A stretch of DNA of 64,000 nucleotides from Chthoniobacterales bacterium. GTDB taxonomy: Bacteria; Verrucomicrobiota; Verrucomicrobiia; Chthoniobacterales; JACTMZ01. The stretch spans positions 1 to 64,000 of the forward strand of contig JACSRX010000025.1 of the NCBI GenBank assembly GCA_014879535.1. Direction: 5' to 3'. Numbering within the stretch: the first letter of the stretch is position 1; each line of letters begins with the position of its first letter. A program made the translations under genes and the position numbers. Positions 1-64,000 of the stretch are shown here, piece after piece. The notes beneath the pieces are model-generated. The model did not search any database and was not told the DNA's origin. It worked only from the letters and a program-made list of their open reading frames with translations.

Positions 1-1020
1 TCCGGCGATCGCGTGATGTGCGGCATCCGTTCCGTTTTGATCGTGCTCCCATCGGAGCCATCTGCTATTCGGTCGGACATCAATATCAACGCGGCGAACA
101 TGTTTTGATCGTGCTCCCATCGGAGCCATCTGCTATTACGTCCAACAGGCCGACCGCTTGGGCCGGAAGGTTTTGATCGTGCTCCCATCGGAGCCATCTG
201 CTATTACAGGGATCGACACGGACACGGAGGTGCTGACGTTTTGATCGTGCTCCCATCGGAGCCATCTGCTATTGGGATGGAGGTAGCAAACCCGCACAAG
301 ACCAAGTTTTGATCGTGCTCCCATCGGAGCCATCTGCTATTGCCGATGACCATGTTGCGGATGCCGGTGATGAGTTTTGATCGTGCTCCCATCGGAGCCA
401 TCTGCTATTGCGGTGTCCTACTACGTCAAGCCTGCGCCGATGTTTTGATCGTGCTCCCATCGGAGCCATCTGCTATTGCGGAGGGACGAAGTGTGTCGGC
501 GGTGACGGCGTTTTGATCGTGCTCCCATCGGAGCCATCTGCTATTGTCGGAACTGGCTCAACTCGTGATCGACTACGTTTTGATCGTGCTCCCATCGGAG
601 CCATCTGCTATTGCAGGCGGGGCTCGACCAGGTGCCGTGCTTGGGTTTTGATCGTGCTCCCATCGGAGCCATCTGCTATTGTCAACCCCGCCGCCATCCT
701 CCCGCCCGCTCCGTTTTGATCGTGCTCCCATCGGAGCCATCTGCTATTAGGAGTTCCAGACCTGTCGCGCGACAAGTGTCGTTTTGATCGTGCTCCCATC
801 GGAGCCATCTGCTATTCTCGACGGTGTAGCGGTAGATGCGCACCTCGCGTTTTGATCGTGCTCCCATCGGAGCCATCTGCTATTAGCCCCACGGACTCGA
901 GCAGTTCCGGAAATACGTTTTGATCGTGCTCCCATCGGAGCCATCTGCTATTGATGTCCAAGCTGGGGCTGAACGCTTTCGAGCGTTTTGATCGTGCTCC
1001 CATCGGAGCCATCTGCTATT
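1..1020 (+). CRISPR. CRISPR array 1 (type II-C locus 1), left end outside window
   Basis: Fifteen identical 36-nt repeats begin GTTTTGATCG and end ATCTGCTATT. They start at 34, 102, 170, 238, 306, 374, 442, 510, 577, 645, 713, 781, 849, 917 and 985. Spacers are unique and 32 nt long, except one of 31 nt (546-576). Bases 2-33 have spacer length and base 1 matches the last base of a repeat, so the array continues to the left of the window. The repeat contains a short palindrome (GCTCC-CATC-GGAGC). Orientation is inferred from the GTTTTG start, the usual crRNA 5' repeat end in type II systems, and from the plus-strand tracrRNA match near 5442. The array faces the convergent cas2-cas1-cas9 operon, and its last repeat is 34 bp from the cas2 stop. 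I see no degenerate repeat in the visible part. Confidence 0.99.
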
Positions 1021-1047
1021 CGACAGTTCCAACCTGTTGAATAGCAG
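1013..1047 (+). terminator. array-end hairpin built from the last repeat
   Basis: The last 8 bases of the final repeat plus one base (CTGCTATTC, 1013-1021) are the exact reverse complement of 1039-1047. The stem continues with ACAG/CTGT and one G-U pair, giving 14 bp around a 7-nt loop (1027-1033). A pyrimidine-rich stretch follows on the plus strand. It sits between the array and the convergent cas2 stop, so it probably ends array transcription, but the T-run is weak and this is an inference. Confidence 0.5.
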
Positions 1048-1054
1048 CCTCTTT

Positions 1055-1354
1055 CTAATCCCACACGATCACGAATTTCTGGAGTGTGGCGACTCGCTGG
1101 GTGTTAGCAGCGATTTCGGCGATGACGATCTGGGCGTCCCAGATACTTTCCTCCATGGGGAAAAGGCGTATGTCGCCAGGAATCTGCCGGGCGGCGCGGC
1201 GCATGTAACGGATGATTCGTTCGCACTCGTGAGGTTCCCCCCGGAAGAGATAGATGCTGTATTGGACGCGCTGGCCGCCAACGCGCTCAAACTCCTTTCG
1301 GAGGAAGGTTTGGTGCCTCTGCTCGGGCACGTCATACGCAAGCATCACGAGCAT
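1055..1354 (-). CDS. cas2: CRISPR-associated endonuclease Cas2 (locus 1)
   Basis: A 99-aa protein starting MLVMLAYDVPEQ, with the Cas2 ferredoxin-like pattern: a first strand ending in the conserved Asp (D8), then a helix, RVQYSIYLF, and a later strand GDIRLFPM. Cas2 dimers bridge two Cas1 dimers in the spacer-integration complex. The start at 1354 was chosen over a longer upstream frame because it begins the conserved first strand; an ATG at 1345 is also possible. The gene overlaps the 3' end of cas1 by about 20 bp, which suggests translational coupling. It is the last gene of the minus-strand cas9-cas1-cas2 operon and ends 34 bp from the array. No csn2 or cas4 follows, which fits type II-C. 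Confidence 0.93.
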   Translation of the reverse strand: MLVMLAYDVPEQRHQTFLRKEFERVGGQRVQYSIYLFRGEPHECERIIRYMRRAARQIPGDIRLFPMEESIWDAQIVIAEIAANTQRVATLQKFVIVWD

Positions 1355-2228
1355 GGAGAACGAAGGGGTGGAAGTCGGCACGACCGGAAAGGCTGGCCAC
1401 AAAGGATTCGACCATGAGGCGTATGATCGTGCGCAAACGGTAGTTGCCATCGCGGTATCGGAAGGGGGTTTCCAACATCTCGGCAAAGCGTCCCGCGAGC
1501 AGGCGCGGCTCTTTCACTTGGTCAAGATGGCGGACGACGGTGAGCTCGACTGTGCAGCGCAGGGGCTCGATGAGATCGCATACGAGGCTCGGGCGGTTGC
1601 GGCGGAGCCGATGGATGAGGCCCACGGTCGGCTCCAAGCCGCTGGCGAGGCATTGCCACTCGATGGCGTGGTAGAGAAAGCCGTAACCGTAATTGAGAGC
1701 GGCGTTGAGCGGGCGGGTGGGCTTGCGTTTTTCACGCTGGAAAAGGTCGTCCGAGAGCGCCGAGAAGTAGCGCGGCCAGAAGTAGCGGGAATATTGTGCC
1801 TCGAGCCGGAGAATTCGGCTGAAGGAATTCTCCTTCAGGCGGGGTTTTTCCGGCAGGAGGGGATCGAACGAGCGCAGCATCTGGTGCTGATTGCAAACCT
1901 TGGTCCAGAGAAGGGCATTGGCAAGTTGAGTGGCCTGCGGAGGGGACAGGCGGCAAAGCCTCCAAAGGGCGTCGGGATTGACGTGCCTCGCACGCCGGGC
2001 AAGCGAGAAGGTGCGCCACTTGGCCGTGTGTTTGTCCCAACGCGCCATGATGCATGGACACTGCGAAGACAGAAATTCCAAAGCGCTTTGCGACCAACGG
2101 GCCTCGGCGGAAAAGCACTGGACGCTGCCCAAGCTCTGGATTGCTATTCGGCGCGAGCCGGAGACCAGCTTTCCGTCCTGAATGTGGAAGACGGGACGTT
2201 CGCCGAGCAGGACGAGATGGTGGATCAC
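1332..2228 (-). CDS. cas1: CRISPR-associated integrase Cas1 (locus 1)
   Basis: A 298-aa type II Cas1, the metal-dependent integrase that inserts new spacers at the array. The active-site residues E143 (in RLEAQYSRYF), H206 (GLIHRL) and E221 (CDLIEP) are all present, at spacing similar to other type II Cas1 proteins. Translation appears to start at a GTG (2228-2226) whose last two bases are the start of the cas9 TGA stop, a GTGA overlap. That implies termination-reinitiation coupling and probably low Cas1 yield relative to Cas9. Together with Cas2 it would handle mostly 32-nt spacers, judging from the adjacent array. Confidence 0.96.
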   Translation of the reverse strand: MIHHLVLLGERPVFHIQDGKLVSGSRRIAIQSLGSVQCFSAEARWSQSALEFLSSQCPCIMARWDKHTAKWRTFSLARRARHVNPDALWRLCRLSPPQATQLANALLWTKVCNQHQMLRSFDPLLPEKPRLKENSFSRILRLEAQYSRYFWPRYFSALSDDLFQREKRKPTRPLNAALNYGYGFLYHAIEWQCLASGLEPTVGLIHRLRRNRPSLVCDLIEPLRCTVELTVVRHLDQVKEPRLLAGRFAEMLETPFRYRDGNYRLRTIIRLMVESFVASLSGRADFHPFVLHARDACV

Positions 2229-5200
2229 GGCCCGCGCAGGAGCATGGCAAGACTTGAGGCGCTTTGCTGCTCCTTAACGAACGCTGCAGCAGGAAGGTCT
2301 GGGAAGGGCCAGTTTTCGAGAGAATTTGTAGTGGGCGGTTTAACGGTGGCTAATTTGAACTCCACACTGCCCTTAGATTTCAGCGCCGTCACGCGATACC
2401 AATGGATGACGTAGGCACCTTCGAACGAATCTGCCACCGCCCCGTCTTTCTTCAGCGGGACTTTCAGGACCATGCCCTTCTCAAAATGGCCGATCTTCTT
2501 TGAAAATGGCGGCAGCGGGCCAGATATCCGGCTGCGCCACGTGCCGCCGTCGGGGTGTTTGCTGCGCCAGACGCGTTCACCGTGCGTCCGGCGGAGGTTC
2601 ACGAGACAGCGCGGGTGGGGGATTACTCGCGTGGCGAGTTTTTCCTGTCCATTTTTGACGGAGCGCCACACCTCAATTCGCCAATTGGCCTCGGTAGCCA
2701 CACGCATGCCGATGGCTTTCCCGTGGTCGTTGCGATGGGTGATGCGGGTGACGTCTGTTCCCGCCTTCTGGGCAGCCAGCGGCAGTGATCGGACAGGAGT
2801 TCCATCGCGGAGCTTCAAGGGCTCGGCACCCTCGTCGGTGAGCCAGCGGTGAATCGCCTTCACCGACGGAATCTTGTGTTCTGGAATCTGTGCAAAGCGA
2901 AGAGCTTCAGACAAGGCGTGTGCATCGTGGGCGGGCTTCTCGCCTTTCACCAGAGGTTTGCGGATGAAGTAACGTCCGGACGGGTCTTTGCCGTAGATGG
3001 ACTTGTCGAATCGGCTCTGCTTGGAATTGGAACGCCGAGGGTGCTCCACGGGACACTCGCTGTTCCGTGACTCCGGCGCAGACAAATCGGGACAGAGCGG
3101 CAATGCGCGCATTTTAGTGCTGGAGGCATCCTCCGGATTTGCATGGTAGAAGATGCCGCCGTAATCGATGGTGTTCAGACCCTTCCCGGGCGGAATGAAG
3201 CTCACGGTGATGGCATCCCAAAGGTGATGGGTGAGGTCACCACGGTTCTTGGAAGGAATCTGGTCGCGCCATGCACGGCGGCAAACCGCTGTGTGCAAAC
3301 CTGTCGGCGTGCCAATGCGCCGGGCCGTGGCGGAGACATCACCGGCGATGCCGAGCCACGCCGCAGTGGCTTCACGCAACTCGCGGGCAATCTGGCTCTG
3401 GCGGGTGAGATTGCCCCAGTCGGGACATTCGCTGCTGACCCGAAGTTGCTCGAAGATATGGCGCTTGCTGCGCGGGAGGCCTTCGGGATCGATGGCGCCC
3501 CATTTCATCGGCTTCACGACTTCAAGGATGGCCGCCCAATCAAGCGGCAGGAGCCCCGCCTGTGCCGCCTCGAAGGGGAGGCGCCGTCCTTTGGCGGCGT
3601 TGCAGGCGCGGTGCGCGAGGACCAAATTCCGCCGTTCGCTGGTTCCACCCTTCGTGTTTGGAAAGATGTGATCGAGGTCCAGTCCGTGGTCTTGTGGAGA
3701 ACCCATGGTTTTGCCGCAATAAGGACACAGGCCGCGCTGCTGGTCAAAAAGGTCGAGCTTCAAAGCCGTCGCTCCTCTGCGCTCACCGGGATCGATTCCA
3801 AACTCGGCGGCAAGCTTCTCCTTGCGCTTGCGCGCATCTGCTTGGGCTTTCTTGATCTCATTGGCTTCCCGCTTGTTCCGTGCGGCGCCGCCAACCACTT
3901 CGATGACGACATAGTCGGGGCGATCGCATCCGGCGGCTTCCCGCACGGAGGGCATCGCAAACAAACGCTGCAGATAGCCCTCCCTCCGGCCTTCGCGCCC
4001 AAGCAGGAATTCAACCTGCGGCGAGGTGATGTGCTGCCTTTGCTGGCCGATACGAGCCTTTCGATAGTCAGCCAGATGCACCGAGATGAAGTCCTTGGAC
4101 CAATCTCCCGCGGCTGCGATCGGAGCAACCAGCGTCTCGGCAACCTCCGCAGACAACCGGGCGCGCTTGTCCATCGCGGAGCGGCGTTGCGCGAGCAGGT
4201 CCTTCAATTGCTTGAAGTAGTCTTCGTTGACCACCGATTTGGGCTCCAACTTCAAAGCCTGCCGGCCGGTCAACCCCAGGATGCCATTCAGCACCTCCAC
4301 CAAGGTCTTCTTGAGTTCCTTCAGGTCGAGCTTCGGGCGCGGCTGGCCCGATGCCACGGCAGCAAGATCGGTATCCAAAAGGGACAATGCATGCCCGTTG
4401 AATGTTGCCGGGGCGTGGTGGAGCATCCCGTCGTTTGCCGCAAACCGGCGCGAGGCAAGAAAGTCGAGCAGGTTGAGCCGGCGCACCGCAGGATCGCCGG
4501 CCATCGCACGGGGAAGATCATTGCGACCGAGCAGTGCTGGAGCAAATCCGCAAAGTCCCGCCTTGGATCGGGCATGCGCGAGGCGCTCCGCTTCATTTTT
4601 CCGCTCGTGATTGATGATGGCACGCAGCTTTGGCAGGACGGCCTCCAGCTGTTCCGGTCCTCCGAAAAATGCGGCATGACGCCGGCAGATCGTCTCGAGA
4701 TGATCGAGCACATGTTCCCTCGGCCAGGCATTGCCACGAAAGCGTGGGCGTTCGGATGCGTCGCGCGAGTTGAGATGGCGGTTCAACACATTCTCGATGC
4801 TGCGACCGCTGCTTTGGAGGATCACATCGACAAGCAATCGCTCGAACTCATCGCGTTCTTCATCTTTCCATTCCAAGTCCTCGGATTGCAGACGCAGCAG
4901 ATCGGCGACCTTCTCGTCGCAATAGGCCGCTTTCAACCATGCCTTGGCAGCTTTGTAGGCAGGCGTGTCACCCCACAGGAACGCGCCTTCCCCGTGCATA
5001 TGGTAGGAAAAGCCACGGTGCGCCACGATGTGCCGCAGGCATTGGACCAAGGCATGCGGGCTCGCAAGCCGTCCCTGCAACCCGCGCCAACGGTGCTCCA
5101 GCACACGCTTCGTCACCGGCGTCCATGCGCCCGGCAGATGCTTTTCACAAAAGAGTCTCAGCAGAAAATCCCGGTGCTTCCGACGGCGTCGGCAGCGGCG

Positions 5201-5404
5201 CGATGAACGAAGGAGTCGCCGTCCTTCCAGCGCCGCGGAATCTTCCAACTCACGGATGAGTGTGCGTCGAAAGATGATTTGTGGACCGCGCCGCACACAC
5301 ACACCAATCCCTTCAAGGCCGATGTCGATGCCCATGACGACCGCATCCTTGTAGAATTCATCTTCCCGCCAGCGGCGCGCTGCGATTTCGATTGGTATAG
5401 GCAT
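2225..5404 (-). CDS. cas9: Cas9 RNA-guided endonuclease, type II-C (locus 1)
   Basis: A 1059-aa compact Cas9. In order: RuvC-I with D27 (VMGIDIGLEG); an arginine-rich bridge helix around residues 62-85; the recognition lobe; RuvC-II with E502 (DYVVIEVVGG); an HNH domain with CPYCG, catalytic H579 in LDLDHIFPN and the CNAAKG finger end; RuvC-III with H726-H727 and D730 (HHLWDAITV); and a C-terminal PAM-interacting region. All catalytic residues are present, so a nuclease-competent enzyme is expected. Length, operon order cas9-cas1-cas2 and absence of csn2/cas4 indicate subtype II-C. The start at 5404 has GAGG about 10 nt upstream. A predicted tracrRNA starts just upstream on the opposite strand, so the cas9 mRNA leader would be antisense to it. 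The protein is clearly distinct from the second Cas9 in this window. Confidence 0.97.
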   Translation of the reverse strand: MPIPIEIAARRWREDEFYKDAVVMGIDIGLEGIGVCVRRGPQIIFRRTLIRELEDSAALEGRRLLRSSRRCRRRRKHRDFLLRLFCEKHLPGAWTPVTKRVLEHRWRGLQGRLASPHALVQCLRHIVAHRGFSYHMHGEGAFLWGDTPAYKAAKAWLKAAYCDEKVADLLRLQSEDLEWKDEERDEFERLLVDVILQSSGRSIENVLNRHLNSRDASERPRFRGNAWPREHVLDHLETICRRHAAFFGGPEQLEAVLPKLRAIINHERKNEAERLAHARSKAGLCGFAPALLGRNDLPRAMAGDPAVRRLNLLDFLASRRFAANDGMLHHAPATFNGHALSLLDTDLAAVASGQPRPKLDLKELKKTLVEVLNGILGLTGRQALKLEPKSVVNEDYFKQLKDLLAQRRSAMDKRARLSAEVAETLVAPIAAAGDWSKDFISVHLADYRKARIGQQRQHITSPQVEFLLGREGRREGYLQRLFAMPSVREAAGCDRPDYVVIEVVGGAARNKREANEIKKAQADARKRKEKLAAEFGIDPGERRGATALKLDLFDQQRGLCPYCGKTMGSPQDHGLDLDHIFPNTKGGTSERRNLVLAHRACNAAKGRRLPFEAAQAGLLPLDWAAILEVVKPMKWGAIDPEGLPRSKRHIFEQLRVSSECPDWGNLTRQSQIARELREATAAWLGIAGDVSATARRIGTPTGLHTAVCRRAWRDQIPSKNRGDLTHHLWDAITVSFIPPGKGLNTIDYGGIFYHANPEDASSTKMRALPLCPDLSAPESRNSECPVEHPRRSNSKQSRFDKSIYGKDPSGRYFIRKPLVKGEKPAHDAHALSEALRFAQIPEHKIPSVKAIHRWLTDEGAEPLKLRDGTPVRSLPLAAQKAGTDVTRITHRNDHGKAIGMRVATEANWRIEVWRSVKNGQEKLATRVIPHPRCLVNLRRTHGERVWRSKHPDGGTWRSRISGPLPPFSKKIGHFEKGMVLKVPLKKDGAVADSFEGAYVIHWYRVTALKSKGSVEFKLATVKPPTTNSLENWPFPDLPAAAFVKEQQSASSLAMLLRGP

Positions 5405-5434
5405 GTTGACAGAACCTCGGGTTGGAGTTATGAA
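5394..5434 (+). promoter_or_regulatory. candidate promoters for tracrRNA 1
   Basis: Two overlapping options are visible. A consensus -35 TTGACA (5406-5411), 17-bp spacer and -10 TATGAA (5429-5434) would start RNA near 5441, directly at the exact anti-repeat. An extended -10 TGG-TATAGG (5393-5401) inside the antisense of the cas9 start would start RNA near 5408 and include the longer imperfect anti-repeat. The sequence does not decide between them. Confidence 0.5.
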
Positions 5435-5536
5435 ACGTTCAGATCAAAACCTGTGGGCCCTTCGGGGATAGTTGGCAGAGGGCAAAGCTCAAAACCCACA
5501 ACTCTGCAACGGGCCTTTCGCAGGCCCTTTTTTTTT
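5409..5536 (+). ncRNA. predicted tracrRNA 1
   Basis: Bases 5442-5450 (GATCAAAAC) are the exact reverse complement of the first nine bases of the array-1 repeat. Upstream, 5415-5427 (CCTCGGGTTGGAG) can pair with the repeat's CTCCCATCGGAGC at 10 of 13 positions including one G-U, and CAGA at 5410-5413 adds more. A 14-nt unpaired segment separates the two blocks. Downstream are a CCC-UUCG-GGG hairpin (5458-5467) in nexus position, a stem GCAGAG/CTCTGC (5475-5480/5502-5507) extended by GTT/AAC, and a terminator. The 5' end may be 5441 instead, depending on promoter. It is transcribed divergently from cas9, with its start 5-40 nt from the cas9 start codon. The call rests on repeat complementarity plus the terminator; no expression data are available. 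Confidence 0.75.
5511..5536 (+). terminator. Rho-independent terminator of tracrRNA 1
   Basis: GGGCC (5511-5515) pairs with GGCCC (5523-5527) and is followed at once by nine T residues (5528-5536). It works only on the plus strand, which supports plus-strand transcription of the tracrRNA. Confidence 0.85.
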
Positions 5537-5618
5537 GCGATTCCGGTGGGGCGAGGCTCAGGGTTGAGCATGCCGTGAGCGTGGGGAATCAGCTTATTGC
5601 TTGGCAAGAGCAAGCGGA

Positions 5619-5634
5619 GTTTATGACATAGAAA
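5619..5634. other. 16-nt motif shared by both cas9 upstream regions (copy 1)
   Basis: GTTTATGACATAGAAA here and GTTTATGACACAGAAA at 58781-58796 differ at one base. The copies lie 215 and 142 bp upstream of the two cas9 start codons, in the same orientation relative to each gene. The surrounding sequences are otherwise different. It could be a promoter or operator element or a remnant of insertion. The stretch 5537-5706 holds no other gene I can support. Confidence 0.5.
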
Positions 5635-5671
5635 ATCGAGGTCCGCTTATTTCTCCCAAAGGCATTCGAAA

Positions 5672-5700
5672 TTGACAGATTCGGCAGGAATTCCTACCCT
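5672..5700 (+). promoter_or_regulatory. candidate promoter of vapBC
   Basis: TTGACA (5672-5677), a 17-bp spacer and TACCCT (5695-5700). A start site seven bases downstream would coincide with the vapB ATG at 5707, and there is no Shine-Dalgarno sequence before that ATG, so the mRNA may be leaderless. Confidence 0.45.
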
Positions 5701-5706
5701 TAAAGT

Positions 5707-5937
5707 ATGAACGCCACGTTGTCTGAGAAGGGGCAGGTGACCATCCCCAAACCGCTGCGTGAGGCGCTGGGCTTGCATGCAGGCAGTCGATTGGATTTCC
5801 GCGAGGAGGCCGGGCGTCTGGTCGTCACCAAGGTTTTGGCCCAGAGCCCGTTGGACAAGTGGCGTGGGCGCGGCAGCCTCCCTGCGGGGGCGGCCAATGT
5901 GGATGCCTACCTCGGGAAAATTCGCGACGCCGGATGA
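5707..5937 (+). CDS. vapB: AbrB/SpoVT-type antitoxin (VapB/MazE-like)
   Basis: A 76-aa protein beginning MNATLSEKGQVTIPKPLREA, the signature of swapped-hairpin AbrB/SpoVT DNA-binding domains, followed by LGLHAGSRLDFREE. Such proteins bind their own promoter and neutralise the partner toxin through a C-terminal tail. The stop codon overlaps the start of the PIN-domain toxin by 4 bp (ATGA), the usual arrangement of VapBC operons. A promoter-like sequence ends just before the ATG and no ribosome-binding site is seen. The pair lies next to CRISPR locus 1, typical of accessory regions. Confidence 0.9.
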   Translation: MNATLSEKGQVTIPKPLREALGLHAGSRLDFREEAGRLVVTKVLAQSPLDKWRGRGSLPAGAANVDAYLGKIRDAG

Positions 5938-6350
5938 GGACGGCACTGGATTCCAGTGTGCTCTTGGATGTGATCGTGGACGCTCCTCTCTGGGCAGCCC
6001 GATCGGGGCGCGCTTTGTCGGCAGCCATGCAGGAAGGTTCTTTGATCATCGGCGAGTCGGTGCTGGCCGAGGTCGTTCCCGCGCTCGGGACGGAATTGAT
6101 CGGCGAATTTCTGGCGGACTGGCAGATTCAATTCATTCCGTCCACGGCGGAATCGGCGCTGCTCGCCGGGGCCATGTTCGCAAAGTATCTCGAGCGCTCC
6201 GGTCAGGCCCGCAGGGTTCTGCCGGATTTCTTGATCGGTGCGCACGCATTCATCCATGCCGACCGCCTGTTGGCCCGTGATCGCGGGTATTACCGTGATT
6301 ATTTCGATGGTCTGACGGTCATCGAGCCCAAGGCCGCCGGAAGCAGCTAG
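5934..6350 (+). CDS. vapC: PIN-domain ribonuclease toxin VapC
   Basis: A 138-aa PIN-domain protein starting MRTALDSSVLLDVI. Acidic residues expected for the metal site are present: D6, E41/E46 (GESVLAEVV), D98 (LPDFLIGAHA) and D116 (LLARDRGYY). VapC toxins are Mg-dependent RNases that cleave tRNA or rRNA and arrest growth when free of antitoxin. The start at 5934 overlaps the vapB stop (ATGA); an in-frame longer version from 5859 would run through the antitoxin gene and was rejected. Intact and probably functional. Confidence 0.9.
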   Translation: MRTALDSSVLLDVIVDAPLWAARSGRALSAAMQEGSLIIGESVLAEVVPALGTELIGEFLADWQIQFIPSTAESALLAGAMFAKYLERSGQARRVLPDFLIGAHAFIHADRLLARDRGYYRDYFDGLTVIEPKAAGSS

Positions 6351-6377
6351 TTTCAGGGACTTGCGCGCGGGACCCTC

Positions 6378-6411
6378 ACCGGCTTTGAACTTCCTCGGGG
6401 AGGTAGCCGGT
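6378..6411 (+). terminator. possible terminator after vapC
   Basis: ACCGGCT (6378-6384) pairs with AGCCGGT (6405-6411), with an inner CCTC/GAGG stem, followed by TCTATTCTT. It lies 27 bp after the vapC stop. The T-run is imperfect. The rest of 6351-6533 shows no gene. Confidence 0.4.
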
Positions 6412-6533
6412 TCTATTCTTCATCGTGGTATCGACGATGGACGGTTTGAAATACTGTGGCCCGCTTTTCGTGCTTCGTGGGGTAAATCGTCTCTCCAGCC
6501 GCCTCCTCATCCAAACAGACCAGTCCAACCAGT

Positions 6534-7892
6534 TTATGTCGTCAAACGCGGATCACCTGCCGCGGTTCCGGCAGTCTTCGCAAGGAAACGCCGGACGAGG
6601 AGGGCGGCGGCCACGAAGAGGCCGAGCGCGAGTCCGGACCACATGCCTTGCGCGCCATAACCTTTGGTGAAGGCGAGCCAGCTTCCCAACGGCAGGGCGA
6701 TGAGCCAATACGCCGCGATGGTGATCAGCATCGGTCCTCGTGTGTCGCGCAATCCGCGCAGAAGGCCGGAGCCGACGACCTGCACGCCGTCCACGAGTTG
6801 GAATATCCCGGCGATGACCAGGAGTGACGCAGCCAAACGGATGGTCTCCGGGTCACGGACGAAGGCGGAGGCGATGGACTTGTTGGCCACGAGGAACAAC
6901 CCGGCGGCGGCCGCCATGACCGCAAGTCCGATGCCCCAAGATCCCGCGGCAATCGGGCGCAGCAGATCCAGCCGTTGTGCCCCTGTGGCCTGTGCGATCC
7001 GGACGGTGGATGCCATCGCGACACCAAGCGGAATCATGAATGTGGTCGAGGCGCAGGTGATGGCAATCTGGTGGGCGGCCAGCGGCACGGCACCGAGACG
7101 TCCGATGAGGATGGCTGCAAACGCGAACGCCCCGACCTCGCTGAGAAGCTGCAGGCCGGCAGGCACCCCGAGGCGGAGCAAGTCAATCTGGCTCTTCCAC
7201 CAAGCCGCGTTCATTTGCAGTGCCTCCACGGGCCGGGAGCTTCCAGACCACACAAACACCACCAGCGCGACCATGGCGGCGACACGGCTGATCAAGGTGG
7301 CCCAGCCAGCCCCAGTGAGACCCATGGCCGGAGCGCCGAGGTTGCCGAAAATGAGCACCCAGTTGAGGACGACATTGAGGAGCACGCCACCGAACATGAT
7401 CCAGAATGCGGGCCACGGTCGCGACTGGGCCTCGAGGTAGTTGCGGGCCGAGGTGGTGAGAAAGGCGGGGATCAGCGACCATCCGACGATGAGCAGATAG
7501 TTCCGGGCTTCCTCGACGACGCCGGGAGCCTGGCCAAGGTGATGGGTCAGCGGGTAAACGGCATGGAGGAGCAGCGCGGCAGCCAAGCCGCCGAACACCG
7601 AGACGCCCACACCGGCATGCAGAGCCCGCGCCATGGACTGCGCCACGCCTGCCCCGTGGGCATGGGAGACGCGGACGGAAACCGCCGTGAGGACACCGAA
7701 TCCGGTCACCGCGACAACGATGAGGATGTTGTTGGCAAACGAGCAGGCCGCCAAGGCCAGGGTCCCGACATGGCCGACCATCACGGTGTCGGCCACACCC
7801 ATGAGCATCTGCCCGACCTGGCCGGCGGTGATCGGAGCCGCCAAGCGCAGGGTCGGGCGCAGCTCATGCAAGACGGACCGGGCAAAACTCAT
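6534..7892 (-). CDS. MATE family efflux protein
   Basis: A 452-aa multidrug and toxin extrusion (MATE, NorM/MdtK-type) transporter of the inner membrane, with about twelve hydrophobic helices in two halves. The N-terminal half has the family pattern AAPITAGQVGQMLMGVADTVMVGHVG, and the second half repeats it as RLGVPAGLQLLSEVGAFAFAAILIG. These proteins export cationic drugs or metabolites using a sodium or proton gradient; the substrate cannot be read from sequence. The gene is divergent from the M42 peptidase (84 bp between starts). Convergent vapC ends about 180 bp away. Confidence 0.93.
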   Translation of the reverse strand: MSFARSVLHELRPTLRLAAPITAGQVGQMLMGVADTVMVGHVGTLALAACSFANNILIVVAVTGFGVLTAVSVRVSHAHGAGVAQSMARALHAGVGVSVFGGLAAALLLHAVYPLTHHLGQAPGVVEEARNYLLIVGWSLIPAFLTTSARNYLEAQSRPWPAFWIMFGGVLLNVVLNWVLIFGNLGAPAMGLTGAGWATLISRVAAMVALVVFVWSGSSRPVEALQMNAAWWKSQIDLLRLGVPAGLQLLSEVGAFAFAAILIGRLGAVPLAAHQIAITCASTTFMIPLGVAMASTVRIAQATGAQRLDLLRPIAAGSWGIGLAVMAAAAGLFLVANKSIASAFVRDPETIRLAASLLVIAGIFQLVDGVQVVGSGLLRGLRDTRGPMLITIAAYWLIALPLGSWLAFTKGYGAQGMWSGLALGLFVAAALLVRRFLAKTAGTAAGDPRLTT

Positions 7893-7975
7893 TCGCGAAA
7901 GGGGTGCATGCTGCCCGAAGCAGGCGTCCGCGTCGAGGTCTTGCCCCGGATGCGGACGGCCCGCATGATGTTTCC

Positions 7976-9043
7976 ATGCAAAAGGCCCCTTTGAAGTTCC
8001 TGGAACGCCTCATCGCGACGCCGTCCCCGTCCGGTTTCGAGGCCGCGGCGCAACGCGTCTGGGCCGATTACGTTTCGCCCTGCTGCGACGAGTTTTCCAG
8101 CGATTCCTACGGCAACGCCTTCGCGCGCCTCGGCGATGCGGACAAGGGACCGCACATCGTGCTGGCGGGGCACATCGATGAGCTCGGGTTCATGGTGTCG
8201 CACATCAACGATGACGGATTTCTCTTCGTGCAGGGCATCGGGGGCATCGATCGTGCACTCTTCCGCGGACAGCGGGTGCATGTGCACGGCAGGAAGGGCA
8301 CCATCCCCGGCGTGACCGGATCCCTCGCGATCCACTTGCAGGAACCGGATGACCGCAAGAAGGTGCCGGAGCTGCACGAGATGTATGTCGATATCGGGGC
8401 ATCCTCGAAAGAGGAGGCTGGGAAGCACGTGCGGGTGGGGGACGCCATCACCTACGCGGACGGCTTCGAGGTGCTGGAAAACAGCCGCGTCGCCGCGCGC
8501 GGCTGCGACAATCGCATCGGCGTGTGGTCCGCCGGCGAAGCCTTGCGCCAGCTTTCCGCAAAGCGCCCCGAGGTCTGCGTCACCGCCGTGTCCACCGTGC
8601 AGGAGGAAAACGGCCTCTATGGGGCGACGATGGCGGGATACAGCCTGAAACCCGATGTGGCCCTTGTGGTGGACGTGACACACGGGACCGACATCCCGAA
8701 CTGCTCGAAGCCCAAGCACGGTGATGTCCGTCTCGGCAGCGGGCCGGTGATTTCCTTCGGCAGCTCGAATCATCCCGTGGTCGTCCAGCGCCTGCTCGAC
8801 GTGGCGGAGGAGGAGAAAATTCCGATCCAGCGCGAGGCAAATCCGCGCCGCACGGGCACGGATGCCGATGCGTTCTTCCTGCAGCGCGGGGGAATCCCCA
8901 CGGCATCGCTCGGTCTGCCAAACCGCTACATGCATTCGCCGGTCGAGGTGATTGACCTGGTCGACCTCGAGGCCATGGCCCGCCTGCTGGCCGCATTCTG
9001 CCGATCGGTCAAGCCGGGCGAGTCCTTCCAAGTCAAACTTTGA
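7976..9043 (+). CDS. M42 family metallo-aminopeptidase
   Basis: A 355-aa member of peptidase family M42 (glutamyl aminopeptidase / tetrahedral aminopeptidase group), cytosolic di-metal exopeptidases. Visible metal and catalytic residues: H66 and D68 (AGHIDELG), D178 (GCDNRIG), E210-E211 (VQEENG), D233 (VVDVTHG) and H320 (RYMHSPVE). The start at 7976 gives the usual N-terminus (LKFLERLIATPSPSGFE). It is followed after 10 bp by the deoxyhypusine-synthase-like gene, so the two are probably co-transcribed. Likely role is trimming peptides released by proteases; specificity is unknown. Confidence 0.93.
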   Translation: MQKAPLKFLERLIATPSPSGFEAAAQRVWADYVSPCCDEFSSDSYGNAFARLGDADKGPHIVLAGHIDELGFMVSHINDDGFLFVQGIGGIDRALFRGQRVHVHGRKGTIPGVTGSLAIHLQEPDDRKKVPELHEMYVDIGASSKEEAGKHVRVGDAITYADGFEVLENSRVAARGCDNRIGVWSAGEALRQLSAKRPEVCVTAVSTVQEENGLYGATMAGYSLKPDVALVVDVTHGTDIPNCSKPKHGDVRLGSGPVISFGSSNHPVVVQRLLDVAEEEKIPIQREANPRRTGTDADAFFLQRGGIPTASLGLPNRYMHSPVEVIDLVDLEAMARLLAAFCRSVKPGESFQVKL

Positions 9044-9053
9044 ACCCACCGTC

Positions 9054-10028
9054 ATGAGCAAACCCGTATCCGACTTCATCCGCCACCATTACCGTCATTT
9101 CAACGCCGCCGCCCTTGTCGATGCCGCGGACGCCTACTCGCGCCATCTCGACAATGGCGGGAAAATGCTCGTCTCGCTCGCCGGCGCCATGAGCACGGCG
9201 GAACTCGGCCTTTCGTTGGCCGAGATGATCCGGCAGGACAAGGTGCACATCATTTCCTGCACGGGCGCGAACCTCGAGGAGGACATCTTCAACCTCGTGG
9301 CGCATGACTATTACGAGCGCGTCCCGCATTACCGCGACCTGACGGCGGCCGACGAACAGGCGTTGCTCGACCGTCACATGAACCGCGTCACCGACACCTG
9401 CATCCCGGAGATGGAGGCCATGCGGCGCTTGGAGAAGGTGATGGTGGACCAGTGGACCGCAGCCGACAAGGCGGGCGAACGATATTTCCCGCACGAGTTT
9501 TTCTTCCGTGCCCTGAGCTCAGGCGCTCTTGAAAAATTCTACCAGATCGATCCGAAGGACTCGTGGATGATCGCCGCGATGGAGAAGAACCTGCCGATCA
9601 TCGTGCCCGGCTGGGAAGACTCCACCCTCGGCAACATGTATGCGGGGCACTGCATCTCCGGGGACATCAAGAATGTCCACACGGTGCGGACCGGCATTGA
9701 ATACATGACCTCGCTCGCCGGCTGGTATCAGGAGAAAGCCCCGAAGGCGTCGGTCGGCTTCTACCAGATCGGCGGCGGCATCGCGGGCGACTTCCCGATC
9801 TGCGTGGTGCCCATGCTCCATCAGGATTTGCAGCTGCCCGAGATTCCCGTCTGGGGCTACTTCTGCCAGATCAGCGACTCGACCACGAGTTACGGCTCGT
9901 ATTCCGGCGCGGTGCCGAATGAGAAAATCACATGGGGCAAGCTCGCCGAGGACACACCGAAATTCATCGTCGAATCCGACGCCACCATCGTGGCGCCGCT
10001 GATGTTCGCCCTCATTCTCGGCTGGTAA
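9054..10028 (+). CDS. deoxyhypusine synthase-like protein
   Basis: A 324-aa protein of the deoxyhypusine synthase family: Rossmann-like NAD-binding segments (MLVSLAGAMSTAELG, IISCTGANLEED, GFYQIGGGIAGDFP), and a C-terminal ITWGKL in which K296 matches the lysine that carries the aminobutyl group in the eukaryotic enzyme. Eukaryotic and archaeal enzymes modify eIF5A with spermidine. Bacteria lack eIF5A, and bacterial relatives are thought to act in polyamine metabolism, for example as homospermidine synthases. The substrate here is unknown. It sits between the M42 peptidase and the DUF2237 gene on the same strand with short gaps (10 and 4 bp), an apparent three-gene operon. Agmatine deiminase elsewhere in the window is compatible with polyamine synthesis. 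Confidence 0.88.
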   Translation: MSKPVSDFIRHHYRHFNAAALVDAADAYSRHLDNGGKMLVSLAGAMSTAELGLSLAEMIRQDKVHIISCTGANLEEDIFNLVAHDYYERVPHYRDLTAADEQALLDRHMNRVTDTCIPEMEAMRRLEKVMVDQWTAADKAGERYFPHEFFFRALSSGALEKFYQIDPKDSWMIAAMEKNLPIIVPGWEDSTLGNMYAGHCISGDIKNVHTVRTGIEYMTSLAGWYQEKAPKASVGFYQIGGGIAGDFPICVVPMLHQDLQLPEIPVWGYFCQISDSTTSYGSYSGAVPNEKITWGKLAEDTPKFIVESDATIVAPLMFALILGW

Positions 10029-10032
10029 GCCC

Positions 10033-10428
10033 ATGGCTGTCCGTGATCTGACGCAGGGTGATGGCGGCGAAAAGGCTCGCAACGTCCTGGGCGGTTCGCT
10101 CAAACCGTGCAGCTTCGACCCGATGACGGGGTTTTTCCGTGATGGCCACTGTCACACCTGTGTGCAGGATCACGGATCGCACACGGTCTGCGTTGTCCTG
10201 ACGGAGGGGTTCCTGGCTTTTTCCGCCTCCTGCGGGAATGATCTGTCAACCCCGCGACCGGAGTTCAACTTTCCCGGACTCCACTCCGGCGACCGGTGGT
10301 GTCTCTGCGCTGCCCGGTGGCTGGAGGCATTCCATGCCGGTCATGCACCGGAGGTTGTCCTCGAGGCGACAAATGTGGCCTCCCTTGCGATCGTGCCGCT
10401 CGAACTGCTCGAACGGCACGCGGTCTGA
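10033..10428 (+). CDS. DUF2237 family protein
   Basis: A 131-aa protein matching the DUF2237 pattern nearly end to end: NVLGGSLKPCSFDPMTGF, then CHTCVQDHGSHTVCVV, GNDLSTPRPEFNFPGL, GDRWCLCAARW and APEVVLEATN. Several cysteines and histidines are conserved in the family and could bind metal, but the biochemical function is unknown. It follows the deoxyhypusine-synthase-like gene by 4 bp and is probably the last gene of that operon, converging on the phosphofructokinase gene 4 bp away. Confidence 0.88.
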   Translation: MAVRDLTQGDGGEKARNVLGGSLKPCSFDPMTGFFRDGHCHTCVQDHGSHTVCVVLTEGFLAFSASCGNDLSTPRPEFNFPGLHSGDRWCLCAARWLEAFHAGHAPEVVLEATNVASLAIVPLELLERHAV

Positions 10429-10432
10429 CAGC

Positions 10433-11662
10433 CTACTTCGCCTTTTTCACCCGCACGCCCTTGAAGCGTCCAATCTCGGGCAATTCCCCGGCGAGCGGTT
10501 TGGCGTAGGCGATGAATGCGGCGGTCACATCGTTGCCCGCCTTGTTGATGAACTTGCCTGGCATGTGCCGGGTCTCCTTCGAAACCTGACGCAATTCCAC
10601 AAGACCGTAAGTTGCGGCATATTTCTTGCCGGGTTTCCGTCCGATGGTGACCGAACCGCTCTGCTTCTCGCCCGCCGTGGCATGGCGGACCGCCAAGGTG
10701 CCGACCGCGCGGGCTTCCTTGCTGTCCACGGGGGACGCGGTATCCGGGAACGAACGCTGGAGGTAGCCGAAGGTGTCGGCGCGGACGCGGGAGATCTTGG
10801 TTTGTCTTTTGACGATCCCTGCCAGCAGGTCGCCGAGCGCGCCGGAGCCGCTGAGCTGGACGTTGCCGTGCGAATCGACCTCCTTCGAGAGTTTTGCGGC
10901 GATGGCTGTGCCGTTCTTGTCGCAGATTCCCTCGGAAACCGCGACCAGGCAGCGCCCGAACTTGCGATAGACGGCATCGACGTCCTTGGCGAAACGGTTT
11001 TCGTCGAACGGCCGCTCGGGGAGGTAGACGAGGTGCGGCCCGTCGCTGGGATGGATGCGCGCAAGGGCGGCCGCCGCGGTGAGAAACCCCGCGTGACGTC
11101 CCATGATGATGTTGATCTTCACGCCGGGGAGGGCGCGGTTGTCGAGATTGTCGCCCATGAAGGCCTCGGCGACGAAGCGCGCCCCGCTGCCGAAGCCCGG
11201 CGTGTGGTCGTTCTCGCGCAGGTCGTTGTCGATCGTCTTCGGAATGTGGAAGCAGCGCAGATCGTGGTTCGCCGCGCGGGCAGCCTCGTTGATGATGTGC
11301 GTGGTCTCGGCCGAGTCATTGCCGCCGATGTAGAAGAAATAGCGCACGCCGTATTTCTGGAGGACGCGGAAGATGGCCTGGCAATCGTCCTTGGTCGGCT
11401 TCTTGCGCACCGATCCGAGGGCCGAGGAGGGGGTCCTGGCCACCCGTTCGAGCGTGGCCGCATCTTCCTTGCGCAGATCGATGAAATCCTCGCCAAGAAT
11501 GCCTGCGATCCCGTGCAGCGAGCCGTAGATGTTCCTGATCTGCTTGTGGCGCTTGGCTTCGAGGATCGCTCCGATGAGGCTCTGGTTGATGACCATGGTG
11601 GGGCCGCCGCTTTGTGCGATGACCATGTTTCCGACGGGTGCTTTGCGTTTCTTGGTAGCCAT
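10433..11662 (-). CDS. pfp: pyrophosphate-dependent 6-phosphofructokinase
   Basis: A 409-aa phosphofructokinase of the PPi-dependent long-chain type, interconverting fructose 6-phosphate and fructose 1,6-bisphosphate. Motifs: AQSGGPTMVINQSL at the N-terminus, FYIGGNDSAETTH at the phosphoryl-donor site, IPKTIDNDL with the catalytic region, and MGRHAGFLT for sugar binding. KTIDND rather than the ATP-enzyme form supports PPi use, though GGNDS replaces the more common GGDDS, so donor specificity is an inference. The start at 11662 (MATKKRKAPVGNM) was chosen over a 46-residue upstream extension that overlaps pdxH. It lies 58 bp downstream of pdxH on the same strand. Confidence 0.9.
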   Translation of the reverse strand: MATKKRKAPVGNMVIAQSGGPTMVINQSLIGAILEAKRHKQIRNIYGSLHGIAGILGEDFIDLRKEDAATLERVARTPSSALGSVRKKPTKDDCQAIFRVLQKYGVRYFFYIGGNDSAETTHIINEAARAANHDLRCFHIPKTIDNDLRENDHTPGFGSGARFVAEAFMGDNLDNRALPGVKINIIMGRHAGFLTAAAALARIHPSDGPHLVYLPERPFDENRFAKDVDAVYRKFGRCLVAVSEGICDKNGTAIAAKLSKEVDSHGNVQLSGSGALGDLLAGIVKRQTKISRVRADTFGYLQRSFPDTASPVDSKEARAVGTLAVRHATAGEKQSGSVTIGRKPGKKYAATYGLVELRQVSKETRHMPGKFINKAGNDVTAAFIAYAKPLAGELPEIGRFKGVRVKKAK

Positions 11663-11720
11663 ATCAATGCGGGTTGAATCGTAGCGGAGCGACGGCACCG
11701 CGTCGAGGTCGGGTGATTTG

Positions 11721-12371
11721 TCAGGGAGCCAGACGCTCGATGGTCCATGCCCCGCCTCCGGTCCGGACATAGCGGAACCGGTCGTGAAGACGGTTTTCAC
11801 GTCCCTGCCAGAATTCCACTTCCATCGGCACCACCCGGAAACCGCCCCAGAACGAGGGCAGGGGGATCTCGCCCTGCTTGAATTTCCGCTTCATTTCGTC
11901 CCACTTCATCTCGAGCAATTTCCGGGAAGAGATGACAGAGCTTTGCTGCGAAACCCATGCACCGATCCGGCTTCCGTGGGGACGGGAGGCAAAATAGGCC
12001 AGCGACTCCGCGGGGCTGATGCGGACGGCCTCTCCGAGAACGCATACTTGGCGCTCGAGGGGATACCAGGGAAACAGAAGGCTGACGTGCGGATCCGCCG
12101 CGATATCGCGCGCCTTCCGGCTCTCGTAGTTGGTGTAAAAAACGAACCCGCGTGCATCGAAGGCCTTGAGCAACACCGTGCGCGAGCTGGGGCGGCTCCC
12201 GTCCGTCGTGGAGAGCACCATGGCATTCGGCTCGACCAGCGCTGCCGCAACAGCCTCGTCGAACCAGCGCCGGAATTGGGAGGACGGATCGTCGGCGAGA
12301 TCGTGCCGCCGCAGGCCCTCTCTGGCGTATTCCCGTCTCAGGGCGGCGAGATGATGGGCGGCGGTGTCCAT
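11721..12371 (-). CDS. pdxH: pyridoxamine 5'-phosphate oxidase
   Basis: A 216-aa FMN-dependent oxidase that makes pyridoxal 5'-phosphate, the last step of vitamin B6 synthesis and salvage. Features include the N-terminal [15 protein letters not shown] helix, the FMN-binding [20 protein letters not shown] strand pair, [19 protein letters not shown], and the C-terminal [17 protein letters not shown] with RLHDRFRY. Length fits the family. It is divergent from the tetR-type gene (109 bp between starts) and upstream of the phosphofructokinase gene. Confidence 0.95.
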
Positions 12372-12480
12372 ATGCCCCCGAATTTAGGCTGCGCCCCGGC
12401 ATTCGCCAGACGATTTGCGACCGGAGGACCAGAGAGAGATTGACGGTTGCACCCGGAGGGGTTCGGATGGAGGGCGAGTC

Positions 12481-13131
12481 ATGGCGAAAAAGTCCTCGGA
12501 ATCAACGCGTGAACGCATCCTGCGCGCCGCCGAACGGATTTATGCTGCGAGCGGCTTCCACGGGATGTCGCTGCGCGATGTCACGTTGCTTGCCGGAGTC
12601 AATCTCGCGGCGGTGAACTACCACTTCGGGTCGAAGGACAAACTGATCCTCGCGATGGCCGACCGGCGGATCGCCCCGATCAACACCGAACGCATGGAGC
12701 GGGTGAAGGAACTCCGCACCAAGCACGGGGACAACGCCATTCCGCTGGCGGACCTTGTCTCGGCGTTGGTGGACCCCATGTTCAAGGGGCTGCGGCACAG
12801 CCGCAACAACCGTGCGATCATGGTGCGCTTGGTTGCGCAGATGATGATCGACGACCAGAAGCGTTTCTCCCAGATCCACCGTGTTTTCTACAAGGATGTG
12901 CTGGATTGCTACCACAGCGAGCTGCAGAGGACCCTGCCGCACCTCACGGCACACCAGGTATACGCGCGCTTCTTCTGTGCATTCTCGATGGTTCTGGGGC
13001 TGAGGTTGATGCACGAAAGCATGGATTGGTTCCTGAAAATCCGCTCGGAGGACCGGCAGTTCGATCTGCTGGAGCAGGAATTGCATTCGTTCCTCCTCGG
13101 CGCGCTTGCCGCCGGTGCCCGCGCGAATTAG
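12481..13131 (+). CDS. TetR/AcrR family transcriptional regulator
   Basis: A 216-aa regulator. The N-terminal helix-turn-helix is clear: RERILRAAERIYAASGFHGM, then SLRDVTLLAGVNLAAVNYHF and GSKDKLILAM. The C-terminal ligand domain has the pattern of the TetR_C group found in fatty-acid or efflux regulators (FFCAFSMVLGLRLMHESMDWF). The start at 12481 is followed by basic residues and is preceded by a purine-rich stretch. The regulated genes are unknown; the divergent pdxH promoter region and the downstream rmlD-like gene (4 bp away) are candidates. Confidence 0.9.
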   Translation: MAKKSSESTRERILRAAERIYAASGFHGMSLRDVTLLAGVNLAAVNYHFGSKDKLILAMADRRIAPINTERMERVKELRTKHGDNAIPLADLVSALVDPMFKGLRHSRNNRAIMVRLVAQMMIDDQKRFSQIHRVFYKDVLDCYHSELQRTLPHLTAHQVYARFFCAFSMVLGLRLMHESMDWFLKIRSEDRQFDLLEQELHSFLLGALAAGARAN

Positions 13132-13135
13132 GGAC

Positions 13136-14056
13136 ATGCAACAGCAACACTCCGGCGGTGAGGGCGGGAGGCCTCGGATTGCAATTCTCGGGGCGGGCGG
13201 ACGGCTCGGAGCGGCCTTGGCCCGGGCATTCAAGGAGGATTCGCAGGTGCTCCCCCTCGGGCGGCTACAGGCCGATCTGTCCAACCCCCTCCATGTCGTG
13301 GAGTTGGTGCGCCAGGCGAACCCCTCGATAGTCATCAACTGCGCCGCCATGACCAATGTCGACGCCTGTGAAACCGAGCGATCCCTGGCGGCAACCGTGA
13401 ACGCCGAGGCCCCCGGCACCATCGCGGCGGCATGCACCGAAATCGGGGCGCGGCTCATTCATATCAGCACGGATTACGTGTTTTCCGGGGAAGCAAGTTC
13501 GCCGTATGCCGAGGATGCCGCCCCAAGACCATTGTCTTGGTATGGTGAAACCAAGCTCCAAGGCGAGTTGGCCGTGCGCGCCGCCGGCGCCCGGCACGGC
13601 GTCCTCAGGGTTTCCTGGGTGTTCGGTCCGGATCGCGACAGCTTCATCGACAAGGCCCTGCAAACCGCACGGCAAGGGGAACCCGTGAAGGCCGTGGCGG
13701 ACAAAATTTCTTCGCCCACCTACACTCTGGATGTTGCGGCGGCATTGCGGCCGCTTTTTGCGGATCAGGCACCCGGGGGCATCTATCACGTTTGCAACCG
13801 GGGAGCCTGCACATGGCAGGATTGGGCCCAAGCCGCCTTGGACGCCGCGATCGATGCAGGCATCAATATGCCCATCCGGAACGTCGAGCCCATCAAACTT
13901 GCCGACCTGACAGCCATGGTGGCCCGGCGGCCGGTTTACAGCGCCATGTCCTGCCGGCGGATTGAAGCGCTGATGGGAGGCCAGTCGATGCGCGCTTGGC
14001 GGGAGGCCGTGGGGGATTATGTGCGTTTGCTGGTCGCCGAGGGGCGATTGTCCTGA
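13136..14056 (+). CDS. RmlD-like dTDP-4-dehydrorhamnose reductase family protein
   Basis: A 306-aa extended short-chain dehydrogenase. The nucleotide-binding ILGAGGRLGAALARAF, the substrate-loop VINCAAMTNVDACE, HISTDYVFSG, and the catalytic YGETK are all typical of the RmlD family, which makes dTDP-L-rhamnose for cell-surface polysaccharides. No other rml genes are nearby, so the exact substrate may differ. The start at 13136 lies 4 bp after the tetR stop, pointing to co-transcription. The last 40 bp overlap the 3' end of the convergent membrane-protein gene. Confidence 0.88.
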   Translation: MQQQHSGGEGGRPRIAILGAGGRLGAALARAFKEDSQVLPLGRLQADLSNPLHVVELVRQANPSIVINCAAMTNVDACETERSLAATVNAEAPGTIAAACTEIGARLIHISTDYVFSGEASSPYAEDAAPRPLSWYGETKLQGELAVRAAGARHGVLRVSWVFGPDRDSFIDKALQTARQGEPVKAVADKISSPTYTLDVAAALRPLFADQAPGGIYHVCNRGACTWQDWAQAALDAAIDAGINMPIRNVEPIKLADLTAMVARRPVYSAMSCRRIEALMGGQSMRAWREAVGDYVRLLVAEGRLS

Positions 14057-14475
14057 GGCGGAGGCACGGCGGACAGCGAGCGCGCGTTCCACCAAAGAAA
14101 CAGGGCGCCCGGCAGTAAAATCAGCACCATCTCCGCAACCCAGACCAAAAAGAACACGGTTGCCGATCCGGGCGGGGCTCCGGACCGTGCAAATGAACCT
14201 TCCAGCCGCAGAAAGTTCAGACGCCAGATCATCTGGACCAATCCCACGAGCAATGGTGAGGCCGCGCCGCAGAGCATCAATTCATCGCTTCGCGGCACGC
14301 CTGCAACCAGACCGAGGCAGCCGATCAACCATACCGCGGCAAGGACAAGGGCCGCCACGAGCAAAACACTTGGGGCCGACGCCATATTCGGCCACAGCAC
14401 AAACCCCGCAAACAGCAGCACATAGGCCATCTGCACACCCGCGCGCTTTTTCAGGCCTCGGAGAGCTTCAGACAT
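14017..14475 (-). CDS. hypothetical four-helix membrane protein
   Basis: A 152-aa protein with about four hydrophobic segments (residues roughly 15-35, 37-58, 68-88 and 108-130), a charged N-terminus and a polar proline-rich tail. I do not recognise a family. It converges on rmlD with a 40-bp overlap at the 3' ends. A TTG start at 14493 is possible but the ATG at 14475 is preferred; no strong ribosome-binding site is seen at either. Confidence 0.55.
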   Translation of the reverse strand: MSEALRGLKKRAGVQMAYVLLFAGFVLWPNMASAPSVLLVAALVLAAVWLIGCLGLVAGVPRSDELMLCGAASPLLVGLVQMIWRLNFLRLEGSFARSGAPPGSATVFFLVWVAEMVLILLPGALFLWWNARSLSAVPPPQDNRPSATSKRT

Positions 14476-14539
14476 GGGAAACAAAGGCGCCAAAAGGGAA
14501 TTTCACGACCTGATTGGCTTCGGTTACACTGTTCGATAT

Positions 14540-14554
14540 TATACATGACATACA
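14540..14554. repeat. 15-bp direct repeat, left copy
   Basis: TATACATGACATACA, identical to 15674-15688. The two copies bracket 1.1 kb that differs in character from its neighbours (no clear long gene in its first third, then two small ORFs). The stretch 14555-14906 is strongly purine-rich on the plus strand and has no gene I can support. Confidence 0.7.
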
Positions 14555-14906
14555 CGCGAACGCGAGCGTGCGGACAGAGAGGGCGGAAAGCGACGAAAAA
14601 AGGGGCTTTGCGGGAGGGTTTTCGAGGCGCAAAAACACCGGGTTGGCGAGGGTAGCGAACGAGGCCCGCGAGCTTGGGCGCGGGCCGTGGAATTTGAAGC
14701 CATGCGGTCCTGAGCACAGGGGCAAGGGGAGCGAAGCGCACACAAACGGGGATGCGGGTGGCCGAGCAGATGGGCGTCCGGGTCGAACTCCCCGGCCTTT
14801 GGTTTCCCTTGCCCCCACCTCCCGGCTTGGGCAAGGGAAGCCGAAGGCCTGCCCCCAAACCGCGCGGGAGTTGGCAGGGCCAGCGGGGCAGCGGAGAGCA
14901 GGGGGC

Positions 14907-15704
14907 GTGACAGACCCGCAGGGACTGGCGCGAGCCCCTGCCGATCAAGATTTCTCGTGGCAGCCGTGGCCGGGGAGCCTCGTTCCGGCGTGGCGTGCGG
15001 AGATTGAGCGATGGGCGCGTGGCCGGATCGTGGTCGCCATGCTCTCGCTCGAACTCACGGGCCGGGCGCATGTGGTCGTTCGCATCGAGGAGGGCGGCGA
15101 GGTGGCCATGGTCGTGGGATCGGAGCACGCCAAGGGCCTGCGCGACGCGGCCAAGGCCCAGCAATGGGCCAAGGACATCGTGCGGCGCCTCATCGCGTCC
15201 ATATCGGCCACGCCGCTGGTAGCGGCCCCGAATGCCAGGGGAACGCCGGCAGTCAGCGGGGAGCCGATGGGTGGCGCGAGCGAAGCGAGCGCCACCCTCG
15301 GCCCCCGTTACCTTGTCCTCTATCACAACAAAATTCCTTCCTCTGAAAAACTCGTGGACAATGAGGACGATTTCGCGCACGCTCAGGGCCATGGACAGAG
15401 AAAACCCCGATCCGCGCCGGGCCTACAAGACCGCGTGGCAGCGCGAGAAACGGGCGAAGGTCAAGGCCGATCGGGGCGAGGAAGTGACGCTGTTTTTGCC
15501 CCGGAAGCTTTCGCGGGATCTGCGGGCCACGAAGCCCAAGGGGCTTGCGCTCAATCAATGGCTGGTGGCCGAGCTGCGGCACAAGGTGGCGACCAAAACG
15601 GCCCCGCCGGAAGTGCCACAGCAACCGGTGGCCAATGCGGAGGCTTCGTCTCTGTAAAAGGTGTCATGCCAACTATACATGACATACATTGTATGAAGTT
15701 ATAA
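14907..15704 (+). CDS. uncertain ORF in accessory segment
   Basis: An open frame beginning at a GTG after a G-rich stretch. The first 100 or so codons read like protein (for example LVPAWRAEIERWARGR, VVVRIEEGGEVAMVVGSEHA, QQWAKDIVRRLIASIS). After about 15300 the frame reads through a 9-bp inverted repeat and then overlaps the better-supported small gene at 15391-15657 in another frame, so the true gene may have lost its stop codon or be broken. No family is recognised. Treat as a possible remnant. Confidence 0.3.
   Translation: MTDPQGLARAPADQDFSWQPWPGSLVPAWRAEIERWARGRIVVAMLSLELTGRAHVVVRIEEGGEVAMVVGSEHAKGLRDAAKAQQWAKDIVRRLIASISATPLVAAPNARGTPAVSGEPMGGASEASATLGPRYLVLYHNKIPSSEKLVDNEDDFAHAQGHGQRKPRSAPGLQDRVAARETGEGQGRSGRGSDAVFAPEAFAGSAGHEAQGACAQSMAGGRAAAQGGDQNGPAGSATATGGQCGGFVSVKGVMPTIHDIHCMKL
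15269..15297. repeat. 9-bp perfect inverted repeat
   Basis: GGGTGGCGC (15269-15277) and GCGCCACCC (15289-15297) around an 11-nt loop. No T-run follows on the plus strand, so it is not an obvious terminator. It lies inside the uncertain ORF. Confidence 0.6.
15391..15657 (+). CDS. small ribbon-helix-helix-like protein
   Basis: An 88-aa basic protein. Residues about 31-68 (EVTLFLPRKLSRDL, then GLALNQWLVAELRHKV) follow the strand-helix-helix plan of ribbon-helix-helix (Arc/MetJ-type) DNA-binding proteins, preceded by a charged helix (RAYKTAWQREKRAKVK). Such proteins act as antitoxins, plasmid partition or mobilisation accessory factors, or autorepressors; which applies cannot be told. An ATG at 15361 would add ten residues. 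It is the last gene in the segment bracketed by the 15-bp direct repeats, one copy of which begins 17 bp after its stop. Confidence 0.6.
   Translation: MDRENPDPRRAYKTAWQREKRAKVKADRGEEVTLFLPRKLSRDLRATKPKGLALNQWLVAELRHKVATKTAPPEVPQQPVANAEASSL
15674..15688. repeat. 15-bp direct repeat, right copy
   Basis: TATACATGACATACA, identical to 14540-14554; here its end forms part of a local palindrome CATACA-TT-GTATG (15683-15695 region). No transposase or integrase lies between the copies. The interval 15705-15766 shows nothing further. Confidence 0.7.
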
Positions 15705-15766
15705 GTTATTGCCTCCAAGACAGGAAATTGCCGAACTGTGGATAACTTGGGGACACTTTTTGGAGG

Positions 15767-16231
15767 TCACCAACGGCTGCATGGGTGCACCGCCAAACGG
15801 GCATTGAGATAGCGCGAATCGTCCGAGACTTCCTTCCCGATCCACGCCGGGAGCTCCACCGCCTCATCTTCAGAGTCCAGTTCGATCTCGGCCACGACCA
15901 ACCCGGCATTGCTGCCGCCGAAGACATCGATCTCCCAGACATGCGGTGTCTGCGGCACGATATGGCGGACTTTTTCGACAACTCGCCCCCGGCACAATTC
16001 CATCAGTTCATCCGCCTCGGAAACCGGAATGGCGTATTCGAACTCCGCGCGCCGGAGACCTTCGGCTTTCCCCTTGATGGTTATCCAAGCCTCGTCCCCG
16101 GCGATCCGCACCCTCACGGTGGTTGTGTCGTCAGTCGCCAGATAGCCCTGACGCACCATGCGGTGCTCCGTGACGCCGGAACGCCAGCCGTCGTCCCGAA
16201 CAAGGAATTTGCGCTCGATTTCCACGCCCAT
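15767..16231 (-). CDS. CYTH domain protein (triphosphate tunnel metalloenzyme)
   Basis: A 154-aa CYTH-fold protein with the signature EIERKF at residues 4-9, VRVRIAGDEAWITIKGK in the tunnel, and WEIDVFGGSNAGLVVAEIELDSEDE near the end. These small stand-alone CYTH proteins hydrolyse inorganic triphosphate or nucleoside triphosphates; some relatives are adenylate cyclases. The start at 16231 puts the signature at the N-terminus; the longer upstream frame overlaps the divergent promoter region and was rejected. Confidence 0.9.
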   Translation of the reverse strand: MGVEIERKFLVRDDGWRSGVTEHRMVRQGYLATDDTTTVRVRIAGDEAWITIKGKAEGLRRAEFEYAIPVSEADELMELCRGRVVEKVRHIVPQTPHVWEIDVFGGSNAGLVVAEIELDSEDEAVELPAWIGKEVSDDSRYLNARLAVHPCSRW

Positions 16232-16336
16232 AAATGAGCGCAGGCATTCTTTCCCCGCAGCTTGCGTTTGGCGAGCATGGGTTGCAAAGCCTGCGTTCTT
16301 GCCCGCCCGGCCCCGGGCGTTCACTCTTGGCCCGCG

Positions 16337-16687
16337 ATGGACAACTTCCAACAAACTCTCGTGCACATCGGCACCGGGGTGGATGCCATGGGGGTCGCCG
16401 TGATCGTGATCGGACTGGTGGTCGCCACCGTCAAATCGCTGTTCACCGCACCCCCGGCCGGCCTCGACCGCTACTCCGTTTACCGCCAGCGCCTCGGCCG
16501 GGCCATTCTGCTCGGCCTCGAGCTGCTCGTGGCAGGAGATATCATCAAAACCGTCGCCGTGGCCCCCACCTTGGAGAACATGGCCGTGCTGGGCGCGATT
16601 GTGGTCATCCGCACATTCCTGAGTTTCTCGCTCGAGCTTGAGATCAACGGACGGTGGCCCTGGCAGCAGAAGCCGGCATCGTCATGA
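16337..16687 (+). CDS. DUF1622 family membrane protein
   Basis: A 116-aa inner-membrane protein with three hydrophobic segments. The pattern YRQRLGRAILLGLELLVAGDIIKTVAVAPTLENMAVLGAIVVIRTFLSFSLELEINGRWPW is typical of DUF1622, whose function is unknown. It overlaps the next gene by 4 bp (ATGA), so the two are co-translated. It is divergent from the CYTH gene with 105 bp between starts. Confidence 0.88.
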   Translation: MDNFQQTLVHIGTGVDAMGVAVIVIGLVVATVKSLFTAPPAGLDRYSVYRQRLGRAILLGLELLVAGDIIKTVAVAPTLENMAVLGAIVVIRTFLSFSLELEINGRWPWQQKPASS

Positions 16688-17469
16688 GCAGCGGCCCTGC
16701 CGAAGGCAAATTCTGGACCCGGCTGGAGCGCTTCGCCCCATGGCTCGGCACGCCCGGCGTGCTCAAGGCCGTGGTTTTGCTGAATGCCCTGACGTTTCTG
16801 CTCGTCAGCATGGAGCCGGCTTATGCCGCCAACCTGGCCCTGATTCCCGAAAAGATCATGCAGGGCGAGGTTTGGAGGCTCGCGACCTACATTTTCGTGC
16901 CCCAGACGCAAAGCTGGTTCTGGATTTTCTTCCTCCTGCTGTTCATGTGGTTCCTGGCCAGCGCACTTGAGCAGCATTGGGGCCCCATAAAGCTGAATAC
17001 CTTCTATCTGCTCGGCATGACCGGCTGCACCATCGCGGCCTTTTTCTTCGGCGGCGGTTCCTCGAACACCTTCCTCAATCTTTCCCTCTTCTTCGCGTTT
17101 GCGACCATTGCGCCGAACTACGAGATCTTCCTGTTCCTGATCGTGCGCGTGAAGGTGAAATACATCGCTTGGGTGCTGGTCGGGATTTATGCGCTGCAGT
17201 TCGCCCTCCTGCCCCTTTCGGCCAAAATGGCGATGATTGCATCCATGGCCAACTACGTGCTGTTTTTCGCCCCCGGTTTTTTTCGCGACACCCGTGAACG
17301 CCAGAGAAATGCGGCACGCCTGCAGAAGTTCCAAGCCGATCTGCCCGAGTCCGTGCACCGTTGCACCGTGTGCGGCCGCACCGAGCTTGCCGCCCCTGAG
17401 ACGGATTTCCGGGTGGCTGCCGACGGCGAGGAATACTGCACCGAGCATCTGCCGAACCGCCCCGGCTGA
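16684..17469 (+). CDS. rhomboid-like membrane protein, probably without protease activity
   Basis: A 261-aa protein with about six transmembrane helices in the rhomboid layout (for example EKIMQGEVWRLATYIFVP in the loop region and LEQHWGPIKLNTFYLLG). The catalytic serine motif GxSG and the histidine of the sixth helix are not seen; at the expected places are TFLNLSLFFAF and IASMANYVLFF. A C-terminal cytosolic tail holds CTVCG and a later EYCTEH, which looks like a small zinc-binding motif. This suggests a pseudo-rhomboid that binds rather than cuts membrane proteins. It is translationally coupled to the DUF1622 gene. Confidence 0.75.
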   Translation: MSSGPAEGKFWTRLERFAPWLGTPGVLKAVVLLNALTFLLVSMEPAYAANLALIPEKIMQGEVWRLATYIFVPQTQSWFWIFFLLLFMWFLASALEQHWGPIKLNTFYLLGMTGCTIAAFFFGGGSSNTFLNLSLFFAFATIAPNYEIFLFLIVRVKVKYIAWVLVGIYALQFALLPLSAKMAMIASMANYVLFFAPGFFRDTRERQRNAARLQKFQADLPESVHRCTVCGRTELAAPETDFRVAADGEEYCTEHLPNRPG

Positions 17470-17478
17470 CCTCCTCCG

Positions 17479-19437
17479 TCACATCTTCCGGGACGTCCGG
17501 GTGTGCTGGAACATGCTGTCGATGTGCGCTTGGTATTTTTCCGTGATGACGTGCCGCTTCGGCTTGAAGGTGGCTGTCAGCTCGTCGCCAACCTCGAAGG
17601 GCTTGCCAACCAGACGCCAGACCTGGACGAATTCGAACGCCTTGAACCCCTGCTCCCTGCTGACCATGCGGCGGATTTCCCCGCCGACCAGTTCGGACAC
17701 CCGCTCATCCGCGGCCGCTTCCTCGAGGGAGGTGAAATCGAACCCCTGCACCTTCAATTCGGCGAGCGCGGGAACCACCAAGGCGCCGAGTTGCTTTTCG
17801 TCCTGACCCACGACCATGCATTGCTCGATGAAGCGCGATTCGAGCATCTGGGCCTCGATCGGCACGGGCTCCACGTTTTCCCCGTTGAGCAGCACGATGG
17901 TTTCCTTCGACCGGCCGAGAATCTTGAGGCAATCGTTGAAAGTCACCATGCCGATGTCCCCGGTGTTCATCCACTCGTCCTTGAGAACGCGCCCGGTGGC
18001 TTCGGGATCCTTGTAGTAACCCTTCATCACCTGCGGGCCCCTGGCATGGATCTCGCCCTTGAGTCCCCTGCCCCCGCCGCGCGAGAACTTGGCGGGGTAA
18101 AGCACCTTGCCCGTCCCCGTCTCCACGATGCGGATCTCGGTGTGCGGCCACGCGGGACCGACCGTGCCGATGATCAGCTTGCGCCATGTCCTCACGGCGA
18201 GAACCGGCGATGTCTCGGTCATGCCGTAGCCTTCCAGCACGGGGATCCCGATGTAGTTGAAAAATTCATCCACATGCGGCGGAAGAGCGCCTCCGCCGGA
18301 GACCGTCCCGCAAAAATTGCCCCCGACCACCCCGCGGAGCTTTTTCAGCACGAGCGCATCAAGCACCGCATGGGGAATGGCATACACCGCCATCGCCGCC
18401 AGGCTTCCCACGGCGCCGACCATGGATTGGATCCACGTCCGGCCTTCGAGATCAAGTTTGCGCCCGGTGAGGAAAAAGCGCGCCGTCTGGAATTCCCGGG
18501 AGCAATGGTAGGCGGCATGGAACAAGGCGCGCCGGAGAAGCGGTTGGTCCGACACATTGTTCAATATCCTCTGGTAAAGTCCCTCCCACAGGCGCGGGGC
18601 CGAAGCCATCCACGTCGGACGAACCTTGCGCAGGTCTTCCCCGACCGTGCGCAATCCGGTGTAATACGTGCAGGCACCGCGGCTGATCGTGACCATCTCG
18701 AACACCCGCTCGTAGCTGTGCCAGACGGGAAGAATCGAGAGGATCCTGTCCTGCGGGGTGAGATCGAACGGCAGATAACGCACTTGGGACAGCATGTTGT
18801 CATGCGTCAGCATCACCCCCTTCGGTGTGCCGGTGGTTCCCGACGTGTAGATGAGGGTGAAAATGTCATCGCCCTTGATCTGGGCGATGCGCTCCTCGAT
18901 CACCCGGTCCCCCGCGGCCCGCAAATGGCGCCCCCGCTCAAGCAGGTCCGCCAAGCGCAGCACCCCCGACCCCTCCGGAGGCTCGCCCTCGATGAGAATG
19001 ATGTGCCTGACCTTGGGTAGCGACACCTGCGCCTCGAGGATGCGCTGCAGGACTTTCTTGTCCTCGGCGATCACCAGCACTGAATCGCTGTGGGCGACAA
19101 TGTAGGAGATGTCCTGAACGGTCACATCCGCAGCCCGCGGCACATCCGCGCCGCCGCACAGGAGCACCGCGCAATCGCAGAGCATCCATTCGGCTCGGTT
19201 GTCGGAAATCAGAGCCACCTGCTGGCGCGCCTGGAGTCCCAGCTCGATGAAGGCCGTCCCCAGCGCGCACGCCTGGTCATACAGCTCGCGGTAGGTCCGA
19301 GCCTTGAAGTCCCCGCCCGCCGCCCTCGTTGCCACCGCCGGCTGCTGCGCATAAACCTCGCCGGCCAACCGGTAAAGGTCGGCGATGTTCTTCGCACGAT
19401 CGTAAATGTGACGGTCTGTCGTTTGCGGGGAGGCCAT
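17479..19437 (-). CDS. long-chain acyl-CoA synthetase (AMP-dependent synthetase)
   Basis: A 652-aa ANL-superfamily enzyme that activates fatty acids to acyl-CoA through an acyl-adenylate. The P-loop-like FTLIYTSGTTGTPKGV, the GYGMTETSP motif and the C-terminal hinge GRSKETIVLLNGENVEPVPIE are present. The C-terminal part follows the long FAA1/FadD15 type rather than E. coli FadD. It converges on the rhomboid-like gene (9 bp apart) and is divergent from the secreted GH13 gene. Expected at the inner face of the membrane, feeding exogenous or recycled fatty acids to lipids or beta-oxidation. Confidence 0.92.
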   Translation of the reverse strand: MASPQTTDRHIYDRAKNIADLYRLAGEVYAQQPAVATRAAGGDFKARTYRELYDQACALGTAFIELGLQARQQVALISDNRAEWMLCDCAVLLCGGADVPRAADVTVQDISYIVAHSDSVLVIAEDKKVLQRILEAQVSLPKVRHIILIEGEPPEGSGVLRLADLLERGRHLRAAGDRVIEERIAQIKGDDIFTLIYTSGTTGTPKGVMLTHDNMLSQVRYLPFDLTPQDRILSILPVWHSYERVFEMVTISRGACTYYTGLRTVGEDLRKVRPTWMASAPRLWEGLYQRILNNVSDQPLLRRALFHAAYHCSREFQTARFFLTGRKLDLEGRTWIQSMVGAVGSLAAMAVYAIPHAVLDALVLKKLRGVVGGNFCGTVSGGGALPPHVDEFFNYIGIPVLEGYGMTETSPVLAVRTWRKLIIGTVGPAWPHTEIRIVETGTGKVLYPAKFSRGGGRGLKGEIHARGPQVMKGYYKDPEATGRVLKDEWMNTGDIGMVTFNDCLKILGRSKETIVLLNGENVEPVPIEAQMLESRFIEQCMVVGQDEKQLGALVVPALAELKVQGFDFTSLEEAAADERVSELVGGEIRRMVSREQGFKAFEFVQVWRLVGKPFEVGDELTATFKPKRHVITEKYQAHIDSMFQHTRTSRKM

Positions 19438-19522
19438 GACGAACGCTTAAAGGCAGCGGAAACCGCCCGCAGCCGCAAGGGAAACATTTGCCTTCGAGCC
19501 CCCCCCATGTAAACAAAATGGG

Positions 19523-22270
19523 ATGTTGCAGTGGCGCGCTCATTCCCGGCTGCCCGCTCCTCCCGCCTGTTTGACGGCGGTTCTTCCCGTTGCGCTGCTG
19601 TTCGCTGGCATCTCTCCCCTCGCCGCACAATCGAGCCTGTTCCCGGGCCAGCTCGGGGCCATTGTGGAAAAAACTCCCGCAGGCAAGCCCAAGGGAACAA
19701 CCTTCCGCGTCTGGGCGCCCAATGCCCACAGCGTTGCAGTCACCGGTTCATTCAACAACTGGGACAAACGGCGTGATGCACTGAAGCAGGAGGGCAAAAC
19801 GGGCATCTGGTCGGGCGATGTCCGCGGGGCCAAACCCGGGGACGAATACATGTTCGTCATCAACGGAAACCTTGAACGCAAGGACCCCCGCGCCCGCCAG
19901 GTCACGTCTTCCAACGGGCGCGGCGTCATCTACGACCGCGATGCATTCGACTGGGGCGACACGGCGGATTACCAGTCATCGGCGTCTCTCAAGGACCTCG
20001 TCATCTACCAGCTGCATCCGGGGACATTCTTCGATCCGGATCCGCGCGACGACGATCCGGGCACCCTGCGCGACGCCATAACCAAACTGGATCACCTCAA
20101 GGAAATGGGCGTGAACTGCGTGCTGCTGATGCCCGTCAATGAATTCCCCGGAAAGCACAGCTGGGGTTACAACCCGAGCGACCAATTCGCCGTGGAAAGC
20201 TCCTACGGCGGTCCGGACGCCCTCAAGGAGTTCGTGAAGGCCTGCCACGAGCGGGGCATCGCCGTGCACCTTGACATCGTCCACAACCACTACAATCCCG
20301 ATGGCGCCGGCCTGTGGCAATTCGATGGCTACGAGGGGGGGGACACGAAAGGCGGCATCTATTTCTACACCGACGGCAAACGCGGCAACACACCATGGGG
20401 ACCGCGCCCGGACTTCAGCCGCCCCGAAGTTCGCGAGTTCATCGCCGACCAAGTGCGCATGTGGTTCGACGAATACAAGATCGACGGTCTGCGATGGGAC
20501 TCCACAGTCAACATCCGCGCCGTGGACAATGGCGCCGAGGTCAATCCGGACGGCGAGCGTCTTCTCCACCGCATCTCCCGCATGATCAGGCAATCCTATC
20601 CGGGCAAAATCAGCGTCGCCGAGGACTCGGTGGGCGACCCGCGCTTTGACAGCTCCTGGGAGTATGACTTCCACCACGGAGGCGACGGCGGAGTCGTGCC
20701 GCAACTGGTGAAATCATCCGATGCCGCGCGGCAGGTTGACGACATCGCGCGCCGCATCCCCTCCGGCCTCGGCTTCCGCCGTGTCATCTATACGGAGAAT
20801 CACGATGAAACCGGACGCCTCAACGGCAAGCGACGCATCATCACCGACGTGGATGAGGATCACCCGCACAGCCTGGTGGCGCGCCGCAAGCACGCACTCG
20901 CAGGGGTGATCACGCTGACGGCTCCGGGCGTCCCCCTGATTTTCATGGGACAGGAGCTTCTCGAGGACAAGGAGTTCCATGACAGCAATCCTCTCGATTG
21001 GCAACGCGGAGCCGACGCATTCCACGCCTACCAGCTTTTCAGGGACCTCGTGCACCTGCGCCGGAACCTCGACGGACGCAGCGCCGCCCTCACCGGGACC
21101 AACACGCGCGTCGTGAGGTCCGACGAGCAGAGCAAATTGATCGCCTTCCGCCGCTATCTCCCGGGGAGGCCCAAAGAGGATGTCTACGTGGTCATGAATT
21201 TCTCCGGCGATCCGGTCGAAAACTTCCCCCTCACCTTCCCCAAGGCCGGCGAGTGGAACATCCTGCTCAATACGGACGATCCGAAATACGGACGCGAATT
21301 CACCGGCGTGGCCACCACGGGCATGAGAACCGACAGCACGCAAAAGATCGCCGTCTCCCTCGCACCCTACAGCGCCCAGATATTCGGCCTCACCAAAATC
21401 GAGCCCTCCACGGTGGATCTTGCGGAACTTCGCGACGAATGGGACGTCACCCACGGCATGGCCCAGGAGGCACCGGCCGGGGACGAACCCGAGAAGGAAT
21501 TCGTCTTCGAGGAGCCTCAATACGAGGAGGTCGCGTTGGAATCGAAGGCCAGGAAACTGGTGGTGACTGCGAACTTCACGCAGCCGAAACCTTGGGATGC
21601 GGGGAACGACGACATGCGCATGGGACTCGTCGAGGACCACATCTGGCAGGCCGAGATGGGATTCACCAACGGCCGCAACATCGAATTCAAAATCGTCAAC
21701 CCCCTCACCGGCGAAGAATACGGCGGCACCGGGTTGGACCCGGGAGTGCTGCCGGTGACCGGCACGGCAACCGAGCAGGGTGCACCCATCCTCGCCGCAG
21801 GCCCCCTCAACGGCGACTACATCCTGTCCTTCAATGACAGGACCCTCCGCTACCGCTTCGAGCGGAAGGCGGCCAGCCGGTTCGGCCGAATGAACATCAT
21901 GGGGAATTTCAATGGATGGAGCAGGAATGCGGACCCCCTCTACATGGTTGATGACCACATCTGGCGCGCGGAGCTGGAAGTCGAGCCGCACGAGGGCCTG
22001 GAATTCGTGTTCATCGCCGACGGCTCGCTCGAAAAGCAGTGGGGCGACGACCAGTCCTCCCACGGCAGCCTGCCCGCACGCGGAACAGCCGCGGAAATGG
22101 CGGAGACGATCAAGATCACGGCACCCGTGAAAGGTCCGCACCGTTTCACCTTCAATGAGGAAAGCGGCGAATATTCGGTGGAGCCCCTCGATGCCGCCGA
22201 GATGGCTCCACTTCCCGACGTGCCGGCGCCGCGCCCCGTCGAGGAAATCCGCCGCGTGTCAAAGAAATGA
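19523..22270 (+). CDS. secreted GH13 alpha-glucan enzyme with early-set/CBM48 domain
   Basis: A 915-aa protein with a signal peptide (cleavage likely after PLAAQS, about residue 37). Residues about 60-125 form an early-set CBM48-type domain (FRVWAPNAHSVAVTGSFNNW). The GH13 barrel follows with nucleophile D326 (GLRWDST), acid/base E367 (SVAEDSV) and D428 (YTENHDETG). The layout resembles branching or debranching enzymes more than plain amylases. After about residue 640 come two further beta-rich modules, one again like a glycogen-binding domain (MNIMGNFNGWSRNADPLYM). Secretion of a branching-type enzyme is unusual. Branching versus hydrolytic activity cannot be settled from sequence. It converges on the small membrane protein gene 13 bp away. 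Confidence 0.85.
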   Translation: MLQWRAHSRLPAPPACLTAVLPVALLFAGISPLAAQSSLFPGQLGAIVEKTPAGKPKGTTFRVWAPNAHSVAVTGSFNNWDKRRDALKQEGKTGIWSGDVRGAKPGDEYMFVINGNLERKDPRARQVTSSNGRGVIYDRDAFDWGDTADYQSSASLKDLVIYQLHPGTFFDPDPRDDDPGTLRDAITKLDHLKEMGVNCVLLMPVNEFPGKHSWGYNPSDQFAVESSYGGPDALKEFVKACHERGIAVHLDIVHNHYNPDGAGLWQFDGYEGGDTKGGIYFYTDGKRGNTPWGPRPDFSRPEVREFIADQVRMWFDEYKIDGLRWDSTVNIRAVDNGAEVNPDGERLLHRISRMIRQSYPGKISVAEDSVGDPRFDSSWEYDFHHGGDGGVVPQLVKSSDAARQVDDIARRIPSGLGFRRVIYTENHDETGRLNGKRRIITDVDEDHPHSLVARRKHALAGVITLTAPGVPLIFMGQELLEDKEFHDSNPLDWQRGADAFHAYQLFRDLVHLRRNLDGRSAALTGTNTRVVRSDEQSKLIAFRRYLPGRPKEDVYVVMNFSGDPVENFPLTFPKAGEWNILLNTDDPKYGREFTGVATTGMRTDSTQKIAVSLAPYSAQIFGLTKIEPSTVDLAELRDEWDVTHGMAQEAPAGDEPEKEFVFEEPQYEEVALESKARKLVVTANFTQPKPWDAGNDDMRMGLVEDHIWQAEMGFTNGRNIEFKIVNPLTGEEYGGTGLDPGVLPVTGTATEQGAPILAAGPLNGDYILSFNDRTLRYRFERKAASRFGRMNIMGNFNGWSRNADPLYMVDDHIWRAELEVEPHEGLEFVFIADGSLEKQWGDDQSSHGSLPARGTAAEMAETIKITAPVKGPHRFTFNEESGEYSVEPLDAAEMAPLPDVPAPRPVEEIRRVSKK

Positions 22271-22283
22271 CCGGTGGGACGCG

Positions 22284-22781
22284 TTACCTTTTCTTGGCAG
22301 ACGGATTTTTGGGTGGTTCGACCGGCCGCAGCACAACCTGGACAATGGTGAGAGGCTTTGATTCGCCCGCCGAGGCGATATCATAGACCCCCCGCTCGAG
22401 AGACTCTCGGAACAGGCTTTCCGCGGCTTTCGGGACATTGGCCACGATCCTCACGCTCTCCCCGTCGTTCCATGAGGCCGCGGTCCCACCAACCCCGTTG
22501 GCCAAGCGCACCACACGCTGCAACTCGGCCTCGAATTCAACAATCGGAACATCGCGCACGATGACCTCCTCACTCAAATGAGGAACAGGCATCGCCACAT
22601 CGGCCGCCCGCTCCAGGGAGGCCTTCAGCGCCTCCTTGTGTTCAACCTCAAGACGACCCTGCTCCCGGTATTCCGTCCACATTTTCCATCCGCCCGTCAC
22701 CATCAGGGCCAAGGGCAGCGCAAGCGCGGCCAAAACCACGGCGACAGCGATGAGAAGTTTGTGATGTGAACCTGTCTCCAT
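22284..22781 (-). CDS. hypothetical single-pass membrane protein
   Basis: A 165-aa protein with one N-terminal transmembrane helix (about residues 8-30, [20 protein letters not shown]) and a polar, probably periplasmic domain with a predicted helical stretch ([20 protein letters not shown]). The tail is basic (KNPSAKKR). No family is recognised. The start at 22781 was chosen because the upstream extension would run into the lepA promoter region. It is divergent from lepA. Confidence 0.65.
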
Positions 22782-22881
22782 ACGGGCGGTGATTGTCGCC
22801 CAAGTCCCGCCCGTCGGCAATGCACTCCACGAGGTATTTGACCGGAGGCCGCGTCTCAAGGATAGTCACTCCCCCACCGTC

Positions 22882-24669
22882 ATGCGTAACACGCGCAATT
22901 TCTGCATCATCGCCCACATCGACCACGGCAAGACGACCCTGTCCGACCGCCTGCTGGAATCCACGCGGACCATTTCCGAACGTGAAAAGCAGGACCAGTT
23001 GCTCGACTCCATGGACCTGGAGCGCGAACGCGGCATCACCATCAAGGCCCATCCGGTCACCATGACCTACCGGGCCGAGGACGGCCATGACTACAAGCTG
23101 AACCTGCTCGACACGCCGGGCCATGTGGACTTCGCCTATGAGGTCTCGCGCAGCCTCGCCGCCTGCGAGGGCGCCCTGCTTGTGGTGGACGCCGCCCAAG
23201 GCGTGGAGGCCCAGACGGTGGCCAACGTCCATCTGGCCCTGAAGCAGGGCCTTGCGATCATTCCCGTGATCAACAAGATCGACCTGCCCAACGCGGATGT
23301 TCCCACGGTGAAAAAGCAGTTGGAAGACATCCTCGCCATTCCTGCGGAGGAAGCCGTGCTCGCCAGCGCCAAATCCGGGATCGGCATCGAGGGCATCCTC
23401 GAAGCCATCGTCCACCGCATCCCCGCGCCGCCCGAGGGCGACGGGACCCTGCGCGGTCTGGTCTTCGATTCCGTCTTCGATACCTACCGCGGGGTGGTCG
23501 CCTACCTGCGCGTATTCTCCGGCTCGCTCAAGGCGGGAACCCCCGTGAAGCTCATGAGCACCGGGCGCAACTATGAGGTGAAGGACATCGGCGTCTTCAC
23601 CCCCGGCATGTCCCCGCGAAAGAGCCTCGGCGCGGGTGACGTCGGCTACTTCATCGGCAACATCAAGACGACAGCCGAAATCAAGATCGGCGACACCCTC
23701 ACGGACACCGTCCGCCCGGCGACCGAGCCGCTCCCCGGCTTCCAGGAAATCCACCCGATGGTTTTCAGCGGGATCTACCCGATCAACACGGCGGATTTCG
23801 AGCACCTCAAGGCGGCCATGCAGAAGCTGCAGATCAACGATGCGGCCTTCGTTTTCCAGTCGGAAACCTCGGTCGCCCTCGGCTTCGGCTTCCGCTGCGG
23901 CTTCCTCGGCCTGCTCCACATGGAAATCATCCAGGAGCGCCTCCGCCGGGAATACGACATGGACATCATCGCCACGTATCCCAGCGTGGTTTACCAGGTG
24001 CTCAAGACGAACGGCGAACTCCTCGAGGTGGACAACCCGGCGCACCTGCCCGACCCGAGCGTCATCGAGGAAATCCGCGAGCCGGTGGTGAAGTGCTTCA
24101 TTCTCGTCCCCAACGAGAACATCGGCGACATGATGCAGCTCATCCTCGACCGCCGCGGCATCGTCGATCACACCGAATCGCTCGACACCCGCCGCGTCAT
24201 GCTCACCGCGGTTCTTCCCCTCAACGAGATCCTTGTCGATTTCAACGACAAGATAAAGAGCCTCACCCGCGGCTACGGTTCCATGGATTACGAACAGGAC
24301 GGCTACCGCAAGGACAACCTCGTCAAACTCGACATGCTGGTGAATGGCGAGCCCGTCGATGCCTTCTCGTCGATCGTCCACCGCGACAAGGCCGAGAGCC
24401 GCGGGCGTATCCTGGCAGCGAAGCTTCGCGACGTGATCCCAAAGCAACTCTTCCAAGTCGCGATCCAAGCCGCCATCGGCGGAAAGATCATCGCCCGCGA
24501 GTCGGTCAGTGCCATGCGGAAGAACGTTACCGCCAAGTGCTATGGAGGCGACATCACCCGCAAGCGCAAGCTCCTTGAAAAGCAGAAGGAGGGCAAGAAG
24601 CGCATGAAGAGCATCGGCCGCGTCAACATCCCGCAGGAGGCCTTTATCGAGGTGCTCAAGGCGGGGTGA
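22882..24669 (+). CDS. lepA: elongation factor 4 (LepA)
   Basis: A 595-aa ribosome-associated translational GTPase, close to the usual 599 aa. G1 [15 protein letters not shown]3 DTPGHVDF and G4 NKIDLPNA motifs are intact, followed by EF-G-like domains II, III and V, and the LepA-specific C-terminus ([35 protein letters not shown]). It acts on the 70S ribosome, remodelling stalled or immature complexes. The start at 22882 gives the standard [14 protein letters not shown]. The stop lies next to the convergent acnA stop. Confidence 0.97.
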
Positions 24670-27480
<2,811 letters not shown>

Positions 27481-27583
27481 GCGCCTGCAAGAAAACGAGA
27501 CGGCGGCGCGGCGGCAAGTTCTAATTCACCTCCCCCGGCAACTTCGCCTTGCCAGAGGTGCGCTTCATTGCCTTTTCTGTTTC

Positions 27584-28987
27584 ATGCGCAAGACCAAGAT
27601 CATTTGCACCCTCGGGCCGGTCACAGACTCCCCGGAGATGCTCCAGAAGCTCATTTCCGCCGGCGCCAATGTTTTCCGGCTCAACATGAGCCACGCGCCC
27701 CATGACTGGATCAGGATGATCGTCCCGCGCATCCGCGAAGTGGCGCGCCAGACATCCGCGAACATCGCAATCATGATGGACACCCAAGGCCCGGCCATCC
27801 GCACCGGCGATGTGGCCACACAGCTCAACCTCCGCCCCGGGGACACCGTCGAGTTCACCGTCCGCGGGGCGACCAGCGAAGAGCAATATTCCGTGGACGT
27901 CAATTATGACGGGCTCATCGACGACATCTCCGTGGGGGACGTCGTCCTGGTGGACAACGGGAACCTCCACATGAAAGTGCTGGCCAAGGACAACAACCGC
28001 ATCCGTTGCGAGGTCCTGACCCAGGGTGTTTTGGGATCGAGACGCCACATCAATCTTCCGGGTGTGAAAGTCAACCTACCCCCCATGACGGAGAAGGATC
28101 TCCGGGACATCGCACTCGGCGTGAGCTTGGAAGTCGACTACTTCGCCCTGAGTTTCTGCCGTGAAAAAGCCGATGTGGAGGCCATGAGGGCGGAACTTAA
28201 GCGCCTCGGAAGCGACGCGCACATCGTCGCCAAGATCGAGGACCAACACGCCGTCAAATTCGCGAAGGACATCATTGCCGTGGCCGACGCCGTCATGGTC
28301 GCCCGTGGCGACCTGGGCATCGAATGCCCGATGGAGGAATTGCCGATCATCCAACGCCGCATTGTCAAAACCTGCATCAAAAACGGCACCCCGGTCATCG
28401 TGGCCACCCACATGCTGGAATCCATGATCACCAATCCCCTCCCCACCCGGGCCGAGATCACCGACGTGGCGAACGCCATCTTCGAACAGGCCGACGCCAT
28501 CATGCTCAGCGGCGAAACAAGCGTCGGAAAATACCCGGTGCAGTGCGTGGAAATTTTCGACCGTGTGGCGCGCCGCATCGAGCGGAGCGGCGGCGCCGGT
28601 TTCGCCCGCGAGGCGGTCATGGAGGGCCCGCGCCAGAAAACCGTGGCGGCGGCGGTGAGTCTGGCGAACAATTTCCCACACGCCAAAATCGTGGTGTTCA
28701 CCCAGGCCGGGAACATGGCCAAGTATGTGGCCCACCTGCGTCCCCACCAGGCGCAGATTTTCGCGTTCAGCCCCGAGGAAGCGGTCTGTCGCCGCATGGC
28801 CCTTCTCTACGGGGTGCGCGCGCAGCGCATGGGATTCCTTCCGGAACCGGACAAGAATGTTTTTGCGGCCGAGGCCGCCCTCCTGCTCAAGGGACTCGTC
28901 GAATCCGGCGACCACCTCGTCGTCGTTACCGACATCGTCGAAGGCGATCGCCGGCACGAATCCGTGCAGTTGCGCATCGTGCCCTGA
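27584..28987 (+). CDS. pyk: pyruvate kinase
   Basis: A 467-aa glycolytic enzyme making pyruvate and ATP from phosphoenolpyruvate and ADP. The N-terminus RKTKIICTLGPVTDSPEML, ANVFRLNMSHAPHD, MMDTQGPAIRTGD and the signature IVAKIEDQHA, VARGDLGIE and SGETSVGKYPV are all present. The C-terminal domain is complete. The start at 27584 was chosen because it begins the conserved first strand; the longer upstream frame is antisense to acnA. Together with the PPi-phosphofructokinase at 10.4 kb it forms part of the glycolytic set here. Confidence 0.96.
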   Translation: MRKTKIICTLGPVTDSPEMLQKLISAGANVFRLNMSHAPHDWIRMIVPRIREVARQTSANIAIMMDTQGPAIRTGDVATQLNLRPGDTVEFTVRGATSEEQYSVDVNYDGLIDDISVGDVVLVDNGNLHMKVLAKDNNRIRCEVLTQGVLGSRRHINLPGVKVNLPPMTEKDLRDIALGVSLEVDYFALSFCREKADVEAMRAELKRLGSDAHIVAKIEDQHAVKFAKDIIAVADAVMVARGDLGIECPMEELPIIQRRIVKTCIKNGTPVIVATHMLESMITNPLPTRAEITDVANAIFEQADAIMLSGETSVGKYPVQCVEIFDRVARRIERSGGAGFAREAVMEGPRQKTVAAAVSLANNFPHAKIVVFTQAGNMAKYVAHLRPHQAQIFAFSPEEAVCRRMALLYGVRAQRMGFLPEPDKNVFAAEAALLLKGLVESGDHLVVVTDIVEGDRRHESVQLRIVP

Positions 28988-29001
28988 ACCGGAAAGCAGA
29001 G

Positions 29002-29029
29002 CGGATCCGCCGGTTTCCCGGCGGATCCG
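29002..29029. terminator. 12-bp perfect hairpin between pyk and the sigma factor gene
   Basis: CGGATCCGCCGG (29002-29013) and CCGGCGGATCCG (29018-29029) around a TTTC loop. It lies 14 bp after the pyk stop and 32 bp from the convergent sigma-factor stop. No T-run is present on either strand, so termination efficiency is uncertain. Confidence 0.55.
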
Positions 29030-29061
29030 TTGTCCACCAAACCACCCTTGAACCGTGCCGG

Positions 29062-29913
29062 CTACGCTGTCGCCGGCTGGCCTTCGGGAAATTTCAATTC
29101 CTCGCGCTTGCGCAAAGCCTTGCGCATTTTCTGCAGCGCGATGTTCTGCAGTTGGCGAATCCGTTCGCGGGTCACGCCGAACTTGCGGCCAACCTCCTCC
29201 AGAGTCCGTTCGCGACCGCCGCCGAGGCCGAAGCGGAAGGCGATGATTTTGCGTTCGCGGGCATCGAGCGCCTCGAGCAGGTCGCCGACTTCCTCGTGGA
29301 GATCCTTGTCCCGCAGAACCTCGAACGGGTCTTCGGCTTTTTCGTCGCTGACCAAGTCGCCGAAGGGTGTCTCGTCGTCCGCGTTGATGCGCGCGTCCAG
29401 CGACGCCGGGCGGACCGCGACGGTTTTCAAATGCGCAACCTTGGCCTCAGCCAACCCGAGCTCCTCGGCAAGTTCCTCATTGAGGGGTTCGCGCCCGAGC
29501 TCCTCGGTCATTTTCGCCGCCACGCGACGGATCTTGCCGATTTTGTCCACAAGATGGACAGGCAGGCGGATCGTCTTGCTCTGGTTGGCCAAAGCCCGCT
29601 TGATCGACTGCTTGATCCACCAAGAGGCATAAGTGCTCAACTTGCCACCTTTCTTGGGATCGAAGCGCTCGACGGCTTTCATCAACCCGATATTGCCTTC
29701 CGAAATCAGGTCCAGAAGCGGGAGTCCGAAGTTGCCGAAGTCGTGGGCGATTTTCACCACCAGGCGGAGATTTGCCGTGATCATTTTCTCGCGGGCCTTT
29801 TTGTTGCCCCTTTTGATCTGGGCCGCCAACTTGATCTCCTCTTCAGGAGTCAAGAGAGGGACTTGGCTGATTTCCCTCAGGTAAAGCCCGATATTGGTGT
29901 CTGGTGATTCCAT
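29062..29913 (-). CDS. sigma-70 family RNA polymerase sigma factor (RpoD/RpoS group)
   Basis: A 283-aa sigma factor. Region 1.2 is NIGLYLREISQVPLLTPEEE; region 2 contains LISEGNIGLMKAVERFDP and STYASWWIKQSIKRAL for -10 recognition; region 3 follows IRLPVHLVDKIGKI; region 4 has the helix-turn-helix LEEVGRKFGVTRERIRQLQ. Region 1.1 is missing, so it is a short group-1/group-2 type. Whether it is the housekeeping factor cannot be decided from this window. The start at 29913 gives MESPDTNIGLYL; longer frames would run through the tRNA-Pro region. About 240 bp of upstream sequence without a gene separates it from the tRNA. Confidence 0.93.
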   Translation of the reverse strand: MESPDTNIGLYLREISQVPLLTPEEEIKLAAQIKRGNKKAREKMITANLRLVVKIAHDFGNFGLPLLDLISEGNIGLMKAVERFDPKKGGKLSTYASWWIKQSIKRALANQSKTIRLPVHLVDKIGKIRRVAAKMTEELGREPLNEELAEELGLAEAKVAHLKTVAVRPASLDARINADDETPFGDLVSDEKAEDPFEVLRDKDLHEEVGDLLEALDARERKIIAFRFGLGGGRERTLEEVGRKFGVTRERIRQLQNIALQKMRKALRKREELKFPEGQPATA

Positions 29914-30083
29914 GATGGTGGGGTGTCGCTTGGTTGTGGTGGCGATGAATGTTTTGACAGGCAATCCAAACGATCGTTCAATTTGGTTTGCAAAAGGTGC
30001 ATGTTGTGCACTGGAGGCGGCTGCGACCCGCTTCATTGGCGCGGGGGACATTTCTGCGCCGTGCAGTTGTGGAGCAAAACTGC

Positions 30084-30112
30084 TTGCACGCGGATTCGCC
30101 CAAGGCGATAAG
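30084..30112 (+). promoter_or_regulatory. candidate promoter of tRNA-Pro
   Basis: TTGCAC (30084-30089), 17-bp spacer, GATAAG (30107-30112), ending 41 bp before the tRNA. The remainder of 29914-30153 shows no gene. Confidence 0.4.
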
Positions 30113-30153
30113 TGACGCCCGCTCCTGCAAAAATTGCCTGCAGGCGGAAACGA

Positions 30154-30230
30154 CGGGCTGTGGCTCAGCTTGGTAGAGCGCTGCGTTCGGGACGCAGAGG
30201 CCGTGGGTTCAAATCCCACCAGCCCGACCA
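30154..30230 (+). tRNA. tRNA-Pro (anticodon CGG)
   Basis: A 77-nt cloverleaf. Acceptor CGGGCTG pairs with CAGCCCG; the anticodon stem CTGCG/CGCAG encloses TTCGGGA, giving anticodon CGG for codon CCG; the T arm is GTGGG-TTCAAAT-CCCAC. Discriminator A and CCA are encoded. Confidence 0.97.
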
Positions 30231-30314
30231 TTTCTGCCCCCTCAACACAAATATGCCGTCCGCACGGACAATCGGGGCTTTTCTCGCCCCCCGCATCCTG
30301 TTGATATCCGCCGC

Positions 30315-30743
30315 ATGTCATCCCCCAGAGACGACCGCGACTACACGCCCATCGTCGGCGCACAAACCGACATCGCCCCGCTGGGACGAAGCGGACCGAA
30401 ACCCGAGCACGAGCGCACCGCCGACGAGGACAGCGATCCCATCGACTGGACGCAAATCGCCGATGACCGTGATTTCAAGGCTCTGGTGCGACGCAAGGCG
30501 CGCCTCATTGTGCCGGCGACGGTTTTCTTCATCGTTTACTATTTTCTTCTCCCCATCAGCGTGGGGTGGTTTCCCGGGTTGATGGAGAAAACGGTATGGG
30601 GCGATGTCAACCTCGCCTACCTTTATGCCCTTTCGCAGTTCTTCATGGCGTGGCTCCTCGCGGCGATCTACGTCACCGCCGCCGCCGGTTGGGACCGCAG
30701 CGAGCACGCCCTGCTGAGCAAATTCGGCGTCAGCCACAAATGA
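30315..30743 (+). CDS. DUF485 family membrane protein
   Basis: A 142-aa protein with a long charged N-terminus and two transmembrane helices. The core DFKALVRRKARLIVPATVFFIVYYF, then NLAYLYALSQFFMAW, is the DUF485 signature. DUF485 (YjcH-like) genes regularly precede acetate/solute symporter genes, and here the stop overlaps the start of the ActP-like gene by 4 bp (ATGA). Probably an accessory subunit or regulator of the symporter. Confidence 0.9.
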   Translation: MSSPRDDRDYTPIVGAQTDIAPLGRSGPKPEHERTADEDSDPIDWTQIADDRDFKALVRRKARLIVPATVFFIVYYFLLPISVGWFPGLMEKTVWGDVNLAYLYALSQFFMAWLLAAIYVTAAAGWDRSEHALLSKFGVSHK

Positions 30744-32323
30744 ACACCGCCTGCCCGTTCCCCCTCATCGCCGCCGGATCCCAGACTTCGCTCTGGATGT
30801 TCCTCGCCTTTGTCGCCGCCACGCTGGTCATCACGTGGTATAGTGCGAGAAAATCCTCCGGAGCCAGCGCCTACTTCGCCGCGGGCCGGCGCATCACGGG
30901 CTGGCAGAACGGACTTGCCGTGGCCGGCGACTACATGAGCGCTGCCAGTTTCCTGGGCATCGCCGGAATGATCGCCATGAACGGTTACGACGGTTTCATG
31001 TATTCGGTGGGTTTCCTGGTCGCCTACCTTACCGTCCTTTTCATTGTGGCTGAACCGCTGCGCAACGCGGGCAAATACACCATGGCCGACGTGCTGGCCT
31101 ACCGGCTGAAGCCGCGCCCCGTGCGCGCCGCGGCCTCACTCAGCACGTTGACTGTCTCGATTTTCTACATGATCGCCCAGATGGTCGGCGCAGGAGTCCT
31201 CGTGAGGCAACTCATCCCCGGTGTGTCTTACGAGGTCGCCGTCATCGGAGTCGGCGTCCTCATGGTCGTGTATGTCGTCTTTGGCGGCATGCTCGCCACG
31301 ACCTGGGTCCAGATCATCAAGGCGGTCCTCCTCATGGGCGGCAGCATTCTTCTCAGCGTCTTGGTGCTCCAGCGGTTCCATTTCAATCTCGCAGAATTCT
31401 TCTCCTCGCTCACGGCGATCTCCTCCACCGCGGCCGACGGACAGACCGTGACCCGCAATTTCCTCACACCCGGACTGATCTTCAAGAATCCTTGGGATCA
31501 GATCTCCCTCGGGATGGCACTCCTGCTCGGAACAGCCGGATTGCCGCACATCCTCATCCGCTTTTACACGGTGCCCGACGCCAAGACGGCCCGCGCGAGC
31601 GTGGTCTGGGCGATGCTCATCATCGGGCTGTTCTACATCATGACCACGTTTTTCGGCTTCGGTGCGGCGGCGCTTCTCGGCCCCGATCACATCGCGGCCA
31701 ATGGCGGGACGAACATGGCGGCACCGGAATTGGCGCGATTCCTTGGGGGCGAGATCTTCTTCGCCTTCATTTGTGCGGTCGCCTTCGCGACCATCCTCGC
31801 CGTGGTGGCCGGGCTGACCATCAGCGCGAGCACGAGTTTCGCCCACGATTTCTTCGTCAATGTCATCCACCATGGCAGGGAACAGAAGCCCGGCGAGGAG
31901 GTGCGCGTCGCACGCATCACCGCCTTCATCGTGGGAGCGCTCTCAATTGTCATAGCCATTGTCCTCGGTCCCTCCGTCAACGTGGCCTTTCTCGTCGGTC
32001 TGGCCTTCGCCGTGGCGGCCAGCGCCAACCTCCCCGCGATGGTGTTCTCCCTTTACTGGAAGCGCTTCAACACCGCGGGGGCGGTGACCGGACTCCTGGT
32101 GGGTCTGACGTCGAGCATCGTGCTCATCCTGGTCAGCCCGGATTTCATGAAGGATCCGCTCTTTCCGCTGAAGAACCCGGCGCTGGCAAGCGTTCCCCTC
32201 GGATTCCTCGCCGCGTGGCTTGGCACGGTCCTTTCGAAGGAAGTCCCCTCGGGGGAAAAATTCACCGAACTCCAAGTCCGGGCCAACACCGGCCTCGGAG
32301 CCGAGAAGGCCTCGGCGCATTGA
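30740..32323 (+). CDS. actP: cation/acetate symporter (ActP-like, SSS family)
   Basis: A 527-aa sodium:solute symporter with about thirteen transmembrane helices. SSS-family patterns include SSGASAYFAAGRRITGWQNG, GDYMSAASFLGIAG, TAGLPHILIRFYTVPDAKTA and ASANLPAMVFSLYWKRFNT, closest to ActP acetate permeases. It would import acetate or a similar short carboxylate. The link with DUF485 supports the assignment. The stop is 8 bp from the convergent RNase P RNA gene 3' end. Confidence 0.92.
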   Translation: MNTACPFPLIAAGSQTSLWMFLAFVAATLVITWYSARKSSGASAYFAAGRRITGWQNGLAVAGDYMSAASFLGIAGMIAMNGYDGFMYSVGFLVAYLTVLFIVAEPLRNAGKYTMADVLAYRLKPRPVRAAASLSTLTVSIFYMIAQMVGAGVLVRQLIPGVSYEVAVIGVGVLMVVYVVFGGMLATTWVQIIKAVLLMGGSILLSVLVLQRFHFNLAEFFSSLTAISSTAADGQTVTRNFLTPGLIFKNPWDQISLGMALLLGTAGLPHILIRFYTVPDAKTARASVVWAMLIIGLFYIMTTFFGFGAAALLGPDHIAANGGTNMAAPELARFLGGEIFFAFICAVAFATILAVVAGLTISASTSFAHDFFVNVIHHGREQKPGEEVRVARITAFIVGALSIVIAIVLGPSVNVAFLVGLAFAVAASANLPAMVFSLYWKRFNTAGAVTGLLVGLTSSIVLILVSPDFMKDPLFPLKNPALASVPLGFLAAWLGTVLSKEVPSGEKFTELQVRANTGLGAEKASAH

Positions 32324-32331
32324 GGCAAAGT

Positions 32332-32732
32332 GGGCGGGTGGCCGTAAGCCGGATTCTGTCGGACGGCGGACCGTCCGGGCGGCCATTTCTCTCATCCCGC
32401 TTGCGCGGAACGCCCCGCTTGCGCGGGGTGCGACTAATACCCGGAATGTGTCCCGCTTTCGCGGGACGGCCGGGGCGGGCCGTCATTCCTGTTCTGTCTT
32501 GCACCGCACGGGGTTTGTCCTGCCCCCGCGATCACTCGCGGGGCGGTGGGCTCTTACCCCGCCTTTTCAACCTTGCCCCCCGCAAGCGGAGGGCGGTGTA
32601 TTTTCTGCGACACTTTCCGTGGCGACGGGCTTGCGACCGTCGTCCCCGCGCTTGCGCGCGGCGTGCTGCCCCGAGGTGTCCGGACTTTCCTCTGCACGGT
32701 TTCCCGCACAGCGGCCGCCGACCACCCGCCGT
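32332..32732 (-). ncRNA. rnpB: RNase P RNA, bacterial type A
   Basis: On the minus strand the hallmark GAGGAAAGTCCGGAC follows the 5' end, and the 3' part holds ACAGAATCCGGCTTAC. The first bases (GGCGGGTGG) pair with the last (CCACCCGCC) to form P1. The intervening GGGGTAAGAGCCCACC segment matches the P10-P11 region. Length of about 400 nt fits. Ends are estimated to within a few bases. It begins only 7 bp after the ispG stop on the same strand, so its promoter must lie inside ispG or it is processed from an ispG transcript. Confidence 0.95.
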
Positions 32733-32739
32733 GGAGAGG

Positions 32740-34521
32740 TTACGCCGCCTCCCCGGAGTCCGCAACCTCCGGCGCTTCGAACCACCGTCCGTGCTCCTTG
32801 ATCAGATCGACAAGGCGCCCCACGGCCTCCGCTTCGGGGATGTTGAATTTCACGGCCTTTTTGCCCACATAGAGGTTCACCTTGCCCGGTGCGCCTCCCA
32901 CATAGCCGAAGTCCGCATCGGCCATCTCGCCCGGACCGTTCACGATGCAGCCCATGATGGCAATCTTCACGCCCTTGAGGTGCTGCGTGGCCGCCCTGAT
33001 CCTCGCGGTGGTCTCCTGGAGGTTGAAAAGGGTCCGCCCGCAACTCGGGCACGCGACGTAATCGGTCTTGAAAATCCGCGCCCCGACGGCTTGGAGGATG
33101 TTGTAGGAGAGGCGCAGCGACTGGCCCGGCGCATCCTCGGTGCGCAACAGGATCGCATCCCCGATGCCGTCGCAAAGCAAAGACCCCAGTCTGGCACTTG
33201 CCGCGAGCAGCGTGCGGACGAAAGGCGCGTGCGGGTCCGGCTGCGGATGGAGCGAGTCCTTGAGCAGAATCGGGTGCCTTGCATCCGCACGGGCTGCAAG
33301 CAGGCGGAATGCCGCGATCACCGGGAGATCGACGCCGTCTTTCACCGTGATCAGGCAGGCTTCCGAATGTCTGTGCAATGCCTCCACCTCTTGGCTGTTC
33401 CGTGGATCGATCTCCACGATTTCCAAATCCTCGTAAACCAGCTCAGGCTGGAAATCCCCGAGTGCGGACAACTTGTGCGCCACCGCGTCGTAATGCCTGC
33501 GGCTCACCACGACCCGCGGCACCTCGTCGCCCCCGAGCGGAACATCTTGGATGGTCAGCTTCCGACTCTCCCGACGGGCGTAGGAAAACGGATCGAAGGA
33601 AAGCCGGAGATCCTCCCCGATCCATCCCTCGCACGGTCCCTCGAAAATAGCCGCCAGCTCCCTGGCCACGGGAATCTCATGCACGCTGTCCTCGGTGAGG
33701 CTCACGCGGATCGTGTCGCCGATGCCGTCGGCCAGCAGCGATCCGATGCCCGCCGCGCTCTTGATGCGTCCGTCCTCGCCGTCGCCGGCCTCGGTGACAC
33801 CGAGATGGATCGGGTAATTCCAATCCGGTCCCTCCGCCGCCAGGCGGGCGACCAGCAACCGGTAGGCCTCGATCATGACCTTCGGGTTCGAGGCCTTCAT
33901 GGAAAAAATGAAATCGTGGAAGCCGAGATCCCGCGCAATGCGGGCGAATTCCAAGGCGCTCTCCACCATTCCGAGCGGCGAGTCGCCGTAGCGGTTCATG
34001 ATGCGGTCGCTCAGCGAGCCGTGGTTCGTCCCGATGCGCATGGCGATGCCGCGCGCTTTGCAGAACTCCACCAAGGGAGCAAACTTCTCCCGGATGCGCC
34101 CGATTTCCGCGGCATATTCCCCATCGGTGTATTCCCGGACGGCGAACTTCTTGGAATCCGCGTAATTGCCCGGATTGACGCGGACTTTGTCCACCCACTT
34201 TGCAGACTCCATCGCCGCCTCGGGCTTGAAATGGATGTCGGCGACCAGCGGCACCTCGCATCCCATCCTTCCCAATTCATCGCGGATCGCCTCGAGATTG
34301 CGGGCGTCCTTGACCGTTGGTGCGGTGATCCGGACGATTTCGCATCCGGCCTCCGCCAAGGCCGCGGTATCCCGCACGCAGGCGGCCGTGTCCATCGTGT
34401 CGCAGGTCAGCATCGACTGGATCCTCACGGGGTTGTCCCCCCCGACTCCGACCCTCCCGACACGCACTTCCCGGCTGCGACGGCGTTCCGGAAAAAGCGG
34501 AGCCGGCAGCTTCTGCGTCAT
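32740..34521 (-). CDS. ispG: 4-hydroxy-3-methylbut-2-en-1-yl diphosphate synthase, long form
   Basis: A 593-aa GcpE/IspG, the sixth enzyme of the MEP isoprenoid pathway. The N-terminal TIM barrel (VRIQSMLTCDTMDTAA, PLVADIHFKPEAAM, KVRVNPGNYAD) is followed by an extra domain of roughly 220 residues before the C-terminal 4Fe-4S domain with CPSCGRTLFN and MGCIVNGPGEMADAD. This insert-containing form is known from plants, chlamydiae, Bacteroidetes and related bacteria; E. coli IspG is only 372 aa. The start overlaps the rseP stop by 4 bp (ATGA), so the two are coupled. The RNase P RNA lies directly downstream. Confidence 0.95.
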   Translation of the reverse strand: MTQKLPAPLFPERRRSREVRVGRVGVGGDNPVRIQSMLTCDTMDTAACVRDTAALAEAGCEIVRITAPTVKDARNLEAIRDELGRMGCEVPLVADIHFKPEAAMESAKWVDKVRVNPGNYADSKKFAVREYTDGEYAAEIGRIREKFAPLVEFCKARGIAMRIGTNHGSLSDRIMNRYGDSPLGMVESALEFARIARDLGFHDFIFSMKASNPKVMIEAYRLLVARLAAEGPDWNYPIHLGVTEAGDGEDGRIKSAAGIGSLLADGIGDTIRVSLTEDSVHEIPVARELAAIFEGPCEGWIGEDLRLSFDPFSYARRESRKLTIQDVPLGGDEVPRVVVSRRHYDAVAHKLSALGDFQPELVYEDLEIVEIDPRNSQEVEALHRHSEACLITVKDGVDLPVIAAFRLLAARADARHPILLKDSLHPQPDPHAPFVRTLLAASARLGSLLCDGIGDAILLRTEDAPGQSLRLSYNILQAVGARIFKTDYVACPSCGRTLFNLQETTARIRAATQHLKGVKIAIMGCIVNGPGEMADADFGYVGGAPGKVNLYVGKKAVKFNIPEAEAVGRLVDLIKEHGRWFEAPEVADSGEAA

Positions 34522-35948
34522 GGCTCGCCCTTCACCGGAGCCGGGGTGAATTTCAACTCGGTTGGCACCTTCTCCGATGTTCCCCGCCAGGGAAGATCCT
34601 GCACATCGTAAAAGGTGATGTAGAGCATGTAGCCGATGATCAGCATGGCGAATCCCGTCTGCACCACCTCAAGGAGCCGGATGTTGATCGGCTTGCGGCG
34701 GATGGCCTCAATGATCGCGAGCGTGATGTGACCGCCATCCAGCACGGGGATCGGGAGCAGATTGAGCAGCGCCAGATTGACGTTGAGCACCACGCTGAAC
34801 CATATCGCAAGCCTCCAGCCGTCGGGCGACTCGAAGAGCAGGTAGTAAATGCGCATGATGCCGACCGGCCCGCTCAAGTGCTCGGCCTTGATGTCGCTGC
34901 GCGGCGAGAAAACGGCAGACAGCGTGTCAATCATGGTGCGGACGCTGCCGACCACGAGTTGCAGGGGATTGGGGTGCTCCAGCGTGGTCACCCCCCTGTC
35001 GTCCCAAAGAATGCCCACACGGGGTTTCTCCTGCCCCTCGGGAACAAGCGGCGTCACCTCGAGTTGGAGCGTCTCGCCTCCGCGCTCGACCGTGACTTGG
35101 ATGGGTTCCCCCGCAGGATGAGTGTCCAGATACTCGGACAATGACGCCAACCCCCACAAGCGCTGGCCGTCCACGGACGTGATCAAATCGCGCGCGTGAA
35201 TCCCCGCCGCCGCGGCGGGGCTGTCTGCCAAGACACGCGCCACCATCGGGGTCTGCGCCGGGAGGATCCCGATCTGGCGAAGCTTCCTCCGCCCCCACCC
35301 TTCGCGCACCGGCAGGGTCGGCTCCACCTCGACGGTGCGAATCTCGCCCGCACGCTCGAATTTGATCGGGATGAGGGGCTCTTCGCTGCGGACGATGTTC
35401 CACGTCACGCTCTGCCCCATGTTGCCCATGCCGGAAAACCTCGTCACCGGCTGCCGGTTGACTTCCAGAATTTTGTCCCCCGCTTGCAGTCCGGCCTTGG
35501 CCGCCGGGCCGTCCGCCAACACATAGCCGATGACCGTGGTGGTTTCGGCCTCGCTTACCGGACGCCCCACAAACCATACGATCACGGCGCAAATCAGTGC
35601 CAACGCCATGCTGGCGACCGGCCCCGCGAGGGCGACGATGATCTTGTCCATCGCCGAGACCCGGGGAAGCTGGGCGCGATCGTGCCCGCTCCGGCCCTCG
35701 ACGGCCTCCATCGGCGCAAGTTGTGGCAGAGCGACGAAGCCACCGGCGGGAATGGAACCCAAGCTGTATTCGACACCGCCTATGGTTTTCTTCCAAAGCG
35801 GCTTTCCGAACCAGATGCCGAATTTTTCGACCACCAGCCCGCGCCAGCGTGCTGCAAGGAAGTGCCCAAGTTCGTGGGCAATGATGATCAGGTTGAAAAG
35901 CAGCAGGACTTCCAGAAGGATGCCCGCCACCCGCAAGTAATCGGCCAT
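34518..35948 (-). CDS. rseP: RseP/MmpA-type site-2 metalloprotease
   Basis: A 476-aa membrane-embedded zinc protease. The active site HELGH (H25, E26, H29) is in the first transmembrane helix and the third ligand motif VLDGGH near residue 400. Two PDZ domains lie in the periplasmic loop (around GPAAKAGLQAGDKILEV and SPAAAAGIHARDLITSV). These proteases carry out the second cut of anti-sigma factors or clear signal-peptide remnants. The start at 35948 (MADYLRVAG) places the HExxH helix correctly. It is co-translated with ispG; in many bacteria it sits with dxr or other lipid-envelope genes, so the MEP link fits. Confidence 0.94.
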   Translation of the reverse strand: MADYLRVAGILLEVLLLFNLIIIAHELGHFLAARWRGLVVEKFGIWFGKPLWKKTIGGVEYSLGSIPAGGFVALPQLAPMEAVEGRSGHDRAQLPRVSAMDKIIVALAGPVASMALALICAVIVWFVGRPVSEAETTTVIGYVLADGPAAKAGLQAGDKILEVNRQPVTRFSGMGNMGQSVTWNIVRSEEPLIPIKFERAGEIRTVEVEPTLPVREGWGRRKLRQIGILPAQTPMVARVLADSPAAAAGIHARDLITSVDGQRLWGLASLSEYLDTHPAGEPIQVTVERGGETLQLEVTPLVPEGQEKPRVGILWDDRGVTTLEHPNPLQLVVGSVRTMIDTLSAVFSPRSDIKAEHLSGPVGIMRIYYLLFESPDGWRLAIWFSVVLNVNLALLNLLPIPVLDGGHITLAIIEAIRRKPINIRLLEVVQTGFAMLIIGYMLYITFYDVQDLPWRGTSEKVPTELKFTPAPVKGEP

Positions 35949-36068
35949 AAGAGCCGGGAACCATAGCACAGAACCTGCGGCTTTCACCCTCCAAATCCAC
36001 GGAAGCGTCCGGAGCTATGCACCCTCGGGCTTGAAGAATCGCCGCCGCATCTCTCCACTGGCCGCCAC

Positions 36069-37820
36069 GTGAAAGCAACCCCGCCCCCCAACCGTCGCCG
36101 CGCCAGGCGTTTCGCGCTTCTCGCGGGGGCATTGGTTGGTGTTGTGACTCTGATCTTTTTCGCCCGGGATTTCCGCCGGAATTTCCTCGAGCGCTGGGTG
36201 GGCAGCCCCGGTTTCCAGCATATGCTGTCCAAGGCGGTTTCCTCCGCCCTGAAGGTGGATGGCACCTTCGGACCGATGCATTTGGACACCGGCCTCTCCG
36301 TGACCACCGAAGGGTTCACCAGCACAGGGTGGCCCGGACAGGCCATCGGCGCCCTTGATACCGGCGAGGCCACGGGTTGGTTCGAACCTTGGGCGGTGTT
36401 CCGTGGGAAATGGCAGGTGAACCTGATCAAAATCGCAAAGGCGGATTTCCGGTTGGTCCAACCCGATGACGCACTCAAGGCCGAGGACCCCGTGCAGCCC
36501 CCGAAGCCGTGGTATGCGTTCCTCCTGCCGCGGCAATTTTTCTGCCGGTGGATTTCATGCCCGGACATGCAGATCGAACTGCCGTTCGGGCAAGCCCTCG
36601 TCCGGGGCTCCCACCTTGATGTCGGCGCCACGATGATCGGCAAGAACTTCAAATACTTCGGCAAAAACGGAACCCTCCATTATCCGGGCTACATCGATAT
36701 GGAGGTGGATGCCCTCGAGGTCTATGTGACCCGCGAGATGATCGACATCGGCTACCTTTACCTGCGTGAGCCGGCATCCCCACGCAGCAACATCAAGCTC
36801 TCCGGCCGGCTCGGGCAACATGCCGACAAAAGCATTGCGGCCGCTGCGGAAATCACCGACCTCGACATTGTGCCGTTCCTGCCGGCGGATCTCGCGAACA
36901 TCCTTTCCGGTCGCCTGTCCGGAACAATTTCCTACAACACGGACGCCTCAGGCAAACAGGCCACCGGCAGCGGCACCCTCTCCTTGGAGGAGGCAAGGGT
37001 GCACCATTGGGACTATCTCCACGGACTCGCCAAGCGCGCCGCCGATCCGACCTTGGGCGAGGCGCGCTTCCGCGAGGTGTCCATCGACTATTCACTGGCG
37101 GATGACGTTTTCGCAGTCAGGGATCTCACCATCCTCGGACAGGAGCGCTTTGAACTGCGCGGACGCGGCTCATGGGACACGAAGACATCGCAGGCGGACG
37201 CCTCGCTGTCCGTCCGCCGCATTCCGCTCTCCGCTTATCTCCCCGCCTCGCTTTCCGGGAACATCCACGGCGGCGAGTTGGGGGGCACAGTCGATTGGGC
37301 GTGGCGCGGCCAGGACTTGGGCAACGGGCATGGCGGGGGCTCGCTGGAACTCGGTGGCGCCCGGCTTCAGGGCTTCAAATTCCAACATTTCTTCGGCCGC
37401 TTTCTCAAGGCAGACACCTACGACGTCATCGAGGTCTCCCACGGCACCAGCCAATGGAGGCAGGATGCCAAGGGACTCCTCATCCACAACCTCGACATTC
37501 TCGCCCCCGGGCAGGCGGGGCTGCGCGGATGGGCCCATGTTGCGCCGGATGGAGCCCTCACCGGATCCGTCCTTGCCGGGCTTCCCGAGTCATCCCTCAC
37601 CTGGCTTCCCGACGCGACCACGACGGTTTTCGCCCATCAAGATGAAGGGCTTCATTGGTGCACGATCCGGTTGTCGGGCACGGTCGAAAAGCCGGAGAAC
37701 GATTTCACCGCCCAGGCCATGCGGCAACTGCGCAGGCACCCCGTCGCCATGGCCCGGCTCGCCATCCGCGGCCTCAGCTGGTGGCTGGGCGACATGATCC
37801 ACACTGGAACGAGTGACTGA
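36069..37820 (+). CDS. AsmA/TamB-like envelope protein
   Basis: A 583-aa protein with a basic N-terminus and one membrane anchor (about residues 14-30), then a long beta-rich domain. Repeating patterns such as LSGRLSGTISYNTDASGKQA, FELRGRGSWDTKTSQADASL and LSGNIHGGELGGTVDWAW, and a C-terminal tail with QAMRQLRRHPVAMA, resemble AsmA-like or DUF3971 proteins that move or shield lipids between membranes. The family call is from pattern only. Translation seems to start at GTG (36069). The stop lies 82 bp before the ATG of the GAF-GGDEF-EAL gene. It is divergent from rseP. Confidence 0.6.
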   Translation: MKATPPPNRRRARRFALLAGALVGVVTLIFFARDFRRNFLERWVGSPGFQHMLSKAVSSALKVDGTFGPMHLDTGLSVTTEGFTSTGWPGQAIGALDTGEATGWFEPWAVFRGKWQVNLIKIAKADFRLVQPDDALKAEDPVQPPKPWYAFLLPRQFFCRWISCPDMQIELPFGQALVRGSHLDVGATMIGKNFKYFGKNGTLHYPGYIDMEVDALEVYVTREMIDIGYLYLREPASPRSNIKLSGRLGQHADKSIAAAAEITDLDIVPFLPADLANILSGRLSGTISYNTDASGKQATGSGTLSLEEARVHHWDYLHGLAKRAADPTLGEARFREVSIDYSLADDVFAVRDLTILGQERFELRGRGSWDTKTSQADASLSVRRIPLSAYLPASLSGNIHGGELGGTVDWAWRGQDLGNGHGGGSLELGGARLQGFKFQHFFGRFLKADTYDVIEVSHGTSQWRQDAKGLLIHNLDILAPGQAGLRGWAHVAPDGALTGSVLAGLPESSLTWLPDATTTVFAHQDEGLHWCTIRLSGTVEKPENDFTAQAMRQLRRHPVAMARLAIRGLSWWLGDMIHTGTSD

Positions 37821-37902
37821 CAGGGGGGACGACTCCCCCTTCGGGCAGCAGCAGCTTGCGTCGGAGGCCGAGGCGGGCAATTCTTTTGGCGGAGGCAACC
37901 CC

Positions 37903-40215
37903 ATGCTCCGCAATCCCAGCTCCACAGTCCTGCCGTCTCACGCGCAGGAACAAGAGCGTCTCGCGCGCTTGCGTGACTACGGCATCCTCGACACTGACCG
38001 GGAGGCGGTCTTCGACAAACTCATCGAACTCGCCTCGTTCGTCACGGCGTCACCCCTCGGAGCCGTGTCATTCGTGGACGGAGATCGCCAGTGGTTCAAG
38101 GCGACCTTCGGTTTTGAAAACAGTCAGACCGACCGCAGCTTCGCCTTCTGCTCGCACACCATCGCCCAGCCCGGAGCTCCATTCGTCGTGGCTGACGCTG
38201 CCAAGGATGCGCGCTTTGCAGACAGCCCGCTGGTCACCGGGCCTCCCCATGTGAGGTTCTATGCCGGCATCCCGATGCTGAGCATGGATGGTCTGCCCCT
38301 GGGCAGCTTCTGCGTCATGGACCGGCAGCCCCGCACACTGACGATGCGTCAGATGCAGATGCTGCAGCACATCGCCGGCGTCGCCATGGATCTTGTCGAA
38401 GATGAGAGGCACCGGAAGATCCTTTCGCGGCACGTGGTGTTCCATCCTGACCAATCGAAGGAACTCTGCACGCACATCTGCCGTCTGACGGCGCCATTGG
38501 GTGCGGTGTATTCGATCATCTCCGACATGCTCCACCAATACGAGTTGGTCTTGCCGGGCATCTGCGCAAGGGTGAACCGCTTCCCCGAGGAGGGATCACC
38601 CGAGGTCTATTATCTTCCTGCCGAGCTCGCGCCAACGCAGGTTGCACTGTGGCCGGTTTTTGATGCCAAATTGAGGAGTCTCCGCGAAACCTCGGGTTCC
38701 GGAACCCCCGAACATGTCCATTCCGAGGACTACGAACATCTCCTTGCGAGTGTCCCGTTGCGCTTCAACGGCCGCATGTGCTCGCGCGTGGATTTCATAT
38801 GCCCGGTCCCATACGAGCGGAAGCTGAACCGGCTTTTCCAGCTCATGGTCGCCGCCTTCGCCAACATGGCACAGACGGAGATCCATACCCACGAGCTCAA
38901 ATACGAATCCGAACACGATCCCTTGACCGGGCTCAGCAACCGCAACGTGCTCATTGCGGAGATTGACAGGGCCCTGCGTCTGTTCCCGCACGGCGATCCA
39001 GGGGCGGTTCTGCTGCACCCGCACCTCGAAAGCCTCATCGAGGTGAATGACAATTTCGGCTACAGCGCCGGTGATCGCATCCTGATCGAACTGGCACAGC
39101 GCCTGCTGCGTTTGAACCGCGGGAACAATTTCACCTCGCGCGTGAGCGGCAGCGAATTCGTCGTGCTGGTGACGGGATTGGGGGGCGGCGACGATTTCGC
39201 CACCGGGCTGGGGGAACTGCTGGACGAGGCCGAAAAATCCCTGAGCCTTCCCTACATCCTCGGCAAGCAGGAACTCCTTCTGCAGACCAACATCGGCTGC
39301 GCGGTCATGGATGATCCCTCGGCGCACCCGGTGGAAATGCTGAGACGCGCGGAGGCGGCCGTGCGCGAAGCCGGCAACCGGGAAAGCGGGCCGCACAACC
39401 GCATCCACATCTACAATGAACCCCTGCTGAGCGAGGGGAAAAAACGCCACCACCTCAACCTGCTCGTCCGTGAAGCCTTCCGCGAAAGCCGGTTTTTCCT
39501 GCTTTTCCAGCCCGTCGCCGACCTGATCGGCGACCGCATTGCCGGCGTCGAAGCCCTGCTTCGCCTGCGTGACAAGCAGGGGACCGTGGTCGAGGCGGCG
39601 CGCTTTCTGCCCGCCGTCGAGCGCATCCGTTACCAGGCTGCCATGGACCGCTGGGTCTTCGCGGAGTTCATCAGGCGCGCCGGCAGCGATGCAGACCTCC
39701 GGCAGCTTTTGGATACCGGGAATTTCACCTTTTTCCTCAATGCCACGCCCACCATCCTTTCCTCCCCGGGCTTTGCAGACGAGTGGTTGTCGCAACTTTC
39801 CGAAGCCGGCATTCCGCCGACACGCCTGGTCATGGAGGTCGTCGAAAATCCCATCATTGTCCGCAACGAGACCCTCCTTGAGAACCTCCGGCAATTGCGG
39901 GCCGGAGGCATGCGCATCGCTGTGGACGACTTCGGATCGGGCTACAGCAACCTCCGGCACCTTGCCGGGTTGCCGGTGGACATCGTCAAGTTGGACCGCT
40001 CGCTGATCGCCGGTCCCGCGCGGAACCGCGAGAGCGCGAATGTCGTGCTTGCCGGCATTGTGAACATTTGCCTCTCACTCGGCTACCAACCACTCGCGGA
40101 GGGGGTCGAAACCGAGGAGCAGGCGGCCATGGCACGGCAACTGGGATGCCGCTACGCCCAAGGCTTTCTCTACGGAAAAGCCTCGCCTCTGGAAGAGGTT
40201 ATGAAAGCGGTTTGA
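37903..40215 (+). CDS. GAF-GGDEF-EAL cyclic-di-GMP phosphodiesterase candidate
   Basis: A 770-aa signalling protein. An N-terminal GAF domain (about residues 30-170) is followed by a linker, a GGDEF domain starting HDPLTGLSNRNVL in which the active site is SGSEF rather than GGDEF, and an EAL domain with EALLRL, DDFGSGYSNLRHL and AEGVETEEQ. The GGDEF domain is therefore probably inactive or regulatory, while the EAL domain has the motifs for hydrolysing c-di-GMP. The start at 37903 has GGAGG seven bases upstream; a GTG at 37813 would add 30 residues. No transmembrane segments are seen. Confidence 0.88.
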   Translation: MLRNPSSTVLPSHAQEQERLARLRDYGILDTDREAVFDKLIELASFVTASPLGAVSFVDGDRQWFKATFGFENSQTDRSFAFCSHTIAQPGAPFVVADAAKDARFADSPLVTGPPHVRFYAGIPMLSMDGLPLGSFCVMDRQPRTLTMRQMQMLQHIAGVAMDLVEDERHRKILSRHVVFHPDQSKELCTHICRLTAPLGAVYSIISDMLHQYELVLPGICARVNRFPEEGSPEVYYLPAELAPTQVALWPVFDAKLRSLRETSGSGTPEHVHSEDYEHLLASVPLRFNGRMCSRVDFICPVPYERKLNRLFQLMVAAFANMAQTEIHTHELKYESEHDPLTGLSNRNVLIAEIDRALRLFPHGDPGAVLLHPHLESLIEVNDNFGYSAGDRILIELAQRLLRLNRGNNFTSRVSGSEFVVLVTGLGGGDDFATGLGELLDEAEKSLSLPYILGKQELLLQTNIGCAVMDDPSAHPVEMLRRAEAAVREAGNRESGPHNRIHIYNEPLLSEGKKRHHLNLLVREAFRESRFFLLFQPVADLIGDRIAGVEALLRLRDKQGTVVEAARFLPAVERIRYQAAMDRWVFAEFIRRAGSDADLRQLLDTGNFTFFLNATPTILSSPGFADEWLSQLSEAGIPPTRLVMEVVENPIIVRNETLLENLRQLRAGGMRIAVDDFGSGYSNLRHLAGLPVDIVKLDRSLIAGPARNRESANVVLAGIVNICLSLGYQPLAEGVETEEQAAMARQLGCRYAQGFLYGKASPLEEVMKAV

Positions 40216-40251
40216 GCGGCGGGAAGATGGCGGACGGTTGAACGCGCGCCC

Positions 40252-41802
40252 CTATCCGAGTCGGAGGTAGGCCAGAAGCCCCTGTTTGCCGCCTTCCCGT
40301 CCGAAACCGCTCTCCTTGTAGCCTCCAAACGGGCTCGCCGGATCGAATTTGTTGTAGGTCTCGGCCCAGACGACACCCGCCCGCAACTTGGTTGCGAGCT
40401 TGAAGACCTTGCTGCCCTTGTCGGTCCAAACCCCGGCACTCAGCCCGTAGGGCGTGTTGTTGGCACGCTCAAGCGCCTCTTCCGGCGTGCGGAATGTCAT
40501 CACGCTCAACACGGGGCCGAAAATTTCCTCCTGCGCGATCCGGTGCGAATCGGTCACTCCCGTGAAGAAACTCGGCGCGTAGTAGTAGCCCTTGGACGGC
40601 AAGCGGCACGCCGGCTGGAACAACTCGGCCCCCTCCTTCTTCCCGCTGTCCACCATCTCGCGGATCTTGTCCAGCTGCTGCCTGCTGTTGATCGCCCCGA
40701 TGTCGGTGTTCTTGTCGAGCGGATCCCCCACCCTCAACACATTCAGGCGGTTGCGCAAACGGCGGATCACCGGTTCGACGACACTCTCCTGCACGAACAG
40801 GCGCGAGCCGGCACAGCAAACGTGCCCCTGGTTGAAATAGATGCCCTGGATGATCCCCTCGATGGCCTGGTCGATCGGCGCATCCTCGCAGATGATGTTG
40901 GCCGCCTTGCCCCCGAGTTCGAGGGTCAACTTCTTGCGTGTGCCGGCCACCGATTTGGCGATCAGCTTGCCGACCTCCGTCGATCCCGTGAAGGCCAGCT
41001 TGTCGATGTCCGGATGATTGACGATGGCCGCTCCGGTGTCCCCGAAGCCGGTGACGATGTTGACCACGCCCTCCGGAAGGTCCGCCTCGGCCAAGATTTC
41101 CGCCAAGTGCATCGCCGTGATCGACGTTGTCTCCGCCGGCTTGAGCACGCACGTGTTGCCGCACGCGAGGGCCGGGGCAAGCTTCCACGCCGCCATCAGC
41201 AGCGGAAAGTTCCACGGAATGATCTGCCCGGCCACGCCGAGCGGCTGAGGCTTGCGCCCCGGAAAGGCATAATCGAGCTTGTCGGCCCAGCCCGCATGGT
41301 AAAAGAAGTGGGCCGCGACCAGCGGAAGGTCGATGTTGCGGCTTTCGCGGATCGTTTTCCCGCCGTCAAGCGATTCGAGCACGGCGAGGTCGCGGATTTT
41401 TTCCTGCAGCAGGCGGGCGATTCGGAACAGGTATTTCGCCCGTTCGCGACCCGGCATCTTCCCCCACGTCTTCTCGTAGGCGCGGCGCGCAGCCTTGACG
41501 GCACGGTCCACGTCGGCGGCATTGCCGAGGGCCACCTCGGAAAGCTGCTTCTCCGTCGCGGGGTTGATCGAAGGGAAATACTTCCCGGACGATGGCTTGA
41601 CGAATTTGCCGCCGATGAAGAGTTCGTAGCGCGGATGAACCTTGACGTCGGTGTGCACCTCGGGGGCCGGCGAGTAGTTCCATCGTCCGCCGAAGCGGAG
41701 CACACGGTCCCTCTGGGGGATGAGTTCGCCGTGGGTCGGCGGGGCAAGCACCGCCACCCCGGTGGTGAAGGCTGTTTTTTTGGCAGGGCGTTTTTTGCTC
41801 AT
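40252..41802 (-). CDS. NAD(P)-dependent aldehyde dehydrogenase
   Basis: A 516-aa aldehyde dehydrogenase. Motifs: GVAGQIIPWNFPLLMAAWK, the nucleotide site FTGSTEVGKLIAKSVAG, the glutamate signature LELGGKAANI, the catalytic cysteine region NQGHVCCAGSRLFV, and KESGFGREGG near the end. It overlaps deoC by 4 bp (ATGA) and lies downstream of it, suggesting that it oxidises the acetaldehyde released by the aldolase, though the substrate is an inference. It has an unusual basic N-terminal extension of about 40 residues (SKKRPAKKTAF). Confidence 0.9.
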   Translation of the reverse strand: MSKKRPAKKTAFTTGVAVLAPPTHGELIPQRDRVLRFGGRWNYSPAPEVHTDVKVHPRYELFIGGKFVKPSSGKYFPSINPATEKQLSEVALGNAADVDRAVKAARRAYEKTWGKMPGRERAKYLFRIARLLQEKIRDLAVLESLDGGKTIRESRNIDLPLVAAHFFYHAGWADKLDYAFPGRKPQPLGVAGQIIPWNFPLLMAAWKLAPALACGNTCVLKPAETTSITAMHLAEILAEADLPEGVVNIVTGFGDTGAAIVNHPDIDKLAFTGSTEVGKLIAKSVAGTRKKLTLELGGKAANIICEDAPIDQAIEGIIQGIYFNQGHVCCAGSRLFVQESVVEPVIRRLRNRLNVLRVGDPLDKNTDIGAINSRQQLDKIREMVDSGKKEGAELFQPACRLPSKGYYYAPSFFTGVTDSHRIAQEEIFGPVLSVMTFRTPEEALERANNTPYGLSAGVWTDKGSKVFKLATKLRAGVVWAETYNKFDPASPFGGYKESGFGREGGKQGLLAYLRLG

Positions 41803-42695
41803 GGGAGGGAGAAGTAGTCGCCGCTTTGGTAGCGTCCGTCGACGCTCTTGGCGATCTGCAGGAGGATGTCGTTGGCCAGGGTGCTGGCGCCGAGACGGAA
41901 CATGTCGGGGGTGAGCCAATCATCCCCGAGGGTCTCGTTGACCATGACCAGATATTGCAACGCCTGCTTGGCAGTGCGGATGCCGCCGGCCGGTTTCATG
42001 CCGATGCGGCGCCCGGTGGCGAAAAAGAACTCCCGGATGGCATCGAGCATGACAAGCGTGACCGGGAGCGTCGCCGCCGGGCTCACCTTTCCGGTGGAGG
42101 TCTTTATGAAATCCGCACCGGCCTGCATGGCAACCATGCTCGCAGCCCGGACATTGTCATAGGTGATGAGCTCGCCGGTCTCCAGGATCACCTTGAGATG
42201 GACGTCCCCGCAGAGTTCCTTCACCGCGGCGATCTCGTCGTGGACGCGTCCGTATTCCCCTCGGAGAAAGGCCGCACGGTCGATCACCATGTCGATTTCG
42301 TCCGCCCCGGCCTGCAGTGCCACCCGCGTGTCCTCCATCTTTGTCTTCATCGAACTCTGCCCGCTCGGGAAGTAGGTTGCGACAGCGGCCACCTTGACGG
42401 TTGATCCCCGCAGGAACGCCTTGGCCGCAGGGACGAGCTTGGGATACACGCAGACGGCGGCGACCGGGCCGACCCCATAGCGTTCGGGCGCCGGATGCAT
42501 CGCCTTGTGGCACAGGGTCATCACCTTGCCGGGTGTGTCGCGCCCCTCCAGTGTGGTCAAGTCGAGCATCGAGAACGCAAGCCGCAGACCCTGCAGCTTG
42601 GATTCCGTCTTGATGCTCCGCTTGGTGAAGGTGGCGGCGCGTTCCTCGACCATGATCTGGTCCACGCGGCCGAAGGACGGCGATTGCCGTGTCAT
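41799..42695 (-). CDS. deoC: deoxyribose-phosphate aldolase
   Basis: A 298-aa class I aldolase splitting 2-deoxyribose 5-phosphate into acetaldehyde and glyceraldehyde 3-phosphate. The Schiff-base lysine lies in ADFIKTSTGKVS and the second lysine in GMKPAGGIRT; EIDMVIDRAAFLRGEY is also conserved. It is longer than the E. coli enzyme at the N-terminus. The start at 42695 begins MTRQSPSFGRV. Coupled (ATGA) to the aldehyde dehydrogenase gene downstream. No microcompartment shell genes are present. Confidence 0.93.
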   Translation of the reverse strand: MTRQSPSFGRVDQIMVEERAATFTKRSIKTESKLQGLRLAFSMLDLTTLEGRDTPGKVMTLCHKAMHPAPERYGVGPVAAVCVYPKLVPAAKAFLRGSTVKVAAVATYFPSGQSSMKTKMEDTRVALQAGADEIDMVIDRAAFLRGEYGRVHDEIAAVKELCGDVHLKVILETGELITYDNVRAASMVAMQAGADFIKTSTGKVSPAATLPVTLVMLDAIREFFFATGRRIGMKPAGGIRTAKQALQYLVMVNETLGDDWLTPDMFRLGASTLANDILLQIAKSVDGRYQSGDYFSLP

Positions 42696-42709
42696 GGGGA
42701 ATAGTGCAC

Positions 42710-43525
42710 TCACGAGAAACGGAAAATATCGCGTAAAAACTGGAACCACAAGTAAAGCATTCCGCGCCACGAATATCGGCCATGCCCCTCGTCGGCCCGC
42801 TGGAGCAGCCCCTCCCGAAGATTGTGCTCCATCTGCGTTTCCATATCCTGCTCCACGGACGCCCGCACGGCGCCCGGATCCACCGCTTGGAGGGCGGCCG
42901 CGGACACCCCTTCCCTCTGCAGGAACGCCCCGTGCTCGCCGACCAGGACGGCAAACGGCGCCTCGGCGGGCACCCGGTGGACGCGCACGGTGGGCGGGGT
43001 CTTCAGACTCGAGGAGACCGGGCAGTTCCACGTCGTGAAAACCAACCCCTCCCCGGAGCGCGACGTCACGCTGACGAAATGGAATCCGAGTTGGTTCTGC
43101 TCCACATAGGTGATCGCCGCCTCCTCATTCCGCGTCGGATCGGCAAAAAGCCGGAGGAACTGCCGGTAGCCCTCCATGTCCCAGCCCAGATCGGCCACAT
43201 GCTCGAACCCCGCGGCCTCGATCTCCTCCGACAGTTCCCCCAATTCCGGGAAATCGTTCCGCGCCGGTGGCGCCGACTGCCGGAGTTCCTTCCGCAGCGG
43301 AAGGCGCAGATGCCGCACGCGCAGGAGAATCTCGACCCAAGGCAGCAAAAGCCACGCCGACACGCAGGCCAGCCCCACCCAGACGTTCCCGGTCGGCAGG
43401 TAGCCCGCGGCAAACGTCGTCAGCCCCACACAGAGGATGCCCAGCCTCCGGATCACCCGGTGCTGGTAGGTGAACAGGCCCGCCGTGAGGACGAGGAGGC
43501 CGAGGAAAATCAGCGCCTCCTTCAT
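42710..43525 (-). CDS. hypothetical membrane protein
   Basis: A 271-aa protein with three hydrophobic helices at the N-terminus (residues about 4-75), a basic linker, and a soluble domain of about 180 residues ending in an aromatic tail (YLWFQFLRDIFRF). No family is recognised. It overlaps the glutaredoxin gene upstream by 4 bp (ATGA) and ends 15 bp before the deoC start, so it may belong to the same transcript. Confidence 0.65.
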   Translation of the reverse strand: MKEALIFLGLLVLTAGLFTYQHRVIRRLGILCVGLTTFAAGYLPTGNVWVGLACVSAWLLLPWVEILLRVRHLRLPLRKELRQSAPPARNDFPELGELSEEIEAAGFEHVADLGWDMEGYRQFLRLFADPTRNEEAAITYVEQNQLGFHFVSVTSRSGEGLVFTTWNCPVSSSLKTPPTVRVHRVPAEAPFAVLVGEHGAFLQREGVSAAALQAVDPGAVRASVEQDMETQMEHNLREGLLQRADEGHGRYSWRGMLYLWFQFLRDIFRFS

Positions 43526-43761
43526 GGCCTGATTCCGTTCCTCGCGAGAAACTCCTCCAGCTGCCCGGTGTCGAAGTCCGCCAGCACCTTGTCCCCCACC
43601 TCAAGTGTGGGCGTGAGGGATTGTCCCGAAATTTGCCGCATGCGGGCTCCCGCTTCTGGATCCTCGAGAACATCGCGCAGCTCATAGGCAAAACCGCGCT
43701 CATCAAGGTATTCCCGGGCCTCGTGGCACCACGAACAAAAGCTTTTCACATACAAGATCAT
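43522..43761 (-). CDS. glutaredoxin-like protein
   Basis: A 79-aa thioredoxin-fold protein with the dithiol CSWC at residues 9-12 (VKSFCSWCHEAREYL) and the cis-proline region SLTPTLEVGDKVL. Small glutaredoxins of this type reduce disulfides or mixed glutathione-type disulfides in the cytosol. Its stop overlaps the start of the following membrane protein gene. It lies 62 bp downstream of the SemiSWEET gene. Confidence 0.9.
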   Translation of the reverse strand: MILYVKSFCSWCHEAREYLDERGFAYELRDVLEDPEAGARMRQISGQSLTPTLEVGDKVLADFDTGQLEEFLARNGIRP

Positions 43762-43823
43762 GGACGGCGTAACACTCCTCTATGAACCAACACAGGGGCG
43801 CTCTCAAGCCCCCTGTTGAGGGA

Positions 43824-44102
43824 TCAATGGTAGCGCAGCTTCAGGATCAAGATCGTCGCGGCAAGGAGAAACGTCAGGACGTTGGCCGCAATCACCGGGA
43901 TGTCGGCCACCAGGACCCCGTAAACGATCCAGAGGAAGACACCCGTGCAGAACATCAGGAACATGCCCAGCGAAATGTCGCGGGTGGAACGCGACTTCCA
44001 TGCCTTGAGGACCTGCGGCAGGAACGACAATGTCGTCAGCACCCCGGCCAGAAGCCCGAGCACGGTGATCCACTGCGATGCCGGAGGAAGCGCCTCTACC
44101 AT
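43824..44102 (-). CDS. SemiSWEET sugar transporter (PQ-loop)
   Basis: A 92-aa protein with three transmembrane helices and the PQ-loop motif TTLSFLPQVLKAWKSRSTRDIS. Bacterial SemiSWEETs dimerise and allow facilitated diffusion of sugars. The start codon overlaps the stop of the secreted amylase gene by 7 bp, so translation is likely coupled. This suggests uptake of sugars released by that enzyme, an inference from context. Confidence 0.9.
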   Translation of the reverse strand: MVEALPPASQWITVLGLLAGVLTTLSFLPQVLKAWKSRSTRDISLGMFLMFCTGVFLWIVYGVLVADIPVIAANVLTFLLAATILILKLRYH

Positions 44103-47100
44103 GCCCCGATGCGCGTGAAGGGCGCTGTGATGCTGTCGGTGTCACCCCACTCGAAGGAGGAATTGTAGGACTCCACCCCGGGAGTATCCAACGTCGCGCC
44201 GTCATCCTGCGGCAGCGTGTCCATGGTGGACATCGAGCCCGCCCCGATCATCACGCCGACGCCCTGCGATTCGAGTTGCGCCCGGGTGATGCCGAGGAAC
44301 GCCAGCGGGATCTTGATTTCGTAGAACGAGTCCCGCGCCGTGTTGTGCCCCGTGGTGAGAAAATTGCGGTAGGGCGCGTCGGAATGGCGGCGGTCGTCGG
44401 CGTCGTTCACCCCCCACAGGCTGGTGCCGGCGAAGGTCGCCCCCTTGGCAGCCGTGATGCCGGCCGCAGCGGTGGTGAAGTAGTTGACCCCTCCGTCGTC
44501 CACGGGGAAGACGCCTCCGACAGCCCGCGAGACGAAACCCTGCCACAGGCTGCCCGCGAGGTAGATCTGGACGTCGGGTTTGTTGGGGCCGCTCCAAAGC
44601 GGCTGCCCGTTGTTCTTGTTCCACATGTCCTTCGCGGCACCGGTCGCCGGATTCGTGTCGATCGCGATCCACTGGAGGATGCCGTCGTTGGAACCGATCC
44701 TCCCGCTGCCCGCGCCGCCGGCATTGGCCGGGTCGATGATGTCGGTGACATCGACGAACTGCCACGCGATGTAGAGGTGCGTGTCGTCCCACACCGCCCA
44801 CATGTGCGTGAGGTTGATCGGTGCCTCGTGCATCGTCCAGTTGCCGCCGAGGCTGCGCGGATCATCGTTGGCCATGCCCATCGCGATGAGGTTGCTGTCG
44901 GTCCATTTGCTGCCCGTGTTGGTGCCGTTGATCGTGATCGAGCCGTTGGACACCGCATGCCCGAGCGTCGGGTTCACCGAGTAGGGCTTGCTTGGGCCGA
45001 ACTCCTGCGTCTGTCCGACCCGGACCTCGACCGTCTTGGTGTCGGAACGGTTGCCCTGGTTGTCGATCGCGAAGAATCGGATCGTCATGTCCACCCCGGG
45101 ACCGTTGTCGGTCACGTTGATCGGGCCGCTGTAGGCCGGGCTGCCGGTCGTTGGCACCGCGCCGTCCGTGGTGTAGTGGATGACCGGCGAAGGATCGAGA
45201 GCGTCCGTCGCCGAGAGCGTCACCGCAAGGGATGGCGCGCTGGTCGTGGTGTTCGACGGACTGTGGGTGACCGTCGGAGCCTCGAAATCGGTCTGTCCCG
45301 GATTCACGACATTCGCCGTGTAGTCATTGTGGTTATTGTTGGCCCAGAGCGACTGCCCCTCCTCGTCCACCAGTTCGATGGCGAAACGCAGGAGCGATCC
45401 CGCCGGCGGCTGCACGGGAAGATCGATGCTCCAAGTGTCCCCTTCGCCGTCCGAGGTGAGCAGGGCCATCGGCACCCCGGCCGGCCACCAGGTCTCTCCA
45501 CCGTCGGTCGAGAAAACCAGATTGGCAGACTTGGCGCCGCCGGGAGGATAGGAGCGGATGCGGACCATCGCCGGGCTTCCGGCGTAAACATGCTCGGTCT
45601 CACCGCCCACCGCCTCCACGCGGAAGAACATCCTCTCGGCCCCCTGCACAGCGCCGCCCTCCAGCAGATCCCATGCGGGGTCGAGGTCGCCCGCCGGGAC
45701 CGTGCGCACGTTGGTCCACTGCTGCAGGTCGCCCGACTGCCAGATCTTGTAGATGTTGGCCGCATTGCGTCCGGTCGAGTCCATCACCAAACCTCCCGAA
45801 TCATCGAAGCGCAGGCCGATCTGCGGTTTCACCGCATCCGTGCGGCCCCTGGCATGGACGCTGTCGAAGCCGGAAATGCCGGAGCTTTGTCCGTTGACGG
45901 CCGCCTCGTAGTCATCACCGCCATTGTTGTCCCAGTGGTCCGCACCCGTGGTGTCCGTGACCTTGACCGCAAAGCGGATCACGGTGCCGGGGGAGAATTT
46001 GCCGAGGTTGGCGTGCCAGAGGTCGTTGCCGGCCCCCTGACCGGACGAGGCCAGCGTCGCCGAGGTCCAGCCGGTGTTGTCCTGGCGCGTGGTGTAGAAC
46101 ACCTCGCCGCCGACACCGGCGCCGAGGGGCCATGATTCGATGTTCACCCAGAGATCGCTGGTGGACTCGATGTTGCCCGCCTCGGGCCAATGATAAGTGC
46201 CGCCGATCCAGCCGATCGCCAGAGTGCCCATTTGCACGGAACGGGTGTAGTCGGCGCCGGCGTTGTTGTCCCAACGCGCCAACCCGTTGGCATCCTGTGC
46301 CTGCACCGCAAACCGGACCGTGGCTCCCGGCGCGAACTTGCCGAGGTTCGCATGCCACTTGTCATTGTTGCCCGCCGTGCCGTTCTTGGCCCCGGCCTGT
46401 TCCTGCCACGTGGTCCCGCCGTTGGTCGTGTAAACGATCTTGGATGTGGTCGCGGTGCCCAGAGGCCATGTTTCGTAATCGACCCACAGGTCCGTTGAGG
46501 CAGTGATCGATCCTGCCGCCGGCCATGTGCTCGTGCCGCCCACCCACTGCACCGCCGATTGCCCGAATCCCGAGGCGTTGAAAGTCCAGGCAGCCCCCCC
46601 GGTGGCATCCGTCACCGGCGGCGCGGCCGAATCGCGGAAGCTCACGGCAAGCGTCGAGGTGATCCCGGCAAACGGCCGCGTGTAAGTCCACGATCCGTCG
46701 GCGCCGGGGGTCATGTTGAAAAATGCCGCTGTTGCCCCGTCGATGCTTACGCCGATCTGCACCGGCGCGGTGGCATTCTTGAGCGGCCCGTCATGCGGCG
46801 TGTAGGCGAGGGTGACATTGGAGGCATCCGACGTGAGGCGCACTTCGGACGGCCGCTGGATCTGTCCCGCCACGAAGATTTTGGAATCCCTTCCCGCGAG
46901 GGTGAACGTGATGCGCCCGGCCGCGACGGTGACCGTCTCGGAAGGATTGAGGACATTGACGAACTGCGTGCCGTTCGGTTTGCCGACCTGCGGATTGATG
47001 ACCGCTCCTCCGGTGTCGGACGTGTTGAGGGCGACAAGCGCCTCCTGGTCCTGATAAACGCGGCTATAGGCGTAGGGGCCCGCCCCGCCGGTCTGCCAGC

Positions 47101-48574
47101 GCTCGGCGAAGCTGCCGCGGGTCAGCGCCGGATTCGCCGCCCGCGCCTCATTGAGCCGCTTGATGTGCTGGTAAAGCGGGGCGTTTGTCTGCGAGAGCTT
47201 GTTGCCCTGCGCCAGGCCCGGCTGGAACCCGCGGTCGAACATCGTCTCCCGCTGCCAGTCGCCGTCGTCCGGATTGTCCTGCGTCTTGCCGCTGCCATTG
47301 TAGTGCCCCCCCTGGTTGAAGCCGTGCTCCGTCCCATAGTAAAGGCACGGCACAGGCGTCGCGGTGTAGAGGAAGGTGAGCGCGGGCCCCATCACCCAGT
47401 TGATGCGGCCGGCATCGCCACTCTGCGAGATGTAGAGGCCGATGCGGTTGACGTCGTGGTTGTCGATGAAGGTGACCAGGCGGTTCTCCCCCTCCCCGTA
47501 TTGGCTCTTGGCCGCAAGCGCCTGCGTGAGCTGACCCGTCCACTGACCGTCCACGAAGACGTTCTTGATCGTCTGGCTCATGGGGAAGAACAGGGCGGAG
47601 TTGAAGGAATACCCGGCGTCCTTGCAGTAACGGGCCAGCGTGTTGTTGTCGTAGGTGAAGTATTCGCCGAAGAGGATGAAGTCGTTCTTGCCGAGCGAAG
47701 CCGCGTGCTTGCGCATGTCATCCGCCCACTGCTTGCACCAACCCTCGTCCACATGCTTGATGGCATCGACCCGGAACCCGTCGCAGTCGGTCGCCTCGAT
47801 CAGGTTCTTGAAGATTTCCGTGAGCCAATACTTCACGTGGTCCGTGTGCGTGGCGAGGTCATCGGTGCCCTTGAACTGTCCGTAGATGTATTCGGGGAAG
47901 TTGTCCCAGTTGTTGATCGTTCCGTTGCGGTTGAACCACTGCACGTCGTCGAACGGCCACGCGTGCTTGTTGCTCTCGTTCCACCAGCCGAAGTTCGATC
48001 CGCCGTTTGGCCAATACCACTTGTCATCCTCGCCGCTGCGCAGCCCGTTCTTGTCCGCCGTGTGGTTGATGACCACATCGAGGACCACGTAGATGCCGCG
48101 CTGGTGGCACGCGTCGATCAGATCCTTCAGGTCTTGGAACGTGCCCATGACCGGATCCACCCGGAAGAAATCCGTCGGGTGATACATGTGGTAGGGTGTG
48201 TAGTTCGTGTCCTTGCCTTGGTCGTTCATCTGCACACCCGAGATCCACACGGCACGCACACCCATGCCGCTCAGGTAATCAAGGTTGTCCTTGAGCCCCT
48301 TCCAGTCGCCGCCGTGGTGGAAGTTGCGGTTCTGCGGGAAGCTTTTCCCGTCCACATACCATCCACGACCCACCGGATTGTTCGAGCCGTCGCCGTCCGC
48401 GAAGCGGTCGGTGAAAATCTGATACATGTTGATGTCGCGCCAGTCCGCAGGCGACGCCGTGTATTGGAATCCGGGGGTCGTTTCATGCCGTGGCGTCAGC
48501 CACAGGGGGTCCGCATGAACCAGACCGGGCAGGAGGGAGAAGAAAACAACGGCGGGGAGGAAGCGTTTCAGCAT
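44096..48574 (-). CDS. large secreted GH13 alpha-amylase with repeated starch-binding modules
   Basis: A 1492-aa exported protein. A signal peptide ends near residue 21 (GLVHA). The GH13 catalytic domain (residues about 45-560) has D270 (FRVDAIKH), E304 (LFGEYFTYDN) and D374 (FIDNHDVNRI), all intact. Three related modules of about 100 residues follow near 677-778, 790-895 and 995-1087, each ending in a W-x-NN-x-x-DY pattern typical of CBM25/CBM53-type starch binding. A chitobiase-like Fn3 segment (HYTTDGAVPTTGSPAYSG) and a C-terminal CBM9-like domain come last. The large size suggests attachment to insoluble starch outside the cell. The SemiSWEET gene overlaps its 3' end. Confidence 0.9.
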   Translation of the reverse strand: MLKRFLPAVVFFSLLPGLVHADPLWLTPRHETTPGFQYTASPADWRDINMYQIFTDRFADGDGSNNPVGRGWYVDGKSFPQNRNFHHGGDWKGLKDNLDYLSGMGVRAVWISGVQMNDQGKDTNYTPYHMYHPTDFFRVDPVMGTFQDLKDLIDACHQRGIYVVLDVVINHTADKNGLRSGEDDKWYWPNGGSNFGWWNESNKHAWPFDDVQWFNRNGTINNWDNFPEYIYGQFKGTDDLATHTDHVKYWLTEIFKNLIEATDCDGFRVDAIKHVDEGWCKQWADDMRKHAASLGKNDFILFGEYFTYDNNTLARYCKDAGYSFNSALFFPMSQTIKNVFVDGQWTGQLTQALAAKSQYGEGENRLVTFIDNHDVNRIGLYISQSGDAGRINWVMGPALTFLYTATPVPCLYYGTEHGFNQGGHYNGSGKTQDNPDDGDWQRETMFDRGFQPGLAQGNKLSQTNAPLYQHIKRLNEARAANPALTRGSFAERWQTGGAGPYAYSRVYQDQEALVALNTSDTGGAVINPQVGKPNGTQFVNVLNPSETVTVAAGRITFTLAGRDSKIFVAGQIQRPSEVRLTSDASNVTLAYTPHDGPLKNATAPVQIGVSIDGATAAFFNMTPGADGSWTYTRPFAGITSTLAVSFRDSAAPPVTDATGGAAWTFNASGFGQSAVQWVGGTSTWPAAGSITASTDLWVDYETWPLGTATTSKIVYTTNGGTTWQEQAGAKNGTAGNNDKWHANLGKFAPGATVRFAVQAQDANGLARWDNNAGADYTRSVQMGTLAIGWIGGTYHWPEAGNIESTSDLWVNIESWPLGAGVGGEVFYTTRQDNTGWTSATLASSGQGAGNDLWHANLGKFSPGTVIRFAVKVTDTTGADHWDNNGGDDYEAAVNGQSSGISGFDSVHARGRTDAVKPQIGLRFDDSGGLVMDSTGRNAANIYKIWQSGDLQQWTNVRTVPAGDLDPAWDLLEGGAVQGAERMFFRVEAVGGETEHVYAGSPAMVRIRSYPPGGAKSANLVFSTDGGETWWPAGVPMALLTSDGEGDTWSIDLPVQPPAGSLLRFAIELVDEEGQSLWANNNHNDYTANVVNPGQTDFEAPTVTHSPSNTTTSAPSLAVTLSATDALDPSPVIHYTTDGAVPTTGSPAYSGPINVTDNGPGVDMTIRFFAIDNQGNRSDTKTVEVRVGQTQEFGPSKPYSVNPTLGHAVSNGSITINGTNTGSKWTDSNLIAMGMANDDPRSLGGNWTMHEAPINLTHMWAVWDDTHLYIAWQFVDVTDIIDPANAGGAGSGRIGSNDGILQWIAIDTNPATGAAKDMWNKNNGQPLWSGPNKPDVQIYLAGSLWQGFVSRAVGGVFPVDDGGVNYFTTAAAGITAAKGATFAGTSLWGVNDADDRRHSDAPYRNFLTTGHNTARDSFYEIKIPLAFLGITRAQLESQGVGVMIGAGSMSTMDTLPQDDGATLDTPGVESYNSSFEWGDTDSITAPFTRIGAW

Positions 48575-48741
48575 GTGGGGGATTTCTTTGGGGGCCTCGA
48601 CTCGCCGCAGATCAGGATCGATGGATCATCGCCGCGGGAGGGAGTCGCGCATTTAAACATTAAAATCACCCCTCGGCAACCTCCTCGTCCAAATACCGTT
48701 GCGAAAACCCCGCCGGCACGGTTAAATTTCCGGTCCTCGAC

Positions 48742-48817
<76 letters not shown>

Positions 48818-48888
48818 CCTTCTCATTGCCACTCCAAGCAACCCTCAATTCGTTTGCCTCCCGCGTGCGCGGATGTCATCAAAGCGGC

Positions 48889-50085
48889 ATGAAAATCATG
48901 ACTCGGATTTTCATCGCGATCGCTTTGTGCTCCGCCGGCCTCAAAGCTGCGATTCCAATCAATGAAACCGCCGCACACATGGGTGAAACCATGGTTGTGA
49001 AGGGGATGGTGGCACAGGTCTCCACGACGGGCAGCGGAATGACTTTCCTGAACTTCGGAAAGCCGCATCCGGACAGCGAGTTCACAGCGGTGGTCAAGCC
49101 CGGGTCCGGCGACTTTGGAGACTTGTCCGTATTCCAAGGCAAAGAAGTGGACGTCGAGGGAGTGATCGAATCCCACAAAGGGAAGCCTCAGATCGTCCTG
49201 TCTCACCCCTCAAACATCCGTCTGGCAGGAGCCGTTTCCTCCATGGACGGACTTGCCGCACCAAGGCAAACTACGGCAGATCAGCCATCCCTCACGCCCC
49301 AAGAGCCTGATCCTCCGTCATCCGCAACGGACGAAGGCGATGAAGACAGCAATAACAGGAGCCTTGGCCGTTCCGGCACGATGGAGGAATTTCAAGTTCC
49401 CCTCACCGCCGACGAAAAGAAACTTGCCGGCCGTTCCCCCGGCGGCGCCAAACCGGAAGACGCCACGGTGGGCCTCATGCTGCCGGAAGGCTTCGATCCC
49501 TCGAAGCCGCAGAAGGTGCTCGTGGTCTTCTCCACCGACGACAACGGCGGAGCCCACCTCAAGGCGATGCCCCGCTTCGGCGGCGTGGCCACGCGCAACG
49601 GCTGGGTCGCCATCGCCGCCACGGGCCCCGTGCTGGAAAACAACCTTCCCGCCGCATGGCACGCCGCCATGATCTACGCCGGCCTCCGCGCCTTGGAGGA
49701 AAAATACCCCGGCGCCAAGAATTGGCGGTATTTCGTCGGCGGCAATTCCGGGGGCGGCCTCCGCAGTTCCATGATGGCCTGCGCCCTCCTCAAGCAGGGC
49801 TATCCCGTGGAGGGTGTCTTCATGGGAGGCTCGGGTGACGAGCGCTTCACGGCCGGAATGGCCATTTTCAAGCCCATCCGCAGCAGCGTGCGCGATCTGG
49901 CCGTGTATCTGGCCATCGGGAAGAATGACCCGATGATCGACGCCGCACGCGCGGATTACGTCGCCGCCGCCGTGAAAAAACTGGGCATCAAAAACATCCG
50001 CCGCGATTCTTACGATGGGGCCCACGGCATGGACGAAGCAAGTTTGACCAAGGCCCTCGAGTGGTTCGCCGACGGGGCCAAGTAA
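48889..50085 (+). CDS. secreted alpha/beta-hydrolase-like protein with N-terminal OB-like domain
   Basis: A 398-aa protein with a signal peptide (about residues 1-20). Residues about 25-110 look like a small beta-barrel domain of the OB-fold exported type (MVVKGMVAQVSTTGSGMTFLNFGK, EVDVEGVIESHKGKPQIVL). A low-complexity linker follows, then an alpha/beta hydrolase-type domain with the nucleophile-elbow-like VGGNSGGGLRSSMMAC, a possible acid in IGKNDPMIDAA and DGAHGMD with a histidine. Probably an extracytoplasmic esterase; the substrate is unknown. The combination is unusual. Confidence 0.65.
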   Translation: MKIMTRIFIAIALCSAGLKAAIPINETAAHMGETMVVKGMVAQVSTTGSGMTFLNFGKPHPDSEFTAVVKPGSGDFGDLSVFQGKEVDVEGVIESHKGKPQIVLSHPSNIRLAGAVSSMDGLAAPRQTTADQPSLTPQEPDPPSSATDEGDEDSNNRSLGRSGTMEEFQVPLTADEKKLAGRSPGGAKPEDATVGLMLPEGFDPSKPQKVLVVFSTDDNGGAHLKAMPRFGGVATRNGWVAIAATGPVLENNLPAAWHAAMIYAGLRALEEKYPGAKNWRYFVGGNSGGGLRSSMMACALLKQGYPVEGVFMGGSGDERFTAGMAIFKPIRSSVRDLAVYLAIGKNDPMIDAARADYVAAAVKKLGIKNIRRDSYDGAHGMDEASLTKALEWFADGAK

Positions 50086-50115
50086 GCCGCGGATGACGCT
50101 TTAGGAGCGCAACAC

Positions 50116-50931
50116 ATGAAGATCTTCGTCCACAAGGATGGCCAACAGCACGGGCCCTTCACGCTTGAGGAATTGCGGACGTCCGTATCCTCGGGCGCTT
50201 TCTCAGCGTCCGATTTGTGCTGGCACACAGGCCTTGAGGAATGGCAACCCGCCTCGGCTCTGCTTGATCCGAAACCACCCCCGCTCGCGGGCAGCGCCGC
50301 TACCCATGGAACCAAAACCGATCCGCTTTCGATATGGTCTCTCGTGCTGGGCATCCTGTCATTCCTCTGCTTCTCCCTTCTCGCGGGCATCCCCGCGATC
50401 ATCTGCGGTCATGTCAGCCTCGGACGCCTCAAGAAGAGCGCCCTGCTCCGCGGCAAGGGAATGGCGATCACCGGCCTCGTCTTGGGGTATATGTCCCTTG
50501 TGTTCGTGCTGGCTCTAGCCTTGCTGGCATTGCCATTTACAAATGGAACCATTTGTCCGGGCGGACGTTTCACCACGATGCGATCTGAAGCACAACAAAT
50601 ACGCAATGGTCTGCGAATGGCTGCAATGGAGCGCAACTCAAAAGAACTACGGACCATCGGGTTTCCTGCGGATGTCGGTCTCCACACCGCAGCCGAAGTA
50701 AGGACCATGCTGGTCAGTGGAGGGTATTTGTCCGAAGACATCGACTTTGAGGCCTTCATCATAGGCAACGTCTCTGTGAACGATCACGCGGATACGATTC
50801 TGATCAAATCCAAGCCCACAACATCGGACGAACGCGTCTTCATTCTGCAGATGGACGGTGATAGCTTCTACCAAACTGGCGAACAGTCAATCGGTCGGGA
50901 CCCTCCCCGCTCTCCGGCTTATTTGGAGTAG
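50116..50931 (+). CDS. GYF-like and DUF4190 domain membrane protein
   Basis: A 271-aa protein. Residues 1-50 form a GYF_2-type domain (MKIFVHKDGQQHGPFTLEEL, LCWHTGLEEWQPAS). Two helices with the DUF4190 pattern follow (LSIWSLVLGILSFLCFSLL, GHVSLGRLKKSALLRGKGMAITGLVLGY). The rest is a polar domain resembling processed prepilin-like segments (RFTTMRSEAQQIRNGLRMA). Function unknown. It follows the hydrolase gene by 30 bp. Confidence 0.8.
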   Translation: MKIFVHKDGQQHGPFTLEELRTSVSSGAFSASDLCWHTGLEEWQPASALLDPKPPPLAGSAATHGTKTDPLSIWSLVLGILSFLCFSLLAGIPAIICGHVSLGRLKKSALLRGKGMAITGLVLGYMSLVFVLALALLALPFTNGTICPGGRFTTMRSEAQQIRNGLRMAAMERNSKELRTIGFPADVGLHTAAEVRTMLVSGGYLSEDIDFEAFIIGNVSVNDHADTILIKSKPTTSDERVFILQMDGDSFYQTGEQSIGRDPPRSPAYLE

Positions 50932-51083
50932 GGGCCGGGCTAACAGCCGCTCAAGCAAGCGCAGCAAACCCGAGGCCCAAGCGCGGACATCATGATGCGC
51001 CATTTTCTCTCAAGAACACTCTCCTCCCCATACAACGTCCTTTGCGCCTTCCCCACGGCGGTTCTGTTTCTTAGCCTCCCCGC

Positions 51084-52004
51084 GTGCTTCGCCTGATCAT
51101 CCGCCGCCTGCCCGCGCTGGCCTTCGTGCTGTTCTGCGTGGTCACGCTGACGTTCTTCCTGATCCGGTTGGCACCCGGAGGGCCGTTCGATCGCGAGCGC
51201 AAGATTCCGCCGGCCATCGAGGCCCAGCTTCTGGCCAAATACAAACTGGACGGTCCGGTCTGGAAGCAGTTCACGGGCTACATCGGCGACGTGGCCCGCG
51301 GCGACTTGCGGCTCTCCACGAAATACCGCAACAGGAGCGTAAACGAAATCCTCGCCCAGACGCTGCCTGTGACCTTCGCGCTTGGCGGCATCGCGTTCAT
51401 CCTGGCCACGGTGTCCGGCATCTGGCTCGGGGCATTCGCCGCGGTCCGGCGTGACACGGTGTCCGACCGGCTCGCCATGGGGGTGGCGCTGCTCGGCCTC
51501 TCGATCCCGATGTTCGTCGTCGGACCGATCCTCGTCCTTGTTTTCGGGCTCTGGCTGAAATGGCTTCCTGTCGGCGGCTGGGGTTCGCCGGCCCAGATCG
51601 TCCTCCCCGCGGTGACGCTCGCCCTCCCCTTCGCCGCCGTGATCGCGCGCCTGATGCGCACGAGCCTGCTGGAAGTTCTCAATCAGGACTTCATCCGCAC
51701 GGCGCGGGCGAAGGGTCTGACGGACCGCAAGATCCTCTACAAGCACGCCCTGCGGGTGGCCATCCTTCCCGTGGTCACCTACATGGGTCCGCTCGCCGCG
51801 CATCTGCTCACCGGCTCGATCGTGGTGGAAACCGTTTTCAACATCCCCGGCGCCGGCGGATTCTTCGTCCACTCGATCCTCAACCGCGACGGATTCCTCC
51901 TCGGCGGCGTGGTCATTGTTTATTGCTCGATGCTGATCGTCTTCAACCTGCTGGTGGATGCCAGCTACGCGCTGCTCGACCGGCGCATCCGCGTCGATGG
52001 TTGA
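51084..52004 (+). CDS. ABC transporter permease, OppB/DppB type
   Basis: A 306-aa inner-membrane subunit of a peptide/nickel-type ABC importer, with about six helices and the permease-ATPase contact motif DFIRTARAKGLTDRKILYKHA. The N-terminus LRLIIRRLPALAFVLFCVVT is typical of the B subunit. Translation seems to begin at GTG (51084). It overlaps the C subunit by 8 bp. No binding-protein or ATPase gene is adjacent on the right, where CRISPR locus 2 begins, nor immediately left. Confidence 0.92.
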   Translation: MLRLIIRRLPALAFVLFCVVTLTFFLIRLAPGGPFDRERKIPPAIEAQLLAKYKLDGPVWKQFTGYIGDVARGDLRLSTKYRNRSVNEILAQTLPVTFALGGIAFILATVSGIWLGAFAAVRRDTVSDRLAMGVALLGLSIPMFVVGPILVLVFGLWLKWLPVGGWGSPAQIVLPAVTLALPFAAVIARLMRTSLLEVLNQDFIRTARAKGLTDRKILYKHALRVAILPVVTYMGPLAAHLLTGSIVVETVFNIPGAGGFFVHSILNRDGFLLGGVVIVYCSMLIVFNLLVDASYALLDRRIRVDG

Positions 52005-52887
52005 GCCCGGAACAGCCGCCCGGATTCTCCGTCGCCCCGCCGCCCGGCTGTGCCTGGCGGTGTTGGCGGCCGTCGCCTTGGCGGCGGCCATCGGGCCCGA
52101 ACTCTTCCCCGAGAGCTACCGCGAGCCCGGCCCGCTCCAATATGCACCGCCGTCATGGGCCCATCCTTTCGGCACCGACCTGAACGGACGCGATGTGTTC
52201 TACCGGGTGCTCCTCGGCGCCCGGATTTCCCTCGTGGTCGGTCTGGCCGGCGCGTTGATCAGCCTCTTCCTCGGGTCGGCCTACGGGCTCATCGCCGGCT
52301 ATGCGGGGGGACGCACGGACAACGTCATGATGCGTCTCGTGGACATCCTTTACTCGGTGCCGCGGCTGATCTTCATCCTGATTTTCATCAATGCGTTCGA
52401 CGGGCACGTGCGGAATTTCGCCGCGCAGGTCGATTGGCCCTGGCTGATGAGCTACTCGCGCATCGTCATCCTCATCATCACGCTCGGCCTCATCGAATGG
52501 CTCACCATGGCACGGATCGTCCGCGGCCAGGTTCTCGCGCTCAAAGAGCGTCCGTTCACGCAGGCGGCGCTCGTCCTCGGACAATCGCACGCAAAAATCA
52601 TCCTGCGCCACCTGCTCCCGAACATTTTGCCGATCATCATCGTCTATCTCACCCTCACCGTCCCCGCTGTGATCCTCGACGAATCCTTCCTGAGCTTTCT
52701 CGGCCTTGGCATCCAGCCACCCCAGGCGAGCTGGGGCTCGCTCCTCAGCGAGGGGGCGCAATCGATCAATCCCCTGAAAATCTATTGGTGGCTCCTGTTC
52801 TTCCCCGCCGCCACCATGTCCGCCACCCTGCTCGCGCTCAACTACCTCGGCGACCGCCTGCGCGACACGCTCGACCCGCGCAGGTAG
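51997..52887 (+). CDS. ABC transporter permease, OppC/DppC type
   Basis: A 296-aa partner permease. It has the N-terminal C-subunit pattern AHPFGTDLNGRDVFYRVLLGARISL, and the contact motif of the ATPase in PFTQAALVLGQSHAKIILRHLLPN. The C-terminus is GDRLRDTLDPRR. The start at 51997 overlaps the stop of the B subunit. The first CRISPR repeat of array 2 begins 14 bp after its stop, so the CRISPR locus may have been inserted into or beside this transporter operon. Confidence 0.92.
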   Translation: MVEPGTAARILRRPAARLCLAVLAAVALAAAIGPELFPESYREPGPLQYAPPSWAHPFGTDLNGRDVFYRVLLGARISLVVGLAGALISLFLGSAYGLIAGYAGGRTDNVMMRLVDILYSVPRLIFILIFINAFDGHVRNFAAQVDWPWLMSYSRIVILIITLGLIEWLTMARIVRGQVLALKERPFTQAALVLGQSHAKIILRHLLPNILPIIIVYLTLTVPAVILDESFLSFLGLGIQPPQASWGSLLSEGAQSINPLKIYWWLLFFPAATMSATLLALNYLGDRLRDTLDPRR

Positions 52888-52901
52888 GATCGCCCCGAGA
52901 C

Positions 52902-54059
52902 GTTTTGACTTCACCCCTCAGCGAGGTCTGACACACTAGGGCTGGTTGACGCTCATGTCGTCGCACTGTTTTGACTTCACCCCTCAGCGAGGTCTGACAC
53001 ACTATCCAGAGCGTTGCGGCCGTGGTGGAAGGTGTTTTGACTTCACCCCTCAGCGAGGTCTGACACACTCCAGCGGCGCTGATTGCGGATGCATTGGCTG
53101 TTTTGACTTCACCCCTCAGCGAGGTCTGACACACTGCCAACGTCTTCCACGGAAACACAGTTGTCGTTTTGACTTCACCCCTCAGCGAGGTCTGACACAC
53201 TCTATGCGGATTTCCCGCGCCCCACGGAGCAGTTTTGACTTCACCCCTCAGCGAGGTCTGACACACTTTCGCGGTGGGCGGCGGCGAATGTCGGATAGTT
53301 TTGACTTCACCCCTCAGCGAGGTCTGACACACTGCCGGACGACTACTTCCGCACGCACTCCCTGTTTTGACTTCACCCCTCAGCGAGGTCTGACACACTA
53401 AGGTCTTTCACGAACTCGCGCCAGCAATGTTTTGACTTCACCCCTCAGCGAGGTCTGACACACTAGAAGCGAACCACAAACACACTACACACAAGTTTTG
53501 ACTTCACCCCTCAGCGAGGTCTGACACACTTTCCATCCACGCATCGAAGTACTCCTGGTTGTTTTGACTTCACCCCTCAGCGAGGTCTGACACACTTACG
53601 AGCGACCGCACGATCAAACGCTGGGTGTTTTGACTTCACCCCTCAGCGAGGTCTGACACACTGGTGGCGTCGATGGAGTTCGAGTGGCTCTTGTTTTGAC
53701 TTCACCCCTCAGCGAGGTCTGACACACTGTCGCCGGCCAGCGAGTAGGCAAACCCGCTGTTTTGACTTCACCCCTCAGCGAGGTCTGACACACTGCCACT
53801 GACCATAGCTCAACAATCGGACTTGTTTTGACTTCACCCCTCAGCGAGGTCTGACACACTTCTCTCAACTCTCATCCCTCAACTGTTCCCGTTTTGACTT
53901 CACCCCTCAGCGAGGTCTGACACACTGCCTCCGCATGTTCACAAAGCAGGCGGACATGTTTTGACTTCACCCCTCAGCGAGGTCTGACACACTCTCTTTG
54001 GAAGAGGCGAAGGCGCACCTGCGGTTTTGACTTCACCCCTCAGCGAGGTCTGACACACT
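52902..54059 (+). CRISPR. CRISPR array 2 (type II-C locus 2), complete
   Basis: Eighteen identical 36-nt repeats begin GTTTTGACTTCACC and end GTCTGACACACT. They start at 52902, 52968, 53034, 53100, 53166, 53232, 53298, 53364, 53429, 53495, 53561, 53627, 53693, 53759, 53825, 53891, 53958 and 54024. The 17 spacers are unique and 30 nt long, except one of 29 and one of 31. The palindrome CCTC-AGC-GAGG lies in the repeat. Plus-strand crRNA orientation is set by the GTTTTG start and by the adjacent plus-strand tracrRNA whose anti-repeat matches. No repeat is degenerate. On the 5' side only 14 bp separate the array from oppC, so there is no room for a normal leader there. Confidence 0.99.
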
Positions 54060-54063
54060 CTGA

Positions 54064-54091
54064 TTGACAGAAAGACCTATCGTTGTAGTCT
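54064..54091 (+). promoter_or_regulatory. candidate promoter of tracrRNA 2
   Basis: TTGACA (54064-54069), 16-bp spacer and TAGTCT (54086-54091), placing the start near 54097, just before the anti-repeat. It begins four bases after the last repeat. Confidence 0.55.
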
Positions 54092-54096
54092 TTGAG

Positions 54097-54179
54097 TCGA
54101 CTTTGCTGAGGGGTGAAGTCTTAACTGAAAAAGCGGCTTCCGGACCACTGCTTGCACGTCCGGAAGCCGCTCTTTTTTT
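54097..54179 (+). ncRNA. predicted compact tracrRNA 2
   Basis: Bases 54105-54120 (GCTGAGGGGTGAAGTC) are the exact reverse complement of repeat positions 6-21, and 54099-54104 (GACTTT) continue the pairing with two G-U pairs, giving a 22-bp duplex. Bases 54121-54125 (TTAAC) then pair with the repeat start at three of five positions. After a short A-rich linker there is only one structure, a 14-bp perfect hairpin with a T7 tail. No separate nexus-like hairpin is visible, so the RNA would be about 83 nt, shorter and simpler than most tracrRNAs. It lies between the array and cas2. The call rests on complementarity and the terminator. Confidence 0.8.
54132..54179. terminator. bidirectional terminator between tracrRNA 2 and cas2
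   Basis: AGCGGCTTCCGGAC (54132-54145) pairs perfectly with GTCCGGAAGCCGCT (54158-54171) around a 12-nt loop. On the plus strand seven T residues follow (54173-54179); on the minus strand the stem is followed by five T residues. The plus-strand T-run overlaps the cas2 TAA stop. Confidence 0.9.
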
Positions 54180-54519
54180 ACCAGAACTCAATCTGCTGGG
54201 GCATCGTGGGATCAAGCACCCGATTTCCTTGCGGATAGTTCTGGCCATGGATGCTCATGCTGCGAGCCCACTGCTGGTTCGTGAAAAAGAAGACACGAAT
54301 GTTTCCGGCGGTGGGCGCGATGGATCGCAGGTAGAAGGCGTGCCTCTCCAACCGCTCAAGGCTGACGCACGCGCGGGCATAAACGGAAAACTGGAGCATC
54401 ATGTAACCATCCTCCAAGAGCGCATTCCTGAACCCGGTCGCAGCTTTCCTTTGCTGGTCTGTCATGACCGGGAGGTCGAAAGAGACAAGAATCCAACCCA
54501 TGCGAAAACTGCTGTTCAT
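54178..54519 (-). CDS. cas2: CRISPR-associated endonuclease Cas2 (locus 2)
   Basis: A 113-aa Cas2. The first strand and conserved Asp are in GWILVSFDLPV (D15), followed by MMLQFSVYARAC and NIRVFFFTNQQW. The ATG at 54519 overlaps the cas1 TGA (ATGA), which decides the start; an internal ATG at 54501 would give a shorter N-terminus. The C-terminal tail after the ferredoxin fold is longer than in the locus-1 Cas2, and the two proteins share little sequence. Its stop codon lies inside the terminator of tracrRNA 2. Confidence 0.93.
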   Translation of the reverse strand: MNSSFRMGWILVSFDLPVMTDQQRKAATGFRNALLEDGYMMLQFSVYARACVSLERLERHAFYLRSIAPTAGNIRVFFFTNQQWARSMSIHGQNYPQGNRVLDPTMPQQIEFW

Positions 54520-55427
54520 GCCGGGGCACCCATCACCGGCAACCAAAGCTCTGTAGCATCGTGCTTGGCGTAGGCTCGCGCCAAGGAGGATGCCGCCTTA
54601 TCGATGGCATCCATCAGCTTCATGCTCCCCGGTCCATGCTGGATGCGGTGGTTTCTGAGTGCCTGCGCAACGGATCGGGCCCAACTGGACATATCCGTGC
54701 CATGTGTGCGGATGTGCGCGGCCATCGCCGAGTCAACAAAAGCACGAAACGGTTCGACGAAGTCGTGAACAAGCGGAATGGCTCGGTAACGGCTGCGGTG
54801 ATGGAGTCCGATGGCGGGCTGCAATCCATGCACAAGCAAGCTGCGGTGACAAAGCGCGGAAATGACAGCGTAACCATAGTTCAACATGTGGTTTGGACTT
54901 GGTTCGTCCCTCTGCTCCCGTCGCCGCAGTCGAGGCCAGCCGAGGCTGCTGAAAAGTCGTCGCCAATAGTGCCTGGCACAGTTGCCCTCGTGTGGGCATT
55001 TCGACTGTGACGCATTCTCCAGAAAGGCGCTTGGGATGCCAAGCAACCGGAGACAAGCGGCTTGGTTTGCGAGTTTGCCGACGAGGATGATTCGCCACAA
55101 CCGGTCGTTGAACCCTGCGCGATGATGAATTTGACCCAAGAAAGCCTCATGGCTGGCCACACGAAACAGCGGCACGGAAAGTCCGCATGGCTTGTATCTG
55201 GCGTTGCTGTGCAGAATCACAGCGTCAGCGTCGAGTATGGCACTCATCGCCTCGGCACTGAAAGACACTCCGCGAGCCGCCACTACAACCGCGCGCAAGT
55301 CCTGCACAGGCAGGCGTCTCCTGTTCCCTTCCGGCGTGAGGCATACTAACTGCTGCCTTTCCATAAGCAGCCGTGCCCCGTGCGAAACTACATGGACAAT
55401 GTGATGGCCCACGAAAAGGCCCCTCAA
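54516..55427 (-). CDS. cas1: CRISPR-associated integrase Cas1 (locus 2)
   Basis: A 303-aa type II Cas1 with E147 (CPHEGNCARHYW), H210 (GLHHRSRY) and E225 (HDFVEPFR). Translation appears to start at a TTG (55427-55425) overlapping the cas9 stop by 4 bp (TTGA), mirroring the GTGA junction at locus 1. Overall sequence differs strongly from the locus-1 Cas1, apart from active-site blocks and the NYGYA region. The array beside it has mostly 30-nt spacers. Confidence 0.95.
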   Translation of the reverse strand: MRGLFVGHHIVHVVSHGARLLMERQQLVCLTPEGNRRRLPVQDLRAVVVAARGVSFSAEAMSAILDADAVILHSNARYKPCGLSVPLFRVASHEAFLGQIHHRAGFNDRLWRIILVGKLANQAACLRLLGIPSAFLENASQSKCPHEGNCARHYWRRLFSSLGWPRLRRREQRDEPSPNHMLNYGYAVISALCHRSLLVHGLQPAIGLHHRSRYRAIPLVHDFVEPFRAFVDSAMAAHIRTHGTDMSSWARSVAQALRNHRIQHGPGSMKLMDAIDKAASSLARAYAKHDATELWLPVMGAPA

Positions 55428-58400
55428 ACCCTCGAAAGGCCTGCAACCAAGAGGGCGCGCAGGTGGAGGGCAACGCGCTTGCCGTTGGGTTCCTCCAGCA
55501 CGACCTGCCCGTTCGCCGTCTGAACCGTGCGCCAGATGTAGATGCCAGCGGGGAGACTCCGGTCAGGCAACACCCTCCTCGCCTTCTTGGCCTCGTTGAG
55601 CTCGATCCTGCGGTAGCCAGACGCGGGGACCTCGCGGGTCAGCGAAACCAAGCATCCTGTCTGCACGAATCCATGAATGACAGTCCCGGGCGTCTCCCGC
55701 AAAAGCCTCGTCTGCCCGACCACGGAGGCATGCGCGTAGATGGGCGCGATGCACGGTCGCCCCGAAGCATCCGAATACAAAATCTGCCCGCGGTGCCCGT
55801 CCTTTCCGCGCCGGTAGGCCCCGGTCCCATCCTTCGAAAGATCGGCGTATTCGTCCGGCTCACCGACATTCATGTTGACCCGAATGACACGAGGGCCGGG
55901 CGTCCCATCCCTCCGTGGCACATGCAAGCCTTCACAGAACGTGCGCCAGCCCTCCTCTGTCAGATCCTCGTTGGCAACCGCAGCGAGGATGCTCTGAATC
56001 TTGGGATCACGGACGGCCTTGATCTGCTTCTTGAGATATCCGACGTCGAAAACCGACTTTCCGGGAGCTGAGGGTCTCATGGCCAGGGAAAGGAGGGCGC
56101 ATCGCTGCACGATGGTGCGTTCGGGCCCACGGCGGCGGGCTCCGAAGATGGTGTCAGCCAAGGCGGCCTTCTCAAAAGCCACCTGTCGCGGAGCAACCCG
56201 GTCGATGACCGCCCCAAGGGCCGCTCGCGGGTTGCTGCCTAAGGCCTTCGGAAAGCGGAAAAATCGTTCCTTCGCCTCGTTGCGCACCCACTGGGGAATG
56301 AAATTGATCACCATGGCATCCAACGCGTGGTGCCTTTTGTCACTGCGGTTCTTCTCCGCCTTGCTTTCCCACTCCATCGGATCAGCATCGGCTGGGGGCG
56401 GAGCCAGAAGACTGTTGAGGCGGTATTTGCGCCGTATGCGTGCGGTAAGACCGCCTTGGACGAAAACCACGCGTTTGCGACCTTCTCTGTCCACGCCGTT
56501 GCGCCATCCGAAGGTAGCGTCGAGAACAGCGCGAGCCAGACGACTGATCCATGCCGTCTCTGCCAGCGTGGTGTATTTCTCAACCAACTCTTCGGCATCC
56601 TGCGAGGTGAGCAAGCGCACCTTGCGGCTGCGCAGTTGTGATGACCGGCCCTTCACGCGTTGCAGGTAGGCCTCCCAGCCGGGTGATGGAGAGAGCCATT
56701 CGAACGGTGTCATGGCCTGCTTCGAGTCCTTGTTTGTGTGCCGCGTGGTCAGCACGCGATTGTAAGGGGCATCCGGTCCCATTCTTGAGTGCGGCACGAT
56801 GTGGTCGATCTCATACGAATCGATCTTGGCCACATCCAAAGGCTCGCCGGTGTAAAGACAGATGCCACCCTGTTCCTTGAAGAGGGACAGCTTGAGGGCC
56901 GCTCCCTTGCCGGAAAGTCCAGCGGCTTCCGCATCCTTGCGCGATTGCTCGCGCAGCTTCGCCTGCCCGCTGGTGAATTTGCTGTATTCCCTCCGCGCCT
57001 TCTCGCCCATGAAGTCCCAACGCACAAATTCCAGCGCAACCGTCTGTGGTTCCCCAAACTGCACGCGCAATTGCTGCAATCTCTCAAAGAAGAGTTGCAG
57101 GCGGTGGCGGACGATGGGGTTGTTCTGCCTGCCGATGATTTCCCGGACCGCCATTCCCGGCGAGGACGCCATCTGCAACACCGCATCAAGCTGCTGGTCG
57201 GGAACGTGCAGCGTCTCCCAGCTGTCACCCATCTTGTGAAGGAACTCGAGGTCGGACGGCACCAGACCTTTGAGCGGGTCGGCGTTCCCACCCAGACGCG
57301 CCAACTCATCGGCATGAAACCGGCTCGGGGCCTGCCCTGAGAGAATCAACCGCTTGAGGATTTCCAACGCCGGCCGACAGAACCGGCTGCGCCCGCCGGT
57401 GCGGGGCGGCTTCACTTCCTCATGGCCGGTCAGGGGCACAAGGCCGAATCTTGCCATGGCGCGGACCCATTGTTTCGCGGTGAAGGACCAAGTCTTGCGC
57501 TTCGGGTCATCAAAAATCGCCCGAATCTCCTCCGGCCTCAAGGCGCGTTGCATGCCATCGGGCTGAGCGGCCCTCATGTTCTTCAGCTTCAGCAAGAAAA
57601 CTGAATCAAAGACAACACGGCTCTGCGGTGAAGGGTTCGTGGCGGTTTCCGCCGAAATTTTGCACACATTCAACCGCGGAATGAGGGCGCACTTGCAGAT
57701 GATCCGATTGTCAAACCGGGGAATGCGCTGCGACAAAACGCCTTGGGTGTCGGTATGACTGCCAAGACGGAGCCCATGCGCCTTCCTCAGTTCCGGATAC
57801 CATGAGGCGTAGGGGCGGCCAGCCGGTCCATGGAGCAGGCAGGCCTCCTTGCCTCGAAGTCCCGGGATCAACTTGGCCGCCGCTGCGACAAGCAGGTGCA
57901 GCTCCTTTTCAACCAATGCGCGGGGAATAACGTGGTTCCGGGGACTGCGGGCATGGCAGTCGATTCGCAGCGAGAGCTTGTCCGGCCTCTTCGGATTCCA
58001 GAGCCCCATCTTCCAAGCATCGAAATAGCAAGGAAGCCAGAAGGCCTCCTCCGTCGTCATCTCGCGCAACTCTGCCTCAAACCGCAACAGCCTCGAATTG
58101 TCTTCCTCATGCTCCTTCAACTCATCGGCCGAAGCATGTCTCAGGGCCTTGGCCTTCCAAGGGATGTCGGGATCGTAGCCCCGGCGCTGGATGGCGGATC
58201 GCAAAGCCTTGTAGATTTGCCAAGGCTCCAGCGCCTCACCGAGGAGAAGCTTGATCCTCAGCAGGCAGGACGTGTAGCAGGTGCTCTCACCCTTTGCGGG
58301 AAACTCCCTCTCCAATCGCGGGTCGCCGGGTGACTTCAACTCGTAACGACCGGTTTGTGGGTTGCGCCATGTCGTCCTTGTCGCGGGCGGTTCATGTCCC

Positions 58401-58639
58401 GACTCCCTCCAAACCTTCTCCAGCCACTCCTCACGCTTCTTGTGTGCATTGCGTGACCTCAGCATTCGTCTGGCAATAGCCGCGGCCTTCGTCCCGGCAA
58501 ACTCGGCAGGCAGCAAAAGAGACTCCACATGCTTGAACTCGCTGGTGCTCTCTTCGCGAACCGCCTCGCCAAGTGAGCCGATTCCGATATCAAATGACCA
58601 CACGTAACGGTTGGCTGGGGCTTCGTTCGAGTTATTCAT
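55424..58639 (-). CDS. cas9: Cas9 RNA-guided endonuclease, type II-C (locus 2)
   Basis: A 1071-aa compact Cas9. In order: RuvC-I with D17 (WSFDIGIGSLG); arginine-rich bridge helix (about residues 56-76, ARRMLRSRNAHKKREEWL); recognition lobe; RuvC-II with E537 (VALEFVRWDFMG); HNH with catalytic H613 in YEIDHIVPHSRMGPD and the asparagine in APYNRVLT; RuvC-III with HHALDA ending in D774; C-terminal PAM-interacting domain. All catalytic residues are present. The HNH core lacks the CxxC finger seen in the locus-1 enzyme, another sign of different ancestry. The start at 58639 gives MNNSNEAPANRYVWSFD. It is the first gene of the cas9-cas1-cas2 operon and lies downstream of psuG on the same strand. 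Confidence 0.97.
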   Translation of the reverse strand: MNNSNEAPANRYVWSFDIGIGSLGEAVREESTSEFKHVESLLLPAEFAGTKAAAIARRMLRSRNAHKKREEWLEKVWRESGHEPPATRTTWRNPQTGRYELKSPGDPRLEREFPAKGESTCYTSCLLRIKLLLGEALEPWQIYKALRSAIQRRGYDPDIPWKAKALRHASADELKEHEEDNSRLLRFEAELREMTTEEAFWLPCYFDAWKMGLWNPKRPDKLSLRIDCHARSPRNHVIPRALVEKELHLLVAAAAKLIPGLRGKEACLLHGPAGRPYASWYPELRKAHGLRLGSHTDTQGVLSQRIPRFDNRIICKCALIPRLNVCKISAETATNPSPQSRVVFDSVFLLKLKNMRAAQPDGMQRALRPEEIRAIFDDPKRKTWSFTAKQWVRAMARFGLVPLTGHEEVKPPRTGGRSRFCRPALEILKRLILSGQAPSRFHADELARLGGNADPLKGLVPSDLEFLHKMGDSWETLHVPDQQLDAVLQMASSPGMAVREIIGRQNNPIVRHRLQLFFERLQQLRVQFGEPQTVALEFVRWDFMGEKARREYSKFTSGQAKLREQSRKDAEAAGLSGKGAALKLSLFKEQGGICLYTGEPLDVAKIDSYEIDHIVPHSRMGPDAPYNRVLTTRHTNKDSKQAMTPFEWLSPSPGWEAYLQRVKGRSSQLRSRKVRLLTSQDAEELVEKYTTLAETAWISRLARAVLDATFGWRNGVDREGRKRVVFVQGGLTARIRRKYRLNSLLAPPPADADPMEWESKAEKNRSDKRHHALDAMVINFIPQWVRNEAKERFFRFPKALGSNPRAALGAVIDRVAPRQVAFEKAALADTIFGARRRGPERTIVQRCALLSLAMRPSAPGKSVFDVGYLKKQIKAVRDPKIQSILAAVANEDLTEEGWRTFCEGLHVPRRDGTPGPRVIRVNMNVGEPDEYADLSKDGTGAYRRGKDGHRGQILYSDASGRPCIAPIYAHASVVGQTRLLRETPGTVIHGFVQTGCLVSLTREVPASGYRRIELNEAKKARRVLPDRSLPAGIYIWRTVQTANGQVVLEEPNGKRVALHLRALLVAGLSRV

Positions 58640-58882
58640 AGGATGTTCGAGGGATGGTTTGGTTCTGCGTTCACACGCTCCGCTTCATCACGATCAACCC
58701 AACCAGAGTGTCAGAGCGACGTGAGCGCGACATGCCAGACATGAGGCGCGCAAATCGCCAATCATTCAAGCCCAACTCGGGTTTATGACACAGAAAGGCG
58801 GAAGAACGAAAAGGAAGAGGTCGGAACGTAAAGCGCAGAATGCTGGAATGCGGCGCAAACCCTTGCGCCGGTAATCAGCCCT
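58640..58882. other. intergenic region upstream of cas9 (locus 2) with shared motif
   Basis: No gene is seen in these 243 bp between psuG and cas9. It holds the second copy of the 16-nt motif (GTTTATGACACAGAAA, 58781-58796) also found upstream of the locus-1 cas9. The cas9 promoter should lie here, but no clear -35/-10 pair stands out. The short tract GTGTCAGA (58707-58714) matches part of the reverse-complemented repeat 2 but does not extend. Confidence 0.5.
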
Positions 58883-59791
58883 TCAGCCCTTCGCATACGC
58901 CGTCGCGATCTGCGCGGCCACGCGGGCGTTGTTCTTCACCAAAGCGATATTGGCCTGGAGCGAGCGACCCTTGGTCGCCCGGACGATCTCCCCGAGCAGA
59001 AACGGGGTCACATCCTTGCCGCGGATCCCGAGTCGTGCGGCTTCCTGCAGGGCGCTCGCAATGACCGGTTCGATTTCCGAGGCGGGAATCTCGTCTTCCT
59101 CGGGGATCGGGTTCGCCACGACCACCGCGCCAACCAAACCGAGCTCCCACTTCGAGCGCATGATGGCCGCCACGTCTTCCGGGGTGTCGGCTCGCATGGG
59201 CACCTTCAAGCCGCTCGACCGCGAATAGAAGGCGGGGAATTCCCCCGTGCCGTAGCCGATCACCGGGACGCCGTCGGTCTCGAGACGTTCGAGCGTGAGA
59301 GGCAGATCGAGGATCGCCTTCGCCCCCGCGGTCACCAGCGCCACGTTGCTCCGCGTCATTTCGGTGAGGTCGGCGGAGACATCGAAGGTTTCCTCCGCGC
59401 CGCGATGCACGCCGCCCATGCCGCCGGTGGCGAAAACCGGGATGCCGGCCATGGCCGCGATCCGCATCGTGGCCGCTACGGTGGTCGCCCCGTCGAGACG
59501 CTTCCCGGCCACAAACGGAAGATCACGGACGGAGACTTTGATGATCTGAGGTCCGTCACTTCCAAAACGCTCGATCTCCTCGGGGGTCAGACCGGCCCGC
59601 AACACTCCGCCCAGAACGGCAATCGTCGCCGGGACGGCTCCGTTCTCGCGCACGACATCCTCCACCGCGCACGCGGTCTCCACGTTGGCGGGATAGGCCA
59701 TGCCGTGCGCGATGATCGTGGATTCAAGCGCGACCACCGGACGCCCGGCATCCAAGGCGGCCTTCACTTCGGGGGAGCAGACAACTTTCAT
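58883..59791 (-). CDS. psuG: pseudouridine-5'-phosphate glycosidase
   Basis: A 302-aa enzyme that splits pseudouridine 5'-phosphate into uracil and ribose 5-phosphate. Typical motifs: VVALESTIIAHGMAYPANVE, TIAVLGGVLRAGL, PVFATGGMGGVHRGAEETFDVSADL, and VTPFLLGEIVRATKGRSLQANIALV. Length matches the family. The kinase partner (PsuK) is not adjacent. It overlaps thiE by 4 bp (ATGA) and is the last gene of the accB-accC-thiE-psuG run. Confidence 0.95.
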   Translation of the reverse strand: MKVVCSPEVKAALDAGRPVVALESTIIAHGMAYPANVETACAVEDVVRENGAVPATIAVLGGVLRAGLTPEEIERFGSDGPQIIKVSVRDLPFVAGKRLDGATTVAATMRIAAMAGIPVFATGGMGGVHRGAEETFDVSADLTEMTRSNVALVTAGAKAILDLPLTLERLETDGVPVIGYGTGEFPAFYSRSSGLKVPMRADTPEDVAAIMRSKWELGLVGAVVVANPIPEEDEIPASEIEPVIASALQEAARLGIRGKDVTPFLLGEIVRATKGRSLQANIALVKNNARVAAQIATAYAKG

Positions 59792-60414
59792 GGTGTGAAT
59801 GCCGCGCGGGTTGCACGCACGGCGCTGGGGATATCATCCGCCTGAAGCCAGCCGGACACAATGACAACACGCTGCGCGCTGGCGGCGATCACCTCGGGCA
59901 GATTCCCCGGCTTGATCCCCCCGATGCAAAACACCGGGATTTTCACCGTGGAACACACCTTGGCGATGTCCCCCAGCCCGATGGGCAGGCGCCCCGGTTT
60001 GGTCGGGGTGGCAAAAAGGGGACCGAAGCCGATGTAATCCGCCCCATTGGCTGCCGCGGCCAGGGCCTGCTCGAAACTGTGGGTGGATTTGCCGATCAGG
60101 CACTCCCGTCCGGCAGCCCGGCGAGCTTCGGCCACGGACATGTCATCGTGCCCGACATGAGCCCCCTCCGCCGGAACGTCGCGCAACAGCCCGGGGTGGT
60201 CGTTGAGGATGAGCGGAACCCCGGCCGCCCGGGTCAGCCCATGAATCTCCCGGGCCAAGTCCGCGATCAATTGCAGCGGGGCGCCCTTGGCGCGCAGTTG
60301 AAGGACATCCACGCCCCCTTCCAAAAGGCGTTCGGCCGCCACCGGCGCCGTCTCGGCGGACAGGTAGCCCAGATCCACAATCCCGTAGAGCCGCGCGGCG
60401 GCCAGCGGCTTCAC
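59788..60414 (-). CDS. thiE: thiamine-phosphate synthase
   Basis: A 208-aa TIM-barrel enzyme joining the pyrimidine and thiazole moieties of thiamine. Visible are [77 protein letters not shown] and [18 protein letters not shown]. The start is taken as GTG at 60414, which overlaps the accC TGA (GTGA). An upstream extension would be antisense-like reading of accC. No TPP riboswitch is near. Confidence 0.93.
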
Positions 60415-61769
60415 TTTTTCGGAGCGCGTTCGGCCAGCATCTTCTCCACGAAACCCGTGTCGTATTTGCCGGCGATGAAATCCTTGTGCCGCATGATCTC
60501 CTGCTGGAAGGGAATCGTCGTCTTGATGCCCGTGATCATGTATTCGCCGAGCGCGCGGCTCATGCGGGCGATGGCCTGCTCGCGTGACGAGGCGTGGACG
60601 ATCAGCTTGGCGATCATCGAATCGTAGTTCGGCGGGATCGGGTAGCCCGCGTAGGCATGGGAGTCGATGCGGACGCCGCGGCCGCCCGGCGCGTAATAGA
60701 GATCGATGGTGCCGGGGCTGGGTGCGAAATTGTTCTCCGGGTCCTCCGCATTGATGCGGCACTCGATGGAGTGGTGGCGGGGAACCGCGTTAAGCACATG
60801 GTGGGAAAGAGGCTCGCCGGAGGCGATCTGGAGCTGCTGCTTCACCAAGTCGCACCCGTAAACCTCCTCGGTGATCGGGTGCTCCACCTGGATGCGCGTG
60901 TTCATCTCCATGAAGTAGTAATTGCCCTGGTCGTCCACGAGAAATTCGATCGTGCCGGCGTTCTCGTAGCCGACCGCCTCGACCAGACGCAGCGACGCGT
61001 CTCCCATCTTCTTGCGCAGTTCCTTGGTCATGATCGGCGAAGGGCATTCCTCGATGATCTTCTGGTTGCGGCGCTGCACGGAACAGTCGCGCTCACCAAG
61101 ATGCACGGCGTTGCCCTTGCTGTCCGCGATGAGCTGGAACTCGATGTGGTGCGGATTCTGGACGAACTTCTCGATGTAAACCGCCGGGTTGCCGAACGCC
61201 TTCTCGGCCTCGGTGCGCGCGCTGTGGTAGCCCTTGACCAAGGTCACCTCGTTGTGGGCGACACGCATTCCGCGTCCGCCCCCGCCCGCCACCGCCTTGA
61301 CCATCACCGGGAACCCGATTTTCCGCGCCACGCGCAGGGCCTCCCCTTCGCTCTCGATGATTCCGTCGCTGCCGGGTGTGACCGGAACCCCGGCCTTGAT
61401 CGCCTGCTGGCGCGCCATGTTCTTGTCGCCCATCAGGCGGATGGCCTCGGGCGACGGTCCGACGAACTTGATCTTGCAGCTGCCGCAGACCTCGGCGAAG
61501 TGGGCGTTCTCCGCCAGGAAACCGTAGCCGGGATGGATGGCGTCGGCATCGGCGATTTCGGCCGCGCTGATGATGCGGTCGATCTTGAGGTAGCTCTGCG
61601 GACTCGGGGCCGGCCCGATGCAGATCGCCTCATCGGCGAGCTGCACATGGAGGGAATCGATGTCGGCCTCGGAATAGACCGCGATGCTTCGTATGCCGAG
61701 CTCTTTGCAGGCGCGGATGATGCGGAGCGCGATCTCGCCGCGGTTGGCGATGAGGAGACGTTTGATCAT
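60411..61769 (-). CDS. accC: biotin carboxylase subunit of acetyl-CoA carboxylase
   Basis: A 452-aa ATP-grasp enzyme that carboxylates biotin on AccB, the first step of fatty-acid synthesis. The N-terminus [36 protein letters not shown] glycine-rich ATP loop, [15 protein letters not shown] and the metal-binding [14 protein letters not shown] are intact. Length is standard. It follows accB by 33 bp and overlaps thiE. Confidence 0.97.
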
Positions 61770-61802
61770 GGTCGCTGTGGAACCGGCGCGGGGGTTGCGC
61801 GG

Positions 61803-62255
61803 TTACTTGAGGCGGAAAAGCGCCTGACCGAACTGAACCGGCTGTCCGTTCTCTGCCGCGATTTCGGTGACCACGCCGGCAATCTCGGCCTTGATCTCGT
61901 TCATCACCTTCATGGCCTCGATGATGCAGACCACCGTGTCCGGGGTCACTTCCTGCCCGGGGCTCACGAACGGCGGGGATTCCGGCGACGGCGAGAGGTA
62001 GAAGGTGCCGACCATCGGCGAGATGATTTCCTTGCCGGGCGCTGCAGGCTTCGCCTCTTGGGCGGCCGGAGCGGCAGCAGGTGCCGGGGCGGCGGCCACC
62101 GGAGCCGGTGGAGCCGCGGGCGCATAGGCCAAGGCGGGCTGGTAAGCAGACTCCTTGGCGAGGGAAATACGGAACCCGTCTTTCTCCATTTCGAAGGCCG
62201 TAAGGCCGTTTTTCTTCATCAAATCGATGAGGGCTTTGATTTCTTTGATATCCAC
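61803..62255 (-). CDS. accB: biotin carboxyl carrier protein of acetyl-CoA carboxylase
   Basis: A 150-aa carrier. An N-terminal AccC-binding helix ([20 protein letters not shown]) is followed by an Ala/Pro-rich linker (residues about 42-75) and the biotinyl domain with K116 in EAMKVMNE. Standard length and gene order accB-accC. Confidence 0.96.
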
Positions 62256-62309
62256 GGTGGCTCCTTTGTTTTCTGGGGTGGGCGAGGATGTGTTCCCCCG
62301 TCCGTCGAG

Positions 62310-63350
62310 TCAAGACTGCGGCGGGGCGGGCTGCTGCTGGCTCAGGCAATGGACCGAGCCGAGGCCGATGATCAGGTCGCGGCAGTCCACCGGCACGACC
62401 TTTCGTCCGGGAAACAGAGTCGCCAGCACCGCTGCCGCCTCCGCGTCGCGCGGGTCATCAAAAGCCGGCATGAGCACCCCGCCGTTGACCACGAGGAAAT
62501 TGGCGTAGCTGGCGGGCAAACGCTGGCCCTCATATTCCAGCCGTCGCGCGGGCATCGGCAGCGAGACAATCTCCAGAGGCTGCCCGTCCTCGTCGTGCAA
62601 AGTCTGCAGGGCGGCGACATTCTCCCTCAGGATCGCATGGTTCGGATCCTGCGGGTCATCCTCCACCACGGTCACCACGCGGGATTGGGCCACGAAGCGC
62701 GTGAGATCGTCGATATGGCCGTCCGTGTCGTCTCCCTCGATCCCGTCGTCAAGCCAGAGGATGTTCCCTGCGCCGAGCCAACCGCGGAGGTTTTCCCCAA
62801 TCTGCGCCTGCGAGAGATGCGGGTTGCGGTTCGGGTTGAGCAGGCAGCTCCGCGTGGTCAGCAGCGAGCCGGTGCCATTGACCTCGATCGACCCGCCCTC
62901 GAGCACCATCGGGTTCGTGAAACACCGCATGCCGAGCCGTTCCGCCAAGCGCGACGGCACCTTTCGATCATGGTCTGTGCCCTCGTATTTCCCCCCCCAG
63001 GCGTTGAAGTCGAAATCCACCACCGCCACCTCCCCGGTCCTGTCGTTGACGAGGAAAACCGGCCCATGGTCCCGGCACCACGGCTCGTTCGTCGGCACAT
63101 GGAAATACTCCACGGCATCACACCGGCCCACATGCCGCCGGACCTCGGCCTCCTCGTCCGCGTCCATCACATTGATCCGCACCGGTTCGAACTCCGCCGC
63201 GGCCCGGACCAGTGCCGCCATGGCTCCCGGAATGCGCTCATAGGCCCCCGGGAAACTTATCCCTCCCGGGTGCGGCCACGAGAACCACACGGCTTCATGG
63301 GGCTCCCACTCCGCCGGCATGCGGAACCCGAGTTCGGCTGGTCTCTCCAT
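62310..63350 (-). CDS. aguA: agmatine deiminase
   Basis: A 346-aa peptidylarginine-deiminase-type enzyme converting agmatine to N-carbamoylputrescine in polyamine synthesis. Conserved parts: MPAEWEPHEAVWFSWPH, PWCRDHGPVFLVND, VLEGGSIEVNGTGSLLTTRSCLLNPNRNP, GDDTDGHIDDLTRF and the catalytic cysteine C335 in GLGSVHCLSQQ. The start at 63350 fits the family N-terminus. It lies 54 bp upstream of accB on the same strand. Confidence 0.94.
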   Translation of the reverse strand: MERPAELGFRMPAEWEPHEAVWFSWPHPGGISFPGAYERIPGAMAALVRAAAEFEPVRINVMDADEEAEVRRHVGRCDAVEYFHVPTNEPWCRDHGPVFLVNDRTGEVAVVDFDFNAWGGKYEGTDHDRKVPSRLAERLGMRCFTNPMVLEGGSIEVNGTGSLLTTRSCLLNPNRNPHLSQAQIGENLRGWLGAGNILWLDDGIEGDDTDGHIDDLTRFVAQSRVVTVVEDDPQDPNHAILRENVAALQTLHDEDGQPLEIVSLPMPARRLEYEGQRLPASYANFLVVNGGVLMPAFDDPRDAEAAAVLATLFPGRKVVPVDCRDLIIGLGSVHCLSQQQPAPPQS

Positions 63351-63436
63351 GCGCGTATCTCGTCCGGCCACACGGGAAAATGCAAGCCGCGGCCGCAATG
63401 GGAGGCCTCCCAAATGCTCCCCCGCCACGCAGAAAA

Positions 63437-63733
63437 CTACTGCGGCATGCTCTCCAACGCCCTCACATCACCCCACTGAACGAGCTTGCCATCCCGCAGG
63501 TAAACGAGCACCTCCCCCCACTTGGGGTCCTCGAAACGAAGCACCTCCACACGCACATTGGTCGAATCCTCCCGTGCGGCGACCGTGCGGTGGCCGACAC
63601 CGAGAGTTTGAATGACCCGCTCCTTGCTCATCCCAAACTCCAGCATCTGAACCCGAGAATCCAGAGTGCTGGCGCACCCGGTCAGCAGTGCCCATGCCAG
63701 CCCGAGACCGGCAAGATGGATGATGCCCTTCAT
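63437..63733 (-). CDS. small putative lipoprotein
   Basis: A 98-aa protein with a lipoprotein signal: MKGIIHLAGLGLAWALLTGC, lipobox LTGC with the cysteine at residue 20. The mature part (LEFGMSKERVIQTLGVGHRTV, RFEDPKWGEVLVYLRDGKLVQWG) resembles SmpA/BamE-like small outer-membrane lipoproteins in layout, but that is only a resemblance. The start at 63733 places the signal at the N-terminus. Confidence 0.8.
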   Translation of the reverse strand: MKGIIHLAGLGLAWALLTGCASTLDSRVQMLEFGMSKERVIQTLGVGHRTVAAREDSTNVRVEVLRFEDPKWGEVLVYLRDGKLVQWGDVRALESMPQ

Positions 63734-63846
63734 TGATGCGGAATTTTTAGCCTTCCCGGCACCGACAATCAAGTGGCCCGCGTCCGTTCCGGGGTGCAAA
63801 TCCCGGCTGGAATTCGCCCCTCCGACCGCTCATAAACTCGGCCGCC

Positions 63847-64000
63847 ATGAAAACACTGCAACTCCTCGCCCTCATTTCTGCGATGACCCTCAGCGCCAAT
63901 GCCGGAACCCTCGAACCTGCCAAGGACAGCACACAGGCAACCGTGCTGCAGTCGCAGGTCGGCAAGCCGGTCGAGCTTCTACTCAACTCCGGCGGCAAAA
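63847..64000 (+). CDS. secreted protein, truncated by window end
   Basis: Starts at ATG 63847 with a signal peptide (MKTLQLLALISAMTLSANAG, cleavage after about residue 19) and continues in frame to the last base. Only about 51 residues are visible and no domain can be assigned. Confidence 0.7.
   Translation, partial: MKTLQLLALISAMTLSANAGTLEPAKDSTQATVLQSQVGKPVELLLNSGGK

Follow-up and report, generated by a model that had tools for sequence, protein, structure and literature searches.

The window, the 64,000-nt stretch of Chthoniobacterales DNA analysed here, carries two Cas9 systems. The second of these, locus 2, consists of a CRISPR array on the + strand (52902-54059), made up of 18 identical repeats of 36 nt (GTTTTGACTTCACCCCTCAGCGAGGTCTGACACACT), and a convergent cas operon on the - strand with cas9-2 (55424-58639), type II cas1 (54516-55427; Pfam PF01867, PADLOC Cas1_II), and cas2 (54178-54546; Pfam PF09827, PADLOC Cas2_II). 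The absence of csn2 and cas4 from this operon corresponds to the gene content of type II-C systems. An indigoidine synthase A-like gene is the upstream neighbour of cas9-2, and the array lies on the other side of the operon. The 1071-aa Cas9-2 has the HNH and split RuvC domains of a Cas9 (HNH_4 and RuvC_III in Pfam), including the catalytic motifs FDIG, LEF, IDH...N, and HHALD; its AlphaFold model (mean pLDDT 81, pTM 0.64) matches the Cas9 fold in structure comparison, with a best TM of about 0.45 and no close solved relative found.

The putative tracrRNA of locus 2

The + strand between the array's last repeat and the stop codon of cas2 holds a proposed RNA (54097-54179) that is almost certainly the tracrRNA of the neighbouring Verrucomicrobiota Cas9, Cas9-2. 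It contains what a tracrRNA is recognized by, an anti-repeat (54099-54125, +) that is complementary to the repeat, outside the cognate array, and near the cas genes. A sequence-only reading of the window had described a 22-bp duplex with 16 exact pairs in a row, and cofolding and the pairing string bear this out: pairing is continuous from 54099 to 54120, the core GCTGAGGGGTGAAGTC (54105-54120) matches the complement of the repeat at 16 of 16 positions, and six further pairs, two of them G-U, extend the duplex to 22. A 2x2 internal loop of U/U mismatches (54121-54122) follows, and then 3 bp with the 5' end of the repeat (54123-54125). Searching the window with a 20-nt repeat pattern and allowing up to 3 mismatches gives 19 matches, the 18 repeats and the anti-repeat, against 0.00 expected. 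Complementarity places the pairing of the tracrRNA in the 5' two-thirds of every repeat; RNase III presumably cuts this duplex, and Cas9-2 would bind the product.

The tracrRNA is probably transcribed on the + strand, starting at the array's leader end. Directly after the last repeat is a TTGACA (54064-54069, +), which may be a -35-like element, a leader anchor, or both; in many relatives an AGG[TC]TTGAC[AG]GA-type sequence occupies its position. A scan for a consensus sigma-70 promoter of the tracrRNA found none, with no convincing -10 box. In the arrays of three relatives (L073, L105, and L108) and of the window (52902-54059), degenerate repeats are found at the end away from cas2, whereas on the tracrRNA side the last repeat is succeeded by the conserved AGG[TC]TTGAC[AG]GA-like sequence. 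The leader end, where acquisition takes place, thus seems to be the one next to the tracrRNA. Promoters inside repeats occur in type II-C systems, and the repeats of several relatives, for example L057 and L073, end in a -10-like box (CTATAAT, TTACAAT). The window repeat ends in ACACACT and has no such box, so its crRNAs may need another promoter.

The anti-repeat is followed by one predicted hairpin (54132-54171, +), the 14-bp stem of which had been noted from the letters and is confirmed here: the lower stem AGCGGCUUCCGGAC/GUCCGGAAGCCGCU pairs 54132-54145 with 54158-54171, and the 83-nt sequence has a folding energy z of -5.6, with 0 of 200 shuffles as good. Above the lower stem are an asymmetric internal loop, CAC (54146-54148) opposite C (54157), and the apex UGCUUGCA (54149-54156). 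The linker TGAAAA(A) and the 5' arm of the lower stem together make up the 20 nt (54126-54145, +) that separate the anti-repeat from the internal loop. A run of seven U (54173-54179, +), preceded by a C, forms the end of the candidate terminator and overlaps the stop codon of the opposite-strand cas2, which leaves little room for further non-coding structure on the 3' side. The length of about 83 nt holds for 54097-54179 as a sequence, although it depends on an arbitrary 5' end at 54097. The description "unusually short" does not hold: the tail after the anti-repeat is 54 nt, including the U-run, which is not extreme, and it is the architecture that is unusual. Presumably the tail of S. aureus-like sgRNAs after the anti-repeat is of about the same short length.

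Conservation across the Cas9-2 clade

A search of 84,980 species genomes for relatives of Cas9-2 returned 8 loci, each from a MAG whose title names Verrucomicrobia, Akkermansia, Pontiellaceae, or Methylacidiphilum. Further relatives came from order, phylum, and class searches, and the stretch from cas9 to the array was read wherever the contigs allowed. The clade set comprises 20 type II-C loci with 21 tracrRNAs, counting the window and a tandem pair in L054. No relatives were found in viral contigs; phage and plasmid records gave just distant HNH/RuvC matches.

Repeat pairing, synteny, covariation, fixed spacing, and restriction to one clade characterize this tracrRNA. In each of the 20 loci it lies downstream of cas2 on the opposite strand, and all 20 tracrRNAs with a known repeat pair with it in the same way: 3 bp come first, next a 2-nt mismatch of the U/U type, and beyond it at least 8 consecutive pairs. 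At some loci repeat and anti-repeat have changed together, and L073 and L074 keep the mismatch even with the repeat GTTCT and the anti-repeat CTCAAC. Together with the anti-repeat pairing and the synteny, this co-variation within the clade agrees, as far as sequence can show, with the assignment of the RNA to Cas9-2 in the sequence-only reading. The linker, of the type AACU(G/A)A, is nearly invariant, and in 21 of 21 tracrRNAs the internal loop starts exactly 20 nt after the anti-repeat. The internal loop is CAC or CUC in 20 of the 21 and UAC in L105, opposite a single C, and the apex in most cases reads UGC-NNN-GCA, with extended forms in L056, L077, L078, and L104.

The sequence of the lower stem varies while its pairing is retained. 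Covariation in relatives, which had been named as a check on the initial description, was measured on 14 hairpins with 12 lower-stem pairs counted: compensatory changes occur at 12 of 12 pairs, 97.1% of cells are paired, and the covariation score is 0.842, compared with 0.187 when the pairings are shuffled and no more than 0.144 when they are slid. These counts and the slid controls are independent of the covariance model R1, which was built from 14 sequences on the structure proposed in this analysis. L104 was left out of R1 owing to MAFFT misalignment and was later matched as a held-out sequence, as were L054 (twice), L056, L075, L077 (weakly), and L078.

R1 matches 12 of 384 genomes of the class, in all 12 at the cas locus of a Cas9 relative, and all 12 are among the 20 genomes of the class that have such a relative at E <= 1e-30. 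The eight R1-negative genomes comprise four (G086, G597, G604, and G631) whose Cas9 match is at or near a contig end, two (G662 and G772) of the two-hairpin group, and G601 and G694. A tree of 35 Cas9s places the 18 members labelled as single-hairpin inside one set of 19 with support of 100; the nineteenth, L055, is unlabelled and has no sequence past cas9. Some members of this clade have long Cas9 frames, of 1595 aa in L110 (4137-8921, -), 1216 aa in L109, and 1192 aa in L074; the usual length is about 1050 aa, and the long frames contain no Pfam domain beyond HNH and RuvC_III.

A longer second tracrRNA elsewhere in the genome could serve Cas9-2 and leave the 54097-54179 element a relic. Duplication does happen in the clade, as L054/L107 (4727-5105 in L054, 158-513 in L107) carries two tandem tracrRNA copies between array and cas2, and the genome of 3.17 Mb that was searched is 95.9% complete. 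Yet both tandem copies have the same single hairpin, and in relatives the element shows strong structural constraint. Moreover, the 16-nt core occurs in the genome in the 18 repeats and once in reverse, and nowhere else exactly. The second anti-repeat that would have told against the initial proposal was not found: no other 16-mer with 0 or 1 mismatch is present in this genome, and the sole site with 2 mismatches, on contig C22, reads as protein-coding sequence. Across the same 3.17 Mb the covariance model gives a single significant match, which is the element itself; no curated Rfam family matches the tracrRNA at the gathering score. A separate functional tracrRNA is consequently highly improbable, and the element at 54097-54179 is retained as the tracrRNA of Cas9-2.

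Interpretation of the single hairpin

In every clade member whose region is readable there is one hairpin after the duplex, which extends to the clade the earlier remark that the window has a single 3' hairpin and no separate nexus. By predicted secondary structure, the lineage lacks a separate nexus throughout. The Cas9-2 tracrRNA very likely has one bipartite hairpin that combines a nexus-position stem, a loop and apex read by Cas9, and an intrinsic terminator. The lower stem, 12-14 bp of free sequence ending in the asymmetric CNC/C loop, would occupy the position that the nexus has in other Cas9 guides; Cas9 would read the internal loop and, with its small and occasionally extended upper stem, the apex, at a fixed distance from the duplex; and the hairpin with its U-run would act as an intrinsic terminator as well, giving it a dual role.

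One competing account keeps to the terminator named in the sequence-only reading: the hairpin would be a Rho-independent terminator and nothing else, possibly shared with the convergent cas operon, and Cas9 would bind the duplex and the linker. It would explain the U-run that follows the stem in nearly all clade members, and in the window the A-run before the stem would supply the cas operon with a U-run too. A plain terminator, however, needs no conserved CNC/C loop, apex, or 20-nt spacing from the anti-repeat; conserved stem structure together with conserved loop sequence is the pattern expected of an RNA element that is read by a protein, not of a bare terminator. L079 has no U-run yet keeps the hairpin and its internal loop, and the reverse-strand U-run is not conserved among relatives, so that an explanation as a bidirectional terminator is rejected. 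A role in termination only is therefore quite unlikely.

By another account, a nexus is present but hidden from secondary-structure prediction: the AACUGA linker would take part in a triple helix, a pseudoknot, or a tertiary contact. A non-canonical nexus could go unseen, since folding programs do not capture tertiary structure, and the BlCas9 guide has a triple helix that was not predicted from its sequence (PMC11222456); the near invariance of the AACU(G/A)A linker would also fit. Complementarity between linker and apex, on the other hand, is not seen by eye, so that a pseudoknot between the two is rejected, and the coding end of cas2 after the U-run leaves little room for additional RNA elements. 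A hidden nexus is judged unlikely, if well short of negligible. Under the bipartite-hairpin interpretation, one hairpin probably takes on the functions of nexus, 3' hairpin, and terminator. The broader proposition, that the whole Cas9 lineage works without a separate nexus and with a bipartite hairpin that fuses these three and keeps its internal loop 20 nt from the anti-repeat, is somewhat favoured.

The rules of guide-RNA structure derive chiefly from work on Spy, Sau, Nme, and Cje, systems where the nexus is treated as standard. If the proposition is true, Cas9 guides do not in general require a two-part 3' scaffold, and a conserved natural family with one hairpin offers a clean test of which scaffold parts Cas9 really reads. 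It also suggests a simple guide design for Cas9s of about 1,050 aa, with single-hairpin guides that are probably orthogonal to those in common use, and the covariance model marks loci of the clade in genomes.

Other Cas9 guides and locus 1

The literature, its subscription papers thinly covered and an earlier description thus being possible, yielded no description of a single-hairpin Cas9 tracrRNA or of a Verrucomicrobiota tracrRNA, and the single-hairpin lineage is apparently undescribed. A 2023 survey reports that many predicted tracrRNAs are non-canonical and does not name a single-hairpin type (PMC10278012). In the collection of Gasiunas et al. (2020; PMC7606464) the S. aureus-like (clade V) sgRNAs are described as the shortest; they have two hairpins after the duplex, one nexus-like and then a larger one, where the window family has one.

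The type II-C tracrRNAs of the N. meningitidis kind were compared through a Pasteurella multocida plasmid (L125) and Ilyobacter (L127). Their anti-repeat likewise pairs with the 5' part of the repeat, and their terminal hairpins have the same asymmetric internal loop as the window (AACG-CUC-UGCCCC...GGGGCA-U-CGUU in L125 and AAGG-CUC-UAAACC...GGUUUA-U-CCUU in L127). The proportions are reversed, with a 4-bp lower stem and a long upper stem in these two and 14 bp followed by a tiny upper stem in the window, and L125 carries, after the anti-repeat and ahead of its terminal hairpin, a separate first stem-loop (GGCUUCUGAAAAGAAUGACC) that the window lacks. L111 and L112, of the same class, are probably the sister group of the single-hairpin set (support 87 in the 35-Cas9 tree). 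The hairpin that comes first after their anti-repeat shares the CAC/C loop (GCCCGUGG-CAC-UGCGUUGUCA-C-CCACGGGU in L112); unlike in the window, more structure follows, a possible GACC/GGUC pairing and a separate terminator hairpin, and R1 does not match their tracrRNA.

More than one structured element follows the anti-repeat in the outer Cas9s L113, L116, and L118 and in the plasmid-borne L125, L126, and L127, and the single-hairpin form therefore looks derived; this comparison rests on the clades in which a tracrRNA was found, as the anti-repeat search gave no clear one in L114 and L119-L121. Two routes of derivation may be considered: the first hairpin took over termination, which L111/L112 favours, or the terminal hairpin moved beside the duplex as the nexus was lost, which L125/L127 favours.

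The other system in the window, locus 1, has an array at 34 to 1020 and cas9-1 at 2225-5404 on the - strand; Cas9-1 falls in a distant clade of the 35-Cas9 tree. Its likely tracrRNA lies at 5406-5537 (+), a stretch with TTGACA (5406), 17 nt, TATGAA (5429), a perfect anti-repeat of just 9 nt (GATCAAAAC, 5442-5450), more than one further hairpin, and the terminator GGGCC...GGCCC-U9. The locus 1 array is immediately followed by a degenerate anti-repeat-like stretch (1037-1075, +; GAATAGCAG ... CACGATCACGAA), which is placed as the tracrRNA of locus 2 is and is possibly a relic.
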